From Lachnospiraceae bacterium FE2018 (lineage in GTDB: Bacteria; Bacillota; Clostridia; Lachnospirales; Lachnospiraceae), in NCBI GenBank assembly GCA_000702845.1, contig JNKK01000006.1:62001-126000 (forward strand): a stretch of 64,000 nucleotides of DNA. The letters are read 5' to 3'. The position numbers and the translations under genes are program-made. Within the stretch, counting starts at the first letter, position 1. Every line of letters begins with the position of its first letter. The notes below the pieces were generated by a model. It did not search any database. It saw only the letters and a program-made list of their open reading frames with translations, and was not told the origin of the DNA. This document shows, one piece after another, positions 1 through 64,000 of the stretch.

Positions 1-774
1 ATGATGAAGCAGCTGGAGGCACGCATGGCAGTCTGCCGCGGTTTTACGAAGGGTGATGACGAATCTTTCAGCGCTTATAATGAGGCGGCGAAACAGGTTG
101 TCGAGGGGCTCTGGGATACGGCAAACAGTGCGGAGGAATATAAACAGTTTATCGGCTGGCATTTTCTGTATTTTGACGGGGAATGGACCAGCCCGGGCAA
201 ACAGAAGCTGCGGGCATCTTATCCGATTATGGGCATTTCACAGATCCCGGATCAGGATACGGATGAAGGATGTGTGTTTTACCTGAAGGAGAATGGAACG
301 CTGCAATACTATCTTCCTGCGGATAATCAGGATTATCTGGAATGCCACTGGGGAGAAGACGGCTACAGCGGTTCAGACAGCCTGATTCGCAGACAGGGAC
401 CGAACGGAAACGGCTATGACGGAGGCAATTCCACTTATTTCATCGATTTGTCGGATTCCGGGGAATACGGGATTGCCGAGTCTGATGAGATTACGCTTAC
501 CGGGAGGATTAGTTCTTTCAAGGGATATTTTTACGAGGCTGGATCGGAAGACTGCCTGGCGCTGAATCTGTATGCGCCCATCCGTCTGAAGACTGCGGGA
601 CTTGATACATGCCTGTATGCGATTCAGGTGTTTGGGAGTGATGATCAGCTCAGCCGCTATGCAGACAGTGACCGGATGGTTGAACTGACAGGTACGTTAG
701 TTACAGAGCACACGGCGCATCATCATACACCGGTTCTGATGGACGTTGAGACGGTCGGAGAAAGTAATCTCTGA
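1..774 (+). CDS. Uncharacterised protein, probably cut at its 5' end by the window
   Basis: An open frame runs from the first base to a TGA at 772-774. The visible 257 residues carry no signal peptide or membrane segment and are acidic and soluble. The last third (about residues 160-255: GRISSFKGYFYEAG, then APIRLKTAG, then a GTLV...HHHTPVLMDV end) resembles the small beta-barrel DUF4431-type module, a guess from pattern only. The ATG-ATG at base 1 may be internal, because no ribosome site can be seen, so the true protein may be longer. It is followed by a strong terminator. I do not assign a function. Confidence 0.6.
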   Translation: MMKQLEARMAVCRGFTKGDDESFSAYNEAAKQVVEGLWDTANSAEEYKQFIGWHFLYFDGEWTSPGKQKLRASYPIMGISQIPDQDTDEGCVFYLKENGTLQYYLPADNQDYLECHWGEDGYSGSDSLIRRQGPNGNGYDGGNSTYFIDLSDSGEYGIAESDEITLTGRISSFKGYFYEAGSEDCLALNLYAPIRLKTAGLDTCLYAIQVFGSDDQLSRYADSDRMVELTGTLVTEHTAHHHTPVLMDVETVGESNL

Positions 775-831
775 TCGCGGAAATCCAGTCTGCAGATTTG
801 TATATTTAATGAAGCAATTGTTTTTTCGAAG

Positions 832-870
832 AGCAGCACCTGCATTTTCATACAGAGGGTGCTGCTTTTT
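832..870 (+). terminator. Rho-independent terminator
   Basis: A 9-bp stem (AGCAGCACC 832-840 with GGTGCTGCT 858-866) is followed by T residues to 870. It closes the transcript of the gene ending at 774 and isolates the feo promoter downstream. Confidence 0.8.
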
Positions 871-988
871 GCGTGTAATCAAAACGACAGGTGCTGTTTT
901 TGGTTATTGAAAACACAAAATAATCTCAGAAATTTGGTAGAAAAATACAAAAATCGCATTTATACACGACATACTCTCAACTATTGGT

Positions 989-1055
989 TAGTTCCAACTA
1001 TTGACTTTTTAGTTAGTTATGATAAAATAACTTTGCAATTAGTTAAATATAACTA
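989..1055. promoter_or_regulatory. Three palindromes over the feo promoter, probable metalloregulator operators
   Basis: Three inverted repeats lie in 67 bp: TAGTT-CC-AACTA (989-1000), AGTTAT-N6-ATAACT (1015-1032) and TAGTTA-AATA-TAACTA (1040-1055). They share a TAGTT/AACTA half-site, and the second covers the -10 box. A repeated half-site across an iron-uptake promoter fits a Fe(II)- or Mn(II)-responsive DtxR/MntR- or Fur-type repressor. The regulator identity is inference, since none is encoded nearby. Confidence 0.6.
1001..1028 (+). promoter_or_regulatory. Promoter of the first feo operon
   Basis: TTGACT (1001-1006), a 16-bp spacer and TAAAAT (1023-1028), about 60 bp before the first feoA. 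It lies inside the palindromic operator block. The rest of 775-1087 holds only the upstream terminator and AT-rich DNA. Confidence 0.65.
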
Positions 1056-1087
1056 TCTTTAATAATGACTGGTGATGGAGGTACTTT

Positions 1088-1300
1088 ATGATGCCGATTA
1101 CGATGGCAAATCCTGGAGAAACTGTTCTTATAAAGCGTATTTCGGGGAAAGATGAGACGAGACGTCATTTAAATGAACTTGGCATGGTAGAAGGCGATTA
1201 CATCACAGTTGTGCAAAACAATGGCGGCAACATGATTCTTCAGGTGAAGAGCGGACGGATCGCATTGGACGAGAGACTTGCAATGCGGGTACAGTTCTGA
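1088..1300 (+). CDS. feoA: FeoA-domain protein (first copy)
   Basis: 70 residues, the length of a lone FeoA domain, an SH3-like fold that works in the cytoplasm with the FeoB ferrous-iron permease. The core pattern is visible: a basic turn (VLIKRISGKDETRRHLNELG), the MVEGD turn, and the closing LDERLAMRVQF strand. A GGAGG sits just before the start. There are two adjacent ATGs (1088 and 1091) and either may be used. It is the first gene of feoA-feoA-feoB. It diverges clearly from the second FeoA, so this is an old paralogue pair and not a recent duplication. Confidence 0.9.
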   Translation: MMPITMANPGETVLIKRISGKDETRRHLNELGMVEGDYITVVQNNGGNMILQVKSGRIALDERLAMRVQF

Positions 1301-1330
1301 AGCTGCCGGTCAAAATGAGGGAGGATGAAC

Positions 1331-1552
1331 ATGAAAACATTAAAGGATGTCCGCGTAGGCGATACCTGTAAAGTGGTTAAGCTGCACGGAGAAGGCCCGG
1401 TCAAGCGCAGAATTATGGATATGGGTATTACAAAAGGCATTGAAATTCTGGTTCGCAAAGTGGCACCGCTCGGAGATCCGATGGAATTGAATGTGCGCGG
1501 TTATGAGCTTTCTGTGCGAAGGGGAGATGCAGAACTGATCGAGGTCGAATAA
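1331..1552 (+). CDS. feoA: FeoA-domain protein (second copy)
   Basis: 73 residues and a typical FeoA domain: hydrophobic N-terminus MKTLKDVRVGD, RRIMDMGITKG at the centre, and VAPLGDPMELNVRGYELSVRR at the end. The GDPMEL motif is shared with the FeoA part of the fused FeoAB at 4492-6864, so this copy and not the first is the partner-like type. The start is set by the ribosome site: AGGGAGG (1318-1324) touches an upstream in-frame ATG at 1325 but lies 6 nt from the ATG at 1331. It sits between feoA1 and feoB in one operon. Confidence 0.92.
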   Translation: MKTLKDVRVGDTCKVVKLHGEGPVKRRIMDMGITKGIEILVRKVAPLGDPMELNVRGYELSVRRGDAELIEVE

Positions 1553-1592
1553 GTACGCCGGCCGAAGCGAAGCACAGACATCGCAGAGGCAG

Positions 1593-1639
1593 ACGCACAG
1601 GTGTGTTGCGCAGCTCGCGCGCGATCGGAGATCGCGATT
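1593..1639 (+). repeat. Dispersed 47-bp three-hairpin element, copy A
   Basis: Lies between the second feoA and feoB. It matches positions 33098-33144 at 39 of 47 bases. It can fold as three consecutive small hairpins: CGCAC-AG-GTGTG, GCGC-loop-GCGC, and CGCGATC-GGA-GATCGCG. The third stem is 7 bp and perfect. The two copies differ mostly in loops or by pair-preserving changes. It separates the feoA and feoB cistrons and might affect their expression ratio, but no function is known to me. Confidence 0.7.
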
Positions 1640-1699
1640 GAAAAAACTGCAATCAAACAAAACCGGAAAAAGAACTGATTTAGAATGAGGAGGAACGAC

Positions 1700-3991
1700 A
1701 TGAGTGTCAAAATTGCACTGGCCGGCAACCCGAACTGCGGAAAGACGACGCTGTTCAACAGTCTGACCGGCTCTAACCAGTACGTCGGCAACTGGCCGGG
1801 TGTTACGGTTGAAAAGAAGGAAGGAAAACTCAAAGGCCATAAAGACGTAGTGATTCAGGATCTGCCGGGAATCTATTCCCTTTCTCCGTATACACTGGAG
1901 GAAGTTGTCTCCCGTCAGTATCTGGTGAATGAGAAACCGGATGCGATTCTGAACATTGTAGACGGAACTAATATCGAGAGAAATTTATATCTGACGACAC
2001 AGCTGCTTGAGTTGGGCATCCCGACTGTAATTGCGATCAACATGATGGATATTGTGCGCAAGAACGGTGATGTCATCGATACAAAGGCGCTGGAGAAGGA
2101 ACTGGGCTGCAAGGTTCTGGAGATGAGTGCCCTGAAGGCAGACGGTACGCAGGAAGTTGCCAATGCAGTTGTAGCGGCAGCGGGAAGTAAGCAGAAAGGG
2201 GAGCGTCCGCATGTCTTTGAGGGAAGCGTCGAGCACTGCATTGCACATATTGAGGAATCGATTGAAAATCTGATCGAAGACAAACGTTATCTCCGCTGGT
2301 TTGCAATCAAGGTGTTTGAGAATGATGAAAAGGTTATGGAAGACCTGAAATTCTCACCGGCAGTTCTGGAAGAAATCAGAGGTCACATCGCAGACTGTGA
2401 GACAGAACTTGATGATGACGCGGAATCGATTGTTACCAATGAACGTTACAACTATATCAGCAAAGTATGCAAACGTGCGGTAAAAAAGAAACAGGCAGAG
2501 CACAGCCTGACGACATCGGATAAGATTGACAAGATCGTGACCAATCGCGTGCTTGGTCTTCCGATTTTTGCCGTTGTCATGTTCCTGATCTACGCGATCG
2601 CCATGGGCGGCTGGAAGGTTTCCATAGGTACCGCGGCAACTGATTTTGCAAATGATGTGATCTTCGGCGAGTGGGTTCCGGGATTCTTTGACAGTCTGCT
2701 CGGTGCGCTGCATGTGGCAGAAGGTTCCGTGCTGTATGGTCTGATTCAGGATGGTATTGTGGCAGGTGTCGGCGCGGTACTCGGATTTGTCCCGCAGATG
2801 CTGGTACTGTTTCTGCTGCTGGCAATCCTTGAGGACATCGGTTACATGGCGCGTGTTGCGTTCGTCATGGACCGTATTTTCCGTCAGTTCGGTCTGTCCG
2901 GAAAATCCTTTATTCCCTGTCTGGTAGCTACAGGCTGCGGCGTTCCGGGTGTCATGGCATCCAGAACCATCGAAAATGACCGCGACCGGAAGATGACCGT
3001 TATGACGACAACCTTTATGCCGTGCGGCGCGAAGCTGCCGATTATCGGTCTGATCGCAGGTGCGCTGTTCGGAGGATCTCCGCTGATCGCGGCATCCGCG
3101 TATTTCATTGGAATCGGATCTGTTATTCTCTCCGGTATTATTCTGAAGAAATTCAAGGCATTCGCCGGCGAGCCGGCTCCGTTCGTCATGGAGCTGCCGG
3201 CATACCACGTGCCGTCAGCAGGTAATGTTCTGCGCGCGACATGGGAGCGCGGCTGGTCCTTCATAAAGCGTGCAGGTTCCGTCATCGTCGTTTCCTCCAT
3301 CATCATCTGGTTCCTGAGCTCTTTCGGAAGCGTCAACGGACATTTCGGCATGGTTGATAATATGTGGGAAGATGAGACAATCGTCTCTGAACAGACCATT
3401 TCCGAGATTGCAGATAAGATGAACGTTCCGGAAGAGGATGTCAACCCGATGGACGCCTCTCTGCTGGCATCAGTCGGAAACGGTGTTTCTTTCGTATTCC
3501 GCCCGCTTGGCTTCGGAACATGGAAGCCGACCGTCGCAACTGTAACAGGCCTTGTGGCAAAAGAGGAAGTCGTCGGTACGTTTGGCGTTCTGTACAACTA
3601 TGATGATGAAGCAGGCGGCGAACTGGAAGAGAACGGCGATCAGATCTGGGACCGCGTTGCAGCAGACTACACGCCGATTTCGGCATTCGCATTTATGATC
3701 TTCAATCTGCTCTGCGCACCGTGCTTCGCGGCAATCGGCGCAATTAAGCGTGAGATGAACAATGCGAAATGGACCTGGGCAGCAATCGGCTATATGACAA
3801 TCTGGGCTTATGCGCTGGCGCTGATCGCATATCAGGTCGGCGGTCTGTTTACAGGAACTGTCGCGTTTAACTTCGGGACCATTGTCGGATTTATACTGAT
3901 TGCAGTCATTATCTATCTGCTGTTCCGCAAAGGGTACAGGCCGGAAGAAGGCAGAAAAACACTGACATCTGTTGATGCGGCACGCGCATAA
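1700..3991 (+). CDS. feoB: FeoB ferrous iron transport protein
   Basis: Inner-membrane Fe(II) permease with an N-terminal G-protein domain; 763 residues. GTPase motifs: G1 GNPNCGKTT (residues 9-17), G3 DLPG (54-57), G4 NMMD (114-117). A helical GDI-like region follows, then a membrane core from about residue 265 with two Gate-type repeats (for example ARVAFVMDRIFRQFGLSGKS and the CGVPGVMA segment). The start at 1700 is chosen because AGGAGG (1688-1693) is 6 nt away; an upstream in-frame ATG at 1685 precedes that site. It follows two feoA genes and is followed by a Cys-rich FeoB-associated peptide. Confidence 0.97.
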   Translation: MSVKIALAGNPNCGKTTLFNSLTGSNQYVGNWPGVTVEKKEGKLKGHKDVVIQDLPGIYSLSPYTLEEVVSRQYLVNEKPDAILNIVDGTNIERNLYLTTQLLELGIPTVIAINMMDIVRKNGDVIDTKALEKELGCKVLEMSALKADGTQEVANAVVAAAGSKQKGERPHVFEGSVEHCIAHIEESIENLIEDKRYLRWFAIKVFENDEKVMEDLKFSPAVLEEIRGHIADCETELDDDAESIVTNERYNYISKVCKRAVKKKQAEHSLTTSDKIDKIVTNRVLGLPIFAVVMFLIYAIAMGGWKVSIGTAATDFANDVIFGEWVPGFFDSLLGALHVAEGSVLYGLIQDGIVAGVGAVLGFVPQMLVLFLLLAILEDIGYMARVAFVMDRIFRQFGLSGKSFIPCLVATGCGVPGVMASRTIENDRDRKMTVMTTTFMPCGAKLPIIGLIAGALFGGSPLIAASAYFIGIGSVILSGIILKKFKAFAGEPAPFVMELPAYHVPSAGNVLRATWERGWSFIKRAGSVIVVSSIIIWFLSSFGSVNGHFGMVDNMWEDETIVSEQTISEIADKMNVPEEDVNPMDASLLASVGNGVSFVFRPLGFGTWKPTVATVTGLVAKEEVVGTFGVLYNYDDEAGGELEENGDQIWDRVAADYTPISAFAFMIFNLLCAPCFAAIGAIKREMNNAKWTWAAIGYMTIWAYALALIAYQVGGLFTGTVAFNFGTIVGFILIAVIIYLLFRKGYRPEEGRKTLTSVDAARA

Positions 3992-4037
3992 CAAGTCAGA
4001 GAATGCAATTAAACGCATACGAAGGGAGTGTCTGAAT

Positions 4038-4223
4038 ATGATGGCAGTCATCGGACCGGTCATTGCGGCACTTATGGTTGCAGGACTTGCAGCCATATGC
4101 GTCAGAGAAATATACAAAGGACACAAGAGCGGCGGCTGCGGCGGCTGCAGCGGAGGCTGTTCCGGGTGCTCCGGATCCTGTTCAGGCTGCAGCAGCTGTG
4201 CACACCGCGTGAAACAGAAATAG
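4038..4223 (+). CDS. FeoB-associated Cys-rich membrane peptide
   Basis: 61 residues: one N-terminal transmembrane helix (MMAVIGPVIAALMVAGLAAI), a short basic loop, then a cysteine-glycine tail with repeated GC(S)GGC units holding about nine cysteines. This is the architecture of the FeoB_associated family found after feoB in Clostridia. The role is unproven; a metal-handling tail at the inner mouth of FeoB is a common suggestion. The start follows AAGGGAG (4022-4028). A second ATG three bases downstream is possible. It ends before a two-way terminator. Confidence 0.88.
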   Translation: MMAVIGPVIAALMVAGLAAICVREIYKGHKSGGCGGCSGGCSGCSGSCSGCSSCAHRVKQK

Positions 4224-4233
4224 CTGCATATAA

Positions 4234-4273
4234 GAAAAAATGTCTCTTTCGATGATGAAAGAGACATTTTTTT
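4234..4273. terminator. Bidirectional terminator between the two convergent feo operons
   Basis: A perfect 12-bp stem (4239-4250 with 4257-4268, loop GATGAT) is flanked by an A tract on the left and a T tract on the right, so it can stop transcription from both sides. Confidence 0.88.
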
Positions 4274-4312
4274 AAACTGGATTTATACACATAGTAAGAT
4301 CAAATATACAGA

Positions 4313-4477
4313 TTAAAGCCGCCGTGTTCTGGTTTTGGAAGCAGGACAGTTCTGTCCGTCACATCCGGCACAGCCGCATCCGCAGCCTCCCTGCTTTCTT
4401 TTGCGGACTGTAAATACAACAGCTGCGGAAAGAATAACGACAAGAAGCAGCAGAAGAAGTATATCGTAAAGATTCAT
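4313..4477 (-). CDS. FeoB-associated Cys-rich membrane peptide (second locus)
   Basis: 54 residues: MNLYDILLLLLLVVILSAAVVFTV forms one membrane helix, followed by a basic stop (RKRKQ) and a GGCGCGCAGCDGQNC cysteine cluster. Same design as the peptide at 4038-4223, but different in sequence. The start at 4477 has an AGAGAGG ribosome site. It lies 14 bp downstream of the fused feoAB and is surely co-transcribed, giving each Feo system its own cysteine-rich partner. Confidence 0.85.
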   Translation of the reverse strand: MNLYDILLLLLLVVILSAAVVFTVRKRKQGGCGCGCAGCDGQNCPASKTRTRRL

Positions 4478-4491
4478 TTTATTACCTCTCT

Positions 4492-6864
4492 CTAAAGGAT
4501 CGCGATAAAGACGATACGTACCACAAGTGCGGCCGCCCAGGCTAATGCACACTGCCATATCACCATGCCGGCCGCGTATTTTGCACCGAGTTCGCGCCGG
4601 ACAGATGCGATCGCCGCGACGCAAGGCGTATACAGCAGTGAAAATACGAGCATGGAAGCTGCGGCAGCGGGCGCCAGAAGTGCGCCGACATTTTTGCCAA
4701 ACAGAATTTTCATCGTCGAAACAACGCTTTCTTTTGCAATAAAGCCGCTGATCAGTGAGGTCGCAATCCGCCAGTCACCCATGCCCAGCGGCCGGAAGAC
4801 GGGTGCGATGAAACCGGCAATCAAAGCCAGAATACTGTTTTCCGAGTTCTGCACCAGATTAAGATGAAGATCAAAACTCTGCAGAAACCACACAACGACT
4901 GTCGCGATCAGGATAATGGAAAACGCGCGCTGCAGGAAGTCTTTTGCTTTCTCCCAGAGCAGCTGGATTACATTCCGGGCGCCGGGCATGCGGTAATTGG
5001 GCAGTTCCATGACAAACGGAGCAGCCTCTCCGCGGAACATAGTTCTGCGGTACAGAAAAGCCGCCAGAATTCCGGTGATAATTCCCAGAAGGTACAGGCC
5101 CACCATAATCAGTCCGCTTTTTTCAGGGAAAAAGGCATTTACGAAAAAACCGTAAATCGGAAGTTTAGCGGTACAGCTCATAAACGGTGTCAGAAGGATT
5201 GTCATTCTGCGGTCACGCTCACTGGGCAGGGTGCGGGTCGACATGACAGCAGGAACCGTACAGCCGAAGCCGATGAGCAGGGGGACGATACTCCGTCCGG
5301 AAAGACCGATCCGCCGCAGAAGCTTGTCCATGAAAAATGCAACGCGGGCAATATAGCCGCTGTCCTCCAGAAGTGAGAGGAACAGGAACAGTGTCACAAT
5401 AATCGGCAGGAAACTCAGTACGCTTCCGACACCTGCAAAAAGGCCGTCGATGATCAGGCCGTGAATGGCTTTATTAACGCCAGCTGCGTCAAGTGCGGCA
5501 TCTGCAAGACCGGACAGATTGTTGATGCCTGTTTCCAGAAGACCCTGGAGCCACGCGCCGATCACGTTGAAGGTCAACCAGAAAATCAGAGCCATGATGC
5601 CGATAAAAACAGGGATGGCAGTATATTTTCCCGTCAGGATCCGGTCGATCAGTTCACTGCGGATCCGCTCTTTGCTCTCCACAGGTTTGTGAACCGTCTG
5701 CTCACAGACCTTCTGAATAAAGGAAAAACGCATGTCAGCGATAGCTGCACTGCGGTCCAGACCGCGTTCAGACTCCATCTGGAGAATGATATGTTCCAGC
5801 ATGCTGCTCTCATTCTGATCCAGCGCGAGCTGCTTCAGGACGAGCGGATCGCTTTCAATCACCTTTGCAGCCGCAAACCGGACCGGAAGACCGGCGCGGA
5901 CGGCATGATCCTCAATCAGGTGAATGATTGCATGGATACAGCGGTGAACGGCGCCATTGTGATCATTTTCATCGCAGAAATCCTGCCGCATCGGTTTTTC
6001 CTGGAAATGTGCAACATGGATCGCGTGCTCCACCAGTTCCTCAATGCCAGAATTCTTCGCTGCGGAGATCGGAATGACAGGAACGCCCAGAAGATCCTCC
6101 ATGCGGTTGATATCGATGGTGCCGCCGTTTGCCGCGACTTCATCCATCATATTTAATGCGATGACAGTCGGAATTCCGGTTTCCAGAAGCTGCATGGTCA
6201 GGTACAAATTCCGCTCAATATTCATGGCATCTACGATATTGATGATCGCGTGCGGCTTATCGTTGATGACAAAGCTGCGGGACACCAGTTCTTCGCTGGT
6301 ATACGGCGACATGGAATAGATGCCCGGAAGATCCGTGATTCTGGTGTAGGGATGTCCTTTGATCACACCGTCTTTCCTGCTGACGGTAACGCCGGGGAAA
6401 TTGCCGACGTGCTGATTGGAACCGGTCAGCTGATTGAAAAGCGTTGTTTTTCCGCTGTTCTGATTGCCGACAAGGGCAAAGGTCAATACTGTCATATCAG
6501 GAAGCGGATGTTCGGATGATCTTTCGTGAAAACGCCCGCTCTCGCCAAGACCGGGGTGTTCAATCCGCTGGAGCAGGTCCGCCCGCGGCGGATCATAATC
6601 CTGATAATAATCATCCGGAATCTGTGCAGGCTTTTTTGCGGATGCCGGTTCTACCGTGATTTTGTCGGCATCTGCGAGACGAAGCGTCAGCTGGTAACCG
6701 TGGAGCATCAGCTCCATCGGGTCGCCCATCGGTGCATATTTTTCTATGATTACTTCGGTTCCCGGGATTACACCCATATCGAGAAAATGCTGGCGCAGGG
6801 CGCCTTCTCCGCCGACGGCTGTAATGATGGCGGGCTTTCCGATTTCCAGTTCCTTCAGTGTCAT
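4492..6864 (-). CDS. feoB: FeoA-FeoB fusion ferrous iron transporter
   Basis: 790 residues. Residues 1-75 are a FeoA domain (GEGALRQHFLDMG, then GDPMELMLHGYQL). A 45-residue acidic linker (DDYYQDYDPP...) joins it to a complete FeoB: G1 GNQNSGKTT (133-141), a DLPG G3, an NMMD G4, and the membrane core with ARVAFFMDKLLRRIGLSGRS and CTVPAVMSTR. FeoA fusions to FeoB are known in Clostridia. Sequence differences from the FeoB at 1700-3991 (for example N-S against N-C in the P-loop) indicate an independent second system. The encoded order is feoAB then the Cys-rich peptide. Confidence 0.96.
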   Translation of the reverse strand: MTLKELEIGKPAIITAVGGEGALRQHFLDMGVIPGTEVIIEKYAPMGDPMELMLHGYQLTLRLADADKITVEPASAKKPAQIPDDYYQDYDPPRADLLQRIEHPGLGESGRFHERSSEHPLPDMTVLTFALVGNQNSGKTTLFNQLTGSNQHVGNFPGVTVSRKDGVIKGHPYTRITDLPGIYSMSPYTSEELVSRSFVINDKPHAIINIVDAMNIERNLYLTMQLLETGIPTVIALNMMDEVAANGGTIDINRMEDLLGVPVIPISAAKNSGIEELVEHAIHVAHFQEKPMRQDFCDENDHNGAVHRCIHAIIHLIEDHAVRAGLPVRFAAAKVIESDPLVLKQLALDQNESSMLEHIILQMESERGLDRSAAIADMRFSFIQKVCEQTVHKPVESKERIRSELIDRILTGKYTAIPVFIGIMALIFWLTFNVIGAWLQGLLETGINNLSGLADAALDAAGVNKAIHGLIIDGLFAGVGSVLSFLPIIVTLFLFLSLLEDSGYIARVAFFMDKLLRRIGLSGRSIVPLLIGFGCTVPAVMSTRTLPSERDRRMTILLTPFMSCTAKLPIYGFFVNAFFPEKSGLIMVGLYLLGIITGILAAFLYRRTMFRGEAAPFVMELPNYRMPGARNVIQLLWEKAKDFLQRAFSIILIATVVVWFLQSFDLHLNLVQNSENSILALIAGFIAPVFRPLGMGDWRIATSLISGFIAKESVVSTMKILFGKNVGALLAPAAAASMLVFSLLYTPCVAAIASVRRELGAKYAAGMVIWQCALAWAAALVVRIVFIAIL

Positions 6865-6934
6865 TTTTGTCTATACCATCCTTTGGTCTGCTCTGATGGG
6901 GAGTCCTTCAAAACAATGTTCCCCTTTGAAAATT

Positions 6935-6963
6935 AGTATATTTTAACCATTGAAAGATGTCAA
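6935..6963 (-). promoter_or_regulatory. Promoter of the fused feoAB operon
   Basis: Reading the minus strand: TTGACA, a 17-bp spacer, TATACT, about 70 bp before the start. I saw no copy of the TAGTT/AACTA palindromes of the first feo operon here, so the two systems may be controlled differently. Confidence 0.8.
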
Positions 6964-7093
6964 TAGTTTGCGATTGATAACCGCTAAAGTAAGCAATTTT
7001 ATCATTAACAGGAGATTATAACGCAATAAAATGCGATTTCGAAAATAATGTCGAAAATAACGTAAAGATGCGTCAAATAAAGTTCAAAGACGG

Positions 7094-7122
7094 TTGCAAG
7101 GACTCATTATTTTAGATATGAT
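7094..7122 (+). promoter_or_regulatory. Promoter of the lipoprotein gene
   Basis: TTGCAA, a 17-bp spacer and TATGAT, ending about 45 bp before the gene start. Confidence 0.6.
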
Positions 7123-7168
7123 TTAGATGAATGATTGAATCAGAACGGAAAGGAGAATGGAAACATAT

Positions 7169-7816
7169 ATGAGGTACACGATTAAGAGAAAAACAGCATT
7201 TTTGATAACGTTGCTGATGGTACTGGGACTTTTGCTTACAGCCTGCGGCGGAGGGACAAAATCCGCCGGCGGAGAAGAAAAGGTAAGCGCCGCGGGAAAA
7301 TATGTTGGCAATTTTGATATGACGGATCTCCTGAATGAGCAGGCAGAGGCGTCCAGTATTCAGTTCAGCAGTAAGGTGGCGGCAGACTTTATCCTGACGC
7401 TGAATGAGGATGATACATTTGTTTTTGATATCGATGCAGATTCACTGGTCACTTCTGTGTCAGAAGCCGTGCAGAATGAAATAGACAGCATCATCGGCGG
7501 GATTATGGGTCAGGAAGTTACAGAAGATTCCGCTGAAGGAATTGCAAAGGCAGCGGGGTATGATTCTTACAATCAGTTCAAAGAGGATATAATGAATCAG
7601 CTCAAAGAGTCCCTTGATGAATCTGCGCTTGAAGGCCTTACTGATTCCTGTCATATCGAGGGAACTTATACTGTAAAAGGTAAAGATCTGGAGCTGAGTG
7701 CAAAAGATACGGAACAGTTTTCTGTGAAGGTCGGCACCATCCAGGATGACGGATCCATCCTGCTGGATCTTGATGCAAATGGCCAGAATATTCAGATCAC
7801 ATTTATAAAGCAGTAA
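7169..7816 (+). CDS. Predicted lipoprotein of unknown function
   Basis: 215 residues from the ATG at 7169. A basic N-terminus and hydrophobic core lead to the lipobox LLTAC, so it should be a lipid-anchored surface protein. The mature part is acidic, with repeated strands ending in a GTYTVKGKDLEL...DGSILLDL pattern. Such patterns occur in lipocalin-like or DUF4923-type secreted domains, but I do not recognise the family firmly. An in-frame ATG at 7157 lies only 1 nt from AAAGGAG (7149-7155), so 7169 is the more likely start. It has its own promoter and terminator. Confidence 0.75.
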   Translation: MRYTIKRKTAFLITLLMVLGLLLTACGGGTKSAGGEEKVSAAGKYVGNFDMTDLLNEQAEASSIQFSSKVAADFILTLNEDDTFVFDIDADSLVTSVSEAVQNEIDSIIGGIMGQEVTEDSAEGIAKAAGYDSYNQFKEDIMNQLKESLDESALEGLTDSCHIEGTYTVKGKDLELSAKDTEQFSVKVGTIQDDGSILLDLDANGQNIQITFIKQ

Positions 7817-7861
7817 GATAATAACAAAAATGTTGTCTGGTACAGGAACTGTATTTGTAGT

Positions 7862-7899
7862 AAAAAACGGCGCAATCTCGGCGGATTGTGCCGTTTTTT
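7862..7899. terminator. Rho-independent terminator
   Basis: A long stem (7862-7877 with 7884-7899) pairs an A-rich left end and CGGCGCAATC with GATTGTGCCG and a T tract. It is symmetrical enough to act both ways and closes the lipoprotein gene. Confidence 0.88.
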
Positions 7900-7928
7900 G
7901 CATGAATTCACAAAATTTTCACAAATTA

Positions 7929-7971
7929 TTAGCACTCAACGCTTGACGCTGCTAACAAAAGGTGGTATAAC
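7929..7971 (+). promoter_or_regulatory. Heat-shock promoter with a CIRCE-like operator
   Basis: TTAGCACTC (7929-7937) is a perfect left half of the CIRCE element, the HrcA repressor site. After exactly 9 bp the right half CGCTGCTAA (7947-7955) keeps 6 of 9 bases. The promoter TTGACG (7943-7948), 17 bp, TATAAC (7966-7971) overlaps it. This implies HrcA control of the downstream small heat-shock gene, although the right half is degenerate. Confidence 0.65.
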
Positions 7972-8010
7972 AGACTCATCGGAAGAAAAACTTCTGATGG
8001 GTCTGTTTTT
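7971..8010 (+). other. Stem-loop and T tract in the hsp20 leader
   Basis: A 15-bp stem with two G-T pairs (7971-7985 with 7991-8005, AAAAA loop) is followed by TTTTT. With transcription starting near 7978 the RNA would keep only the top part of the stem at its very 5' end. It may be a 5' stabiliser, an attenuator or a leftover terminator for upstream reading. Confidence 0.5.
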
Positions 8011-8097
8011 GAATCAGAGACAATGAATCGGCGATGAATTCAGAAACAGAAGCGAAAAGCACTTAATTCATATTTATAATAGAAGGAGGCATGACTT

Positions 8098-8550
8098 ATG
8101 TTATTACCAGATGTTTTTGGAAAAGGTTTTTTTGATGATTTTATGGATGATCCGTGGGATCGTTTCTTCCGGACAGCACCTGCGGCGAGAGCGGCAGAAC
8201 AGCCGGCTGCACGCGGCATGCGCACCGATATCCGCGAGATCGAAAATGCATATGAGATCGCGATGGATCTTCCGGGCTTCAAGAAAGAAGATGTTACCGC
8301 TGAACTGCACGACGGATATCTGACCGTATCAGCTTCCCGCAATGAGAGCAATGACGAGAAAGATGAGAAAGGAAATTACATTCGCAGAGAGCGCTACAGC
8401 GGATCTTATAAGAGAAGCTTCTTTGTCGGCAAGGATGTTGAACAGGAAGACATTCACGCGAAGTTTGAGGACGGGGTGCTGAAACTGGAAATCCCGAAAG
8501 ATGTTCCGAAGAAAGTGGAAGAGAAGAAAGTCATTACCATTGAAGGCTGA
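8098..8550 (+). CDS. Small heat-shock protein (Hsp20/alpha-crystallin)
   Basis: 150 residues. An alpha-crystallin domain covers about residues 40-140 (ENAYEIAMDLPGFKKEDV, then DGYLTVSASR, then FEDGVLKLEIPK), and the C-terminal tail ends in an I-T-I oligomerisation motif (VITIEG). It is an ATP-independent holdase that binds unfolding proteins. AAGGAGG lies at a good distance before the ATG. The CIRCE-like promoter upstream supports heat regulation. A terminator follows, so it is monocistronic. Confidence 0.95.
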   Translation: MLLPDVFGKGFFDDFMDDPWDRFFRTAPAARAAEQPAARGMRTDIREIENAYEIAMDLPGFKKEDVTAELHDGYLTVSASRNESNDEKDEKGNYIRRERYSGSYKRSFFVGKDVEQEDIHAKFEDGVLKLEIPKDVPKKVEEKKVITIEG

Positions 8551-8575
8551 TAATTATTTTACCTCCATGTTACGG

Positions 8576-8602
8576 GGCTGTCATATGACAGCCTCTTTTT
8601 TT
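8576..8602 (+). terminator. Rho-independent terminator of hsp20
   Basis: A perfect palindromic stem GGCTGTCAT/ATGACAGCC (8576-8593) is followed by TCTTTTTTT. Confidence 0.85.
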
Positions 8603-8760
8603 GCGCGTCAGCAGCTGAACCGGCAGGCATCCGGAGGGCACGTAACTGTCGTCTCAGTGCAGTGCGGGAAAACCATGGACAAAACGGGAGCAACTCATTA
8701 TGATAGCAGAAGAATGACAGCAGAAGAGGACTGCGGAACAATTTCAGAAAGGCAGACCGT

Positions 8761-9657
8761 ATGAACAGAGTGACACCGGACGAGTTTATTGTAAAAGAGA
8801 GCGGGATTCGGATTGTAGATGGCGTTCACGTGCATATGCCGACCGATTTTGCGAGAGAGAATCTGTTTTATGTGCGGATGGAGTCGCGTTACCGGTGTGA
8901 TACGACATATCAGGTGGTACGCAGCAATCTGGATTCATTTCTGATGTTCTATATTAAATCAGGTGCGCTTGCATTTACATACGAAGGGAAAGAATTTGAA
9001 GCAGTTACAGGGGATGTGGTCCTGATCAACTGCAGGAAGAAGCATCAGTACCGCGCAGTACGGGAGACAGAGTTTTACTGGTTTCATTTTCATGGAATGG
9101 CATCGCAGGCTTACTATGACCGCTTCGAAAACGGGAGCCGGAATGCAGACGGATGCGGAATTCATTTTAAGGGCTGTACGCATCTGGAAGATCAGTTCAG
9201 TCTGCTGCACAATCTGATGAAGAATCATCCCGATGAGGAAGGACAGATTTCCGTGCTGGTTCACAGAATGCTGTCTATGCTGGATTCTTCAGAGAAGCAG
9301 GAAGTTCCTCTGTCAGAACCTGTACGGGCGGCGCTTGCGTATATGGACGAAAAATATAACAGGAAGATTGACATGTCACAGCTTGCAGACGCGGCGTCTG
9401 TGAGTAAATCGCACCTGACCCGCCTCTTTAACAGAGAGCTGGGAACAACGCCGTATTTATATCTGATGCGGGTACGTCTGAACCAGTCCATGCGTCTGCT
9501 GCTGTCGACCGGCAGAAGTGTTGAGGAAATTGCTGCAGACTGTGCATTTTATTCAGCTGCTAATTACATCAGATGCTTCCGGCAGAATACAGGCATGACA
9601 CCGGGAAAGTTTCGTCAGCTGGTCAGCGGAATGGATTCGATCGGAAAGATAATATGA
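8761..9657 (+). CDS. AraC-family transcriptional regulator
   Basis: 298 residues. The N-terminal half (15-150) is an AraC-type cupin sensor (SGALAFTYEGKEFEAVTGDV, then WFHFHG). The C-terminal 100 residues hold the two helix-turn-helix motifs (LADAASVSKSHLTRLFNREL, and IAADCAFYSAANYIRCFRQN followed by TGMTPGKFR). The ligand is unknown. The start follows AGAAAGG with 8-nt spacing. The next gene, a UroD/methyltransferase-like protein on the same strand 113 bp away, is its likely target. Confidence 0.92.
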   Translation: MNRVTPDEFIVKESGIRIVDGVHVHMPTDFARENLFYVRMESRYRCDTTYQVVRSNLDSFLMFYIKSGALAFTYEGKEFEAVTGDVVLINCRKKHQYRAVRETEFYWFHFHGMASQAYYDRFENGSRNADGCGIHFKGCTHLEDQFSLLHNLMKNHPDEEGQISVLVHRMLSMLDSSEKQEVPLSEPVRAALAYMDEKYNRKIDMSQLADAASVSKSHLTRLFNRELGTTPYLYLMRVRLNQSMRLLLSTGRSVEEIAADCAFYSAANYIRCFRQNTGMTPGKFRQLVSGMDSIGKII

Positions 9658-9699
9658 GCGTATTTGCATATTTTTGGATGTTTTTTGCCAGTGCGCCGG

Positions 9700-9719
9700 A
9701 TGCATGCATGCGTTATGAT
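9700..9719 (+). promoter_or_regulatory. Possible activator-dependent promoter with palindrome
   Basis: ATGCATGCAT (9700-9709) is a perfect 10-bp palindrome placed 4 bp before a TATGAT -10 box (9714-9719). No good -35 sequence is present at the right distance, as expected for a promoter that needs an activator such as the AraC protein just upstream. This is inference. Confidence 0.4.
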
Positions 9720-9770
9720 AGAGTTATCAGAACAAAGAACAGGAAAAGTTTCCAGACGGGAGGCAGACAG

Positions 9771-11030
9771 ATGACATCCAGAGAACGTGTATTGACAGCA
9801 TTTGCACATAAGGAGCCCGATAAGGTACCGGTTGATTTCGGCGGAATGTGTACTTCCATGGTAAATTGTCAGGTGGTGGCACAGCTCAGAGACTATTACG
9901 GCCTGGAAAAACGGCTTCCGAAAATCAACGATATGTGCACCATGACAGCCTTTGTGGAGCCGGATCTCGGCGAGGCGATGGGCGTAGATGTGCAGCAGCT
10001 TTATAATTTCGGTGATACTTACGGTCATAAGAACGTGGAGTGGAAGGAGTGGGAGTACAGAGGAACTCCGATCCTCATCCCGTCAAATGTGACCCTGAGA
10101 GATGACGGTGAAGGCGGCACCTTCGTTTTTCCGCAGGGCGATGACAGTGTCGCGCCGAGCGGACATTTCCCGGCTGACGGTTATTACTTTGATAATCTGG
10201 AGCGTCCGGATGAGGATTTTGACGAGGACGATCCGGACCCGAGCGGCAATGTCGAAGACTATATGCCGGTATCGGAAGAGCAGATCGCATTTCATCATAA
10301 AGTAATGGAGGAGATCAGACCTCTGAACCGTGCTGTACAGGTCGGATTATGCTACTCCTGCCTTGGCGATGCCAACAATATCCCGGGTCCGAATCTTAAA
10401 CATCCGCGCGGAATCCGGACCATTGCAGACTGGTATATGGCTCCGCTTCTGTATCCGGAAATGGTAGAGGAAGTCTTCGAACAGGGAACGGATATCGCGA
10501 TTGAGAATTTTAAGCGTTACTGGGAAGAGTTTGGTTCGGACATCGATATCGTATACATCTGCGGTACCGACTACGGCTCACAGAACAGCCTGATGATGTC
10601 CACGGATACGTTTGAAGAGCTGTATCTGCCATATTATAAGAAGATGAATGACTGGATCCACAGCAACACGACATGGAAGACGCTGAAGCATTCCTGCGGC
10701 GCGATCTTTGATATGATCCCGCTGCTGATCGAGAGCGGATTTGACGCACTGAATCCGGTCCAGTGTTCTGCGACAGGTATGGATCCGAAGCGTCTGAAAG
10801 ATACTTACGGAAAAGACATTCTGTTCTGGGGCGGCGGTATTGATACCCAGAAGGTTCTCCCGTTCGGAACACCGGAAGAAGTCCGCGCGCAGGTACTGGA
10901 GCGTCTGGAGATTTTCTCAAAGGACGGCGGATATATTTTCAATACAATTCATAATATTCAGGCAAATACTCCGATCGAGAATATCGTTGCCATGGTAGAG
11001 GCAGTGAAGGAATTTAACGGAGATAAATAA
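9771..11030 (+). CDS. Uroporphyrinogen decarboxylase-like / corrinoid methyltransferase family protein
   Basis: 419 residues from the ATG behind GGGAGG (9758-9763); the frame is open further upstream, without a ribosome site. It starts TSRERVLTAFAHKEPDKVPVDFGG, the standard opening of UroD-fold proteins of the MtaA/MtbA/CmuA group. The C-terminal half has H-x-C (KHSCGAI) and a later Cys (NPVQC), matching the zinc-binding H-x-C-Xn-C signature of cobamide-dependent methyltransferases, so methyl transfer from a corrinoid is more likely than haem synthesis. No corrinoid protein gene is adjacent. It is probably controlled by the preceding AraC regulator. Confidence 0.85.
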   Translation: MTSRERVLTAFAHKEPDKVPVDFGGMCTSMVNCQVVAQLRDYYGLEKRLPKINDMCTMTAFVEPDLGEAMGVDVQQLYNFGDTYGHKNVEWKEWEYRGTPILIPSNVTLRDDGEGGTFVFPQGDDSVAPSGHFPADGYYFDNLERPDEDFDEDDPDPSGNVEDYMPVSEEQIAFHHKVMEEIRPLNRAVQVGLCYSCLGDANNIPGPNLKHPRGIRTIADWYMAPLLYPEMVEEVFEQGTDIAIENFKRYWEEFGSDIDIVYICGTDYGSQNSLMMSTDTFEELYLPYYKKMNDWIHSNTTWKTLKHSCGAIFDMIPLLIESGFDALNPVQCSATGMDPKRLKDTYGKDILFWGGGIDTQKVLPFGTPEEVRAQVLERLEIFSKDGGYIFNTIHNIQANTPIENIVAMVEAVKEFNGDK

Positions 11031-11050
11031 GTTAATAGGCTTAGACAGAA

Positions 11051-11087
11051 AAAACAGGAGACCCTGAAAGAAAGTCTCCTGTTTTTT
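11051..11087. terminator. Bidirectional terminator
   Basis: Stem AAAACAGGAGA (11051-11061) with TCTCCTGTTTT (11075-11085), A-rich on the left and T-rich on the right, between convergent genes. Confidence 0.88.
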
Positions 11088-11104
11088 AGGTTTGAAGGTG
11101 CTCT

Positions 11105-13828
11105 TTATTCAATTGCCGCAGTTTCAATGACGAATTTTGTTGTTGTGGACATGTCACCCGCTGCACCTGTGAAGCTGCTGTAGGATGCATCATCGGAGAG
11201 GATTGCCTTGACGCGGCTGATCAGATCTTTCAGGTCTCCTTCTGTGAGATCTGCGAGTTTCTGGATACCCTGCTCGTCAAGTTTTATAAGTCCGCTGTGC
11301 AGCTGATCAGCGCCGTCATGCAGCTGGCCGATGCCATCTTTGACAGATGCGCTTCCGGTGCTGAGTTCTGCCGATCCGGCTTTCAGCCTGGCCGATCCCT
11401 GATCGAGTGTGGATACACCTTCCTTCAGTTTCTTTCCGGAGGATTTCAGCTGTTTTGCACCGCTTTTCAGTTTCTTATCATTCTCAGTCAGCTTTTTCAC
11501 GCCGCTCTGCAGTTTGGAAACGCCTTTGGAAGATGCCGTATTCAGTGTTTTGGCGCCTTCATCTAGCTTCTGGATTCCCGGGACAAGCTGTTTATCAACT
11601 GCATTTTTCAGGGAGGATGTTCCGTCTGCAAGCTGGTTTACGCTGGTTTGAAGCGTTCCGAGTTTTTTAACCGGATCTGCCGAAATAATGTTATTCAGCG
11701 TGCTCTTAAGTTCCGGAAGCTGTGCTTTCAATGCCTGATAGGAAGAACTGCTGATCACATTACCGAGTTTTGTGCTGATCCCCTGTGCCTTCGCAATGAG
11801 CTGATCCAGTCCGCCGGTCAGCTGTGCGACATTGGATGGATCGAAATCAGGTGCGGTCACATTCTCGCTGATGCCGTTCCGGATATTTGCAATCGCTGTG
11901 CCGGCCGCCTTTTCTGCCGCTGCGCCGGCAGCGGATCCGACCGCATTATAAGCAGCCTGATAAGTTCCCTGCGCCTGCTGAATCTGTCCGTTCGCTGCAC
12001 TGATCTGTGCATTTGCGGCATTGATCTGTTCCTGGATTTTTGCGGCTTCTTCCTCAGATAATCCGCTGAGATCCACACTAACAGAAGGTATTTCTGAGAG
12101 AGACAGGCTCTGCGGCAGTTTCGACTGTACTTCACCGGTGACTGCACTGCCGACCTGTCCGCCGATGCCGGCCCCTTCTACTGCGGAGACTACCTGCTGG
12201 GCGCCGTCTTTCGCGCCGTTGAAAGATTTGTCCTGGATCGCCGCACCGGCCTGTACGATGCCGCCTTTTAAGGTTTCGATTTGTTTGATCAGGCCGTCAA
12301 CCTCTCCCTTAGTCTTTTCTAAGCCGTCGAACTCGCTGATCACCTGATTGAGGTCAACGCCGGCAGCATCCAGAGATCCCTGGCCTGCCTGCACGAGTTT
12401 GCTGATTTTATCCACATCAATCGAATCTGCTGCTTTCTGCAGCTGCTTCATACCGCTGTTCAGTGCGTTGATCCCTTTGATCAGATCACTGCTGCTGTTT
12501 GTGCCGGCATTAAGAGTATCCAGTCCTGTTTTCAGTTCACTGATCCCCTTCTGCAAATCGGTAAGAGAATCAATTCCATCCGCCACCTGTTCTGCACCGT
12601 CTACATAGGAAGTGACGCCGGATGCAAGTGAATTGACGCCGTCAACGTACTTGTTTACGCCATCCTTCAGCGTGCCGGAACCTTCTGCCAGTTCTCCGAC
12701 GCCGTCTTTCAGTGCGTTGATGCCGTCGTCCAGCTTTCCATAGCCGTCCTGCAGCTCTGTCGTACCGTCGAACAGTTCGCCGGAGCCGTCCACCAGTTTC
12801 GTGCCGGCTTCTTTGATCTTGTCCATGGCCTCATTGATTCCGTCCACGGAGAGGAAGTCGCTGGTGGTGAGATCGCCGAACAGATCTGAAAGAGCAAAGG
12901 TATACGTGGAACCAAGCGAGAAGCCGGTTACATCTGCTTCAATTTCAAATGTGTCGGAGATGTTCAGATCTTCGATGCCGTCCCGCAGTTTCTGTTTCAC
13001 TTCAGTTGTGTCAAAATCCAGGGTCTCTTCATCATCAGATGTCGGTGCGTTTTTTCCTTTATTATCCTGAGCGGCATCGCTGACGTCGTTTCCGGAGGTG
13101 CCTGTACCGGCGGTTTTGTCGCGATTCTCAGATGTGCCCGCCTCGGATTCATCACTTCCTTCTTCCACAAGCCTGTCTTCCAGCTCACCCAGCTTCAGAC
13201 TTTCCTTCAGCCCCGGCATGCCGTATCCGATGACAACATTTCCGCTTCCGGTGTTGACAATCCGTCCGTTGTCCACCGTTACATTTGAGAAGGTATCCGG
13301 CGGAAGAATGATACCGGTCATCATCAGAAACGGGGATTTTACATGTTCTGATTCGCCGTTAATATCAACGGTCACATCTGCATCATTTTCATACTGCACC
13401 TGAATCTTCAGATGGCCGCTTTTCCCGGCCAGCTGATCCGGCGACATTTTCTTTCCGTCAAGAAGAAAGTTTAGATGTACTTTTACAGGCGCCGACTGAT
13501 CTGTCTTGCCCTGATAGTAGATGTCCTGGCCAGCAGCATCCCAGATGAGCGTTCCGTTATCATCGGTAAAGGTCTCATCGCCCTTGACGTTCATGATATC
13601 ACGCAGATTCGATGTATCTTTTACCGAACCGGATGCACCGTCCAGAATCAGATGACTTGATACAGTCGTATCCGTTTCATTCCCGGCTGCGTCAGCCATG
13701 ATGTAGACAGTATCCTCTTTGGAAACCGAAGAAGCATCTGCCTGAACAGTAACAGCGGCAGGCATTGCAGAAGCAATGGAGACGGAAAGGCCAAGTGCGA
13801 TAGCGCGTGCAGTGCTTGTTTTTTTCAT
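11105..13828 (-). CDS. Secreted heptad-repeat protein, MMPL transporter partner
   Basis: 907 residues with a signal peptide (MKKTSTARAIALGLSVSIAS, cleavage near AMPAAVTVQA). The middle and C-terminal regions carry many copies of a seven-residue x-x-x-L-x-x-G repeat (for example GYGKLDDGINALKDGVGEL, and later LDQGSARLKAGSAELSTG), separated by a Gln/Ala-rich coiled-coil stretch. Such repeats are typical of surface proteins paired with MMPL or YhgE/Pip-type exporters. There is no C-terminal membrane helix. An acidic disordered stretch (EEGSDESEAGTSENRDK) follows the N-terminal domain. It is the second gene of the exporter operon, 41 bp after the transporter, with AGGAGG before the ATG. Confidence 0.82.
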   Translation of the reverse strand: MKKTSTARAIALGLSVSIASAMPAAVTVQADASSVSKEDTVYIMADAAGNETDTTVSSHLILDGASGSVKDTSNLRDIMNVKGDETFTDDNGTLIWDAAGQDIYYQGKTDQSAPVKVHLNFLLDGKKMSPDQLAGKSGHLKIQVQYENDADVTVDINGESEHVKSPFLMMTGIILPPDTFSNVTVDNGRIVNTGSGNVVIGYGMPGLKESLKLGELEDRLVEEGSDESEAGTSENRDKTAGTGTSGNDVSDAAQDNKGKNAPTSDDEETLDFDTTEVKQKLRDGIEDLNISDTFEIEADVTGFSLGSTYTFALSDLFGDLTTSDFLSVDGINEAMDKIKEAGTKLVDGSGELFDGTTELQDGYGKLDDGINALKDGVGELAEGSGTLKDGVNKYVDGVNSLASGVTSYVDGAEQVADGIDSLTDLQKGISELKTGLDTLNAGTNSSSDLIKGINALNSGMKQLQKAADSIDVDKISKLVQAGQGSLDAAGVDLNQVISEFDGLEKTKGEVDGLIKQIETLKGGIVQAGAAIQDKSFNGAKDGAQQVVSAVEGAGIGGQVGSAVTGEVQSKLPQSLSLSEIPSVSVDLSGLSEEEAAKIQEQINAANAQISAANGQIQQAQGTYQAAYNAVGSAAGAAAEKAAGTAIANIRNGISENVTAPDFDPSNVAQLTGGLDQLIAKAQGISTKLGNVISSSSYQALKAQLPELKSTLNNIISADPVKKLGTLQTSVNQLADGTSSLKNAVDKQLVPGIQKLDEGAKTLNTASSKGVSKLQSGVKKLTENDKKLKSGAKQLKSSGKKLKEGVSTLDQGSARLKAGSAELSTGSASVKDGIGQLHDGADQLHSGLIKLDEQGIQKLADLTEGDLKDLISRVKAILSDDASYSSFTGAAGDMSTTTKFVIETAAIE

Positions 13829-13869
13829 GACTTCTTATCCTCCTGGTAAGTGTTTTCTATATTGGATGC

Positions 13870-15993
13870 TTAATAAGTGTCTGGTATGCGTTTAAACAGG
13901 GATTTTCCGGGCTCCTTATGATTGCCCCGGGTTCCGAGAAATTTCCAGGACGTCCGGCAGATCAGTCCGTCGAAGATCATAAACATACCCGGCAGTATAA
14001 AGATCACTGTAAACATGCTGATGATTGCGCCGCGGGCAAGCATCGTACAGATGGACTGAATAATGTCGATCTGCGAGTAGAGGGCGACGCCGAATGTTGC
14101 TGCGAAGAAAGAGCAGCCGCTCGTAATGATCGAGGCAGCACAGGCGCGGTGCGCGATCTGAACCGCTTCTTTTTTATCGTGTCCGTTCTGGCGTTCTTTC
14201 TGATAGCGGCTGGTCATCAGAATCGCGTAGTCTACAGTGGATCCCAGCTGCACGGTTCCCAGAATGATGCTGGTTACAAACGATATTTTTGTGCCGGTAA
14301 AGTACGGGATTGCCATATTTACCATAATTGCAAATTCGATTGTCAGTTCCAGAATGAGCGGAAGAGACAGTGAGCGGAATACAATTGCGATAATTACGAA
14401 TATGATCAGAATCGAAGCCGCATTAACGTTTCGGAAATCAACATCTGCGATGTCTACGAGATCATGTGTCAGAGGAGCCTCACCGATGACCATCGCGGAG
14501 GGATCATATTGGTCGACAATTTCGTTGATTGCGTCGATCTGCGCATTTACCTCATCTGATCCCGTGTAGTACTCCGTGCTGGCAAAGGCGAGCTCGTAAC
14601 CGCCGCTCTGCAGCATGCTGCGGACATCCTTCGGAATCATTGCATCCGGTATCGAAGGGTCAATCAGCGAATTTAAACCAATGCACCAGGTGACACCGTC
14701 CAGAGCGTCGATTTTTTCGAACATCTGCTTTTTTTCCTTTGCAGGAATGCTGCTGTCCATGAGAATCATGTGCATGGTGCTGCTGTCAAAATCGTCCTGG
14801 ACTTTAACCTGTGCAATTTTGGACGGAAGGTAATCCGGCAGGGAACCAGACATATCATAGTAGACTCCGACGTGATTGTTCCCCCAGTAAGCCGGAGCCA
14901 GAAGGAGCAGAAAAACGACAATCCAGATCCGGTAATGTCTGGTTACAAAATCGGAGAATCTGCTGATGCCTGAGAGCAGCGGCCGGTGCGTCGTCTTATT
15001 GATCAGCGGCTCGAACAGAAGAACCAGTGCAGGCAGCAGCGTGATGCAGGACAGAACCCCGAACAGAACGCCTTTTGCCATAACCAGTCCCATGTCAATG
15101 CCCAGTGTAAAAGTCATAAAGCAGAGAGCAATGAAGCCCGCGACGGTTGTCACGGAGCTGCCGACAACAGATTTAAAGGTGTTTGCGATGGCGTGCCCCA
15201 TTGCCGTATTTTTATCATCCGGATATAGTTTCTCGTTTTCGCGAAAGCTGTCGAGCAGGAAGATCGAGTAGTCAGTTGTGACACCGAGCTGCAGGACGGC
15301 TGCGACGGCTTTTGTAATATAGGAAATCTCACCAAAGATGAGGTTGGAGCCCATGTTGTAGATGATCGCTGCGCCGATGTCGATCAGGAACAGGAACGGA
15401 ACAGCATAGGAGTCTGTCAGAAGCAGCATGACCGCCAGACACAGAACCACCGCGATGGTTACATAGACCGGCAATTCTCCGTTGGTCAGATCGCGCAGAT
15501 CATTCAGAATGGCTGTCATTCCGCTGACATAGCAGTCTTCATCACAGATGCTGCGGATATTGTCGATTGCCTCCATCGATTCATCGGAAGAGGTGGATTC
15601 CTCCAGAAGCGCGAGCATCATAGTCGCATCCCGGCGGAAAAACTTCTGCCGCAGCTTTTCCGGAATCATCTCGACCGGAAGTGAGAGATCGGCAATGTCG
15701 TCATACCAGAGAACATCCTTAACATGCGGGACGGACTCGATCTGCGCTTCCAGTGCGGCAGCGTCTTTCAGTGCCTTGTTGTCCACAATAATCATAGAAA
15801 ACGCGCCCATACCATATTCATCCATGATGATGTTCTGACCTTTGACTGTCTCCAGAGATTCCGGAAGATAGGTCAGAAGGTCGAAATTTGTACGTGTATT
15901 CAGATAGCCGAGCGTTGACGGAATCAGCATCGCGATACAGATGATCAGAATCAGGATTCTGTTTTTTGCTATCCATTTTCCTGCTGCAATCAC
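13870..15993 (-). CDS. MMPL-family RND exporter
   Basis: 707 residues: an N-terminal membrane helix, a large extracytoplasmic loop, a first bundle with AVLQLGVTTDYSIFLLDSFR, a second loop and a second bundle with GTVQLGSTVDYAILMTSRYQ. These paired G-x-x-x-DY(S/A)I(F/L)L segments mark the two proton-relay repeats of MMPL/YdfJ-type RND transporters, which export lipids or drugs. The start is a GTG with AGGAGG 9 nt upstream. It is transcribed away from a TetR regulator, with three operator-like repeats over its promoter, suggesting induction by an exported compound. Confidence 0.93.
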   Translation of the reverse strand: MIAAGKWIAKNRILILIICIAMLIPSTLGYLNTRTNFDLLTYLPESLETVKGQNIIMDEYGMGAFSMIIVDNKALKDAAALEAQIESVPHVKDVLWYDDIADLSLPVEMIPEKLRQKFFRRDATMMLALLEESTSSDESMEAIDNIRSICDEDCYVSGMTAILNDLRDLTNGELPVYVTIAVVLCLAVMLLLTDSYAVPFLFLIDIGAAIIYNMGSNLIFGEISYITKAVAAVLQLGVTTDYSIFLLDSFRENEKLYPDDKNTAMGHAIANTFKSVVGSSVTTVAGFIALCFMTFTLGIDMGLVMAKGVLFGVLSCITLLPALVLLFEPLINKTTHRPLLSGISRFSDFVTRHYRIWIVVFLLLLAPAYWGNNHVGVYYDMSGSLPDYLPSKIAQVKVQDDFDSSTMHMILMDSSIPAKEKKQMFEKIDALDGVTWCIGLNSLIDPSIPDAMIPKDVRSMLQSGGYELAFASTEYYTGSDEVNAQIDAINEIVDQYDPSAMVIGEAPLTHDLVDIADVDFRNVNAASILIIFVIIAIVFRSLSLPLILELTIEFAIMVNMAIPYFTGTKISFVTSIILGTVQLGSTVDYAILMTSRYQKERQNGHDKKEAVQIAHRACAASIITSGCSFFAATFGVALYSQIDIIQSICTMLARGAIISMFTVIFILPGMFMIFDGLICRTSWKFLGTRGNHKEPGKSLFKRIPDTY

Positions 15994-16018
15994 GTTTAGA
16001 AACCTCCTTGTTCAAAAT

Positions 16019-16092
16019 TGACCAATGTTCATTTTATTCCGGAAATGACCAGAAGTCAATTGTAGATCTGCACAAAAAATGACCGTTGGACA
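16019..16092. promoter_or_regulatory. Three 13-bp operator-like repeats between exporter and TetR genes
   Basis: TGACC-AAT-GTTCA (16019-16031), TGACC-AGA-AGTCA (16046-16058) and TGACC-GTT-GGACA (16080-16092) are imperfect palindromes of the form TGACC-N3-GGTCA. The first touches the exporter -10 box and the second the -35 box. The divergent TetR protein is the obvious candidate binder. The sites are seen; the assignment is inferred. Confidence 0.7.
16031..16059 (-). promoter_or_regulatory. Promoter of the MMPL exporter operon
   Basis: On the minus strand: TTGACT, 17 bp, TAAAAT. It is overlapped on both sides by the TGACC repeats. Confidence 0.78.
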
Positions 16093-16155
16093 TATTTTTG
16101 ATTTATGCATAATGGAAGAGATGTCGGATGATCCGGACTGCAGGGGGTATTTGCC

Positions 16156-16185
16156 TTGACACGGGCGCGCGTCTGCAGATATCAT
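16156..16185 (+). promoter_or_regulatory. Probable promoter of the tetR gene
   Basis: TTGACA (16156-16161), an 18-bp spacer and TATCAT (16180-16185), about 100 bp before the start and outside the three operator-like repeats. Confidence 0.55.
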
Positions 16186-16287
16186 GAAAGCATCTGAGTA
16201 AACGATGCGGAACAGTTCCCATTTTCAAAGCGCGCGCAGTATCATGCGGCGGGTTGGAATCAGAATTTGTACGGTATGGGAGGAAAC

Positions 16288-16908
16288 ATGGGACGCATAG
16301 AAATCAACAAAAAAAATAAAGAGGAAGCACTTTATCACAAAGGGTTTCAGTTGTTTGTTGACAAAGGGTTTGTCAAGACAACGATCGCAGATATTGCCAA
16401 AGCGGCAGGGCTCGCCAAAGGAACATTTTATCTATACTTTAAGGATAAATACGATCTGCGGGATAAGCTGATTGCGCGTCACTCCGGTCAGGTTCTGCGG
16501 GAGGCGAGAACGTATCTGGCAGAGAACCCGGTGGATGGATTTGAAAATCAGATTCTGGTGATTGTGGATTATATTCTGGACTATCTGCAGAAAAACACGA
16601 TGGTACTCAAATTCATCAACAAGAATCTCTCCTGGGGAATATTTGAGCAGGCGATGAGCAGTTCTGCACCGGAAGAAACAGAAGAAGTATATCAGGCGTT
16701 TTTGGACATGATGGAACGCGGTCACATCAGGTGTGAGCGGCCGGAGCTTCTGTTGTTCACGGTTTTCGAACTGGTTGGCTCTACCTGCTATTCCTGTATT
16801 CTGTATAACCGTCCGGTGACGATGGAGGAATATCTTCCATATCTGCATGAGAGCATTCACAAAACACTGGAAGTGTTTGCAAGTTCCGAAAACGATCAGG
16901 AAGGATGA
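16288..16908 (+). CDS. TetR-family repressor
   Basis: 206 residues. The N-terminal helix-turn-helix (IADIAKAAGLAKGTFYLYFKDK, about residues 35-55) is textbook TetR. The C-terminal helical domain would bind a ligand. GGGAGG (16278-16283) selects the ATG at 16288; an upstream in-frame ATG at 16267 has no ribosome site. It is divergent from the MMPL exporter, so it likely represses it. Its stop codon lies beside the start of the NUDIX gene, so the two are co-transcribed. Confidence 0.93.
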   Translation: MGRIEINKKNKEEALYHKGFQLFVDKGFVKTTIADIAKAAGLAKGTFYLYFKDKYDLRDKLIARHSGQVLREARTYLAENPVDGFENQILVIVDYILDYLQKNTMVLKFINKNLSWGIFEQAMSSSAPEETEEVYQAFLDMMERGHIRCERPELLLFTVFELVGSTCYSCILYNRPVTMEEYLPYLHESIHKTLEVFASSENDQEG

Positions 16909-16916
16909 GGATTGAT

Positions 16917-17531
16917 ATGGCAACAATACATGAAATTACAAAACTGACAGATGAGAGATTCGTAAATCTGTACCGCCTGAAAGGAAGCAATGAGAAAGGT
17001 CATCAGGCAAACTACCTGGTAGCCTCACGGGCGGAGCGCATAGAGGATCTGAAGATCAGCACACGTAAGAATACGGCGGACGGTGTGGCGATCTACGCAC
17101 TGTACGGACCCGAACACGACAGGATTGTTATGGTGCGGCAGTACCGCTATCCTGTAGACCGGTTTGTCTATGAACTGCCGGCCGGGCTTGTGGAAGCAGA
17201 AGAAAATTTCCGGGAAGCTGCTGTCCGCGAACTGCGGGAGGAAACCGGTTTGGTTTTTACACCGCTTGATGTGGATCCCATGTTCGAGGCACCGCGCTAT
17301 ACAACAATCGGCATGACAGATGAAGCCTGTGCAACCGTATACGGTTATGCAGAAGGCACATGTACAAACTGTTTCAACGAAAAAAGCGAAGAGATTGAAA
17401 TTGTGCTGGCGGACCGTGATGAAGTGCGCCGTATTTTACAGGAGGAGCACGTCGCGCTTCTTGCAGCGTATCATATGATGCATTTTCTCTATGACACGGA
17501 GCCGTTTGCTTTCCTGCATCCGGAAAAGTAA
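16917..17531 (+). CDS. NUDIX hydrolase, ADP-ribose pyrophosphatase type
   Basis: 204 residues with a complete NUDIX box (G-x5-E-x7-RELREETGL, about residues 90-112) that binds the metal ions for hydrolysis of nucleoside diphosphates linked to another group. The length and the preceding VRQYRYPVDRFVYELPAGLVE resemble ADP-ribose or ADP-sugar pyrophosphatases. The start at 16917 is preferred because GAGG (16907-16910) lies 6 nt upstream; an ATG at 16905 overlaps the tetR stop. It is translationally close-coupled to tetR. Confidence 0.92.
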   Translation: MATIHEITKLTDERFVNLYRLKGSNEKGHQANYLVASRAERIEDLKISTRKNTADGVAIYALYGPEHDRIVMVRQYRYPVDRFVYELPAGLVEAEENFREAAVRELREETGLVFTPLDVDPMFEAPRYTTIGMTDEACATVYGYAEGTCTNCFNEKSEEIEIVLADRDEVRRILQEEHVALLAAYHMMHFLYDTEPFAFLHPEK

Positions 17532-17606
17532 GTCCGGTCTGCAGAAAATACAGACATCATTGATTTGAGACAGAGCAGAAGCAGCACAGCAGGCAGGTGA
17601 AACAGT

Positions 17607-19061
17607 ATGCCGGAATTAAACCAGAGAATTCAAAAATATATTAACCGAAGCAGAATCAGTGTTTATCAGCTGGCAAAGAACACCAATCTGGACCGCACAA
17701 TGATTCAGAAAATGATCAAGGGAAGCAAGTATCCCGGCGTCAAGTTTTTTTATAAATTCTGTGATGCGCTGATGCTGAACCGGGATGAGCGGGAGGAACT
17801 GATCCGCCTCTTCCGGATTGAGAAAGAGGGATTCAGCCATTATCAGACCCATGTCGAAATCAGCAGATTGCTCGGGATGCTGCAGAATGTCACGGAGGAG
17901 TTCGATTACAGCAGGAACGTTCCGGTGTCGGCGCCTGATCTTCCTGTGCGTGACGGAACATCTGTAGAGATTATCGGCACGCAGAATATCCGGCTGTTTG
18001 TCTATATGATGCTGAAGGAGCAGATCAGTCAGCAGTCTACGCGGCATATCTATCTGGATGTCTGTGACTGGTCGGATCAGATATTAAAACAGCTTTATCA
18101 TTTTAAAAAAATATTTGAAAGTGATGTGGAGATCCATCAGCATGCGATGCTTTCCTATCAGAACAATGTATCGGAAAGCAATTTCGAAAATATTTATACG
18201 ATGCAGAAAATACTTCCGCCTCTGTTTATGCTGGGAGAACATTATCACATCAGATATTCATACGTAAATAATGCGCGGGAAGGGCATATGTACATGCCGT
18301 TTCAGCATTATCTGCTTGGAACAGACAGACTGTTTCTGTTCAATGATGAGGAAACAAGGGGCATCAGTATCACCGACAGTGTTTTAATAGAGGCGTTCCG
18401 GAAGGAGGTCCGGGATATTGAAGAAAAATCACGCCCGCTGGTCCGCTATTCAGATACTTTAAAAGACGCGGCGGAAATATGCCGCAATGTGATGAATAAC
18501 AATCGCCTTGCGGCGTCTTACGGCATGACCCCCTGTATCAGCATGTTCACTTCACTGTTGTCTCATACCGGGCCGACCGATGAAGCAGCGAAGGCATTAT
18601 ATCTGGGGATGGCAGAGAAACTGTCAGAAGCGACGGAAGATCCGGATTATATTCAGATCTACGGAACTGCCGGTATTCACCATTTTCTGGAAACCGGGAT
18701 GATACCGCACACTTCCGATATGGATTATCCGGTAATTCCGAAAGAAAGACGGATTCATCTTGTTCGCGAATATGTGGAATTCCTGAAGCAGAGCAGCAGT
18801 TCGTATCTGCTAAAAAAGAACGATGCAGCGGGGAATGTATATCCGGGATTTGAAATTAAGCTGTTCGCGCCGAACCGGATTCTTCTGAGTCAGAACGGCA
18901 CGAATGTGCCGCGCGGATTGGTACTGCTGGAAGAAAACAGCATGTATGAAAACCTTCTGGATTATTTTCAGAGTATGATAGAATATGAAGAAGTATATAA
19001 ACCAAAGGAAGGCGCAGAACAATTTCGTAAAATTATAGACAACTATATATCAAAATTATGA
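17607..19061 (+). CDS. XRE-type helix-turn-helix protein with unknown sensor region
   Basis: 484 residues. Residues 10-65 form a lambda-repressor-like helix-turn-helix (ISVYQLAKNTNLDRTMIQKM...). The remaining 400 residues contain no motif I recognise. They look alpha/beta and soluble, with aromatic-rich stretches (FQHYLLGTDRLFLFNDEETR). The layout suggests a regulator with a large ligand- or partner-binding region. No obvious target is next to it, since the flanking genes have different directions or functions. Function unassigned. Confidence 0.75.
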   Translation: MPELNQRIQKYINRSRISVYQLAKNTNLDRTMIQKMIKGSKYPGVKFFYKFCDALMLNRDEREELIRLFRIEKEGFSHYQTHVEISRLLGMLQNVTEEFDYSRNVPVSAPDLPVRDGTSVEIIGTQNIRLFVYMMLKEQISQQSTRHIYLDVCDWSDQILKQLYHFKKIFESDVEIHQHAMLSYQNNVSESNFENIYTMQKILPPLFMLGEHYHIRYSYVNNAREGHMYMPFQHYLLGTDRLFLFNDEETRGISITDSVLIEAFRKEVRDIEEKSRPLVRYSDTLKDAAEICRNVMNNNRLAASYGMTPCISMFTSLLSHTGPTDEAAKALYLGMAEKLSEATEDPDYIQIYGTAGIHHFLETGMIPHTSDMDYPVIPKERRIHLVREYVEFLKQSSSSYLLKKNDAAGNVYPGFEIKLFAPNRILLSQNGTNVPRGLVLLEENSMYENLLDYFQSMIEYEEVYKPKEGAEQFRKIIDNYISKL

Positions 19062-19144
19062 CATCCTGTACATTGTTCAATTCCGAAAACATTGCGCAAA
19101 TATTACAAAAATGTAAGAAAAAGCTTTTATTATAAGAAAAGATA

Positions 19145-19153
19145 TGTTATAAT
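19145..19153 (+). promoter_or_regulatory. Extended -10 promoter of the coiled-coil wall protein
   Basis: TGTTATAAT (19145-19153) combines the TG extension with a perfect TATAAT. The -35 region is poor. It gives a leader of about 90 nt with a GAGGAG ribosome site before the gene. Confidence 0.6.
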
Positions 19154-19247
19154 CGCTCCGAATAGACTGGATTCAGGTGTGTTAGATGTTTACGCACCCG
19201 GATACAGCAGATACTTGTAAAAAGTATATATTACGAGGAGAAAGATT

Positions 19248-20546
19248 ATGAAGAAGCGCCTGGCCGTGCTTGCCTTCGCGGCGGCATTCATGGTATCTTC
19301 GGTCTCCGTTTTTGCAACGCCGACACAGGAACGTCTGAATGCGGCAAAGCAGGAACAGTATCAGACTGCCGGACAGCTGCAGACAACGCAGGACCGGATT
19401 GCAGTGCTGGAGACAAAAAAAGGTGAGACAGAGGCATATCTGCAGGAGTTGAACAATCAGATGACGGAGTTGTCCGGTGAGATCAAGGAGCTGCAGCAGC
19501 AGTATGCAGATAAGCAGAAGGAGCTGGATGAGATCGGCGTTAAGCTCGGAAATGCCCGCCTTGAAGAGGAGAAACAGCGGAAAAATATGAAGCTGCGGAT
19601 TCAGTATATGTACGAGAATTCGGAGCAGAACGGCTTGCTGGAATCTCTGTTTTCGGCAGAATCGTTCAGTGATTTTCTGAATCGTGCGGATAACATCAAA
19701 AATATCAGCGATTACGACAGAGATATGCTTGAAGAATACAATGCAGTCTGTGTCGAGATTCAGAAAGCGGAAGAAAAAGCAGAGGCTGAGCAGAAAGAGA
19801 TCGCTGCAGTTGAAGCGGCCTCCAAGAAGAAAAAGGCAGAAATGCAGGAACTGGCGGAAGAAACATCCGCACAGGTTGCGGAATATGCTGCTACCATTAA
19901 GGATCAGGAAGGTGTTGCGGCACAGCTGATCAGTGCAATTCAGCAGCAGGAGGCAACCATTCAGATTCTGACTGCTGAGGTTGAAGAAGAGATTCGCCAG
20001 GCTGAAGCGGCGGCAGAAGCTGAACGTCAGCGTCAGGCGGCGGCAGCTGCAGCAGCGGCCGCGGCCGCGGCTGAAGAAGAGGCGGCAGCTGCGCAGCAGG
20101 AAGAGGAAGAAGAATACACAGCCGATATTTCCGAAGAAGCGTATTCGTATGAAGAAGCAGACGATGATACCTACGAAACGGAAGAGAGTGACGACACATC
20201 TTCAGCATCTTCTTCATCGTCTTCATCGTCTGAAAGCAGCTACAGCGGTCCCGTGCTGAACAGACGTGCCGGCACGATCACAGGACCGACCGGAAAAGAG
20301 ACCTATTATAATCTAAATATGTCCGGCGTCGTTAATATCATGCGCAACATGGGAAATTCAGATAAATACTGGGTGCGCGATGACGGCGTTAAGATGCTGG
20401 GCGACTATGTTATGGTTGCGGCAAACCTTGATAAACACCCGCGCGGCTCGATTGTTGACAGCAGTCTGGGAAAGGCGATTGTGTGTGATACGGGTACCTT
20501 TGCATACAGCAATCCAAATCAGCTTGATGTAGCAGTCAGCTGGTAA
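19248..20546 (+). CDS. Secreted coiled-coil protein with C-terminal 3D-like domain
   Basis: 432 residues. A signal peptide ending VSVFA is followed by a long coiled coil (about 25-270) like the N-terminus of PcsB/CwlO-type peptidoglycan hydrolases, including the YMYENSEQNGLLESLFSAES segment typical of that group. Next comes an Ala/Glu-rich stretch, then an acidic and Ser-rich linker. The last 100 residues do not look like a NlpC/P60 or CHAP enzyme. DDGVKMLGDYVMVAANL and SSLGKAIVCDTG suggest a small barrel related to 3D or RlpA-type domains. Likely a cell-wall-associated factor, possibly acting with FtsEX-type machinery elsewhere. Confidence 0.8.
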   Translation: MKKRLAVLAFAAAFMVSSVSVFATPTQERLNAAKQEQYQTAGQLQTTQDRIAVLETKKGETEAYLQELNNQMTELSGEIKELQQQYADKQKELDEIGVKLGNARLEEEKQRKNMKLRIQYMYENSEQNGLLESLFSAESFSDFLNRADNIKNISDYDRDMLEEYNAVCVEIQKAEEKAEAEQKEIAAVEAASKKKKAEMQELAEETSAQVAEYAATIKDQEGVAAQLISAIQQQEATIQILTAEVEEEIRQAEAAAEAERQRQAAAAAAAAAAAAEEEAAAAQQEEEEEYTADISEEAYSYEEADDDTYETEESDDTSSASSSSSSSSESSYSGPVLNRRAGTITGPTGKETYYNLNMSGVVNIMRNMGNSDKYWVRDDGVKMLGDYVMVAANLDKHPRGSIVDSSLGKAIVCDTGTFAYSNPNQLDVAVSW

Positions 20547-20570
20547 ATCCATAAGAGAAGATACGAAAAA

Positions 20571-20597
20571 AGCTGCAGGAAAAACCTGCAGCTTTTT
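20571..20597. terminator. Rho-independent terminator
   Basis: AGCTGCAGG-AAAAA-CCTGCAGCT followed by TTTTG, preceded by an A tract. It serves the coiled-coil gene and probably the convergent gene as well. Confidence 0.88.
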
Positions 20598-20628
20598 GTA
20601 TGGGGCAATGTGCCGGGTTGTTTCTGCA

Positions 20629-21810
20629 TTAATGCAGAAGCTGCGTCACCTTACTCAGCAGTGCATGTACATTTGTCACATAAAAGGCACCTGCCAGTTT
20701 ATGCGCGGCGCGCCTGGCAGGACGGGAGCTGGTGAGCAGAAACTGCATAATGATCTGTGCAGTTTTTTTTGTGCTGTTTCCCTCCGATAATCCGTCCGGA
20801 TCCATTGCGGGATCCCGTCCGATCTCATAAGCGGTTATATTCCGTGTTGCCTTTGGCTCGGGGACAGTCCGCGCACCGTTTGCCCGGGCCTGCCGGAGTG
20901 TCCGGAACAGATCGCGGCTGAAGGCTTCGCGCTCTTCTAAATCCGCGGAGGCAATCCAGCGGTTGACGCCAAGTGCCAGCTTCCGGCTGTCGGACGTCCG
21001 GGCAGATGCCGGTACAAAATGATCATCTTCAACCATCCAGAAAAGAGGTTCATGCTGGTTAATTCCATCTGTTGAACAGGCGACGATGTAATCCTGGCTG
21101 TTTTGATTAAAAAGCTGACCGATCAGTGAATATTGCGGCGTGAGCCGTATGATCCGGTCCTGCAGTTCTGCCAGCGCATTTGTGTCGTAAAGCCCCGGGG
21201 TCAGACCGGGGCAGTCATTCAGATAGATGGCGCGGATGCGGCTGCGCAGCTGCGGGCTGCCCTGAACAGCAGCGTACAGGAGCGTATTTCCGCCTTTCGA
21301 ATGTCCGGTCAGGATGATGTTCTGCATACCGCCGTCCCTGTATTTTTCTGCAAGACGGCTCATCCACTGCAGCGCCATTTTCTGGGAAGGGGTTTCCGTA
21401 TAGCTTATAGCAAAGGCCTCCTGCCAGGATGTCAGTGAATTATCTGCTCCGCGCACCATCAGGACATCTGTGCCGTCCGGAAGAACAGCGCGGAGAGCCG
21501 CGAACTGTGCGGATCCAACCCGGAATACTTCCGTGTAATCGGACAGCAGTACGCCGCGGTATCTGACAGATGCCGCCATCTCACGGAACAGTCCGGAATT
21601 GACATTAATCTGTGAGGTTCCGTGTATTTTCAGATACTGCCGGCCGGCTTCTGCAACGTTAATTTCACGGCGCTCCCGCGGAGGCGGGACAATTCCCTGC
21701 AGATCGTAATAGACCAGGTAAGAGAAGACAAGACTGTCCACTTCCTGGAACGGACGTTCCGCAAAAGAAACGGAACCGGATTCTTTAACATAGCCGATAA
21801 TATTCTTCAT
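20629..21810 (-). CDS. Mbeg1-like alpha/beta-hydrolase (DUF2974 type)
   Basis: 393 residues with a G-H-S-K-G-G nucleophile elbow (Ser171) and lipase-like surroundings (ILTGHSKGGNTLLYAAV). The opening, with FQEVDSLVFSYLVYYDLQGI, is the hallmark of the Mbeg1-like family common in Firmicutes. Probably a cytoplasmic serine hydrolase acting on lipid or ester substrates; the substrate is unknown. GGAG lies 8 nt before the ATG. A promoter reads into it at 21890-21919. Confidence 0.85.
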   Translation of the reverse strand: MKNIIGYVKESGSVSFAERPFQEVDSLVFSYLVYYDLQGIVPPPRERREINVAEAGRQYLKIHGTSQINVNSGLFREMAASVRYRGVLLSDYTEVFRVGSAQFAALRAVLPDGTDVLMVRGADNSLTSWQEAFAISYTETPSQKMALQWMSRLAEKYRDGGMQNIILTGHSKGGNTLLYAAVQGSPQLRSRIRAIYLNDCPGLTPGLYDTNALAELQDRIIRLTPQYSLIGQLFNQNSQDYIVACSTDGINQHEPLFWMVEDDHFVPASARTSDSRKLALGVNRWIASADLEEREAFSRDLFRTLRQARANGARTVPEPKATRNITAYEIGRDPAMDPDGLSEGNSTKKTAQIIMQFLLTSSRPARRAAHKLAGAFYVTNVHALLSKVTQLLH

Positions 21811-21889
21811 TGTACACTCCGACGTAATCCAGACAGGGAGCCTCTTCTCATCCGTGCCGGTCTCCGCGATTTACTATCTTCTGATTATT

Positions 21890-21919
21890 ACTATATCATT
21901 TTCTGCGGATGTGATACAA
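21890..21919 (-). promoter_or_regulatory. Probable promoter of the Mbeg1-like gene
   Basis: Minus strand TTGTAT, 18 bp, TATAGT, about 80 bp upstream of the start. Confidence 0.5.
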
Positions 21920-22033
21920 TCATATCGCAGAGAAAAAGAACTGCCTTTGTATGGAAGGAGTTCAGAGAGCGGGCACTTTAAACATCCGGCTATCGCGGAT
22001 ATCTTTGAAAATGATAATAAAAGGAGTACCGAA

Positions 22034-22336
22034 ATGTTAAAACATGTAATTCTGTGGCAGCTGAAGGACGAACTCGCGGGGGAAGAAAAGGAAGCCGTCA
22101 TGCGGGGAATCAAAGAGGGACTGGAGGGACTGGTCGGGAAGGTGCCAGGTCTTCTGAAAGTACATGTGCAGATTGAAAAGCTTGCGACTTCTACAGCAGA
22201 TGTGATGCTTGATTCTACACTTGAGGATGCAGATGCGCTGGCAGCATATGCAGTTCATCCCGCGCATGTAAAAGTGGCGGACGAGAAAGTCCGTCCCTAT
22301 ACAAAAACACGTGCCTGCATCGACTACGAGGTCTGA
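22034..22336 (+). CDS. Dabb (stress-responsive A/B barrel) domain protein
   Basis: 100 residues, one complete Dabb ferredoxin-like domain. It opens MLKHVILWQLKDE and ends YAVHPAHVKVADEKVRPYTKTRACIDYEV; the Y-x-x-HP-x-H segment is the family signature. Such proteins dimerise, and some act as cyclases or monooxygenase-like enzymes, but most have no known reaction. AAGGAG lies 9 nt before the ATG at 22034; the frame extends upstream without a ribosome site. It is 3 bp before the thioesterase gene, so both form one unit. Confidence 0.88.
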   Translation: MLKHVILWQLKDELAGEEKEAVMRGIKEGLEGLVGKVPGLLKVHVQIEKLATSTADVMLDSTLEDADALAAYAVHPAHVKVADEKVRPYTKTRACIDYEV

Positions 22337-22339
22337 CAC

Positions 22340-22780
22340 ATGCGTTATCAGGAACCGAAAAAGATCGACATGAAGAACATGTCGATCGAGGAGATCCGGA
22401 ATTATCGAAACGAGTACAATCATTTTGCAAATCTGATCGGCCTGACCATTACTGAGATGGGAGAGGGTTACGGTGTGACGAAAATGGCGGTCACAGATCA
22501 GATGCGCAATCCTGTCGGCTCTGTACACGGCGGCGCAATTGCCACCACGGCTGATGTGGCAGGCGGATCAGCTGCCAGCTCACTGGGACATCCGGTCACA
22601 ACGCTCGACTGTTCCCTGCATTATCTGAGACCCGGTCTCTCGGATTGTACGGAGATTATCGGCCGCGGTACCGTTATAAAAGGCGGCAGGCGGGTGATTG
22701 TGGTAGATGTTGAAGTATCCGGTCAGGACGGCACGGTGCTGGCCCGCGGTATCTATACCTATGCGACACTTGACAACTGA
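22340..22780 (+). CDS. PaaI-type hotdog thioesterase
   Basis: 146 residues and a single hotdog fold. The region RNPVGSVHGGAIATTADVAGG contains the HGG motif and the aspartate of PaaI-like acyl-CoA thioesterases. The ending TVLARGIYTYATLDN is typical. It likely hydrolyses an acyl- or aryl-CoA in the cytoplasm. It starts immediately after the Dabb gene, which points to a shared small-molecule pathway that cannot be named from sequence. Confidence 0.9.
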   Translation: MRYQEPKKIDMKNMSIEEIRNYRNEYNHFANLIGLTITEMGEGYGVTKMAVTDQMRNPVGSVHGGAIATTADVAGGSAASSLGHPVTTLDCSLHYLRPGLSDCTEIIGRGTVIKGGRRVIVVDVEVSGQDGTVLARGIYTYATLDN

Positions 22781-22791
22781 TGAGTAAATTC

Positions 22792-22823
22792 AAAAAGGAG
22801 ACTGCATCGTCAGTCTCCTTTTT
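22792..22823. terminator. Bidirectional terminator overlapping a stop codon
   Basis: Stem AAAAAGGAGACTG (22792-22804) with CAGTCTCCTTTTT (22811-22823). The right arm contains the stop codon of the minus-strand gene, so this gene and its terminator overlap. Confidence 0.88.
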
Positions 22824-23145
22824 CCATACCTTCGTCCTTTTCCGGCTCTGCTCCGGCTTCGTACCGCGTTTCAACCTCGCGCCGCAGTTCGGCTTCGCGC
22901 TGCAGTTCAGCCTCGTGCCGCAGTTCGGCTTCGCGCCGCAGTTCTTCACCCCGCCGCTCCAGATTGCGCGCAACCAGTATCATTCCGTACAGAAGAACAG
23001 GAACAGCAACTGTGCAGAAGACAGAGGCCATCAGAAAACGGTCTGCCATCGGGTGTTTCATCAGTGCGAATACCATCGTAGATGCATAGACTGCAATCAG
23101 AAGAACGATTCCGGCAATCGCCATAATGCGCCGTAAGTTTTTCAT
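22810..23145 (-). CDS. Small two-helix membrane protein with charged repeat tail
   Basis: 111 residues: two transmembrane helices (about 8-28 and 36-60), then a cytoplasmic tail built of near-perfect repeats E-L-x-R/H-E-A (EELRREAELRHEAELQREAE...), predicted as a highly charged single helix. At the DNA level this tail is a tandem repeat of about 15 bases. I do not recognise the family. The gene is separated from its neighbours by terminators. Confidence 0.7.
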   Translation of the reverse strand: MKNLRRIMAIAGIVLLIAVYASTMVFALMKHPMADRFLMASVFCTVAVPVLLYGMILVARNLERRGEELRREAELRHEAELQREAELRREVETRYEAGAEPEKDEGMEKGD

Positions 23146-23312
23146 CGTGTAACAGGTCTCCCTTGCTTAAAGTGTGTTCAGTGTCCCTGACCCTGATGTT
23201 GTATTCAATGATGCTTATTCATTGATGCTATTGTAAAGAATCGTTCTGAAAACAGCAAGACCGAATTTAGAAATGCTTTAGAATCCCCTTGCTTTACTTA
23301 AATATCAGGTTT

Positions 23313-23321
23313 TGGTATACT
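23313..23321 (+). promoter_or_regulatory. Extended -10 promoter for the ftsH-region operon
   Basis: TGGTATACT (23313-23321) about 40 bp before the first gene. No convincing -35 box at 17 bp. Confidence 0.45.
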
Positions 23322-23359
23322 TGCTTCGTAGGTGTTTTCTGCCGCGGGGGTGATTTGTC

Positions 23360-24220
23360 ATGTTTGGTTACATCACAATTGACCGGGACGAACTGAAGGT
23401 CAAAGAATATGAGACGTACAATCACTTCTATTGCGGTCTGTGCCAGGATCTGAAAGAAACAGCCGGGCAGCGTGCCAGGGCGGCGCTGACGTATGATATG
23501 ACGTTTCTGGCGATCCTTCTTTCGGCACTGTATGAAGAAGAGACCACAAAAGAAATCCGCCGGTGCATGTTCAGGGGCGGCGCGCGCAGGATGTGCTTCC
23601 GCAACCAGTATACTGCCTACGCGGCGGATATGAATATGCTGCTCGTCTATCACAATCTGATGGATGACTGGCTCGATGAAAAAAACAAAAAAAGTCTTGC
23701 GGCTGCGCGGCTGCTGAAAAAATCCTATCAGAAGACAGCATCCCGTTACCCGGAAAAAATTCAGGCAATCCGGTCATATTTGAAAGAACTGCACAGGGCA
23801 GAACAGGAAAAGAGTACAGACATTGATCTGGCATCCGGTCTGACGGGAACGCTGATGCGGGAGATATTTGTCTTTCAGAAGGATCACTGGAGCAGATCGC
23901 TGGGCGATGTGGGATTTTATCTCGGAAAATATATTTATCTGAAAGATGCGTACGACGATCTGGAGGAAGACAGAAAGAACGGTACCTATAATCCGTTTTT
24001 TGCAATGGCGGAAGAACCGGATTTTCAGAAGAAGGCCAATGAGATACTGACAATGATGGCATCCTCGGCTGCCAGAGCCTTTGAGCGGCTTCCGATTATT
24101 GAATACGCAGGTCTGCTGCGCAATGTACTGTATTCCGGCCTTTGGGTGGAATGTCCGAAGCTGTCCGGAAGAGAATGGATTTCCGAGCGGTTCCGCCGCG
24201 GTTTTTCCGGAAGACGTTAG
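23360..24220 (+). CDS. DUF5685-like protein
   Basis: 286 residues beginning MFGYITIDRDELKVKEYETY and NHFYCGLCQDLKE, the opening I associate with DUF5685 proteins of Clostridia. It has a C-x-x-C pair (CGLC), a mostly helical body and a DAYDDLEEDRKNGTYNP motif with conserved aspartates that recalls the metal-binding helices of isoprenoid-synthase folds. No known reaction. Together with the J-domain gene 14 bp downstream it forms a pair, which suggests a link to protein quality control. Confidence 0.78.
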   Translation: MFGYITIDRDELKVKEYETYNHFYCGLCQDLKETAGQRARAALTYDMTFLAILLSALYEEETTKEIRRCMFRGGARRMCFRNQYTAYAADMNMLLVYHNLMDDWLDEKNKKSLAAARLLKKSYQKTASRYPEKIQAIRSYLKELHRAEQEKSTDIDLASGLTGTLMREIFVFQKDHWSRSLGDVGFYLGKYIYLKDAYDDLEEDRKNGTYNPFFAMAEEPDFQKKANEILTMMASSAARAFERLPIIEYAGLLRNVLYSGLWVECPKLSGREWISERFRRGFSGRR

Positions 24221-24234
24221 GGAGATAATACAAG

Positions 24235-24891
24235 ATGCAGGATCCATATAAGGTGCTCGGCGTCGCAAGAGATGCCGACATGGATGAAATCAAGAAAGCA
24301 TACCGGACACTCAGCAGAAAATATCATCCGGATGCAAATATCAATAATCCGGACAAAGAGCAGGCAGAAGAGATGTTCAAGCTCGTTCAGCAGGCATATG
24401 ATCAGATTGTGGAAGAGCGCGAAAGAGGAACAGCAGGCAGCACTTCGGGTGCATGGGGCAGTTACGGCGGGTATGGTTACAGCTATGCCGGATCATCATC
24501 CGCGCAGGATCCGAAAATGCAGGCTGTGCTGAACTACCTGAACAGCAGGCATTACACAGAGGCGCTGCACGTTCTGGAGGACATCCCGGAGCGGAATGCG
24601 GCCTGGTACTATTTTCACGCAATTGCGAATGCCGGCATCGGAAACAATATCAATGCGACAGAGGATGCGAAACGCGCGGCTTCTATGGAACCGGACAATC
24701 TGCGGTATCAGCAGCTGTACAGACAGCTGTCCGGGGCGGACAGCTGGTATCAGGATATGGGACGCGGCTTTGGTTACGAGGACTGCCAGAGCAGCAGGGA
24801 ATCCGGTCAGGGACTCTGTACACTGTGCATGGCGTGTATGGTTATGAATCTCTGTTGCTGTGGCCCTTACGGCGGTGTGCTTTGCTGCTGA
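24235..24891 (+). CDS. J-domain protein with TPR-like region and Cys-rich tail
   Basis: 218 residues. Residues 1-65 are a J domain with the catalytic HPD at 31-33 (KYHPDAN), so it should stimulate an Hsp70. A Gly/Ser/Tyr linker follows, then two helical repeats resembling a TPR ([19 protein letters not shown] and onward). The end is unusual: [20 protein letters not shown]...CC contains nine cysteines in about 28 residues in a hydrophobic context, suggesting metal binding or membrane attachment. It is not DnaJ itself, because the zinc-finger and substrate domains are absent. Confidence 0.88.
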
Positions 24892-24916
24892 CAAATACAG
24901 AAGGAAAGGAACAGGC

Positions 24917-25531
24917 ATGCAGATTCTTGAAAAACAGTGGGAACGTGAGTATTACAGAGAAACGAAGCGCGAGAAACGCAAGGCAATCCTTGACGCCGCA
25001 ATTGTGGAGGAGGGGATGTCGCCGGAAAATGAACTGCGGTCAAAACTTCTGGAATCACGTTACGGGAAAAAGCTTGAGAAGGGACAGTCTGTCGATTATT
25101 TTATTCGCGGCTGGATGACGCTTCAGTTCCTGGCAAATGCGAGGAAGTCGTTCGGATTTAAGCGGAAAGTCAGGAAAGAACTGGCATCTGTAAAATCAGA
25201 CTGGCAGTTTGAACTGGCAGCGGCATACGGCGAAACAGGACAGAAAGTTCTTTATCAGGAGTTCTGTCAGCTGACCCGGGTTTATCTTGAGCTCTGTCAG
25301 AAAGACAGAAATTACGGCGCAATTCTGTTCGGCGTCGGGCGGATCAAAGAAGAGACAATGATCAATAAAATCGGAAAAGATATTTATACCATTGCCTATG
25401 AGATTCCGCGGGAAATCGAAGCAGAAGAGGAGCTGCGGCTGTTTACGGAAGCGGCATCCCGGACACTGACGGAGTCTTTCCCGGAAATTGCCGATGATTT
25501 TTATGAACTAGTGGAGAAAAACAGAAAGTAA
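24917..25531 (+). CDS. Uncharacterised helical protein upstream of ftsH
   Basis: 204 residues, all-helical, charged, no signal or membrane segment (QILEKQWEREYYRETKREKR at the start). It ends just 2 bp before the ftsH start, so it is tightly coupled to it. The family resembles DUF6553 from memory only. GAAAGGA lies 6 nt before the ATG at 24917; the frame is open further upstream inside the J-domain gene but without a ribosome site. A role as adaptor or partner in protein quality control is inferred solely from position. Confidence 0.75.
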   Translation: MQILEKQWEREYYRETKREKRKAILDAAIVEEGMSPENELRSKLLESRYGKKLEKGQSVDYFIRGWMTLQFLANARKSFGFKRKVRKELASVKSDWQFELAAAYGETGQKVLYQEFCQLTRVYLELCQKDRNYGAILFGVGRIKEETMINKIGKDIYTIAYEIPREIEAEEELRLFTEAASRTLTESFPEIADDFYELVEKNRK

Positions 25532-25533
25532 CT

Positions 25534-27585
25534 ATGGCAGATAACCAGAATAAACAAAACAAAAACGGACAGGAGCCAAATAAGAATAACAACAGACAGA
25601 CGGTCCTTATGGTAGCCGTCTGTCTTCTGCTGAGTCTGATGATATTCGTCCTGGTTTCGCAGCTGTCCGAGATGAACAATAATGAGATCTCATACAACCG
25701 CTTTATCGAGATGGTAAAGGCGGATGAGATTGAAAAAATCGAACTCGAGTCGAATGTGCTGACGGTCACGCCGAAGAAAGCCAAAGACAGTGAAAACCTG
25801 ACGGAAACCTATACCGTTAAACTTGTGGGCGACGAGAACGGTCTGAACGAACTGCTGCAGGATACCGGCATCGAATATATTAAAAAGACGCCGAATGTGA
25901 TCGAGGAAATCATCTCGACAATTGTCAGCATCGCACTTCCGCTGGTCATTATGCTGGTCGGATTCAACTTTATCATGCGGGGCATGGGCCGCGGCGGCAT
26001 TATGGGCGTCGGCAAGAGCAAAGCCCGCAACTATGTACAGCGTGAGACCGGCGTCACATTCCAGGATGTCGCAGGTGAGGACGAGGCAAAGGAATCGCTG
26101 CAGGAGGTTGTTGAATTCCTGCACAATCCGGAGCGCTACAATCAGATCGGCGCAATTCTGCCAAAAGGCGCGCTGCTTGTGGGACCGCCCGGAACCGGCA
26201 AGACACTGCTTGCCAAGGCTGTTGCAGGTGAGGCGCACGTGCCGTTTTTCTCGCTCTCCGGTTCGGAATTTGTCGAAATGTTCGTAGGTGTCGGCGCATC
26301 ACGCGTCAGAGATCTGTTCGAAGAAGCAAAGAAGAATGCGCCCTGTATTATTTTCATAGATGAGATCGACGCCATTGGAAAATCCCGTGATTCCCGGTTC
26401 GGAGGCGGCAACGACGAGCGGGAGCAGACACTCAATCAGCTGCTTGCTGAAATGGATGGATTTGACAGTTCCAAGGGACTGCTGATTCTCGCGGCGACCA
26501 ACCGTCCGGAAGTTCTGGACCCTGCACTGCTGCGTCCCGGACGCTTTGACCGGCGCGTCATCGTGGACCGCCCGGACCTGAAAGGCAGAATTGCAATCCT
26601 GAAGGTGCACGCAAAGGACGTTCTGATCGACGATACCGTTGACTTTGAGGCAACAGCGCTTGCGACCTCCGGCGCAGTCGGATCTGACCTTGCGAATATG
26701 ATCAACGAGGCGGCCATTCTTGCAGTCAAGCATGGCAGAAAAGCAGTCTCGCAGGAAGATTTGATGGCGGCAGTTGAAGTCGTTCTGGTGGGCAAAGAGA
26801 AGAAAGACCGGATTCTCAGTGAAGAGGAACGGCGGATTGTTTCCTATCATGAAGTCGGGCACGCACTCATCAGTGCACTGCAGAAAGATGCGGAGCCGGT
26901 GCAGAAGATTACAATCATACCGCGTACGATGGGCGCACTTGGTTATGTGCTGCAGGTTCCGGAAGAAGAAAAATATCTGAATACAAAGACGGAACTGGAG
27001 GCAATGGTTGTCGGATTGCTCGGCGGACGTGCCGCGGAAGAAATCGTTTTCGGAAATGTAACCACAGGCGCCGCCAACGATATCGAGCGTGCGACCAAAC
27101 TGGTGCGGGCGATGATCACGCAGTACGGCATGTCGGAAAAATTCGGCCTTATGGGTCTGGCGCGGGTGGAACATGAATACCTGAGCGGCAGAGCTGTGAT
27201 GGACTGCGGCGACGCCACGGCCACAGAGGTTGACCATGAAGTCATGCGGATTCTGGATGAGTCTTACCAGAAGGCAAAAGTTCTGCTGGCGGCAAACCGG
27301 CATGCCCTTGATGAAATTGCAGCATACCTGATCAAGAAAGAAACCATTACCGGCAAGGAGTTTATGGAGATTCTGAGGCAGGTACAGAACGAGGAGAAAG
27401 AATCTGGAGAAACAGAAGAAATCGCAGGAACTGAAGAAAGATCCGGAACAGCAGAATCGGCCGGAACGTCAGAGCCAGTCGGACCAGTCGAACCAGCCGG
27501 GACGGATGAGCCTGCCGGAGGAACTGAACCGGCCGGAAACAGAGTGTTTGACGGAACGGAAGGAGCAGAACACAGCCCACTTTGA
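25534..27585 (+). CDS. ftsH: FtsH ATP-dependent membrane protease
   Basis: 683 residues: a membrane helix at about 23-43, an extracytoplasmic domain, a second helix near 125-150, the AAA module with Walker A GPPGTGKT (217-224) and Walker B IIFIDEID, the SRH region with RPGRFDRR, and the M41 zinc site HEVGH (439-443). It degrades misfolded membrane and regulatory proteins. The last 60 residues are a low-complexity tail of Glu, Pro, Ala, Gly and Thr in imperfect five-residue repeats ([16 protein letters not shown]). That tail is encoded over the start of uvrC, an 80-bp overlap in another frame. Confidence 0.97.
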
Positions 27586-29443
27586 TATCGCAGAGGAGTT
27601 GAAAAAGCTGCCGGCGAAACCCGGCGTCTATCTGATGTATGACGCAAAGGATGTGGTAATGTACGTCGGAAAGGCCGTCAGCCTGAGAAACCGTGTGCGT
27701 CAGTATTTTTCAAACAGCCGGAACAAGCGGCTGAAGATTTACAGCATGGTTCCGCAGGTCGCCCGCTTCGAGTATATTGTGACAGATTCCGAGGTGGAGG
27801 CGCTGGTGCTGGAGTGCAACCTGATCAAGGAATACCGGCCGAAGTACAACACGATGCTGATGGATGACAAGTCCTATCCGTTCATTAAAGTAACGGTACA
27901 GGATGCCTATCCGCGTGTACTCTACGCCCATCACATGCGCAAGGACAAGGCGCGTTACTTCGGTCCGTATCCGAATGCGGGAGCGGTAAAAGAGACCATC
28001 GATCTGGTCCGGAAACTGTATCATCTGCGTTCCTGCAACCGGAATCTTCCGAAGGAAATCGGCAGAGAGCGGCCGTGTCTGTACTATCACATTCATCAGT
28101 GCAAGGCACCCTGTCAGGGGTGGATCTCCGAAGAAGAATACCAGGCATCCCTGCAGCAGGCGATTGCATTTTTAAATGGAAATCCGGGTGATGAGATCAG
28201 ACGTCTGACGGAACTGATGCAGCAGGCATCGGAAGACCTGAATTTTGAAAAAGCGGCTGCGTACCGTGATCTGATCGCCAGTGTGCGAAAAGTCATGGAG
28301 CACCAGAAGATGACGAACAGCAGCGGAGAGGATCAGGATGTCATTGCGCTCGCGATGGAAGGGGAAGATGCGATTGTGCAGGTCTTCTTTGTGCGGGACG
28401 GCAAGCTGATCGGCCGGGATCATTTTTATCTGAAAGTTACTGAAGGAGATGACCGCGGAACAGTGCTGCAGAGTTTTCTGAAGCAGTATTATGCCGGCAC
28501 ACCGTTTATCCCGAAAGAACTGATGCTGTCAGATCCTGTGGAAGACGGACAGATTATTGAAGAATGGCTGACAGCAAAGCGCGGAAAGCGCGTCTATGTC
28601 CACATACCGCTGAAGGGAAAAAAAGAAAAGCTGGTTGAACTTGCAGGCAGAAACGCGCAGATTCTGCTTTCGCAGGATCGGGAGCGGCTGAAGCGGGAGA
28701 TCGGGCGTACCATCGGTGCGGTCAAAGAAATCGGATCGCTGCTGGAGATCGAGCCGCCTGAGCGGATTGAGGCATACGATATTTCCAATATCAGCGGGTT
28801 CCAGTCTGTGGGGTCCATGGTTGTCTATGAAAAAGGACGTCCGAAAAAAGCGGATTACCGGAAATTCAGGATTAAATCCGTGGAAGGTCCGAACGACTAT
28901 GCCAGCATGGAAGAGGTGCTGATGCGCAGATTTGAGCGGGGAATCCGCGAAGAGAGCGGATTCGACCGTCTGCCTGACCTGATTATGATGGACGGCGGAA
29001 AGGGACAGGTCAATATCGCGCTTGAAGTTCTCGGAAAACTCGGGCTGGATATTCCGGTCTGCGGGATGGTCAAGGATGACCGGCACCGGACACGCGGACT
29101 TTATTTTGAAAATGAGGAGATACCGATCGATACATCCGGTGCGGGATTTCATCTGATCACACGCATACAGGATGAGGCGCACCGTTTTGCAATCGAATAC
29201 CACAGACTGCTGCGCAGCAAAGAGCAGGTTCACTCCGTGCTGGACGATATCCCGCAGGTGGGACCGGCCAGAAGACGCGAGTTGATGAAACATTTTCAGA
29301 ATATCGATGAGATCCGCGCCGCAGATGTTGAGACGCTGAAATCACTTCCGTCGATGACAGAGAAGGCGGCGGAAAGTGTGTACGCGTTTTTTCATTCTTC
29401 AACGCAGGATTCCGGTGAGACGGAAGATACAGCAGTGAGATAA
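27506..29443 (+). CDS. uvrC: UvrC excinuclease subunit
   Basis: Up to 645 residues. A GIY-YIG nuclease domain begins near residue 30 ([20 protein letters not shown]), followed by a UVR motif ([22 protein letters not shown]), the RNase H-like 5' nuclease half ([21 protein letters not shown]) and C-terminal helix-hairpin-helix motifs ([19 protein letters not shown]). It makes both incisions in nucleotide excision repair with UvrAB. The start is uncertain: the ATG at 27506 lies inside ftsH with a poor ribosome site, and usual UvrC proteins begin about 25 residues later ([11 protein letters not shown]). An in-frame TTG at 27548 is an alternative. Confidence 0.95.
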
Positions 29444-29482
29444 AGATACAGTAATGAGATACAGATACAGCAAAGAGATGGT
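29426..29482 (+). repeat. Three 19-bp tandem repeats at the uvrC end
   Basis: GATACAG begins at 29426, 29445 and 29464 with similar following bases (GATACAGCAGTGAGATAAA type). The uvrC stop codon (29441-29443) lies in the first unit, so the repeat straddles the gene end. Confidence 0.7.
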
Positions 29483-29503
29483 GACACAGGGGGAAAGGCA
29501 GCT

Positions 29504-30439
29504 ATGAAGGAAAAAATTGTTACGCTGACCAATCTGATGGAGCAGATGAAACTGAAGTACTGCACACCGGAGATTGATCTGGAGGACCGGTTCATCACGA
29601 TTCCGGAGATTAACCGGCCGGCCCTGCAGCTGGCAGGATATTTTGATCATTTCATGAACCGCCGTGTGCAGATTATCGGATATGTCGAGTATACGTATCT
29701 GATGCAGAAAAGCGAAGAAGAACGGATCCGCGCATACGAGGCTTTTATTTCCCGCGATGTGCCGTGTGTTGTTTTTACGACGCAGGTGATACCCGGGGAA
29801 GAATTGCTGGAGCTTGCCAGAAAGTATCAGGTTCCGACCTTTGCGACGGAACGGCAGACCTCGCCATTTACCGCAGAGATTACAAGATGGCTGAACGTGC
29901 AGCTTGCACCGAGCATCTCGATTCACGGTGTTCTGATAGACGTTTACGGCGAGGGAATCCTGATTATGGGCGAGAGCGGAATCGGTAAGAGCGAGACGGC
30001 ACTGGAACTGGTCAAGCGCGGTCACCGTCTGGTCAGCGATGACGTCGTGGAAATCAGCCGTGTGAGTGACATTACCCTGGTCGGAACGGCACCCGACATC
30101 ACGCGGCATTTCATCGAGCTGCGCGGTATCGGAATCATTGATGTAAAGACACTGTTCGGTGTACAGAGCGTTGAGAAGACGCATTCCATTGATCTGGTGA
30201 TCAAACTGGAAGAGTACAACCCGGATAAAGAATATGACCGTCTCGGTATGGAAGAGGAATACACCGAGTTTCTTGGGAACAAGATCACGAGTCACGCGCT
30301 TCCGATCCGTCCGGGCAGGAATCTGGCGATCATTGTTGAGACGGCTGCCATCAATCACCGCCAGAAAAAGATGGGATACAATGCGGCACACGAGCTGTAT
30401 CGTCGTGTACAGGAGAGCCTGGCACAGAAACGCCGCTGA
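29504..30439 (+). CDS. hprK: HPr kinase/phosphorylase
   Basis: 311 residues with the P-loop GESGIGKS (156-163) and the family signature IELRGIGIIDVKTLFG. It phosphorylates Ser46 of HPr using ATP or pyrophosphate and removes the phosphate, and so sets carbon catabolite control in Firmicutes. The N-terminal domain (1-125) is complete. A GGGGGAAAGG ribosome site is at the right distance. It is the last gene of the run that begins with the DUF5685-like gene and is closed by a terminator. Confidence 0.96.
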   Translation: MKEKIVTLTNLMEQMKLKYCTPEIDLEDRFITIPEINRPALQLAGYFDHFMNRRVQIIGYVEYTYLMQKSEEERIRAYEAFISRDVPCVVFTTQVIPGEELLELARKYQVPTFATERQTSPFTAEITRWLNVQLAPSISIHGVLIDVYGEGILIMGESGIGKSETALELVKRGHRLVSDDVVEISRVSDITLVGTAPDITRHFIELRGIGIIDVKTLFGVQSVEKTHSIDLVIKLEEYNPDKEYDRLGMEEEYTEFLGNKITSHALPIRPGRNLAIIVETAAINHRQKKMGYNAAHELYRRVQESLAQKRR

Positions 30440-30514
30440 TCCGGTCGTCTGCCGGCATCATTCACCGGGCAGATCGTATTCTGCTTCTGCCGGCGGTAAA
30501 TATACGTACAGAAT

Positions 30515-30561
30515 AAAACAGCTGCAGGGGAATAACAGGTTCCCTTACAGCTGTTCTTTTT
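30515..30561. terminator. Terminator between hprK and the convergent PBP gene
   Basis: AACAGCTG (30517-30524) pairs with CAGCTGTT (30548-30555), with a partly paired inner arm (GGGGAA with TTCCC), then CTTTTT. The left side is A-rich, so it may work both ways. Confidence 0.8.
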
Positions 30562-30626
30562 GTTTCCGATTCTGATTGTTTCTGATGCCGGAAAACCCGC
30601 TGCTTTACAGAAGATTTTCCGCCGGA

Positions 30627-33077
30627 TTATTCCTCTTCATAGTCATCATCCGAATCCTGTTTACGCGCCTCATCGCCGGAATTGTCTTCCTCTTCCTCGT
30701 AGTGCCGCTGCGGTGCCGGTGTCGGCGGAATATAAACATGCTGCGGGCAGCGGGTCTTCGGCGCTGTGCCGGTCTCAAAATACTCGGTCATAGTCGGGCA
30801 GATGCTTCCGGGCAGAAGGCCGGTGCCTGAGCATACCTGGACTTCTTCCACAGATGCCGGCTTTTCGAAATCCTTATCTTCGAGCTTCAGCTCACTGTGA
30901 ATGCGCTGCATGATGTTGTGCCACAGCGTTTCGTGGAAATGACGGTATTCAACCGGCAGTTCTACGGTAACATCGCAGCCGGCCCAGATAGCAGCTGTGT
31001 AGTACGGTGTAAATCCTGCGAATACGAGGTCGCGGTATGCGTTTGTCGTACCGGTTTTGCCGGCTACATGCATATTGTCGAAACCGAACTGCTGTCCGGT
31101 ACCGCTCTTAACAACGTCCTGCATGGCACTGGTCAGAAGAAAGGCTGTGCTGTCCTTGAATACATGCGTCGTAAGCGGCGTGGTCTCCAGCAGAACATTG
31201 CCCTCGTGGTCTGTCACCTTTGTGTAGAACATCGGCTCGATATAGTCACCGCTGTTTGCGATCGCTGCGTAGGCAGCCGTCAGTTCCAGTGTGCTGACGC
31301 CGTTTGTGATACCGCCCAGAGCCAGCGGCTGGATAACGTCCCATGCGGGATCATCGATCAGCCGTGTAAATCCGAGACGTTCCAGATAGTCCATACCGGT
31401 CTGCGGTGTAATATCTGTCAGAACTTTGACTGCTACAACGTTGTAGGAATTCTCAATTGCCTTGCGGATGGTAACCGTGCCGTGATAGGATTCGTCCGCA
31501 TTCTTGACCGGCTGTCCGGTTTCGTACTCGTATGGTTCATCCTCGACGGTAGTCGCCAGTGTGATGAAATGCTTATCCAGCGCCGGTCCGTATGTGGAAA
31601 GTGTCTTGAACGTGGAACCCGGCTGCCGGAATGAATCCGTCGCGCGGTTCAGTGTCAGTGATGCGGTCTTTTCGCCCCGGCCGCCGACGATGCCTTTGAC
31701 AAAGCCGGTCTTCTGGTCGATCACAGCCATGGCAGCCTGCGGCTGCGGGATAAAGCTGATCCGCTCGCCGACGATTTCATCACCGGCACCGATCACTTCT
31801 TCTTTATAACGGTCAACATAGCTCTGTGCCTCTTCTTCGGAATCAAAGAGCAGGTCAAAGGAATCATCTGACTCGCGGAAATACAGCTGCAGCATCTCGC
31901 GGCTGTAGTTCACCAGATTTCCGTTTGCTTCCTTGATCGTCAGCGCCCAGTCCAGTGCGATGGTTGAAAGCTCCGGGAAATTCTCGCCCTTTGTAAACTC
32001 ATCGTCCATGATTTTCTGAATCTTCGGGTCCTGTGTCGTATAAATATTCAGACCACCGCTGAAGATCGCGTTATTTGCCTGTACTTCCGTATATCCCTTC
32101 TGATTGATCAGGTCGGTTTTTACGCGGTTGACCAGTTCATCAATGAAATAGGAATAGACATCATCAATGCTTTCGCCGGAATCCGCATGCTCCTGAATCC
32201 GCTCGTAGACATTGTCGGCCATGGCTTCCCTGCATTCCGCCTCTGTAATATAGCCCTGATTCTGCATATAATTCAGAACGGTCTCTGCGCGTTCTGCATT
32301 GTCTTCAGGATGGCGAACCGGATTAAACTTGCTGGGGTTCTGCGGAATTGCAGCCAGAACGGCACACTCGGAAAGTGTCAGTTCCGTACATGGTTTTCCG
32401 AAATAAGTCATCGAAGCGGTCTGAACACCGTAAGAACCGGCACCGAAGTTGACGGTGTTGAGATAATTCTCAAGAATGACGTCCTTCGGGTTGCGTCCTT
32501 CTTCTGCCAGACTCTTCTCCAGCTCAATTGCCAGATACTGCTCCTGGAATTTACGTTTGATCCGCTCCATGCGCGTCTCAGTCGTAAAGTCTGTAAAAAC
32601 ATTGTTTTTCAGAAGCTGCTGGGTAATGGTACTCGCACCTTCTGTCCGGGAAAAACCGGTCTGAATCGCGACAAATGCCGCGCGGACCATTCCGCGGGGG
32701 TCAACGCCGTTATGCTCGTAAAAACGGGAATCCTCGATGGCGACAATCGCATGCTGCATATTCAGGGGGATCTCCGAAATCGACACGGAAATACGGTTGC
32801 CGGAAGCGGAATTCAGCTTCTGGATCTCCTTGCCGTCCGCGTCATAAACAAACGTCGCAAAACCGGCCGGCATGATGTTAACGTCGGAAATCTCAGGCGA
32901 CCCGTCAAGAATACCCTGATATGCGCCTCGAATTAAAAAAATCGAAGAAACTGCAATGACAATCAGGGCAAGTACCAGAAGGCGGAGCAGATTAACGCCG
33001 ATCCGGTTGCCGGCCATAGAAGCTGAAGCCTGCAGTTCATTTCTCTGTTGTTCTATACCATCACGTGTAAAATCCAT
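30627..33077 (-). CDS. Class A penicillin-binding protein (PBP1A type)
   Basis: 816 residues. A short cytoplasmic head and one membrane helix (about 28-52) precede a GT51 glycosyltransferase domain with EDSRFYEHNGVD (catalytic Glu), then a transpeptidase domain with PGSTFK (nucleophile Ser), SYN and KTGT. The protein therefore both polymerises glycan and crosslinks peptides outside the membrane. An insertion-like domain separates the two enzymes. The tail is Pro-rich and then strongly acidic (YEEEEDNSGDEARKQDSDDD). Its leader contains copy B of the 47-bp hairpin element. Confidence 0.96.
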   Translation of the reverse strand: MDFTRDGIEQQRNELQASASMAGNRIGVNLLRLLVLALIVIAVSSIFLIRGAYQGILDGSPEISDVNIMPAGFATFVYDADGKEIQKLNSASGNRISVSISEIPLNMQHAIVAIEDSRFYEHNGVDPRGMVRAAFVAIQTGFSRTEGASTITQQLLKNNVFTDFTTETRMERIKRKFQEQYLAIELEKSLAEEGRNPKDVILENYLNTVNFGAGSYGVQTASMTYFGKPCTELTLSECAVLAAIPQNPSKFNPVRHPEDNAERAETVLNYMQNQGYITEAECREAMADNVYERIQEHADSGESIDDVYSYFIDELVNRVKTDLINQKGYTEVQANNAIFSGGLNIYTTQDPKIQKIMDDEFTKGENFPELSTIALDWALTIKEANGNLVNYSREMLQLYFRESDDSFDLLFDSEEEAQSYVDRYKEEVIGAGDEIVGERISFIPQPQAAMAVIDQKTGFVKGIVGGRGEKTASLTLNRATDSFRQPGSTFKTLSTYGPALDKHFITLATTVEDEPYEYETGQPVKNADESYHGTVTIRKAIENSYNVVAVKVLTDITPQTGMDYLERLGFTRLIDDPAWDVIQPLALGGITNGVSTLELTAAYAAIANSGDYIEPMFYTKVTDHEGNVLLETTPLTTHVFKDSTAFLLTSAMQDVVKSGTGQQFGFDNMHVAGKTGTTNAYRDLVFAGFTPYYTAAIWAGCDVTVELPVEYRHFHETLWHNIMQRIHSELKLEDKDFEKPASVEEVQVCSGTGLLPGSICPTMTEYFETGTAPKTRCPQHVYIPPTPAPQRHYEEEEDNSGDEARKQDSDDDYEEE

Positions 33078-33097
33078 ATCAGTTACTCCTAAGGAAA

Positions 33098-33144
33098 ACG
33101 CACAGGTGCGCTGCGCATTTTGCGCGCGATCTCAGATCGCAATT
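33098..33144 (+). repeat. Dispersed 47-bp three-hairpin element, copy B
   Basis: 39 of 47 bases match copy A at 1593-1639. All three stems are preserved and here perfect: CGCAC-AG-GTGCG, GCGCA-TTT-TGCGC, GCGATCT-C-AGATCGC. It lies in the 5' leader of the minus-strand PBP gene, so the mRNA carries the complement, whereas copy A is in sense orientation between feoA and feoB. Opposite orientation to transcription argues for a dispersed element and not a classical cis-regulator. Confidence 0.75.
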
Positions 33145-33159
33145 TTATTACATCGGATT

Positions 33160-33188
33160 ATTATAACATAGTTTACAGAGCATAGCAA
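33160..33188 (-). promoter_or_regulatory. Promoter of the PBP1A gene
   Basis: Minus strand TTGCTA, 17 bp, TATAAT, with a TG extension before the -10 box. It gives a leader of about 75 nt that contains the 47-bp element. Confidence 0.75.
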
Positions 33189-33244
33189 AGGGAAGTGTTT
33201 TGTGCTATGATGTTGCTGAATTACAGAACAAAAGGAGTGTTTGT

Positions 33245-33901
33245 ATGGCGGAGAGGAACGCATATTTCACGATATACAGGGGCGGCACCGGGGAAGTGGT
33301 TGAGAAGAAGTCCCGCTTCATCGGGGAGACAGCGCGGGTGACAGATGAAGAGCAGGCAGCGGCATTTGTGGAGGGAATCCGCAAACATTATTATGACGCG
33401 CGGCATCACTGTTTTGCCTACGTGATCGGGGCAGACGGAAAGCTGATGCGCGCGGCCGACGACGGCGAGCCGCAGGGAACCGCAGGCAAACCGATGCTGG
33501 AAGTACTGACGGGACGCGGTCTGGCCAACACGATCGTGGTGGTAACACGGTATTTCGGCGGCACATTGCTTGGAACCGGCGGACTGGTGCGCTGCTACAC
33601 GGCGGCGGCGCAGGCCGCGCTGGACAACAGTGTGATTGTGGAAAAAAAGCCCGGAACACGCGGGGTGGTCCGGGCAGAATATGCTGAGATCGGCAAGCTG
33701 CAGTATCTGTTTAATGAGCTGCAGATTCCCGTGCTCGATACGCTTTATGAGGCATCGGTTGTATTTGATCTGATCGTTCCGCCGGGACAGACCGGCCGTC
33801 TGAACAAGCAGCTGGCCGAGGCGACCGCAGGACGGATTTCACTCGAAAAATCCGGTGAGGTCTGGTACGCCGAGGCGGAAGGAAAGATTATACTGGAATA
33901 A
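33245..33901 (+). CDS. yigZ: YigZ/IMPACT family protein
   Basis: 218 residues from the ATG behind AAAGGAG (33231-33237); 15 extra in-frame residues upstream lack a ribosome site. The N-terminal UPF0029 domain shows KKSRFIGETARV, HHCFAYVIG and the diagnostic DDGEPQGTAGKPML. A second ferredoxin-like domain follows. The family is linked to translation or RNA binding, but the bacterial role is unsettled. Its stop directly abuts the stop of the convergent cyclophilin gene, with no terminator between them. Confidence 0.93.
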   Translation: MAERNAYFTIYRGGTGEVVEKKSRFIGETARVTDEEQAAAFVEGIRKHYYDARHHCFAYVIGADGKLMRAADDGEPQGTAGKPMLEVLTGRGLANTIVVVTRYFGGTLLGTGGLVRCYTAAAQAALDNSVIVEKKPGTRGVVRAEYAEIGKLQYLFNELQIPVLDTLYEASVVFDLIVPPGQTGRLNKQLAEATAGRISLEKSGEVWYAEAEGKIILE

Positions 33902-34420
33902 TCAGATTTTTTCCGGTTCCGGATACTCGACGCCGAAGGTGTCGACGGTCATGCTTGCGATGATAACCGGCTTCAGCGGAGCGTCCTGGAAATTGGTCGG
34001 TGTCTGCGCGATCTTATCAACAACCTCAAGGCCTTCAATGACCTTGCCGAATGCCGCATACTGGCCGTCAAGGTGCGGAGAAGTTTTGTGCATGATAAAG
34101 AACTGGCTGCCGGCGGAGTTCGGATCCATTGCACGCGCCATGGAAAGAACGCCCTCGGTATGCGCGAGATCATTCGGCACGCCGTTCATGGTAAATTCAC
34201 CCTTGATGCTGTAGCCCGGTCCGCCGATGCCGATGCCTTCCGGATCGCCGCCCTGGATCATGAAGCCCGGGATAATGCGATGAAAGGTAAGGCCGTCATA
34301 GAAGTTCTTCTGAATCAGGCTGATGAAATTGTTGACTGTGATCGGAGCGATCTCCGGGTAAAGCTCTGCCTTCATGACATCGCCGTTTGCCATTGTAATG
34401 GTTACAACTGGATTTGCCAT
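33902..34420 (-). CDS. ppiB: Cyclophilin-type peptidyl-prolyl isomerase
   Basis: 172 residues, a single cytoplasmic cyclophilin domain without signal peptide. The catalytic region FHRIIPGFMIQGGDPEGIGIGG has the active-site Arg and the Gln. SQFFIMHKTSPHLDGQYAAFGKV completes the pocket. It speeds cis-trans isomerisation of peptidyl-proline bonds. It has a good GGAG ribosome site and overlapping transcription with yigZ at the 3' end. Confidence 0.94.
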   Translation of the reverse strand: MANPVVTITMANGDVMKAELYPEIAPITVNNFISLIQKNFYDGLTFHRIIPGFMIQGGDPEGIGIGGPGYSIKGEFTMNGVPNDLAHTEGVLSMARAMDPNSAGSQFFIMHKTSPHLDGQYAAFGKVIEGLEVVDKIAQTPTNFQDAPLKPVIIASMTVDTFGVEYPEPEKI

Positions 34421-34563
34421 TTGTATGTCTCCTTCTAATTCTGAATGATAAATTATGAAGTGATCTGTCCGTACCGGTTACGTTTCACTTCATGTATGAA
34501 TTGCTTCTGTTAGTATAGCGAAAAATAAAAAAACCTGCAATAACAGGTATGAGGGATAAACAG

Positions 34564-34998
34564 ATGAATTACAGAACAGACAGCCCGGAAGAAACACATG
34601 CGCTGGGTGTGAAAATGGGGCAGGCAGCTCTGCCGGGACAGATCTACACGTTGGACGGCGATCTTGGCGCCGGGAAAACGGTATTCGCGAAAGGATTCGC
34701 CGAAGGACTGGGAATTACAGAAATCGTAAACAGCCCGACGTTTACCATTCTTCAGACTTACGAGAGCGGCAGAATGCCGCTGTATCATTTCGATGTCTAC
34801 CGCATCGCGGATCCGGAGGAGATGGATGAGATCGGTTACGAAGACTGCTTTTTCGGGAGCGGCGTCACGCTCGTGGAGTGGTCAGAACTGATCGAAGAAC
34901 TGATTCCGCCTGAGGCGGTGCGCATTTCCATCACACGGGTGAAAGGTATGGAAGGAAACGCGCGGGAAATCACGATAGAAAACGGGTTTTCTGCTTAA
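34564..34998 (+). CDS. tsaE: TsaE, tRNA threonylcarbamoyladenosine ATPase
   Basis: 144 residues with the P-loop GDLGAGKT and the later NSPTFTILQTYE and HFDVYRI motifs typical of TsaE. It is the ATPase of the TsaBDE complex that makes t6A37 in tRNAs reading ANN codons. The ATG at 34564 has GAGGGA 7 nt upstream; an ATG at 34549 precedes that site. Its partner tsaB lies separately at 57619-58491. Confidence 0.93.
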   Translation: MNYRTDSPEETHALGVKMGQAALPGQIYTLDGDLGAGKTVFAKGFAEGLGITEIVNSPTFTILQTYESGRMPLYHFDVYRIADPEEMDEIGYEDCFFGSGVTLVEWSELIEELIPPEAVRISITRVKGMEGNAREITIENGFSA

Positions 34999-35071
34999 GT
35001 GTCTTATACAGAGCCACAATTTTACGTGTGAGCACGCCGTCAGAATAGATCCGTGTCTGTTCCGGAAGTTG

Positions 35072-36037
35072 TCAGCCGTTTTTCAGCCAGTTCACTTCTT
35101 CCTGTGTCAGAACGACATCTGCGGCATCCACAATCTCCTGAATATGGGCGCCGGTCGGACTGACGATCGGATAGACATACAGCGGCTGACTGACAAGCCA
35201 GGCGATGGAGACCTGCGCCACGGAAAGGCCACGTTCTCTGCCGAACTGTTCCATGCGGGCGAGACGGGCGTAATTGTCTTTCCTGCCGTACTCCTGAATC
35301 GGCTGGGGTGACATGCACGCTTCAATCGGCTGATCGCCGTCTGTCCTGTATTTGCCGCTGAAGAAAGCGCGGCCGAGCGCAGAATAGGTGGAAATGACAA
35401 TGTCATTCTGTTCAGCAAGCCATGCGCGGTAGCGTTCCGCTTCTTCACTTCCTGTCAGGGCAATGCTGCCGCCAAACGGGTCGCTGACATATTCGCCGAT
35501 GTTATAGCACGGGCTGACGGCAGTAAAGCCGGCAAGACCATGGTCTTTCGCGTACTGATTTGCCTCCTGAATCCGGTGCATCCGCCAGTTGGATCCGCCG
35601 AAGCGGGTGATTTTACCTTCTTCGCGGAGTGCATTGAATGTCTCAATGATTTCGCCGACCGGGACAGATTCATCATCCCGATGCAGCAGGTAAAAATCAA
35701 GATGATCGGTGCGGAGCCGGCGAAGTGATTCTTCTACGAATGCGCGGATTGATTCACCGGACATGACGTCGGTGGAACCGTTTTCGCCGGGATTGCATCC
35801 CTTGTCATGCAGGACAAGCCGGTCACGGACGCCGCGCGCTTCCATCCAGGCACCCAGGTTTTCCTCGGCATGACCGTAGCGGTTCGCGGAATCAAACGTA
35901 CGGAATCCTGCCTCCCAGGCAAGATCAAGTGTCTCAAAGGCATAACCCCGGTCGTCATTCCATGTCGCAGGGACGCCGGTCCCGTAAACGAGCCGGGAGC
36001 CTTTCTGCGGAATGCCGGCAAATTGAACCAGTTTCAT
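35072..36037 (-). CDS. Aldo/keto reductase
   Basis: 321 residues and a TIM barrel. The catalytic set is visible: Asp and Tyr in FDSANRYGHAEENLG, Lys in LVLHDKGC, His in FYLLHRDDE. It is an NAD(P)H-dependent carbonyl reductase; the substrate is not predictable. Typical C-terminal cofactor motif VYPIVSPTGAHIQEI. GGAGG lies about 7 nt before the ATG. It is convergent with tsaE and divergent from deoC. Confidence 0.92.
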   Translation of the reverse strand: MKLVQFAGIPQKGSRLVYGTGVPATWNDDRGYAFETLDLAWEAGFRTFDSANRYGHAEENLGAWMEARGVRDRLVLHDKGCNPGENGSTDVMSGESIRAFVEESLRRLRTDHLDFYLLHRDDESVPVGEIIETFNALREEGKITRFGGSNWRMHRIQEANQYAKDHGLAGFTAVSPCYNIGEYVSDPFGGSIALTGSEEAERYRAWLAEQNDIVISTYSALGRAFFSGKYRTDGDQPIEACMSPQPIQEYGRKDNYARLARMEQFGRERGLSVAQVSIAWLVSQPLYVYPIVSPTGAHIQEIVDAADVVLTQEEVNWLKNG

Positions 36038-36147
36038 GTAAGACCTCCTTATGCGTGCTGTTTTAATTCGTTCGTGTTAGTATATATTTGTATTATAAGT
36101 GTAAGGCAATACAAATGGAATAGAGGATTGAAAGGAATGAAAAGACC

Positions 36148-36822
36148 ATGACGTATACAAAATCACAGGTTGCATCCATGATTGACCACACGAACCTGAA
36201 ACCGTTTGCGACTGACGCAGATATTGCAAAACTCTGCAGAGAGGCGGCGGAAAATCACTTTGCTTCCGCCTGTGTGAATCCGGCGCAGGTAAAACACGCG
36301 GCAGAACTGCTCGCGGGAACAGGGGTTAAAACCTGCTCTGTTATCGCGTTTCCGCTGGGGCAGCTGACGATTGCGGAAAAGGTTGCAGAAACAAAGCTTG
36401 CGATGGCTGACGGCGCGGAGGAGATCGACTATGTGCTAAATATCGGACAGCTGAAAAGCGGCAATCTGGATTATATCCGGGAGGAAATGCAGGCAATGAC
36501 TGATGCGGCGCATGAAAACGGCAGAAAAGTGAAAGTCATTTTTGACACCTGTTATCTGGAAAAAGATGAGATCCGGGCGGCAGCGGCAATTGCGCGGGAT
36601 GTAAAACCGGATTTCATCAAGACCAGCACCGGGTTCGGAACCGGCGGCGCGCTGGCGGAGGATGTAAAGCTGATGAAGGAAACAGCCGGACCGGATGTCG
36701 CGGTGAAGGCTTCGGGCGGAATCCGGAACTGGGAGAGCGCGAAAGCAATGCTGGAAGCAGGCGCGTCACGCATCGGGACCAGCAATGGAATTGATATAAT
36801 CAGCGGAATGTCTGCTGAATAA
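36148..36822 (+). CDS. deoC: Deoxyribose-phosphate aldolase
   Basis: 224 residues. DHTNLKPFAT opens the barrel, KVIFDTCYL carries one catalytic Lys, and FIKTSTGF holds the Schiff-base Lys. KASGGIRNW is the phosphate-binding region. It splits 2-deoxyribose-5-phosphate into acetaldehyde and glyceraldehyde-3-phosphate during deoxynucleoside breakdown, and would work downstream of the purine phosphorylase at 59009-59845. A terminator follows directly. Confidence 0.97.
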   Translation: MTYTKSQVASMIDHTNLKPFATDADIAKLCREAAENHFASACVNPAQVKHAAELLAGTGVKTCSVIAFPLGQLTIAEKVAETKLAMADGAEEIDYVLNIGQLKSGNLDYIREEMQAMTDAAHENGRKVKVIFDTCYLEKDEIRAAAAIARDVKPDFIKTSTGFGTGGALAEDVKLMKETAGPDVAVKASGGIRNWESAKAMLEAGASRIGTSNGIDIISGMSAE

Positions 36823-36846
36823 TCAATACAGTTTCAATATAGAAAT

Positions 36847-36869
36847 ACAGGGCTGAATGCCCTGTTTTT
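36847..36869 (+). terminator. Rho-independent terminator of deoC
   Basis: ACAGGGC-TGAAT-GCCCTGT followed by TTTT. It stands just before the promoter of the ABC transporter operon. Confidence 0.85.
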
Positions 36870-36870
36870 C

Positions 36871-36899
36871 TTTACTTTACTCCTGTGATGTGTTACACT
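36871..36899 (+). promoter_or_regulatory. Promoter of the amino-acid ABC transporter operon
   Basis: TTTACT, 17 bp, TACACT with a TG extension, about 60 bp before the binding-protein gene. Confidence 0.55.
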
Positions 36900-36961
36900 G
36901 CAACAGTGGTGTCGCGAAAAAGCACACCCGGAAGAAAAACGATCGAAAAAGGAGAACCAAC

Positions 36962-37795
36962 ATGAAAAAGAAACTGAGTATCCTTCTTGCAGGTATTATG
37001 ATGCTTACACTGACAGCCTGTGGCGGCGGCTCAGAGGCATCCGGGGACAAATATGTATTCCTCGACGAGGACCTGGGCGTGGAGTCCTACGCAATCGGAT
37101 TCCGTATCGGCGATGACGATCTGATGGAGCAGGTGAACGGCGCAGTGAAGGCGCTGGTTAAGAACGGCACTTATGAGAAGATCGGTGAGAATTATCCGGA
37201 TATCAAAGATTATCTCTGCCTGAAAGCAGAAGATATCAAGGATGATGAGATCGCAGAAGAAGGCTCCGGCGACAGCGGCTACACATTCAAGCATGGATTT
37301 GACCTTGACTATCCGCCGTATTCCTATCTGCAGGACGACGGCAGTGTCGGCGGTTTCGACGTTGAGATGGCGCAGGCAGTCTGTGACTACCTCGGATGGG
37401 GTTACGAAGCAGTTCCGTTTAACTGGGACGCAAAAGACGCAGAGCTGAATGCGGGCAGCTGCGACTGCATCTGGTCCGGATTTACCAAAGAAGGCCGTGA
37501 AGATGATTATACATGGGGCATCACCTATTCCAATAACACACAGGGTATCCTGGTAGCGGCTGATTCCGGAATCAAGACGCTTGCCGACCTGAAAGGCAAG
37601 GTTGTCGGTGTTCAGACTGCAACTTCTGCAGCTGACATGCTGGAAGACAGCCAGAAAGAACTGGCAGATACTTTCGCTGATCTGAAAGTTTACGAGACAT
37701 ACACCATCGCATTCAACGACCTCAAGGCAGGCGCAATCGACGCAATTGCGATCGATATGACCGCGGGCGCATTCCTGATTGCCGGTGAGGAATAA
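36962..37795 (+). CDS. Amino-acid ABC substrate-binding lipoprotein, circularly permuted order
   Basis: 277 residues with lipobox LTAC (Cys20). The family is SBP_bac_3, type II binding proteins for polar amino acids, but the module order is reversed. Residues 30-90 (YVFLDEDLGVESYAIGFRIG..., AVKALVKNGTYEKIGENYPD) match what is normally the C-terminal end of the family. Residues 107-277 (YTFKHGFDLDYPPYSYLQDD through FNDLKAGAIDAIAIDMTAG) match what is normally the N-terminal and middle part. The protein stops exactly where the first module would usually follow. An acidic Gly/Ser linker (91-106) joins the modules. This looks like a true circular permutation and not a truncation. AAGGAG precedes the ATG. 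Confidence 0.9.
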   Translation: MKKKLSILLAGIMMLTLTACGGGSEASGDKYVFLDEDLGVESYAIGFRIGDDDLMEQVNGAVKALVKNGTYEKIGENYPDIKDYLCLKAEDIKDDEIAEEGSGDSGYTFKHGFDLDYPPYSYLQDDGSVGGFDVEMAQAVCDYLGWGYEAVPFNWDAKDAELNAGSCDCIWSGFTKEGREDDYTWGITYSNNTQGILVAADSGIKTLADLKGKVVGVQTATSAADMLEDSQKELADTFADLKVYETYTIAFNDLKAGAIDAIAIDMTAGAFLIAGEE

Positions 37796-37825
37796 AAACA
37801 TACGATAAACAGAATAGCATGCTGA

Positions 37826-37857
37826 TGGGGTCAGACCCCGTAAAAGGTCTGACCCCA
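37826..37857 (+). other. 12-bp perfect hairpin between binding-protein and permease genes
   Basis: TGGGGTCAGACC (37826-37837) pairs with GGTCTGACCCCA (37846-37857). No T tract follows, so it is not a standard terminator. It probably protects the 3' end of the binding-protein message or partly stops transcription, giving more binding protein than permease. Confidence 0.75.
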
Positions 37858-37881
37858 TTGTATTGAGAAAAGGGGTATTAC

Positions 37882-38529
37882 ATGGCACTATCTACAATGT
37901 TGTCAACGATGGGAGAAGGAGCGCTGCGCACCTGCGGCATCTTCTTTCTGACACTGCTGTTTTCACTGCCGCTCGGCATGGTTGTCATGCTGCTGCGGAA
38001 ATCCCGCTTTAAGATCGTGCAGTGGATCATGAAGATTTATATTGCCGTCATGCGCGGAACACCGCTGATGCTGCAGCTGCTGGTCTGGTATTTCGGTCCG
38101 TACTATCTGTTTGGCGCCAATATCAGGGGATATCGTTTCACTGCAATCATTATCGGTTTTGCAATGAACTATGCGGCATACTTCGCCGAAATTTACCGCG
38201 GCGGATTTGAGGCGATCCCGGTCGGGCAGTATGAGGCTGCGGAAGTGCTGGGTTACAACCGCACACAGACCTTTTTCATGATTATCCTCCCGCAGGTTGT
38301 CAAGACAATCCTGCCTTCTGTGACGAATGAGATCATTACACTGGTCAAGGATACATCCCTTGCGTTTACGCTGGCATACAATGAGATCTTTTCGCTTGCA
38401 AAGCAGATCGCCGCATCTCAGACATCTTTCACACCGTTTGTGATTGCCGGTGTTTTCTATTTCGTGGCAAATTATGCAGTTGCCTTTGTGATGGAGCGCA
38501 TCGAGAAGGCATTTGATTATTATAAATAA
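37882..38529 (+). CDS. Amino-acid ABC transporter permease
   Basis: 215 residues with about five membrane helices. The cytoplasmic EAA loop [22 protein letters not shown] contacts the ATPase. [15 protein letters not shown] is the common HisMQ/GlnP motif of polar amino-acid importers. It is the only permease gene of the operon, so it should act as a homodimer. It sits between the permuted binding protein and the ATPase, 14 bp before the latter. Confidence 0.95.
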
Positions 38530-38543
38530 GGGGTGATGTCGGC

Positions 38544-39320
38544 ATGATTCTGGAAATGAATAATATTAAGAAATCGTTTATCAAGAAATCGTTAGAGAAT
38601 CTGACCGTTCTGCACGACATCAGCCTGCAGGTTGACGCCGGTGAGGTTGTCAGTATTATCGGTCCGAGTGGTTCGGGTAAAAGTACACTGCTCAGGTGCG
38701 CAACCTTTCTGGAGCAGATTGATTCTGGTGAGATCAAATACATGAATCAGACTGCGGCAGAGACGGGGGCAGACGGGAAAGCCGTTTATGCCGAGCACGC
38801 GTCCATGCGGAAGTTCAAGTCCTATTTCGGTCTGGTGTTCCAGCAGTTTAATCTGTTCCCGCATTACTCTGTTCTGAAAAATGTTATGGACGCGCCTGTC
38901 CGTGTTCAGAAAAGACCGCGCGAACAGGTACGCGAGGAGGCAATGGAACTGCTCAGAAAAATGGATCTGGACGCCCGCGCGGATTACTATCCATGTCAGC
39001 TGTCCGGCGGACAGCAGCAGCGTGTCGCAATCGCGCGTGCACTGGCATTGAAGCCTGAAATTCTGTTTTTTGATGAGCCGACCAGCGCGCTGGACCCGGA
39101 GCTGACCGGGGAAGTTCTGAAAGTAATCCGCCAGCTGGCAGAGGAGAAGATGACGATGGTGGTCGTCACGCATGAGATGCCGTTTGCGCGTGCGGTCAGC
39201 AACCGCGTCATTTTCATGGACGGCGGTTATATCGTTGAAGAAGGCGATCCCGAGATGGTATTCGGTGCGCCGACACAGGAGCGCACAAAGCAGTTCCTGC
39301 GAAATTATCAGAATGCCTGA
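38544..39320 (+). CDS. Amino-acid ABC transporter ATPase
   Basis: 258 residues: Walker [11 protein letters not shown]-loop [10 protein letters not shown], signature LSGGQQQR, Walker [13 protein letters not shown] and the switch His in VVVTHEM. It is of the GlnQ/HisP type. An insertion after the first strands ([20 protein letters not shown]) is longer than in many relatives. It completes the importer with the two genes upstream. Confidence 0.97.
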
Positions 39321-39371
39321 TTAGACCGGCCGGAAGTCCGGACAGATGACGGGCAGAAAGGGTTTCCACAG

Positions 39372-40253
39372 ATGAGTCGGGTGGCTGTTATTGAAGGAAA
39401 CGAAATCAAATATCATGTAATGGACCCCACCGGAAATATTACAATCTTAGTTGAGACGCCTGTTGAGGAGGCGTCTCAGCCTTTTGTTGCGTCGAAATTA
39501 ATGGAAGCAGAGCCTGAGGCCGAGCAGGTGGGATTTCTCACGTCTCCCGTGAATGAAACCTGGGATATCGCTCTGCGGATGGCCGGCGGGGAATTCTGCG
39601 GAAACGCAACGATGAGTGCGGCTGCTTTTTATGCGGCCGGGGCAGGAATTGAGAAGGGAATAGTCACTGTGTGTGTGTCAGGAGCTGCGCAGCCGGTCCC
39701 GGTGGAGCTGTGTGTGCTGCCTGACGGAGGATACTGCGGGACAGTTATCATGCCGCGTCCGGCAGGGATAAAAGAAGTACGTCTGCCGGCGGCAGCAGGA
39801 CAGATCATTACCTGCCCGGTGGTTCATTTCGAAGGAATTGATCATGTGATTCTGGAAGAAAGACCGGTCCGGGACTGCGCAGAAGCGCTTGCGCCGGTAT
39901 GGTGCAGGGAACTGAATACGGAAGCAGTCGGTCTGATGTTTCTGAACAGATCACAGGAAGCAGCAGAAACAGAACAAACAAAACAAACAGAACAGGCGCC
40001 TCAGACGGATGGTGTTCTCACCCCGCTGGTATATGTGCCTGAAGCAGACACGCTTGTCTGGGAAAACTCCTGTGCAAGCGGAACTTCCGCAGTCGGTGCA
40101 TGGGCCGCATCGGTTCAGAAAAAGGAAGATGCGGAAACCTGCAGCAGGACGTTAAAAATGACGCTGCAGGAGCCTGGCGGGGTCCTCTCGGTTGAAGTCG
40201 GCCCGTCGGGAGAAATCCGTCTGACAGGTACCGTCAGGGAACAAAACTGCTGA
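39372..40253 (+). CDS. DapF-fold amino-acid racemase/epimerase
   Basis: 293 residues in two mirror-like halves, each with one catalytic-type cysteine: GGEFCGNAT (Cys76) and ENSCASGTSA (Cys234). This is the two-cysteine, cofactor-free layout of diaminopimelate epimerase, proline racemase and histidine racemase (CntK-like) enzymes. It differs enough from true DapF that another substrate is likely. It lies 51 bp behind an amino-acid importer, so the imported amino acid may be its substrate. A Gln/Thr/Glu low-complexity insert (about 195-213) sits between the halves. Confidence 0.85.
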   Translation: MSRVAVIEGNEIKYHVMDPTGNITILVETPVEEASQPFVASKLMEAEPEAEQVGFLTSPVNETWDIALRMAGGEFCGNATMSAAAFYAAGAGIEKGIVTVCVSGAAQPVPVELCVLPDGGYCGTVIMPRPAGIKEVRLPAAAGQIITCPVVHFEGIDHVILEERPVRDCAEALAPVWCRELNTEAVGLMFLNRSQEAAETEQTKQTEQAPQTDGVLTPLVYVPEADTLVWENSCASGTSAVGAWAASVQKKEDAETCSRTLKMTLQEPGGVLSVEVGPSGEIRLTGTVREQNC

Positions 40254-40307
40254 CAGACATGGCGATCATTCAGGAAGACAGGCCGGCCAGACAAATGATA
40301 CAGACAC

Positions 40308-40349
40308 AAAAAACAGCTGCAGGAACAACTTGTTCCCGCAGCTGTTTTT
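40308..40349. terminator. Bidirectional terminator
   Basis: A long hairpin: AAAAACAGCTGC with GCAGCTGTTTTT outside, GGAACAA with TTGTTCC inside. It lies between convergent genes. Confidence 0.88.
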
Positions 40350-40385
40350 AAGCGTTTCAAATCAGTTATTCGTCTGTCTCAGGAG

Positions 40386-41378
40386 TTACTCAAAATAACC
40401 GTCTTTTACAAATCCTTTTCTGCCTGCATATTTGACATACAGCCATCTGCTGCCGCCGTATGCTTTTTTGACTGTGACTTTCTTTCCTTCCGGAATGGTC
40501 AGAATAATATTGTAGTCGCCTGCGGTGCTCTTGCTGCTGCGCAGATTCAGTCGTGTTGCAGTTATTTCTTTATAGTTATTATTGGTGAAGAAACCGCCTT
40601 TAACGTAGCCGGTAATGCCGTCATAACGGATCTGATACCAGTTTCTGAACTGACGGTCAAGTACAGTCACCTGCTCACCTGCCGGAATTGTCATGATAAT
40701 GTTGTTTACCTTTGTAGACTTTGAACTGCGGAAGTTCATCGGGCGCTTTGCAATCTTCTGTACAGTTTTTCCATAGGTTGTAGTGGAAGAGTTGCGCTGA
40801 CGCATGCGGGAGGTATCCGTTGTAAAATGTCCGCCGGCAATATATCCTCTTGTCTTGCCGTTGTACAGGATATAGTACCACTGATTGGAATAATTCCTGA
40901 TAACGCCGACCTGTGTTCCTTCCCGTACCAGTCCGATAATATTGGCCTGCGTTGCCGTTGACATGGAACTGCGCAGATTCAGGTTTTCGGCAACGGTGTA
41001 AACACCGATGACCGTATCACCGGTTGTAACCGGTGTGGCTGTATTTCTGGAAGTATAGGACGGAGCTGAACTGTTGTTGCCATAGAAGTATTCTTCGTAG
41101 ACCCATCCGATATTTCCTCTGTAAGCTACTTTGTACCAGCCCTTCTGATAGTCATAGGTCTGTACTGTGACATTTGCCGGAAGAACAGTAATAACGTCTG
41201 ATTTTGTATTATAGCTCTTTCGCATATTGACATCTGCACGGGTTGTTTTGGATGCGGCAGAGACATATTCTGCCGAAATGCCGGGCAGACTGATTCCGGC
41301 CGGTGCGATCAGACCGAGGGTCAGTACCGCGATCAGACACATCAGGATAAAGGTTCTTCTTTTTAAATGCTTTTTCAT
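40386..41378 (-). CDS. Secreted protein with four SH3b repeats
   Basis: 330 residues with a long signal peptide (about 1-43, ending SAEYVSAAS). Four bacterial SH3 domains follow, each with a N-(M/L/F)-R-(K/S)-S-x-S/N start: NMRKSYNTKSD, NLRSSMSTATQ, NFRSSKSTKV, NLRSSKSTAGD. Each ends in a G-Y/W-V/I turn. A Ser/Thr linker separates domains one and two. Likely a cell-wall-binding protein without a catalytic domain. GAGGAGG precedes the ATG. It lies 75 bp behind another secreted SH3-type protein on the same strand. Confidence 0.88.
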   Translation of the reverse strand: MKKHLKRRTFILMCLIAVLTLGLIAPAGISLPGISAEYVSAASKTTRADVNMRKSYNTKSDVITVLPANVTVQTYDYQKGWYKVAYRGNIGWVYEEYFYGNNSSAPSYTSRNTATPVTTGDTVIGVYTVAENLNLRSSMSTATQANIIGLVREGTQVGVIRNYSNQWYYILYNGKTRGYIAGGHFTTDTSRMRQRNSSTTTYGKTVQKIAKRPMNFRSSKSTKVNNIIMTIPAGEQVTVLDRQFRNWYQIRYDGITGYVKGGFFTNNNYKEITATRLNLRSSKSTAGDYNIILTIPEGKKVTVKKAYGGSRWLYVKYAGRKGFVKDGYFE

Positions 41379-41453
41379 ATATTCCTCCTCATATTAAGTA
41401 CCGGTATAACTGCAATCAGATATCAGATCGTCTGCACTGACGGAATACAGGTA

Positions 41454-42320
41454 TTATTCTTCAACATACGGGGTACGGACAGTGACCAGTTTGGATTTGC
41501 CGGCTTTGATCCATCCAAGCTTGCCGTTCTTGGATCTGACGCGCAGATAAATCTGTTTTTTAACGACCGCAAGTTTTGTAATTTTAAACTGTTTGCCTTT
41601 TGCAATGGTGAATGCCTTTGCAGAAGATCCGGGTTTCTTATATGCAGTGATTTTTTTGCCGGCGGTAAAGTAGCTGACGAGCAGCCCGTCTTTGTCACGC
41701 GGTGTAGATACGCCTTTTGCGGCAGAAGTATCCAGTTTGAACTTTCCGTTCTTATAGTTCAGCTTCAGATTGTCGAAATTGACCTGTCCCAGCGCTTTCG
41801 TTGAAATTGTGCCGCCGAGATAAATGGTGTTTCCTTTTACCTTGCGTGCCTCAAAGAAGGTGCATTCTGTTCCCGTATCTGCGAAATCGTTCTGCATCAG
41901 GGTTTTGGTGTTGAGAAGCGAGGAGTAGTCAAGAACGCATTTCAGCTTGTTATTCTTTACTTTGTACAAACCGCATTTCAGCGACTCGGTTCTCCAGTTG
42001 TCAACCTCAATTTCAAGGAAATTTTCATTGCCGACGCGGACGATGGTTACCCATGCCCACTGACCGTTTGTAAATTCCCATTTATTGATGCGCTTGCCGT
42101 TGATTTCCAGGATCTGCTGCATCTTCTCTTCGTTCCATTCATAGGAAACAGTGTCCTTCTTACCGTCGCCGGTAACGTCATAATTTTTTGTTTTTGTCGG
42201 CGGCAGGCCTTCATAGAAATCAAAAATACCGTTTTTTCCTGAGGAGGCGAAGACAGAGACACTGCCCAGACCCATCAGTAAAATCAGCAGTAAAAGAGTT
42301 GCTTTCAGTAAACGCTTCAT
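41454..42320 (-). CDS. Secreted protein with Ca-binding-like loop and C-terminal SH3-like domain
   Basis: 288 residues. A signal peptide (ending SVFA) precedes a beta-rich domain that starts with YDVTGDGKKDTVSYEW, a loop of the D-x-(T/N)-x-D-G-x-x-D type seen in FG-GAP/VCBS calcium sites. The C-terminal 75 residues (KITAYKKPGSSAKAFTIAKG..., VRSKNGKLGWIKAGKS) form an SH3-like wall-binding repeat. No enzyme motif. It probably forms a unit with the SH3b gene downstream. Confidence 0.8.
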   Translation of the reverse strand: MKRLLKATLLLLILLMGLGSVSVFASSGKNGIFDFYEGLPPTKTKNYDVTGDGKKDTVSYEWNEEKMQQILEINGKRINKWEFTNGQWAWVTIVRVGNENFLEIEVDNWRTESLKCGLYKVKNNKLKCVLDYSSLLNTKTLMQNDFADTGTECTFFEARKVKGNTIYLGGTISTKALGQVNFDNLKLNYKNGKFKLDTSAAKGVSTPRDKDGLLVSYFTAGKKITAYKKPGSSAKAFTIAKGKQFKITKLAVVKKQIYLRVRSKNGKLGWIKAGKSKLVTVRTPYVEE

Positions 42321-42396
42321 TTATTGTACCTCCTGATCACTCTAGATTTTTAATCATGTATTCTGATATTATATCATAGATCAAAGAAAAGAGAAC

Positions 42397-42434
42397 ATAA
42401 AAAAGCCGGAAGCTTCAATAAGAAAACTCCGGCT
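42397..42434 (-). terminator. Terminator of the tRNA gene
   Basis: On the minus strand: AGCCGGA, a 17-nt loop, TCCGGCT, then TTTTTT. Confidence 0.8.
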
Positions 42435-42439
42435 CTGTG

Positions 42440-42512
42440 AGCTGCTAACCAGACTCGAACTGGTGACCTCATCCTTACCAAGGATGCGCACTACCGCCTG
42501 TGCTATAGCAGC
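42440..42512 (-). tRNA. tRNA-Thr, anticodon GGT
   Basis: A 73-nt cloverleaf read from 42512 down to 42440. Acceptor GCTGCTA with TAGCAGC, D stem GCAC/GTGC, anticodon stem CATCC/GGATG with loop TTGGTAA (anticodon GGT, reads ACC and ACU), T arm ACCAG-TTCGAGT-CTGGT. CCA is not encoded. It has its own promoter and terminator. Confidence 0.95.
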
Positions 42513-42541
42513 ATGTACGATCCGCAAATTGCGACTATTGA

Positions 42542-42570
42542 ATTCTATCAGACACGCTCAGCGGTGTCAA
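42542..42570 (-). promoter_or_regulatory. Promoter of tRNA-Thr
   Basis: Minus strand TTGACA, 17 bp, TAGAAT, about 30 bp before the mature tRNA. Confidence 0.85.
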
Positions 42571-42594
42571 GAGAACGAAGTAAGTTTTTTTTGC

Positions 42595-42624
42595 TTGCAT
42601 CTGATATACCCTTCATGCTATACT
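42595..42624 (+). promoter_or_regulatory. Promoter of the T-box/trpB transcript
   Basis: TTGCAT, 18 bp, TATACT with a TG extension. It diverges from the tRNA promoter and starts a leader of nearly 500 nt. Confidence 0.7.
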
Positions 42625-42639
42625 GTGCTAAACCATTGA

Positions 42640-43032
42640 AGAAGAGTAAGTACGTTTTACCTCTGAGCACAAAGAGAGCCGCGGATGGTGGAATCGCGGC
42701 GCATCATGTGAAGCGGAATGGACTTCTGAGGGCAAACCGAACACGGAGCGGATTCAGGGCCGGAAAAGAACATCAGCCGGTTGATCTGCACAGGTCAGTA
42801 GGGGAGACGGAGCAGACACTTCGTTAACAAATGTCAGCGTATTTATCCGCAGTTCAGAAGTACGCAGCGGCTACATTACATCATTGAGAAGCAGCATGAG
42901 AAGCGGCGGAACCGACGGATCTGTGATCAGTACGCGCAGAGTGGGCACATATGTGTCAAGCCGGGTGGCACCGCAGGAAGAATGTTTATTCAGTCCTGTC
43001 CCAGCAGTTGTGGGACAGGACTTCTTTGTTTT
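42640..43032 (+). promoter_or_regulatory. Tryptophan T-box riboswitch with terminator/antiterminator
   Basis: Stem I includes the distal hairpin GCCGCG-GATGGTGGAAT-CGCGGC and a specifier context GGAA-TGG-AC with TGG (Trp) at 42719-42721. The T-box core GGGTGGCACCGCAGG (42963-42977) offers UGGC to pair with the tRNA 3' end (GCCA, so discriminator G as in tRNA-Trp). The antiterminator pairs GGG/GCAGG with CCTGTCCC. The competing terminator is a 12-bp stem (42992-43003 with 43011-43022) plus T-rich tail. Uncharged tRNA-Trp would allow reading into trpB. Confidence 0.93.
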
Positions 43033-43122
43033 CCGGAATATTAAAAAATTACAGGAAATCCTTTCCCCGTGGATCACTTTGTGATTCCGAAACAAGTGCC
43101 AGAAAAGAAAGGAGAAATGAAA

Positions 43123-44505
43123 ATGGCAGCAGAAACCAAAAAGATACCGTATAAGATTTATCTTGAAGAAAATGAGATTCCGACCAGCTGGTACAATATG
43201 CGTGCCGACATGAAGAACAAACCGGCACCCCTGATTCATCCGGGAACGCTTCAGCCGCTGAAGTTTGAGGACATGCAGCCGATCTTCTGTGACGAACTGA
43301 TTCGTCAGGAACTGGACGACGAGACGGCATTTATTCCGATTCCGCAGCCGATTCAGGATTTCTATAAAATGTACCGTCCGTCGCCGCTGACACATGCGGT
43401 ATTTCTGGAAGAAGCGCTTGGTACGCCGGCGCATATTTATTACAAATTTGAAGGAAATAATACGTCCGGCAGCCATAAGCTGAATTCAGCGATCGCGCAG
43501 GCTTACTACGCGAAGGAGCAGGGACTGAAAGGCGTCACAACAGAGACGGGTGCAGGACAGTGGGGCACAGCGCTTTCCATGGCATGTTCCTTCTTTAATC
43601 TGGACTGCAAGGTCTACATGGTCAAGGTTTCCTATGAGCAGAAGCCGTTCCGCCGGGAAGTCATGCGCACATACGGCGCAACGGTCACTCCGTCACCGTC
43701 CATGGAGACCAATATCGGCCGCGCAATCAATGCGGAACATCCCGGAACAACCGGATCGCTCGGCTGCGCGATTTCCGAGGCAGTAGAAGTTGCAACCACA
43801 AGTGAAGGCTATCGCTATGAGCTGGGCAGCGTTCTGAACCAGGTACTCCTGCATCAGTCCGTGATCGGTCTGGAAGTAAAAACTGCCTGTGACAAGTATG
43901 GCATTAAGCCGGATATAATCATCGGCTGTGCGGGCGGCGGCTCCAACCTCGGCGGTCTGATTGCTCCGTTCATGGGTGAAAAGCTGCGCGGCGAGGCGGA
44001 CTACCGCATTATCGCAGTCGAGCCGGCATCCTGCCCGAGTTTCACACGCGGAAAATTTGTCTATGACTTTGCGGATACCGGTAAAGTCTGTCCGATGGCA
44101 AAAATGTATACACTCGGTCACGACTATATCCCGTCACCGAACCACGCGGGAGGACTTCGCTATCACGGCATGAGCCCGATTCTCTCACAGCTGTATCATG
44201 ACGGCTACATGGAGGCGCGCACGGCAGAGCAGTCAAAGGTATTTGAGGCTGCAGAACTGTTTGCGCGTGTGGAGGGAACCCTTCCGGCACCGGAATCCAG
44301 TCACGCAATCCGCGCCGCAATCGATGAGGCGCTGAAATGCAAAGAGACCGGCGAGGAAAAGACCATCATCTTCGGTCTGACCGGTACCGGCTACTTTGAT
44401 ATGACAGCATACGAGGCATACAATGACGGCAGAATGACGGACTATATCCCGAGTGATGAGGAACTCGCGGAGAGCTTTGCGAAGATTCCGGACCTCGGTC
44501 TGTAA
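43123..44505 (+). CDS. trpB: TrpB2-type tryptophan synthase beta chain
   Basis: 460 residues, longer than TrpB1 and of the TrpB2 class. The opening PTSWYNMRADM is typical. GNNTSGSHKLNSA contains the PLP lysine, ETGAGQWGTALS the catalytic glutamate region, and GCAGGGSNLGG the phosphate-binding glycine loop. It makes Trp from indole and serine. No trpA is adjacent, so it probably salvages indole. The ATG at 43123 lies 8 nt behind AAAGGAG (43108-43114); an ATG at 43117 is too close. The Trp T-box upstream confirms the amino acid. Confidence 0.95.
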   Translation: MAAETKKIPYKIYLEENEIPTSWYNMRADMKNKPAPLIHPGTLQPLKFEDMQPIFCDELIRQELDDETAFIPIPQPIQDFYKMYRPSPLTHAVFLEEALGTPAHIYYKFEGNNTSGSHKLNSAIAQAYYAKEQGLKGVTTETGAGQWGTALSMACSFFNLDCKVYMVKVSYEQKPFRREVMRTYGATVTPSPSMETNIGRAINAEHPGTTGSLGCAISEAVEVATTSEGYRYELGSVLNQVLLHQSVIGLEVKTACDKYGIKPDIIIGCAGGGSNLGGLIAPFMGEKLRGEADYRIIAVEPASCPSFTRGKFVYDFADTGKVCPMAKMYTLGHDYIPSPNHAGGLRYHGMSPILSQLYHDGYMEARTAEQSKVFEAAELFARVEGTLPAPESSHAIRAAIDEALKCKETGEEKTIIFGLTGTGYFDMTAYEAYNDGRMTDYIPSDEELAESFAKIPDLGL

Positions 44506-44641
44506 ATTGCCGCCGGATGCAGGGACTGTGACAGACTGTATCCTGCGTTGAAGAATGAAACAGCTCCGTCTCTGCAGACGGACGCGTAAACTGTACAAAA
44601 CGGTCTGATCATGGTATTTTATAAGTAAGAATCCATCGACA

Positions 44642-44676
44642 CAGGGCAGAGCCATCAGGGTTCTGCCCTGATTTTA
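44642..44676 (+). terminator. Terminator after trpB
   Basis: CAGGGCAGA (44642-44650) pairs with TCTGCCCTG (44662-44670), followed by ATTTTATTT. It lies close before lemA, so it could also attenuate that gene. Confidence 0.7.
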
Positions 44677-44693
44677 TTTACAGGAGGGGTATT

Positions 44694-45248
44694 ATGAATC
44701 CAATATTGATTTTTGTAATCATCATTGCTGTGATTGCCATCTGGGCGGTCACGACGTACAACGGTTTTATCAAAGCGCGCAACAGCGTGGAAGAAGGCTA
44801 CTCGACCATGGATGTATATCTGAAAAAGCGTTTTGATCTGATCCCGAATCTGGTTGAAACCGTTAAAGGTTACGCAAAGCATGAGAAAGAGACACTGGAA
44901 AATCTGACTGCAGCCCGCGCGAAAGTCAGCAGTGCCGGCTCCGTTGAAGAGCGGGCGCAGGCAGAGAATCAGCTGACCGGTGCGCTGAAAACTTTGTTTG
45001 CGGTTGCGGAAGCTTATCCGGATTTGAAAGCGAACACAAATTTCCTGAATCTGCAGAATCAGCTGCAGCAGGTGGAGCAGGATATTGCAAACGCCAGAAA
45101 ATACTACAACGCAGTTGTGAAGAAATACAATAACAAGTGCGAAATGTTCCCGAGCAGTATCATTGCCGGAATCTTCCATTTCACAAGAAAACCGATGTTT
45201 GAGGTCGGCAGTGAGGCAGAACGGGAAAATGTACAGGTACAGTTCTGA
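44694..45248 (+). CDS. lemA: LemA family membrane protein
   Basis: 184 residues: one N-terminal membrane helix (2-20), then a helical bundle with the LemA motifs YNGFIKARNSVEEGYSTMDV, LKKRFDLIPNLVETVKGY and FPSSIIAG. The bulk of the protein faces outside, or inside in some models. Its function is unknown, but it is regularly encoded with DUF2207 or TPM-domain proteins, as here with the gene 24 bp downstream. Confidence 0.95.
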   Translation: MNPILIFVIIIAVIAIWAVTTYNGFIKARNSVEEGYSTMDVYLKKRFDLIPNLVETVKGYAKHEKETLENLTAARAKVSSAGSVEERAQAENQLTGALKTLFAVAEAYPDLKANTNFLNLQNQLQQVEQDIANARKYYNAVVKKYNNKCEMFPSSIIAGIFHFTRKPMFEVGSEAERENVQVQF

Positions 45249-45272
45249 ACACAGATCGGGAGCTGTCTGAGT

Positions 45273-47351
45273 ATGGAAAATAATGCAAACACAAAAATAA
45301 ATCTGCTCAGCCGGAAAAGAAGGATTATTATTGTTGTCGCGGTCCTGGCAGCCGCGCTGGCAATTGCGCTGGTACTTACATGCAGGCCCGCTTTTACTGC
45401 GGTCACCTATCATGATTCCAATCCGGAAGACTATATTACGGAGCGGTTTGACGTGCACGTCGAGGCAACGGAGAAGCATGTGTTTCACGTCAGGGAAGAG
45501 ATTGACGTGAATTTTATACAGTCGCATCACGGGATTGAGCGGTATATTCCGTACAGTTCAAAACTGTATACGATTAAACATATCCGCGTGAAGGGCGGTA
45601 AGGCGGACAAAAATATAGAATGGGATCTTGAAGATGGTTACGCCGTAGGAGATGTCGGGATCCGGATCGGGGATGAAGATACCTATCTGACCGGCCCGCA
45701 CGCTTATCAGATTTCCTATGATCTTGTCTGTAACCAGGACGACGACGACACGGCAGACTACCTGAGCCTGGATCTTCTTCCGGTCGGATGGACGACATCA
45801 ATCCGCGAGGCGGATCTGACGCTGCAGCTGCCTAAACCCATTGAGGCATCGGAGCTGAACGTGTACACAGGCCAGTACGGTGAAGAGATGATTGCCGGCA
45901 GCGGTGACCAGAGCGGTTCGGGAGATAATGCGGCCGTCACAGACAGTCCGGGTTGGACGCTTGACGATGAAGGGATGGAATTCCACATGCATGTGGCGGA
46001 CAGTCCGAAGGGCGCCGGTGTAACATTGCAGGCAGAACTGCCGGAAGGCTACTGGAAGGGTGCAAAAAATAATAAAGCTGCGCTGTATCTGCTTCTGATC
46101 AGTCTCATCGTGTGTCCTGCCCTGGCAGTTGTTTTGTGGTTCCTGTTCGGAAGGGACCCTGCTGTCGTGCAGACGGTTGAATTTGAACCGCCGGGAAATC
46201 TGACGCCGGCAGAGCTCGGGTTTGTGATCGACGGTCATGTCGACAAGGCAGATATGTCCTCCATGCTGATGTACTACGCATCGCGTGGATATCTTGGCAT
46301 ATATGAAAAGAAGAAAAAAGAATACGAACTGCGGGAACTGAAAAAGCCTGAGCCGGAAGACGAGAAGCAGTTCGCCCGCACCCTGTTCAGCGGAATCTTT
46401 TCCGGGAAAAAACGGAAAAACGTCGACGGGATGGAAATAAGGACCGCGAATCTTAACAAACTCCCGTCGGATTACGGCAAGAAACTGGCGACAGCAGAGT
46501 TTCAGCTGAAGGGAGAGTATACAGAGGAAAATGCGCTCTACACCAAATCGTCAGAAGTGAGCCGTGTGGTGTCAATCCTGCTGGTTCTGGGAAATCTGGC
46601 ATTTGTGACACTGCTTGCGGATATCTTTTCATTCAGAAACGCGCTGAGATGGCATCTGGTATATCTGCTTCCGCTTGCAGCGGCAGGCGCATGGCTGGCA
46701 ATCCGGTCCTATGATGTCAGACGTTCCCGGAAGACCATTAAAACAGTTGTCCTTGAGGCAGCCGGATGGGTTTTGTATGCGCTTGCGTTTCGCGGAACAA
46801 TTTCTTCGCTTCGGTATGTCTCAGAACGTGTTTCGGTGATCGGAAGCGGACCGCTGGACAGGTTCATGGGAACAGAGCGCAATCTGGTCATCCTGCTCGC
46901 TGTTTCAATGACCGTGACGCTGTTTTTTGCAATTTTCATGCGCGCCCGCACGAAACAGAGTGCCGAGCTGGCAGGAAAAATCCTCGGTTTTCGTGAATTT
47001 ATCAGGACTGCGGAAATCGACAGGCTTCGGGTGCTGCAGGACAGCGATCCGAACTATTTCTTCCGGATTATGCCGTATGCATATGTCTGCGGCCTCGGTG
47101 CCCGCTGGGCAAAGAAATTCACGGACATTAAAGTCGAAAAACCGTCGTGGTACGAAACTTACGACAGAGGAATCTGGGTATTTTCGCCTCTCTGGTATCA
47201 CGACCTGACCCGAACGACGACCCGCAGTTACGCGGGCAGTTTCGGCAATATGCCGGACTCCGGATCCCACGGAAGCTTCGGCGGCGGAAGCTTCTCCGGC
47301 GGCGGCTTCTCCGGCGGCGGCTTTGGAGGCGGCGGAGGCGGCGCCTGGTAA
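45273..47351 (+). CDS. DUF2207 membrane protein
   Basis: 692 residues: a membrane helix (about 17-38), a large extracytoplasmic beta domain (ITERFDVHVEATEKHVFHVR, then HHGIERYIPYSSKLY) that defines DUF2207, a second helix near 275-290, a cytoplasmic winged-helix-like part (TPAELGFVIDGHVDKADMSS), two more helices, and a Gly/Ser/Phe-rich tail (GGGSFSGGGFSGGGFGGGGG). The Gly-rich end is common in this family. Lengthy Lys/Arg stretches lie inside. It works with LemA; the role is unknown, possibly envelope maintenance. A two-way terminator follows. Confidence 0.93.
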   Translation: MENNANTKINLLSRKRRIIIVVAVLAAALAIALVLTCRPAFTAVTYHDSNPEDYITERFDVHVEATEKHVFHVREEIDVNFIQSHHGIERYIPYSSKLYTIKHIRVKGGKADKNIEWDLEDGYAVGDVGIRIGDEDTYLTGPHAYQISYDLVCNQDDDDTADYLSLDLLPVGWTTSIREADLTLQLPKPIEASELNVYTGQYGEEMIAGSGDQSGSGDNAAVTDSPGWTLDDEGMEFHMHVADSPKGAGVTLQAELPEGYWKGAKNNKAALYLLLISLIVCPALAVVLWFLFGRDPAVVQTVEFEPPGNLTPAELGFVIDGHVDKADMSSMLMYYASRGYLGIYEKKKKEYELRELKKPEPEDEKQFARTLFSGIFSGKKRKNVDGMEIRTANLNKLPSDYGKKLATAEFQLKGEYTEENALYTKSSEVSRVVSILLVLGNLAFVTLLADIFSFRNALRWHLVYLLPLAAAGAWLAIRSYDVRRSRKTIKTVVLEAAGWVLYALAFRGTISSLRYVSERVSVIGSGPLDRFMGTERNLVILLAVSMTVTLFFAIFMRARTKQSAELAGKILGFREFIRTAEIDRLRVLQDSDPNYFFRIMPYAYVCGLGARWAKKFTDIKVEKPSWYETYDRGIWVFSPLWYHDLTRTTTRSYAGSFGNMPDSGSHGSFGGGSFSGGGFSGGGFGGGGGGAW

Positions 47352-47375
47352 GTTAAGTGATAAGTCCAGTCTCAG

Positions 47376-47417
47376 AAAAGGAGCAGCTGCACACATGTGT
47401 GCAAAGCTGCTCCTTTT
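47376..47417. terminator. Strong terminator of the lemA-DUF2207 operon
   Basis: Outer stem AAAAGGAGCAGCT with AGCTGCTCCTTTT, inner stem GCACACA/TGTGTGC. Near-perfect over about 40 bp. Confidence 0.9.
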
Positions 47418-47567
47418 CATGAGACGACAACAGGAATGAGCATGTAGGGGCAAGGCCCGGAATGCGAATGCCTGAAACACGGCGGGAGTGTGAAGCACGA
47501 AGCCGTGTGGGACTTATCACATGAAAAGGGGAGCTTGCGGACGCGGTGCGCGCGCGATTCCTATTCT
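47418..47567. other. Non-coding GC-rich stretch before the repeats
   Basis: Open frames here are shadows without ribosome sites. One hairpin (CACGGC ... GCCGTG) and the GC run GTGCGCGCGCGATTC are visible, nothing else I can name. It starts right after a terminator, so any RNA from here would need its own promoter, which I did not find. Confidence 0.4.
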
Positions 47568-47593
47568 CTGCACACATGCGTGCAAAGCTGCTC
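47568..47593 (+). repeat. Second copy of the terminator right half
   Basis: 26 bp identical at 25 positions to 47387-47412 (CTGCACACATG-YG-TGCAAAG type), 181 bp downstream. The left arm of the hairpin is not duplicated intact. It leads directly into the hairpin repeats, as if the block had been copied together with a terminator. Confidence 0.75.
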
Positions 47594-47628
47594 GTTGGAT
47601 TGGCGGAAGGAACCAAACCAAAAAAAGT

Positions 47629-47751
47629 GCATCCGCAAAGGTATTGACTGTCGGGATGCGGATGAGAAAAATCCAGAGTCTCAGGCCGGCCGAAGGAACC
47701 AAACCAGGAAAAGTGCATCCGCAAAGGTATTGACTGTCGGGATGCGGATGC
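47629..47751 (+). repeat. Hairpin repeat array, upstream block (2 units, 86-bp period)
   Basis: GCATCCGCA starts at 47629 and 47715 (86 bp apart), each followed after 19 nt by TGCGGATG(C) (47657, 47743), forming 8-9 bp stems with nearly identical loops. The intervening and flanking sequence (AATCCAGAGTCTCAGGCCGG, GAAGGAACCAAACCA) is also repeated, and a half spacer precedes unit one. Same family as the six-unit array at 50275-50739 on the other side of htpG. Confidence 0.9.
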
Positions 47752-47796
47752 GCAAAATCGAAAGTCTCAGGCCGGCGGAAGGAAATAAAATCATCT

Positions 47797-47830
47797 ATCA
47801 GCACTCGTATCCTACGAGTGCTGATTTTTT
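47797..47830. terminator. Strong terminator ending the upstream repeat block
   Basis: A perfect 13-bp stem ATCAGCACTCGTA / TACGAGTGCTGAT with a TCC loop and five further T residues. No gene ends here, so it suggests that the repeat block itself is transcribed, or it insulates htpG. Confidence 0.88.
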
Positions 47831-47831
47831 C

Positions 47832-47860
47832 TTGACTTTCTTTCATGACAGGTCTAAGAT
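47832..47860 (+). promoter_or_regulatory. Promoter of htpG
   Basis: TTGACT, 17 bp, TAAGAT. Transcription would start near 47867 and produce a leader of about 140 nt. No CIRCE element is visible. Confidence 0.75.
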
Positions 47861-47887
47861 ATGTTTTGATGAAGAGGCAGGGATGAA

Positions 47888-47974
47888 TCTCTGTCTTCGA
47901 CGAATTCTATCTGAGGCAGGAGACAGAGAACAACTCAGATGGGGAGTCCCCCGCCTCTATAGGCGGTGGGTTTT
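47888..47974 (+). other. Structured htpG leader: interleaved stems and GC-rich hairpin
   Basis: Two inverted repeats interlock: TCTCTGTCT (47888-47896) with AGACAGAGA (47921-47929), and ATCTGAG (47909-47915) with CTCAGAT (47934-47940). The order A-B-A'-B' means a pseudoknot or two exclusive folds. A hairpin CCGCC-TCTATA-GGCGG with more C/G pairs and TTTT follows (47948-47974). The hairpin and following GTGGGTTTTGAAAC resemble right ends of IS200/IS605-type elements, whose guide RNAs carry a pseudoknot. Remnant of such an element, or a leader RNA regulating htpG, are both possible. Confidence 0.55.
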
Positions 47975-48006
47975 GAAACAAACTTGACTCAAAGGAGCGT
48001 GAAACT

Positions 48007-50202
48007 ATGGAACTGCAGCGTGGGAATCTTTCAATTAACAGTGAAAATATATTTCCGATTATTAAAAAGTGGATGTATTCGGATCAGGACATTTTCGTAC
48101 GTGAGATGATTTCGAATGCATGTGATGCGATTACGAAGCGCAGAAAGCTGGATGCGATTGGCGAGAAGCATCTGCCGGATGATTACAAAGCGGCGATTCA
48201 CGTGATCGTGGATGATAAGGCGAAGACGCTGACATTTGTTGACAACGGACTTGGCATGACCGCTGAGGAAGTACAGAAGGACATCACAGACATCGCATTT
48301 TCCGGTGCAACGGAGTTCCTGGAGAAGTATAAGGATAAGGCAGATCAGGATCAGATCATCGGGCATTTTGGTCTCGGATTCTACTCTGCGTTCATGGTTG
48401 CAGATCAGGTCGATATTGACACGCTTTCTTTCCAGGACGGCGCAGAGGCGGTTCACTGGGAGTGTGACGGCAGCACAGAGTATGCCATGGGAAGCGGCAG
48501 CTGGGAAGAAGTTGGTACGATGGTAACCCTGCACCTGAACGAGGACTGCCTGGAGTATGCCAACGAGTACCGCGTGCGCAGCATTCTGGAAAAGTACTGT
48601 GCATTTATGCCATACGAAATCTTCCTGACGAAGGCAAATGCCGAGCCTGAGTACGAGACAGTTGACGAAGCGGATCTGCGTGAGGATGACGAGATCGTTG
48701 AGCGGATCACTGTTCCGGCAAAGACAGAAGAAAAGGAAAATGAGGACGGCACAAAGGAGACGGTTGAGACAGAGCCGGAAAAGAAACAGGCGAAAATCAA
48801 AAAGCGTCCGGTTCCGGTCAATGACATTCATCCGCTCTGGGCGAAGCAGCCGTCGGAATGTACGGATGAGGAATACAAAGAGTTCTACCGGCATGTATTC
48901 CTTGATTATAAGGAGCCGCTGTTCTGGATTCATCTGAACATGGACTATCCGTTCAATCTGAAGGGAATTCTGTACTTCCCGCGGATTAACATGGAATACG
49001 AATCCATCGAAGGAACCATTAAGCTGTATAACAATCAGGTGTTCATCGCCGATAATATTAAAGAAGTGATACCTGAATACCTGCTGCTTCTGAAGGGTGT
49101 CATTGACTGCCCGGATCTCCCGCTGAATGTCTCCAGAAGCGCGCTGCAGAACGACGGATTTGTCCAGAAAATTTCGAATTATATTTCTAAGAAGGTTGCA
49201 GACAAACTGTCCGGTCTCTGCAAGACGGACCGTGAGAACTATGAGAAATACTGGGATGATATCAGTCCGTTCATCAAATTCGGATGCATCCGCGATGAGA
49301 AATTTGCGGAGCGTATGGCAGATTATATTCTGTACAAGGATCTTGATGATAAATACATGACGCTGAAGGATTACATTGCCGCGAATGTGAAAAAAGAGGA
49401 TGCGGCAGAAGACACAGCAGCCGGCGAAGGTGCCGACGCTGATGCAGGTACCGGCGAAGGTGCTGCTGTCGATGAGGACGGAAATGTGGTCGAGGCGGAA
49501 GTTGTAGATAATGGTGCAGCTGCCCGGACAGATGCTGATTCAGCCGGGACAGATACTTCAGATACTGATGCCGCAGATGCTGATGCGGAGGATGCTGAAA
49601 AAGAGCCGGAAAAGACAACAATTTATTATGTAACAGATCCGGTGCAGCAGAGCCAGTACATTAATCTGTTCCGTGCACAGGACATGAATGCAGTAGTTCT
49701 TGTTCAAAACATTGACAGCGCATTCATCACACATATGGAGCGCACGGATGAGACGGTTCACTTCCAGCGCATTGATGCCGATCTGACAGAAGAGATGAAA
49801 GAAGACGGTGCTTCACTTGAGGAAGAGCAGACTGCACTGGAAGGGCTGTTCCGCAAGGTTCTGTCAAATGACCAGCTGACTGTTAAGGTTGAGACAATCA
49901 AAGATGAAGCAGTCTCCGCCATGGTAACACTTTCTGAAGAAGGCCGCCGCATGAATGAAATGATGCGGATGTATGGTATGGGAAGCGATTCCATGTACGG
50001 CGTCGACGCAACACTGATTCTTAACGCAAAGCATCCGCTGGTGCAGTATGTCTATGAGAATCGTGAAGAGGAAGAAAAGGTGAAGCCATTCTGCGAGCAG
50101 CTCTATGACCTCGCAATGCTGGCAAACCGTCCGCTTGCGCCGGAAGAAATGACGCGGTTTATGGCACGCAGCAACGAACTGATGCTGCGGCTGACGAAAT
50201 GA
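48007..50202 (+). CDS. htpG: HtpG (Hsp90) chaperone with acidic insertions
   Basis: 731 residues, about 100 longer than usual bacterial HtpG. The N-terminal GHKL ATPase is intact (REMISNACDAITKRR, DNGLGM, GHFGLGFYSAFMVAD). An acidic linker joins N and middle domains (about 238-265, EEKENEDGTKETVETEPEKK), more like eukaryotic Hsp90. A second insertion of about 75 Ala/Asp/Glu/Gly/Thr residues (about 461-538, GEGADADAGTGEG...) is in the middle-to-C-terminal part, before KTTIYYVTDPVQQSQYINLF. The C-terminal dimer domain is present. It is bracketed by hairpin repeats on both sides. Confidence 0.96.
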   Translation: MELQRGNLSINSENIFPIIKKWMYSDQDIFVREMISNACDAITKRRKLDAIGEKHLPDDYKAAIHVIVDDKAKTLTFVDNGLGMTAEEVQKDITDIAFSGATEFLEKYKDKADQDQIIGHFGLGFYSAFMVADQVDIDTLSFQDGAEAVHWECDGSTEYAMGSGSWEEVGTMVTLHLNEDCLEYANEYRVRSILEKYCAFMPYEIFLTKANAEPEYETVDEADLREDDEIVERITVPAKTEEKENEDGTKETVETEPEKKQAKIKKRPVPVNDIHPLWAKQPSECTDEEYKEFYRHVFLDYKEPLFWIHLNMDYPFNLKGILYFPRINMEYESIEGTIKLYNNQVFIADNIKEVIPEYLLLLKGVIDCPDLPLNVSRSALQNDGFVQKISNYISKKVADKLSGLCKTDRENYEKYWDDISPFIKFGCIRDEKFAERMADYILYKDLDDKYMTLKDYIAANVKKEDAAEDTAAGEGADADAGTGEGAAVDEDGNVVEAEVVDNGAAARTDADSAGTDTSDTDAADADAEDAEKEPEKTTIYYVTDPVQQSQYINLFRAQDMNAVVLVQNIDSAFITHMERTDETVHFQRIDADLTEEMKEDGASLEEEQTALEGLFRKVLSNDQLTVKVETIKDEAVSAMVTLSEEGRRMNEMMRMYGMGSDSMYGVDATLILNAKHPLVQYVYENREEEEKVKPFCEQLYDLAMLANRPLAPEEMTRFMARSNELMLRLTK

Positions 50203-50230
50203 TATAATCTTGCTAATCGGAATTTGCAGG

Positions 50231-50262
50231 GGTCATGCCGGGGCACTGGCATGACCTTTTTT
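50231..50262 (+). terminator. Terminator of htpG
   Basis: GGTCATGCC (50231-50239) with GGCATGACC (50248-50256), then six T residues. Confidence 0.9.
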
Positions 50263-50274
50263 GCGGCATTTTCT

Positions 50275-50739
50275 GTATCCGCAAAGTTGTTGGTTGGCGG
50301 GATGCGGATGCGCAAAATCCAGAGTCAAGAGCTGGCCGAAGGAACCAAAGCAAGAAAAGTGCATCCGCAAAGCAGCTGTCTGGGGGGATGCGGATGCGCA
50401 AATCCGGAGATCCAATCAAGCCAAGGACGTAAGGCAAGAAAAAAGTGCATCCGCAAAGGTACTGCCTGGCGGAATGCGGATGCCCAAAAGCCAAAGTCAA
50501 GACCTGGCCGAAGGAAACAAATCAAGAAAAGTGCATCCGCAAAGGTACTGCCTGGCGGAATGCGGATGCCCAAATCCGGAGAAACAATCAAGCCAAGGAA
50601 GCAAGGCAAGAAAAAAGAGCATCCGCATAGTCAAGAAAGCTGGGATGCGGATGCGCAAAATCCAAGGTCAAGACATGACCGAAGGAAGCAAATCAAGAAA
50701 AGTGCATCCGCATCTCTCCTAAAAAAGAATTGCGGATGC
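50275..50739 (+). repeat. Hairpin repeat array, downstream block (6 units, 86-bp period)
   Basis: The left arm G(C/T)ATCCGCA starts at 50275, 50361, 50447, 50533, 50619 and 50704 (steps 86, 86, 86, 86, 85). The right arm TGCGGATGC starts at 50303, 50389, 50475, 50561, 50646 and 50731. Each unit is a 36-37 nt hairpin with 9-bp stem (one mismatch in the first) plus a 49-nt spacer. Spacers alternate: type one (AAAATCCAGAGTCAAG ... CCGAAGGAACCAA) after units 1, 3, 5; type two (AAATCCGGAG ... AATCAAGCCAAGG) after units 2 and 4. So the real unit is 172 bp. All three plus frames stay open through most of it but give unrelated peptides. Confidence 0.95.
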
Positions 50740-50800
50740 ACAATCAATTCAATCCGGGCAGCGAAGCCAAACCTGGCTGCGAATGATATAATCCCCTTAT

Positions 50801-51325
50801 TCAGATTAGTTCCAGCTGTGTAAGAAAGCGGGAGAGATGCGCATCCCATGCGCGCTCGACCGCTTTTTGCATGTCGAATACCGCCAGTGACGTTCCGCTG
50901 GTGATGAGAAGCCGGCCGTCCTGAAAGCGGCAGTTAAAGTATAGACCATGGACATCCTCCGGCGCCACAGGAAGATTTTCCTGCAGGACCAGTTTTGCCG
51001 CGGCTTTTTCCGGATATTGAAAAACAAAGTGAAACGCCAGCGGTGTATGCCTGCCGCGGATGACAGCAAGGCAGTGTTCTTTCAGATCTGCCCAGCTCGC
51101 AAACTTCGCAGTTGCATTTCCGGAATCTGTGTTCTCACCGCTGTCAGGCGTATTGTCCGCATTGTCGGATCCGTCGCTGAAAAATGCGGGGTGAAGCTTC
51201 CCGTCAATCTGGAAGGTCGCATAGGTGGTGATTGATACTTCCGGAACCAGTAAGCGATCAAAAGCTTCGCTAAGCAGCAGACGGCTCATAAATAATTTAA
51301 CCTGATCAATTTCGAATGCAATCAT
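50801..51325 (-). CDS. DUF5721-like protein
   Basis: 174 residues, soluble, beginning MIAFEIDQVKLFMSRLLLSE with VPEVSITTYATFQIDG, the start I associate with DUF5721 of Lachnospiraceae. A variable Asp/Asn/Ser-rich loop (SDGSDNADNTPDSGENTDSG) interrupts it near residue 50. The rest is alpha/beta with no catalytic motif. Unknown function. It has its own promoter; its 3' end is 60 bp from the hairpin array. Confidence 0.75.
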   Translation of the reverse strand: MIAFEIDQVKLFMSRLLLSEAFDRLLVPEVSITTYATFQIDGKLHPAFFSDGSDNADNTPDSGENTDSGNATAKFASWADLKEHCLAVIRGRHTPLAFHFVFQYPEKAAAKLVLQENLPVAPEDVHGLYFNCRFQDGRLLITSGTSLAVFDMQKAVERAWDAHLSRFLTQLELI

Positions 51326-51408
51326 CGTAATACCTGTGTGTAGAATCTGTGTGCTGTGTCTGTGTTATACCGAAAACAGTTTTCATAATATTAAAACAGG
51401 CATTCATT

Positions 51409-51437
51409 AGTATACGCGAAGATCCGCTGAAAAGCAA
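51409..51437 (-). promoter_or_regulatory. Promoter of the DUF5721-like gene
   Basis: Minus strand TTGCTT, 17 bp, TATACT. The -35 box lies within three A-rich 11-bp repeats of AAAAAGCAAGT type (about 51430-51468). Confidence 0.65.
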
Positions 51438-51477
51438 CCAAAAAGCAAGTAAAAAGCAAGTAAAAAGAAATCCTCTC

Positions 51478-51506
51478 TTGTCAAACAGTTAATGGTTGAT
51501 TATAAT
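51478..51506 (+). promoter_or_regulatory. Promoter of the single-helix membrane protein gene
   Basis: TTGTCA, 17 bp, TATAAT, about 57 bp before the start. Confidence 0.75.
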
Positions 51507-51563
51507 GGGATACGTTGAAAAGCGGAAAGGAATCCGCGGAGGATAAGAAAGGCAGATCAAATT

Positions 51564-51830
51564 ATGAGTCAGCAGAAAGTAGATCGATATAAGGAAGAAA
51601 AGGCAAACCGTCAGGAGCTGATGAAGAAAGCGAAACGCAGACTTCGTCTTGAAATAATCGCACTCGTCGCAGTGCTTGCGCTTCTGGTGGGATGGTTTTC
51701 GGCTGCTGTTGTACATCAGGTAAAAAACAACGCAGAAAAGAATGTAGTCTCTACAGAAATATCAACCGCTGCAATCGAAGGATATCTGAGCGATCTGAGC
51801 GCGCAGATGAACGATACCGCAGAAGACTAA
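51564..51830 (+). CDS. Small single-pass membrane protein
   Basis: 88 residues: a strongly basic N-terminus (VDRYKEEKANRQELMKKAKRRLR), one membrane helix (about 31-51), and an outside tail with Thr, Ser and acidic residues. The charge pattern places the N-terminus in the cytoplasm. Family not recognised, but similar short proteins are common in Clostridia. Good promoter; ribosome site weak (AAGAAAGG). Confidence 0.7.
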   Translation: MSQQKVDRYKEEKANRQELMKKAKRRLRLEIIALVAVLALLVGWFSAAVVHQVKNNAEKNVVSTEISTAAIEGYLSDLSAQMNDTAED

Positions 51831-51850
51831 ATAGAAGACCAGCACGAGAT

Positions 51851-51894
51851 TAACATGAGACTAACATGCTAACATAGCTAACATGGCTTACATG
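51851..51894 (+). repeat. Short degenerate tandem repeat of TAACATG
   Basis: Five units of (C)T(A/T)ACAT(G/A) with 8-11 bp spacing run right up to the terminator behind the small membrane protein gene. Confidence 0.55.
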
Positions 51895-51925
51895 AAAAAC
51901 CGGAGCAGAAATGCTCCGGTTTTTT
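51895..51925. terminator. Bidirectional terminator
   Basis: AAAAACCGGAGCA-GAAA-TGCTCCGGTTTTT. A-rich on one side and T-rich on the other, serving the membrane protein gene and the convergent csp gene. Confidence 0.92.
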
Positions 51926-51961
51926 GAGGATGTTTGTCAGTTTGTTTTCCTGTGTGAGAAT

Positions 51962-52165
51962 TTATGCTTCAACCTTGACGACGTTGGTAGCCTGTGGTCC
52001 CTTCGGTCCCTCAACCAGATCGAAAGTTACGGCCTGCCCGTCGGACAGTGTTTTGTAGCCTTCTCCCTGAATCGCACTGAAATGTACAAATGCGTCGTTT
52101 CCTTCTTCGTCAGTGATAAATCCAAATCCTTTTTCAGGATTAAACCATTTAACAGTTCCTTTCAT
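51962..52165 (-). CDS. csp: Cold-shock protein
   Basis: 67 residues, a single OB-fold cold-shock domain with RNP1 KGFGFI and RNP2-type DAFVHF. It is an RNA chaperone that melts structured mRNA. The ATG at 52165 has GGAGG at the right distance; longer in-frame readings include the leader. The leader of about 35 nt is much shorter than the long cold-sensing leaders of enterobacterial cspA. Confidence 0.96.
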
Positions 52166-52198
52166 TTTCGTACCTCCATACTGAATAACACCTAATAA

Positions 52199-52227
52199 AT
52201 TATAGATAACAGAAAGTGAAAAGTCAA
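52199..52227 (-). promoter_or_regulatory. Promoter of csp
   Basis: Minus strand TTGACT, 17 bp, TATAAT, near consensus, as expected for an abundant protein. Confidence 0.88.
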
Positions 52228-52336
52228 TCAGCATTTAGTAATATTTTCACGGGGAGTAATAGTAGAATCGCAATTTGATATAGCAGATTTTTATTACCAG
52301 ACACAAGTCTGCTTCGGCGATAAGCCAATAATTGTT

Positions 52337-52365
52337 TTGCCTTTCATGTGTCACACCGTTATAAT
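52337..52365 (+). promoter_or_regulatory. Promoter of the pyrimidine operon
   Basis: TTGCCT, 17 bp, TATAAT, about 60 bp before pyrC. The leader shows no PyrR-type attenuator or terminator. A small hairpin CAGAC-ACAA-GTCTG (52298-52311) lies upstream of the promoter. Confidence 0.7.
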
Positions 52366-52426
52366 AAATCGTGATAAGGTATTTGCAGCTGCACAGCAGT
52401 GCGATCACAGGAAAAGAGAGGGTGCA

Positions 52427-53713
52427 ATGGGATACACAATACTGATAAAAAACGGCAGAGTCATTGATCCGGATACAAAGCGCGACGGGATCTGTGATCT
52501 ACTGCTGAAGGATGGACTGATTGAAGCCTGTGAAAAAGAAATCAAGATTGCTCCGGACCGCGTGATTGATGCCGCCGGCTGTTATGTTATGCCGGGATTC
52601 ATCGATATGCACGTGCATCTGCGGGATCCGGGTCTGACACAGAAGGAAGATATCAACAGCGGCGCGCGCGCAGCGGCGGCAGGCGGCTTCACAACGATTG
52701 TAGCCATGCCGAATACGAAACCGGTGATCGATGCCGCTGACCGCGTTGACTATGTAATCAACAAAGCGCATAATGCGCCGGTTCATGTTCTGCAGGCCGG
52801 TGCCGTGACGAAGGGACAGAAGGGCGAGGAACTTTCAGACATCGCGGGAATGAAGGAACATGGCATTCCGGCGATCAGTGAAGACGGAAAGTCGGTCATG
52901 AATGCACAGCTCTGCAAAGAGGCGCTGAAAATCGCAGCGGAACTGGATATTCCGTTTCTGGACCACTGTGAAGATGCGAATCTGGTCAACGGCGGCTGCG
53001 TCAATGAAGATGCATATTCAGAAAAGGAAGGCATACTTGGTATCGGTAATGAAGTTGAGGACGTCATCATCGCCCGGGATATTATGCTGGCGAATGCCGC
53101 CGGCGCGCATCTGCATCTCTGCCACTGCTCGACGTATGGCAGCTACAAGATGCTGAAGCGGGCGAAAAGCATCGGGATGGATGTCTCGGGTGAAGTCTGC
53201 CCGCATCATTTTACGCTGACAAGCGCGGACAGGATCCCGGGGGATACGAATTATAAGATGAATCCGCCGCTCAGGACGGAAGAGGACCGGGCAGCACTGA
53301 TCAAAGGCCTGCAGGAAGATGTATTTGAAGTGATTGCGACAGACCATGCGCCGCATACCCGCCAGGACAAAGCCGGAACACTGAAAGAAGCGGCTTTCGG
53401 TATCGTCGGACTTGAGACAGCCGCGGCGCTGACGATTTCTGAACTGGTTGAACCCGGCATTCTGACACCGATGCAGATGGCAGAAAAAATGAGCGGCAAC
53501 CCTGCGCGGATTCTGCATCTGGAAAACCGGGGATCGCTCGCGCCGGGCAAAGAAGCGGACGTGGTAATCGTTGACCCGGAAGCGGAGTATGTGATTGATC
53601 CGAAGAAGTTTGCGTCAAAAGGGAAGAATACACCGTTTGGCGGCCGGAAGGTCAAAGGGGTGATCATGTATACAATCTGCAGCGGGCAGGTTGTTTATGA
53701 GAAGCGGGACTAG
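52427..53713 (+). CDS. pyrC: Dihydroorotase
   Basis: 428 residues of the type I (PyrC/AllB-like) class. The zinc ligands start in FIDMHVHLRDPG (His62, His64). A later FLDHCEDANL and CHCSTYGSY supply other ligands, and ATDHAPHTRQDK gives the catalytic Asp. It closes carbamoyl aspartate to dihydroorotate. The ATG at 52427 is preceded by GAGAGGG. It is first in the operon pyrC-pyrF-pyrK-pyrD-pyrE. A 28-bp tandem repeat follows its stop. Confidence 0.96.
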   Translation: MGYTILIKNGRVIDPDTKRDGICDLLLKDGLIEACEKEIKIAPDRVIDAAGCYVMPGFIDMHVHLRDPGLTQKEDINSGARAAAAGGFTTIVAMPNTKPVIDAADRVDYVINKAHNAPVHVLQAGAVTKGQKGEELSDIAGMKEHGIPAISEDGKSVMNAQLCKEALKIAAELDIPFLDHCEDANLVNGGCVNEDAYSEKEGILGIGNEVEDVIIARDIMLANAAGAHLHLCHCSTYGSYKMLKRAKSIGMDVSGEVCPHHFTLTSADRIPGDTNYKMNPPLRTEEDRAALIKGLQEDVFEVIATDHAPHTRQDKAGTLKEAAFGIVGLETAAALTISELVEPGILTPMQMAEKMSGNPARILHLENRGSLAPGKEADVVIVDPEAEYVIDPKKFASKGKNTPFGGRKVKGVIMYTICSGQVVYEKRD

Positions 53714-53728
53714 GTCACTGTATGGACG

Positions 53729-53797
53729 GCAGATACCGGCAATACCAGCAGGTACCGCAGATACCGGCAATACCGGCAGGTACCGCAGATACCGCGG
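53729..53797 (+). repeat. 28-bp tandem repeat between pyrC and pyrF
   Basis: GCAGATACC starts at 53729, 53757 and 53785. Two full units of GCAGATACCGGCAATACC plus GGCAGGTACC and a partial third differ at one base. Non-coding. Confidence 0.8.
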
Positions 53798-53872
53798 AAT
53801 TCGGGCGATCCGCATGCAAAAAAACGGAACGCGAGCAAGACTTGAATCAGGACAATAGAAGAGGAGTGCGGC

Positions 53873-54793
53873 ATGATCAATGAATTAATCAGTAAAATCA
53901 GAAAAACACAGGCGCCGATCGTCGTGGGACTGGATCCGCAGCTGGGATTTATCCCGAAGGCAGTGCAGGCGAAAGCGTTTGCGGCATATGGAGAGACACT
54001 CGAGGGGGCAGCAGATGCGATTCTGACGTTTAATAAGGCGATTGTAGATGCTGTGGCAGATCTTGTTCCGGCTGTGAAACCGCAGATTGCAATGTACGAG
54101 CAGTATGGTATTCCGGGGCTGAAAGCTTATGAGGAGACGGTGACTTACTGCCAGGAGAAGGGGCTGGTCGTGATCGGTGATGTAAAGCGCGGCGATATAG
54201 GCTCCACTTCACTGGCATATGCGGCTGCGCATATCGGAACGGTTCAGGTCGGATCGGAAACTTACGCGCCGTTCCATGAGGATTTCTGCACAGTAAATCC
54301 TTATCTCGGAAGCGACGGAATTAATCCGTTTATCGATGTCTGCAAAGCACAGAAGAAAGGTATTTTTGTTCTGGTCAAGACATCCAATCCGTCCAGCGGA
54401 GAATTTCAGGACCGTCTGATTGACGGCAGACCGCTATATGAACTTGTGGGTGAACAGGTCGCAGCCTGGGGCAGCCAGGCGATGGGTGATGAATACAGCT
54501 ATGTCGGCGCAGTGGTCGGCGCCACCTATCCGGAAATGGGACGGGTGCTGCGCAGCCTGATGCCGAAGAGTCTGATTCTTGTGCCGGGATACGGCGCACA
54601 GGGCGGCAAAGGTAAGGACCTGGTTCCATTCTTCAATGAAGACGGACTTGGCGCAATCGTTAACTCTTCCCGCGGCATCATCGCGGCGTACCGCCAGGAG
54701 GCATATGCATCCTTTGGCGAGGCGAATTACGCCGACGCGGCGCGGGCAGCGGTACTGGATATGAAACAGGACATCATGGAGGCACTGGGCTGA
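53873..54793 (+). CDS. pyrF: Orotidine 5'-phosphate decarboxylase (type 2)
   Basis: 306 residues, the larger class of OMP decarboxylase. VVGLDPQLGF opens the barrel and VVIGDVKRGDIGSTS is the active site with the catalytic Lys-Asp pair. It performs the last step of UMP synthesis. GAGGAG precedes the ATG. Its stop codon overlaps the start of pyrK by one base, so the two are translationally coupled. Confidence 0.96.
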   Translation: MINELISKIRKTQAPIVVGLDPQLGFIPKAVQAKAFAAYGETLEGAADAILTFNKAIVDAVADLVPAVKPQIAMYEQYGIPGLKAYEETVTYCQEKGLVVIGDVKRGDIGSTSLAYAAAHIGTVQVGSETYAPFHEDFCTVNPYLGSDGINPFIDVCKAQKKGIFVLVKTSNPSSGEFQDRLIDGRPLYELVGEQVAAWGSQAMGDEYSYVGAVVGATYPEMGRVLRSLMPKSLILVPGYGAQGGKGKDLVPFFNEDGLGAIVNSSRGIIAAYRQEAYASFGEANYADAARAAVLDMKQDIMEALG

Positions 54794-55578
54794 TGAAAAC
54801 AGCAGCGATCTGTGAGGTGCTCTCACAAAAAGAACTGATTCCGGGAATCTTTGACCTGCATCTGAAGGCGCATGAGATCACGGCTGCTGCCGTTCCCGGG
54901 CAGTTTGTAAATGTTTATACGAAAGACGCGTCCAGACTGCTGCCGCGTCCGGTCAGTATCTGCGGAATTGACCGGAAACACGGCATCCTGCGTCTTGTTT
55001 ACCGGGTGAGCGGAGAGAAAACAGGAACCCGTCAGTTTGCGTCACTTAGAAAAGGTGATGAAATACGCCTGCTCGGACCTCTGGGAAACGGATTTCCGTT
55101 TGAGGAAGCCGCAGGGAAGCATATTTTCCTGATCGGCGGCGGAATCGGGATTCCTCCGATGCTGGAAACCGCAAAAGCAGCTAAGGCGGAAGGGGCAGAA
55201 ATTGATGTAATCCTCGGTTACCGGGATCTTTGTTTTCTGGACGATGAATTTACCGCATACGGAAATGTTTACATCGCCACGGAAGACGGCAGTATCGGAA
55301 TAAAGGGTACAGTGCTGAATGTAATCCTTCAGGAGCAGCTGCGGGCAGATATTATTTTTGCCTGCGGACCGAAACCGATGCTCCGCGCCCTCAAGGCATA
55401 TGCAGAGGCCAAAAATATTCCCTGCTGGATTTCCATGGAGGAACGCATGGCCTGCGGCATCGGGGCATGTCTTGCCTGTGTCTGTGAGACGAAGGAGAAA
55501 GATGCGCACAGCCATGTCCGCAACGCGCGTGTGTGCAAAGACGGTCCTGTGTTCCGGACGACGGAGGTGGTATTATGA
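54793..55578 (+). CDS. pyrK: Dihydroorotate dehydrogenase electron-transfer subunit
   Basis: 261 residues. An FAD-binding domain (RPVSICGID), an NAD-binding domain (LIGGGIGIPPM) and a C-terminal [2Fe-2S] site with MACGIGACLACVC and a later Cys (NARVCKDG). It passes electrons from dihydroorotate via PyrD to NAD+. ATGA overlaps link it to pyrF (1 bp) and pyrD (4 bp). Confidence 0.96.
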   Translation: MKTAAICEVLSQKELIPGIFDLHLKAHEITAAAVPGQFVNVYTKDASRLLPRPVSICGIDRKHGILRLVYRVSGEKTGTRQFASLRKGDEIRLLGPLGNGFPFEEAAGKHIFLIGGGIGIPPMLETAKAAKAEGAEIDVILGYRDLCFLDDEFTAYGNVYIATEDGSIGIKGTVLNVILQEQLRADIIFACGPKPMLRALKAYAEAKNIPCWISMEERMACGIGACLACVCETKEKDAHSHVRNARVCKDGPVFRTTEVVL

Positions 55579-56477
55579 ATCTGAAAGTTGATCTGGCAGG
55601 CGTTTCCCTGAAAAATCCTGTTATGACGGCTTCCGGTACTTTCGGGTCCGGTGAAGAATACAGTGAATTTGTTGATCTCTCGAAACTCGGGGCCGTGGTG
55701 ACAAAAGGCGTCGCGCCCACCCCGTGGGAAGGCAATCCGACACCGCGCATCGCCGAGGTATACGGCGGTATGCTCAACGCAATCGGACTGCAGAATCCCG
55801 GCATTGAAGTGTTCTGCAGGCGTGATATTCCGTTTTTGAAACAGTTTGATACGCGGATTGTGGTCAATGTATGCGGGCATACGACAGAAGAATACTGCGC
55901 GGTCGTCGAACGGCTGGCAGATGAGCCGGTCGATCTTCTGGAAATCAATATCTCCTGTCCCAATGTCAAGGAAGGCGGAATTGCCTTCGGACAGGATCCG
56001 AAAGGAATCGAGGCAATTACACGGGAACTCAAATCCCGCGCGAAGCAGCCGGTTATTATGAAACTCAGTCCGAATGTGACCAGCATCCGGGACTGCGCGC
56101 GCGCGGCTGAGGCGGGCGGCGCAGACGGCATCTCGCTGATCAATACGCTGACCGGTATGAAAATCGACGTGCGCCGCCGCAGTTTCGTACTGGCAAACAA
56201 GACAGGCGGCATGTCCGGTCCGGCGATCCATCCGATCGCCGTGCGAATGGTCTATGAGGCTGCGCATGCAGTTAAAATCCCCGTGGTCGGCATGGGCGGC
56301 ATCACCTGCGCGGAGGATGCACTGGAATTCATACTGGCGGGTGCGACTGCGGTTTCCGTAGGAACGGCGAATTTTATCAATCCGTATGTGACACAGGAAA
56401 TCGTGGAAGGAATCGAGACATATCTGCGGGAAGAAAAGATCGATGACATCAGGAGCCTGATCGGCGCGGTGAAGTGA
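55575..56477 (+). CDS. pyrD: Dihydroorotate dehydrogenase B, catalytic subunit
   Basis: 300 residues. FMN barrel of class 1B: NPVMTASGTFGSGEEY near the start, EINISCPNVKEGG with the catalytic Cys, GMGGITCAEDALEFILAGA for the phosphate. The start at 55575 overlaps the pyrK stop (ATGA) with GGAGGTGG upstream; the longer reading inside pyrK is a shadow. It oxidises dihydroorotate to orotate together with PyrK. Confidence 0.96.
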   Translation: MNLKVDLAGVSLKNPVMTASGTFGSGEEYSEFVDLSKLGAVVTKGVAPTPWEGNPTPRIAEVYGGMLNAIGLQNPGIEVFCRRDIPFLKQFDTRIVVNVCGHTTEEYCAVVERLADEPVDLLEINISCPNVKEGGIAFGQDPKGIEAITRELKSRAKQPVIMKLSPNVTSIRDCARAAEAGGADGISLINTLTGMKIDVRRRSFVLANKTGGMSGPAIHPIAVRMVYEAAHAVKIPVVGMGGITCAEDALEFILAGATAVSVGTANFINPYVTQEIVEGIETYLREEKIDDIRSLIGAVK

Positions 56478-56513
56478 TTTTCAAACGCGGCAGAAAAGAA
56501 AGGAATGAATCAA

Positions 56514-57221
56514 ATGGCATCTTATAAAGAAGAATTTATACAGTTTATGGTGGAAAGCCAGGTTCTGAAATTCGGAAGCTTTACACTGAAGAGCGGCCGG
56601 CAGTCTCCTTTTTTTATGAATGCAGGACTGTACGTGACAGGCGAACAGCTGGAAAAACTGGGCGCGTTTTATGCCCGTGCGATTTATGATCATTACGGTC
56701 TGGATTTTGACGTGCTGTTTGGACCGGCTTACAAGGGAATACCGCTGGCAGTTGCGACGTCGATGGCCATCAGCCGGCTCTACGGCGTAAATGTGCGCTA
56801 CAGTTCCAACCGGAAAGAGGCAAAGGACCACGGTGATGCAGGAATTCTGTTGGGAAGCCCGATCCACGACGGTGACCGTGTCGTAATCATTGAAGATGTG
56901 ACAACGTCGGGAAAATCCATTCAGGAGACATTTCCGATTCTGCAGGCACAGGGAAAGATTGAGATCAAAGGGCTTATTGTCTCGCTGAACCGCATGGAAA
57001 AAGGTGCCGGAGAAAAGAGTGCGCTCTCTGAAATTCAGGAAACCTACGGATTCCCTGCAAATGCGATTGTCACGATGGCAGATGTGACAGAATATCTTTC
57101 CGCGGAAGAAACGGACGGCGGGAAACTGATCGATGCTGAGCGGATGCAGGCGCTGAAGGCGTATTATGAGCAGTACGGCGCGGCAGAATACAGCGCGGAA
57201 TATGCGCGCGTGTTCGGCTGA
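56514..57221 (+). CDS. pyrE: Orotate phosphoribosyltransferase
   Basis: 235 residues. The PRPP loop VVIIEDVTTSGKS is complete and SGRQSPFFMNAG is the usual N-terminal motif. It joins orotate to PRPP. An ATG at 56505 directly touches AAAGGA, so the ATG at 56514 is the likely start. The C-terminal extension (LKAYYEQYGAAEYSAEYARV) is short and helical. Confidence 0.95.
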   Translation: MASYKEEFIQFMVESQVLKFGSFTLKSGRQSPFFMNAGLYVTGEQLEKLGAFYARAIYDHYGLDFDVLFGPAYKGIPLAVATSMAISRLYGVNVRYSSNRKEAKDHGDAGILLGSPIHDGDRVVIIEDVTTSGKSIQETFPILQAQGKIEIKGLIVSLNRMEKGAGEKSALSEIQETYGFPANAIVTMADVTEYLSAEETDGGKLIDAERMQALKAYYEQYGAAEYSAEYARVFG

Positions 57222-57272
57222 TCCGGGGCACCGGCTCGGAATTGCAGCAATGAAACAGAAGGCAGACAGATT

Positions 57273-57584
57273 ATGGCTAAGAACAGATACACATTTATCA
57301 GAAAAGTTGCGCCGGGCGCGAAGGAGTCAATCATATTTGCCAGTATTTCACTGGCAGTTTTTCTGATTGATATCATTCTTTCCTTTGCGTTCGGCGGAAG
57401 CGGCGGAGCAGCACTGGGTGCACTCGGACTCTTTGCGCTGCTGGCCGCGGTATACGGATTTATGAAAGGCATGCGCGCGATTTCATACCGGGGAACCAGT
57501 TACCTGATTACAGCCCTGGGAACCATTTACGCCGGCATTATGTGCGTCGTGTGGATCGGCATGTTTTTCCTTGGCGTTTCGTAA
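57273..57584 (+). CDS. Small three-helix membrane protein
   Basis: 103 residues with three membrane helices: about 20-40 (IIFASISLAVFLIDIILSFA), 45-65 (Gly/Ala-rich, GAALGALGLFALLAAVYGFM) and 78-100. The loops contain YRGTSY. It resembles the DUF6142-type family from memory. It sits between pyrE and tsaB, 34 bp before the latter, likely co-transcribed; no functional link is evident. Confidence 0.72.
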   Translation: MAKNRYTFIRKVAPGAKESIIFASISLAVFLIDIILSFAFGGSGGAALGALGLFALLAAVYGFMKGMRAISYRGTSYLITALGTIYAGIMCVVWIGMFFLGVS

Positions 57585-57618
57585 AAGATCCTGTAAATAA
57601 CAAATTGGAGACTTTATC

Positions 57619-58491
57619 TTGAAAATACTGGCAATTGACAGTTCGGGAATTGTCGCGACCGTGGCAATTCTGGATGATGACATTCTGATGGCGGAATACA
57701 CCATCAATCACAAAAAAACACATTCGCAGACACTGCTGCCGATGATCGACGAGATTACGAAAATGACAGAACTGGATCTGCGTGAGCTGGACGCGGTTGC
57801 AGTTGCCGGAGGACCCGGTTCCTTTACCGGCCTCCGCATCGGATCCGCAACGGCAAAAGGACTGGGACTGGCGCTTGATATTCCGCTGATCAGCGTCCCG
57901 ACGCTGGATGCACTGGCTTATAATCTGTGCGGCAGTGCGGATATTGTCTGTCCGATGATGGACGCGCGGCGTCAGCAGGTTTATACAGGCGTATATAGTT
58001 TTTACGGGGATCAGATGGAAACACTGGTGCCGCAGGCCCCGCTGGCGGTGGAAGAGATTGCCGCAAAGCTGAATGAGATCTGCGCGGAAGCCAGGATCAA
58101 TGTACCGGTCTCGGAGACGCAGTCAGAGACCGCGGCAGACAGGCAGCAGACAGATGAAACAGAAATTCTGGCATCCGGCTTGCCGGAAAACCAGAGCACA
58201 GATGCACTGAAGGCGGCGCCGGTCATGCTGACGTTGCTCGGCGACGGCGTGCCGGTTTACCGGGAAAAACTTGACGAACTTCTGAAGGTTCCGTACCGCA
58301 TTGCACCGCCGCATCTTTCCAGACAGCGCGCCGGTGCCCTCGCTGTGCTCGCGGCGCAGTACCTGCAGGAAGGCAGAACAGTGACGGCAGAAGCGCACGC
58401 ACCGGATTATCTGCGTCTGTCACAGGCAGAGCGGGAACGGCGCGAGCGGATGAACGCGGCGGAACAGTCTGCCGCTGAAAGTCAGGTCTGA
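57619..58491 (+). CDS. tsaB: TsaB, threonylcarbamoyladenosine scaffold
   Basis: 290 residues, about 60 more than usual. The ASKHA start KILAIDSSGIVATVAILDD, then THSQTLLPMID and GGPGSFTGLRIG, are TsaB hallmarks. Residues 160-205 (VSETQSETAADRQQTDETEI...) are an extra polar insertion, and the C-terminal tail is also extended. It binds TsaD and TsaE for t6A in tRNA. It is 1 bp before rimI, an order (tsaB-rimI) seen in many Firmicutes. Confidence 0.95.
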   Translation: MKILAIDSSGIVATVAILDDDILMAEYTINHKKTHSQTLLPMIDEITKMTELDLRELDAVAVAGGPGSFTGLRIGSATAKGLGLALDIPLISVPTLDALAYNLCGSADIVCPMMDARRQQVYTGVYSFYGDQMETLVPQAPLAVEEIAAKLNEICAEARINVPVSETQSETAADRQQTDETEILASGLPENQSTDALKAAPVMLTLLGDGVPVYREKLDELLKVPYRIAPPHLSRQRAGALAVLAAQYLQEGRTVTAEAHAPDYLRLSQAERERRERMNAAEQSAAESQV

Positions 58492-58492
58492 C

Positions 58493-58963
58493 ATGAATGC
58501 GGAATATGAGATCCGTAATATGGTACCGGCAGATCTCGGCCAGGTAACGCAGATTGAGGCGGATAATTTTTCGGTGCCCTGGAAGGAAAAAGATTTCGCA
58601 AACTGGATTGAAGACCCGCAGGCTGTGTTTCTGACAGCCGCAGGGGAATGTGAACATCCCGATCTGGCGGAAACAGTCGCCGGCTATATCGGATGCCTGT
58701 ATGCCGCGGATGAAGGTGACATCACAAATGTTTCGGTCGACAGCGCCCGCAGGCGGGAAGGCATCGGAAAATGTCTCGTGCAGGCACTTCTTGCGGAATC
58801 TCGGAAACGCGGATGCAGGCGGATTTTCCTGGAAGTCCGGCAGTCCAACGACGCGGCGATCCGCCTCTATCAGGGCTGCGGATTTGTCAGAGTCGGTGTG
58901 CGGAAGAACTATTATACAAAACCACAGGAAGACGCGCTTCTGATGCGCTGCGACCTGGAGTAA
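58493..58963 (+). CDS. rimI: RimI-type N-acetyltransferase
   Basis: 156 residues, GNAT fold. The acetyl-CoA loop is R-R-E-G-I-G-K (SARRREGIGKCLVQALL), and the end LEVRQSNDAAIRLYQGCGFVRVGVRKNYY is the RimI signature. It acetylates the N-terminus of ribosomal protein S18 in E. coli; the target here may differ. It immediately follows tsaB. Confidence 0.94.
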   Translation: MNAEYEIRNMVPADLGQVTQIEADNFSVPWKEKDFANWIEDPQAVFLTAAGECEHPDLAETVAGYIGCLYAADEGDITNVSVDSARRREGIGKCLVQALLAESRKRGCRRIFLEVRQSNDAAIRLYQGCGFVRVGVRKNYYTKPQEDALLMRCDLE

Positions 58964-59008
58964 AGCAGAAGACACCTTACAGATACCGGAAAAATACGGA
59001 GGGAACAG

Positions 59009-59845
59009 ATGGAATTAACCAGTATCGAAAAAAGAATCGAGCAGTGTTACGATGCAATTCAGGCAAAAATCCCGCAGCAGCCGAAGGTTGCGCTGACGCT
59101 GGGCTCGGGCCTGGGCGGATTCGCGTATGATCTGGAGGATAAAATCATCGTGCCTTACCGCGAAATCAATGCATTTCCGGTATCGACTGTCAGCGGCCAC
59201 CGCGGACAGTTTGTATTCGGGTATGTGGAGGATGTTCCGGTGATTGCCATGCAGGGCCGGATTCATTTATATGAAGGATACTCGATGGAAGATGTCGTTC
59301 TTCCGATCCGGCTGATGCGTCATATGGGAGCGGAGATACTCTATCTGACCAATGCTGCCGGCGGACTGAATACAGATTTTGATCCCGGTGATTTAATGAT
59401 GATCACAGACCAGATCGGATCATTTGTCCCGTCACCGCTGATCGGCCGCAATCCGGAGACAATCGGCACACGGTTCCCGGATATGTCCGAGATCTATGAC
59501 AGAGATCTGCGTCAGCTGCTGCGGGATACAGCGGCAGAAAATGACATTTCTCTGCGGGAGGGCGTTTATGTCCAGTTTTCCGGACCAAATTACGAAACAC
59601 CTGCGGAAGTGCGGATGGCAAAGATTCTTGGCGGCGATGCTGTCGGCATGAGTACAGCCTGTGAGGCAATTGCCGGCAACCACTGCGGATTCCGCATCTG
59701 CGGCATTTCATGCATCACCAATCTGGCCAGCGGTCTGTCAGGGAAGCCATTATCCCATGAAGAAGTCAAACAGGCAGGGCTTGATGCAGGACCGAGATTC
59801 CGGAAACTAATCCGTGAGAGTATTGTAAAGATGGGGAAGCTGTGA
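59009..59845 (+). CDS. punA: Purine nucleoside phosphorylase
   Basis: 278 residues, trimeric PNP type. GSGLGGFA phosphate loop, VSGHRGQFVFGYV, MQGRIHLYEGYSMEDVVLPI, TNAAGG, and YVQFSGPNYETPAEVR with GMST are all present. It releases purine bases and (deoxy)ribose-1-phosphate for salvage. It could feed DeoC via phosphopentomutase. It lies upstream of a peptidase in the same direction. Confidence 0.96.
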   Translation: MELTSIEKRIEQCYDAIQAKIPQQPKVALTLGSGLGGFAYDLEDKIIVPYREINAFPVSTVSGHRGQFVFGYVEDVPVIAMQGRIHLYEGYSMEDVVLPIRLMRHMGAEILYLTNAAGGLNTDFDPGDLMMITDQIGSFVPSPLIGRNPETIGTRFPDMSEIYDRDLRQLLRDTAAENDISLREGVYVQFSGPNYETPAEVRMAKILGGDAVGMSTACEAIAGNHCGFRICGISCITNLASGLSGKPLSHEEVKQAGLDAGPRFRKLIRESIVKMGKL

Positions 59846-59882
59846 TTGAACGTGGCGGACTTGAATCAGAAAGGCAAATAGA

Positions 59883-62036
59883 TTGAGAACAGTCAACTTA
59901 GATGAAATAGAACAGGAGCGGTATGATCTGGCCCTTGAGCGGCTGCGGGAAATTGCAGCCGGCAGGGATGACAGTTTGTGCCGCAACAGGGCTGCAGAGC
60001 AGTTCTTTGTGCAGGAAGCAGCATTTCTGACGGAAATGGAGCAGCTGCGGCAGGACCTGGCAGCGGGTATTTACCGGGACGCTTCACTGGCGGAACTGCA
60101 GGATCTAAACCGGAAGCTTTATGAAGATGTTCTGGCGGAAAACTATGCCGTATGTTACGGCAATCCGACTTACGCCGCGGAGCAGTTCGGCGAAAACGGA
60201 CAGGTGATGAGCTTTCTGTATATGGAACTCAGGGGCGCGGTTGTATTTGCATTTGAAAACCGTCCCTGGGATCTGCTGATTCTGATGGAACTGCTGCTGA
60301 CATTTTTCAGCAGTTTTGCGGCTGCCTGCGAGGAAGCGGCGGACCTGGCGGAATCGGATTCCGGCATTCCGGACGGGGAAGAAGCAGATTGTCCCAGGAT
60401 CGGTCCGGATCCCGGCGCGCTTCGCGATGAAGTCTACTGGTATGCCTATGACTATTGTCAGGAATTCATGCACAACCGCGTGCTGGAGACACTGGACCCG
60501 GCACAGAGTTTTGCGGCGGATATTATTCTGAATGAGGATCTGGCCGATCCGCGCTATCTGTACCGGTTCGGCGAGTACATTACGGAAAATGAGATCCGGA
60601 CGGCGGCATTTCTGGCGGAGATGCCGGAAGAAGAGATCGAATCCATTGCACGCACCTGGACAGAAGGATACCGCATCGGATTTGAAGTCGCCCGCAAGGA
60701 TCTTTCCATCAAAGATACGGTCAATATCCGGTGGCGTCTCGGATTTGAGCGCGTTGTGCGCGCGGCCATCCGGCAATTTGAAAAGATGGGGCTGAAGAGT
60801 GTCCTGTACCGCAGTGCCGCCCACGTGGTCAGCAAACATGCGCATGTCCGTGTCGGCTGGTACGGCGCTGTGCCGAATCCGCAGTTCGAATATGATCATC
60901 GCAACGACAGCGCACTGTACGTGGATGAGCGGTTTATCTCACACAGGCTGCAGGCACTGCAGCAGGCGTATGAGGAAGAAAAGGAACTGGCAGCGGTTCA
61001 TGCAGGACCGGCTGTTATGGACACGTTCGGAGAAAAAACATTTATGCCCGAAAACAACAGCCATGCACTGCGTCTGACACCGGAACAGCAGCAGCTCGCT
61101 GCGCGGTATCAGACAGAAGCGGGACAGATTACAAACCGCTACATCAAAGGTGAGGAGCGCAGCTTTACGATCATCGCCTATCCGGTGCCGGATATCGGTG
61201 AACGGTTTGAAGATATTTTCCGGGAAACGGTCCGGATCAATAATCTGGACTACAGGCTTTATCAGCAGATTCAGCAGAAGCTGATCGACGCACTGGATCA
61301 GGGTATAACGGTACATGTGACAGGGCGTGACGGAAATGAGACAGATCTGACCATTGCGCTGCATCCGCTGCAGGATCCTGCAAAACAGACGATTTTTGAG
61401 AACTGCGTCGCAGATGTAAATATCCCTGTGGGCGAGGTGTTCACCTCACCGAAACTTTCCGGAACGAACGGACTGCTGCACGTAAAGCAGGTATTTCTGG
61501 AAGGCCTGCAGTATCACGATCTCCGGATCCGTCTGACAGACGGAATGGTCAGCGATTACAGCTGCGCTAACTTCGAGGACGCATCGCAGAACCGGCAGCT
61601 GATGGAAGAAAATATTCTGTTCCATCATGCAACTGTGCCGATCGGCGAGTTTGCGATCGGAACCAATACGACTGCATATCAGGCGGCGCATACATATGGC
61701 ATAGCGGACAAATTCCCAATTCTGATCGCGGAAAAAATGGGTCCGCACTTTGCAATGGGAGATACCTGCTACAGCTTTCAGGAGGACATTGCCGTCTACA
61801 ATCCGGATGGCAAGGAGATCATTGCCAGAGACAACGAGCGGTCGCGCCTGCGGAAAACCGATCCGGAACAGGCCTACTTCGGCTGCCATACGGACATCAC
61901 AATCCCGTATGAGGAACTGGGCGCAATCCGTGTCATCCGCGCTGACGGAAGCGAAATCACCCTGCTCGAAAACGGAAGATTTGTATTGCCGGGCACAGAA
62001 GTGCTGAATGAGCCGCTGGATGCAATTAAGAGCTGA
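59883..62036 (+). CDS. Large M29-type aminopeptidase with helical N-terminal extension
   Basis: 717 residues from a TTG start (AGAAAGG about 9 nt upstream; no in-frame ATG nearby). Residues 430-710 match M29 (AmpS/AmpT) metallo-aminopeptidases: NIPVGEVFTSP, GTNT, EKMGPHFAMGDTCY and FGCHTDITI carry the usual Glu, His, Tyr and His/Asp metal or catalytic residues. Residues 1-300 are a helical extension rich in Glu and aromatic residues (FMHNRVLETLDPAQSFAADI) not present in the standard 410-residue enzyme, so this is a distinct large subgroup. Probably a cytoplasmic peptidase. Confidence 0.85.
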   Translation: MRTVNLDEIEQERYDLALERLREIAAGRDDSLCRNRAAEQFFVQEAAFLTEMEQLRQDLAAGIYRDASLAELQDLNRKLYEDVLAENYAVCYGNPTYAAEQFGENGQVMSFLYMELRGAVVFAFENRPWDLLILMELLLTFFSSFAAACEEAADLAESDSGIPDGEEADCPRIGPDPGALRDEVYWYAYDYCQEFMHNRVLETLDPAQSFAADIILNEDLADPRYLYRFGEYITENEIRTAAFLAEMPEEEIESIARTWTEGYRIGFEVARKDLSIKDTVNIRWRLGFERVVRAAIRQFEKMGLKSVLYRSAAHVVSKHAHVRVGWYGAVPNPQFEYDHRNDSALYVDERFISHRLQALQQAYEEEKELAAVHAGPAVMDTFGEKTFMPENNSHALRLTPEQQQLAARYQTEAGQITNRYIKGEERSFTIIAYPVPDIGERFEDIFRETVRINNLDYRLYQQIQQKLIDALDQGITVHVTGRDGNETDLTIALHPLQDPAKQTIFENCVADVNIPVGEVFTSPKLSGTNGLLHVKQVFLEGLQYHDLRIRLTDGMVSDYSCANFEDASQNRQLMEENILFHHATVPIGEFAIGTNTTAYQAAHTYGIADKFPILIAEKMGPHFAMGDTCYSFQEDIAVYNPDGKEIIARDNERSRLRKTDPEQAYFGCHTDITIPYEELGAIRVIRADGSEITLLENGRFVLPGTEVLNEPLDAIKS

Positions 62037-62247
62037 GAATCCGCGGATTTCGGCAGAGAATACAATTCCTGCAAACTTTAGCAGAATAAATCGGCATGTT
62101 CGCGTATTGTATCAGCGGAATGGTTTTGGTAGAATATTTCTGGATCAGATTTGAATCAGATTTTAATTGCGGATCTTGTTCATTGACAAAAAAGACCGTT
62201 TATTAATCATTTACGAAGCAAGATTTACAACACAGGAGGAAACAAAA

Positions 62248-62748
62248 GTGGCTAAAGTTGGAATAATTATGGGAAGCGATTCGGATATGCCGGTTATGGC
62301 GAAAGCTGCGGATATGCTCGAGAAATTCGGAATTGATTACGAGATGACAATCATTTCCGCGCACCGTGAGCCGGATACATTTTTTGAATATGCGAAGTCC
62401 GCGGAAGAAAAAGGGTTTAAAGTAATCATCGCAGGCGCAGGCATGGCAGCACATCTGCCGGGCATGTGTGCGGCTATCTTCCCGATGCCGGTCATCGGCA
62501 TCCCGATGCACACCACATCTCTGGGCGGACGCGATTCCCTGTATTCAATCGTGCAGATGCCGAGCGGAATTCCGGTGGCAACCGTTGCGATCAACGGTGC
62601 CGCGAATGCTGCTATTCTGGCGGCAAAGATTCTGGCGACATCCGATCCGGAACTTCTGCAGAAAGTCAAAGACTATGCGGCAGAGCTGAAAGGACAGGTA
62701 GAGGCAAAAGACGCGCGTCTGCAGGAAGTCGGCTATAAAGCATACTAA
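62248..62748 (+). CDS. purE: N5-carboxyaminoimidazole ribonucleotide mutase
   Basis: 166 residues from a GTG start with AGGAGG (62234-62239) 8 nt upstream; a longer in-frame ATG at 62167 lacks one. GIIMGSDSDMPVM, SAHREPD, AGAGMAAHLPGM and MPSGIPVATVAING are the class I PurE motifs. It moves the carboxyl group to form CAIR in purine synthesis. The 211 bp upstream hold the likely promoter (TTGACA at about 62184, with an unclear -10); I see no purine riboswitch. Confidence 0.96.
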   Translation: MAKVGIIMGSDSDMPVMAKAADMLEKFGIDYEMTIISAHREPDTFFEYAKSAEEKGFKVIIAGAGMAAHLPGMCAAIFPMPVIGIPMHTTSLGGRDSLYSIVQMPSGIPVATVAINGAANAAILAAKILATSDPELLQKVKDYAAELKGQVEAKDARLQEVGYKAY

Positions 62749-62857
62749 ACTCGCACAATCGTGCCTGTTAAGGACCGGCGCTGTGGATGTTCCGCAGGAG
62801 AGATATACATTCTCCTGATGTAGATGAGGCAAGTATTAAGTAATAGTAGGAGGAAAT

Positions 62858-63883
62858 ATGGATTATAAGAGTGCAGGAGTCGATATTGAGGCCGGCTACA
62901 AGTCGGTTGAACTGATGAAGGAATACGTCGCGCGTACAGCGAGACCTGAACTGCTTGGCGGGCTTGGCGGCTTTTCCGGCGCTTTTTCCATGGAGCGGTT
63001 CAAAGAGATGGAGAAACCTACACTGGTTTCCGGAACAGACGGTGTCGGGACAAAACTGAAGATCGCGTTTCTGATGGATCAGCATGATTCGATCGGTATC
63101 GACTGCGTTGCAATGTGCGTCAATGACATCGCGTGCGCAGGCGGAGAGCCGCTGTTCTTCCTGGATTACATTGCATGCGGCAAGAACATACCGGAAAAAA
63201 TTGCCGACATTGTCAAGGGTGTCGCAGAGGGCTGCGTTCAGGCAGGTGCTGCGCTGATCGGCGGTGAGACTGCGGAGATGCCGGGTTTCTATGATATTGA
63301 TGAATATGATCTGGCCGGATTTGCTGTCGGTATCGTTGATGAGAAAGACATGATCACCGGACAGGAGCTTGCAGAGGGCGATGTTCTCGTGGGCATTGCT
63401 TCATCCGGCATTCACAGCAATGGTTACTCTCTGGTCCGCAAGGTCTTTGAGATGACGCCGGAAGCACTGAATGTCTATTATGATGCGCTGGACGCAAAGC
63501 TCGGAGAAGTCCTGCTTCGTCCGACAAAGATTTATGTAAAAGCGCTGCGGTCCGTCAAAGACGCAGGTGTGCGCATCAAAGCCTGCAGCCATATCACCGG
63601 CGGCGGCTTCTACGAAAATGTCCCGCGTATGCTCAAAGACGGCATGCACGCAGTCATTCATACAGACAGCTATCCGATCCCGCCAATCTTCCGCCTGCTG
63701 GCGAAGGAGGGCGAGATTGAAGAGCAGATGATGTACAACACATTCAATATGGGAATCGGCATGATTCTTGCCGTAAAACCGGAGGATGTGGAGGCAGCCA
63801 TGAAGGCAATCCGCAAAGCCGGCGAATATCCCTATGAGATCGGAACAATCATCAGCGGCGAGAAAGGTGTTACGCTGGATTGA
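62858..63883 (+). CDS. purM: Phosphoribosylformylglycinamidine cyclo-ligase (AIR synthetase)
   Basis: 341 residues. [54 protein letters not shown] and [16 protein letters not shown] are the PurM motifs. It closes FGAM to AIR with ATP. The start has GGAGG. It is 109 bp after purE and 71 bp before purN. Confidence 0.97.
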
Positions 63884-63886
63884 TAT

Positions 63887-63928
63887 ATTTGTCCAAGTTA
63901 GACAAATGACTGGATTGTACAACTTGGA
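63887..63928 (+). other. Two mutually exclusive hairpins between purM and purN
   Basis: ATTTGTC (63887-63893) pairs with GACAAAT (63901-63907), while the overlapping TCCAAGTT (63892-63899) pairs with AACTTGGA (63921-63928). Only one can form at a time. Confidence 0.5.
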
Positions 63929-63954
63929 TATTAAATGTAAAAGGAGAGAAGAAA

Positions 63955-64000
63955 ATGCTCAGGATGGCAGTTCTGGTTTCGGGCGGCGGCACGAATCTTC
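63955..64000 (+). CDS. purN: Phosphoribosylglycinamide formyltransferase, start only
   Basis: The gene begins at 63955 with AAGGAG (63941-63946) 8 nt upstream and reads MLRMAVLVSGGGTNL before the window ends. V-L-V-S-G-G-G-T-N-L is the first strand and phosphate loop of PurN. It transfers formyl from 10-formyl-THF to GAR. Position after purM agrees. Confidence 0.9.
   Translation, partial: MLRMAVLVSGGGTNL

Follow-up and report, generated by a model that had tools for sequence, protein, structure and literature searches.

Here, we present an analysis of the six-hairpin array at positions 50275 to 50739 of the window (the whole 64,000-nucleotide stretch of DNA) and of the repeats that share its plan. 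The repeat family to which the array belongs is real, genome-wide and apparently selected. We give roughly even credence to reading it as a family of non-coding, REP/BIME-like palindromes kept by a candidate sequence-specific trans factor, with the array as one of its loci. Within the REP-like kind, the best reading of what is new is the strict clock, the one-way order of the units and the species-wide change of the arms.

The repeat unit in the window and in the genome

The left arms of the focal array start at 50275, 50361, 50447, 50533, 50619 and 50704, giving the steps of 86, 86, 86, 86 and 85 bp reported in the preliminary description; the right arms start at 50303, 50389, 50475, 50561, 50646 and 50731. 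All six hairpins are on the forward strand. Hairpin 1 (50275..50311) has the arm GTATCCGCA, a 19-nt loop and the arm TGCGGATGC; hairpins 2 (50361..50397), 3 (50447..50483) and 4 (50533..50569) also have 19-nt loops, while those of hairpins 5 (50619..50654) and 6 (50704..50739) are 18 nt long. As described earlier, the 9-bp stem GCATCCGCA/TGCGGATGC is perfect in five of the six units, and unit 1 differs by a single change. The 85-bp step comes after the 18-nt loop of unit 5.

The spacers of the focal array are of two types, A (spacers 1, 3 and 5) and B (spacers 2 and 4); spacer 1 (50312..50360, forward strand) is 49 nt long and has the GAAAAGT box at its end. The previously noted alternation of the types is real, because over the first 43 nt spacers 1, 3 and 5 are 84-86% alike and spacers 2 and 4 88% alike, compared with 21-37% across types. 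The 172-bp higher-order unit derived from this alternation is complete in the focal array and partial in L022, one of 12 arrays with at least four spacers, in which the last four spacers alternate (98% and 84%); however, it is not general across arrays, the order being A B A B C A in L009, A B A A B A A B in one L081 array and different again in others. As judged from these sequences, the 172-bp unit is a matter of local duplication history.

The array had been placed outside any gene. Its neighbors are htpG (HSP90, PF00183; 48007..50202) upstream on the same forward strand and, downstream, a convergent DUF5721 gene (50801..51325, reverse strand), and we read the stretch between them as non-coding; however, one frame is open, the stops per frame being 0, 1 and 3, and mechanical ORFs of 199 and 153 aa cross the array. 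We rejected protein coding for the arrays because 86 is not divisible by 3 and because the 42 pooled array stretches of the genome (see below) contain 215 stop triplets (51 TAA, 36 TAG and 128 TGA). TGA is below expectation (128 versus 258), TAA and TAG are close to the expected numbers, and five of the 42 stretches, including the focal array, have one stop-free frame. As anticipated, the array matches no named family: an Rfam search of the whole window returned nothing at the gathering level over the focal array, and a permissive search of the array itself gave just two microRNA-precursor matches far under the cut-off.

Three further features lie close to the focal array. Upstream of it, a terminator-like hairpin 3' of htpG (50231..50262, forward strand; GGTCATGCC/GGCATGACC followed by TTTTTT) was read by eye and is absent from the list of the hairpin scan. 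The 12-bp direct repeat AATGATATAATC brackets the array at 50198-50209 and 50782-50793; no target-site duplication recurs among the other arrays, whose matches of at least 9 bp within 200 bp are short or lie in repeat units. A second array of two units (47602..47784, forward strand; hairpins at 47629-47665 and 47715-47751), missed in the preliminary description, is flanked by a Clostridiales-1 RNA and htpG. This RNA (RF01699, 98.9 bits) lies at 47361-47516, with the second array just downstream, and is also visible by eye upstream of htpG in the congener G001.

The preliminary description had raised the prospect that the unit might be confined to this one spot. Instead, the exact hairpin GCATCCGCA-N16-22-TGCGGATGC is present in 120 perfect copies in the 3.2-Mb genome that carries the focal array (G000; L numbers designate fetched loci) and in none in the reversed control, which excludes chance. 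A polar pattern with an AAAAGT box upstream and up to 3 mismatches has 149 matches in G000 and none in the control. Among the matches listed, at least 143 hairpins are read in at least 42 array stretches of 1 to 9 units, counts in which three hairpins identical between contig ends may be counted twice; a contig end is found within 100 bp of 22 of the 42 stretches, so that arrays are often truncated. Because some of these contig-end stretches are two halves of one locus, the separate array loci are fewer than 42 and probably number between 31 and 39.

The consensus unit consists of GAAAAGT, an arm, a 19-nt loop that begins and ends mostly with A, the second arm, ACAAA and an A/G-rich stretch; its fold gives the 9-bp stem only, and the sense strand of the arrays is 36% A. 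Among the matches listed, 94 of 100 adjacent pairs less than 120 bp apart have a spacer of 49 nt (one further pair is separated by 169 bp). Of 142 hairpins among these matches, 119 have a 19-nt loop, 22 an 18-nt loop and one a 17-nt loop, and 115 have two perfect arms. The preliminary description held that arms are kept while loops drift. This is borne out by the identity between loci in 85 units, which is 44% for loops, 43% for spacers and 97.7% for arms, the last biased upward by a hairpin collection that allowed at most 3 arm mismatches; the 7-nt box GAAAAGT reaches 86%. A relation between loops and spacers gave no clear signal (complement, 6.8 for own versus 6.5 for other of 12; direct, 7.9 versus 7.9). 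Because arms and distances are invariant amid drifted loops and spacers, we suggest that a reader of sequence acts at each site.

Inspection by eye revealed similar outer flanks at L012, L013, L017, L022 and L069, 5' GGGTTCTTTAAGTGAGTACG-like and 3' GGTCAAAAAGC...CACCCGAACGCAATTAAAC-like, which suggest that the arrays sit within a larger element with end repeats. A shortened, decayed terminal unit (GCATCC, short loop, GGAYGC-like) is common 3' of the arrays, near the next start codon, and was seen by eye at L015, L024, L068, L069 and L082. At L013:9463-9679, another dispersed repeat lies 5' of the array, with pieces up to 98% alike and many copies in the congeners G001 and G003.

Empty sites and 53-bp arrays in sister species

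G001 and G003 are the closest congeners, with htpG proteins 91-96% identical and DNA 72-84% identical around the L013 sites. The 86-bp array is absent from the htpG-DUF5721 site in G001 to G004, from the two L013 sites in G001 and G003, and from the RF01699-htpG site, which holds the second array of the window, in G001. Other stem-loops are in place at the htpG-DUF5721 site and both L013 sites of G001 and G003 (by eye). One of them, GGAGACAGAGAACCGTCCCCTGTCTCC, occurs at the array-free htpG site of G001 and G003 and at L013 site 1 of G003 (L045, L047 and L085), and among 24 sampled G003 loci, up to 6 share its 14-mers.

A tandem-repeat scan of samples found arrays with a 53-bp period in G001 and G003. 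In small samples of other genomes, a scan for periods of 35-250 bp, counted before any filter, found no array in 122 kb of G002 or 130 kb of G004, one in 184 kb of G006 (terminator-like) and one in 195 kb of G007 (open frame). The array in G006, which belongs to another genus, has an 88-bp period and a terminator-like AAAAAGCTCCGCAGGAGC hairpin and lies near a contig start (L208:17-267). The 53-bp unit consists of GAAAA-N, CGCCAGCC, a 15-nt loop, GGCAGGCG and a spacer of ~22 nt, and its clock is strict (46 units). Its pattern has 18 matches in G003, 10 in G001, 5 in G002 and none in G004 or G000, compared with 2, 2, 4, 1 and 0 in the reversed control. Regular arrays or contig-cut array ends hold all 18 matches in G003 and six of those in G001; we took the rest as chance.

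The two families share sites. At four of the six distinct sites of 53-bp arrays in G001 and G003 (two G003 loci, L171 and L174, were merged into one site by inference), G000 has an 86-bp array. In G003, the 53-bp arrays at these common sites lie between TPR and DUF4125 genes, between hydG-like and hydF-like genes and 3' of a thiM-like gene; G001 has one at the first of these sites and another 3' of a tatD-like gene. Two sites, at tuf and at a malQ-like gene, are unmatched among the fetched G000 loci, which cover part of the genome; the hydG-, hydF-, thiM-, tatD- and malQ-like genes and tuf are named from their translations. Four of six by chance has a probability of ~1e-6, a rough value that assumes ~40 array sites and 2,700 intergenic regions. 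G000 itself has a third arm set, GCATGCC/GGCATGC, with a period of 53, a 15-nt loop and mostly a position after an A-rich box. In terms of sequence, the species have the plan and some of the sites in common but differ in arms and period. Because the arms differ between sister species and are consistent within each genome, we suggest that a reader or copier changes with the arms. A further claim, tentative and well short of probable in our estimate, is that polar tandem hairpin arrays in at least three species of the genus occupy conserved gene-3' junctions, with their code (arms and period) switched genome-wide.

Outside G000, the exact hairpin was found in one of 60 relatives, as one single hairpin in G003. 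The tandem 86-bp pattern is absent from 396 other genomes of the family, and the polar pattern with at most 3 mismatches has a single 3-mismatch match in one of 298 other genomes (G129), which we took as chance; no array was accepted in the other sampled genomes. The lone tandem match in a genome-contig collection, which may leave out G000 and near genomes, was from Planctomycetota and was rejected as chance inside a guaA-like coding sequence (by eye). A plasmid or phage origin found no support in a blastn search with the array, which gave no matches among 72,556 records of plasmids and 50,697 of phages. Among viral contigs, five matches to the hairpin pattern were put down to chance, given their setting and loop lengths, and the 53-bp pattern had none. 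A limited literature search, covering titles and the starts of abstracts, found no description of such arrays.

Direction, placement and arm variants

We set polarity by the GAAAAGT box before the 5' arm and took neighboring genes from a mechanical ORF finder. Among the matches listed, 35 of 143 hairpins have no one-sided tag; of the 108 that carry an exact one, 107 agree in direction with their own array. Array and upstream gene share a strand in 30 of the 31 stretches with a callable gene; of 31 downstream genes, 20 share the strand of the array and 11 are on the opposite one (matches listed in both cases). The exception upstream is L017, which like L065 (counted among the 30) is a single hairpin with polarity unset by a tag; L017 was re-set by eye from the similarity of its flanks to those of L012 and was left out of the unit statistics. 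Both neighbors were called at 20 stretches: 14 are co-directional with the array, 5 are convergent, none is divergent and one is the exception L017, whose neighbors are themselves co-directional, so that 15 of 20 stretches lie between co-directional genes. For the 53-bp arrays, which we oriented by eye according to the A-rich box, 7 of 7 upstream genes and 6 of 7 downstream genes share the strand of the array. Because the 3' side of genes is reported to be a zone in which stem-loops concentrate in many bacteria (PMC1590033), the placement of the arrays alone is ordinary. Based on GC skew, most arrays run with both transcription and replication; L067 and L074 run along their called neighbors and against the local skew, and L083, which also runs against the skew, decides nothing because it lies between convergent genes. 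Replication may contribute to the polarity.

We found 30 arm variants in 142 hairpins (1278 pair cells; matches listed): 1 Watson-Crick compensation, 11 wobbles in the sense RNA, 12 wobbles in the antisense RNA and 6 broken on both strands. One pair that contains a CpG takes 13 of the 30 variants, as transitions on either side; cytosine methylation could explain this. The preliminary description had proposed selection for a stem, an explanation that is not sufficient on its own, given one compensation in 30 variants. Because of this scarcity, and because neither strand is favored for wobbles, it is the arm sequence itself and the distances that are held, to the extent that sequence comparison can tell, rather than pairing ability alone.

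These data bear on the possibility, which we consider doubtful, that the arrays are RNA elements in 3' ends and operons, with sense hairpins that stop 3'-5' decay or recruit an RNA-binding protein under site-by-site selection. The polarity with the upstream gene in both families would fit such a function, as would arrays inside likely operons, such as that of the hydG- and hydF-like genes (named by eye), and arms that differ on both sides between the families. However, the wobbles show no preference for the sense strand (11 versus 12), the stem has an A.A mismatch in 38 of 46 53-bp units, a terminator-like hairpin precedes the focal array, and a decay barrier needs no invariant arm sequence.

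We also compared the tracts that follow the stems. At least 5 T within 8 nt after the stem are found on the antisense strand in 94 of 141 and on the sense strand in 3 of 141 cases in the 86-bp family, and in 30 of 46 versus 0 of 46 in the 53-bp family, counts that partly reflect composition. The opposite strand thus has a GC stem and then a U-rich tract, and the focal array lies directly 3' of the convergent DUF5721 gene, as would be expected of tandem terminators of antisense transcription. Nevertheless, we regard this explanation as very unlikely: the loops are 15-19 nt long with only about four T in a row, the T excess is in part compositional, terminators do not need invariant arms, one compensation was found in 30 variants, and 15 of the 20 sites with two called neighbors are co-directional.

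Finally, each unit could provide two inverted half-sites in an array bound as double-stranded DNA, of the nucleoid or partition type. Half-sites are invariant and their spacing is exact, as this explanation requires, but a strict polarity with transcription would be unexpected, the period differs between species, and neither 86 bp nor the 28-bp distance between arms is a whole number of helical turns. The earlier suggestion that all stems face the same side of the DNA fails on the same arithmetic (86/10.5 = 8.19 turns, a rotation of ~69 degrees per unit); the 53-bp arrays of the relatives correspond to 5.05 turns. We consider a DNA-binding array highly improbable.

Known systems and a candidate reader

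The nearest known systems are REP, BIME and REPIN elements (PMC3733652, PMC3116915, PMC8266576). As characterized in one of these accounts, a REP is a palindrome of 20-40 bp with a stem of 5-13 bp, a loop of 2-20 nt and a GTAG or CGTC tag; REPs are intergenic and high in copy number, lie between co-directional or convergent genes and 3' of coding regions, are often species-specific, and occur singly or clustered, with pairs predominantly head-head (PMC3733652). The earlier label "REP-like" fits the arrays in size (a 37-bp palindrome with a 9-bp stem and a loop of mostly 19 nt), in placement (15 co-directional, 5 convergent and 0 divergent of 20 sites) and in species-specificity. It does not fit the tag, which is GAAAAGT before the 5' arm instead of GTAG or CGTC, or the order of units, which are head to tail instead of in opposite orientation, with 107 of 108 tagged hairpins in the same direction. 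Further differences are the fixed 86- or 53-bp clock and a polarity that follows the upstream gene. A REP tyrosine transposase (RAYT) was also not found in the assembled contigs of G000.

Y1 transposase matches number 5 in G000, 6 in G001, 3 in G003 and none in G002 or G004. In G000, two full Y1 genes score as IS200/IS605 and are under the RAYT cut-off; two of three contig-end fragments match the IS200 model only, below its cut-off, and the third is identical to these in DNA. For all seven typed Y1 genes the best model is IS200/IS605; two of the seven are fragments that score under its cut-off. Array arms are absent from the 14 Y1 loci scanned, of which two were scanned a second time as longer stretches, and typing these genes and scanning the loci for arms yielded no trans factor.

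Y1 genes in the array-bearing congeners and in neither of two others could point to a functionless, selfish miniature element moved by a transposase, the polarity and 3' placement of which would reflect tolerated insertions; however, this association is confounded because the three array-bearing species are also close kin. Copies that are restricted by species and missing from four sites in close relatives, together with a placement like that described for REPs (PMC3733652), speak for such an element. Yet dead copies should decay evenly, while loops and spacers are down to 43-44% identity and the arms and the 49-nt distance are not; moreover, there is no target-site duplication, and 14 of 15 arrays with two same-strand neighbors share their direction, the other being L017, unset by tag. 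Altogether, we find a selfish element unlikely.

Other systems share single features with the arrays. The EFAR repeats of Enterococcus faecalis are modular palindromes that vary in length and insert at stem-loops, and they are not known to keep a strict clock; the likeness is that the array-free sites of the relatives also carry stem-loops (by eye). CRISPR arrays likewise have palindromic units at regular distance, but the spacers here are related repeats (on average 60% alike within loci) in repeated types rather than captured foreign DNA, the arrays are small and number in the dozens, and each unit has two arms. The ends of IS200/IS605 elements are hairpins with a short conserved box at the 5' foot, as in the arrays.

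Returning to a family kept by a trans-acting factor, we propose that a polar unit (box, 9-nt arm, 19-nt loop, 9-nt arm and 49-nt spacer) is copied head to tail behind genes, and that a putative hairpin-binding enzyme or protein recognizes the foot box, the arms and their spacing. This factor would copy or homogenize the units genome-wide and keep arms and distances from drift, and arms and factor would change together between species. The polarity could be kept in that the sense array would not stop transcription, and the reverse strand, with hairpin and U-rich tract, would be terminator-like inside operons. The reader could be a protein that binds RNA, one that binds DNA, or a transposase-like enzyme whose substrate is the single-stranded hairpin.

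REP-like repeats are without settled function. In this family, more than 100 hairpins keep their arms, spacing and direction while the rest drifts, and sister species have different arms at partly the same junctions, a natural experiment in which selfish spread and site-by-site function can be separated. GAAAAGT with the GCATCCGCA hairpin provides a clear bait for the factor that would read the array. If the code switching is true, it would imply an undescribed trans-acting recognition system that co-evolves with a hundred-odd sites.
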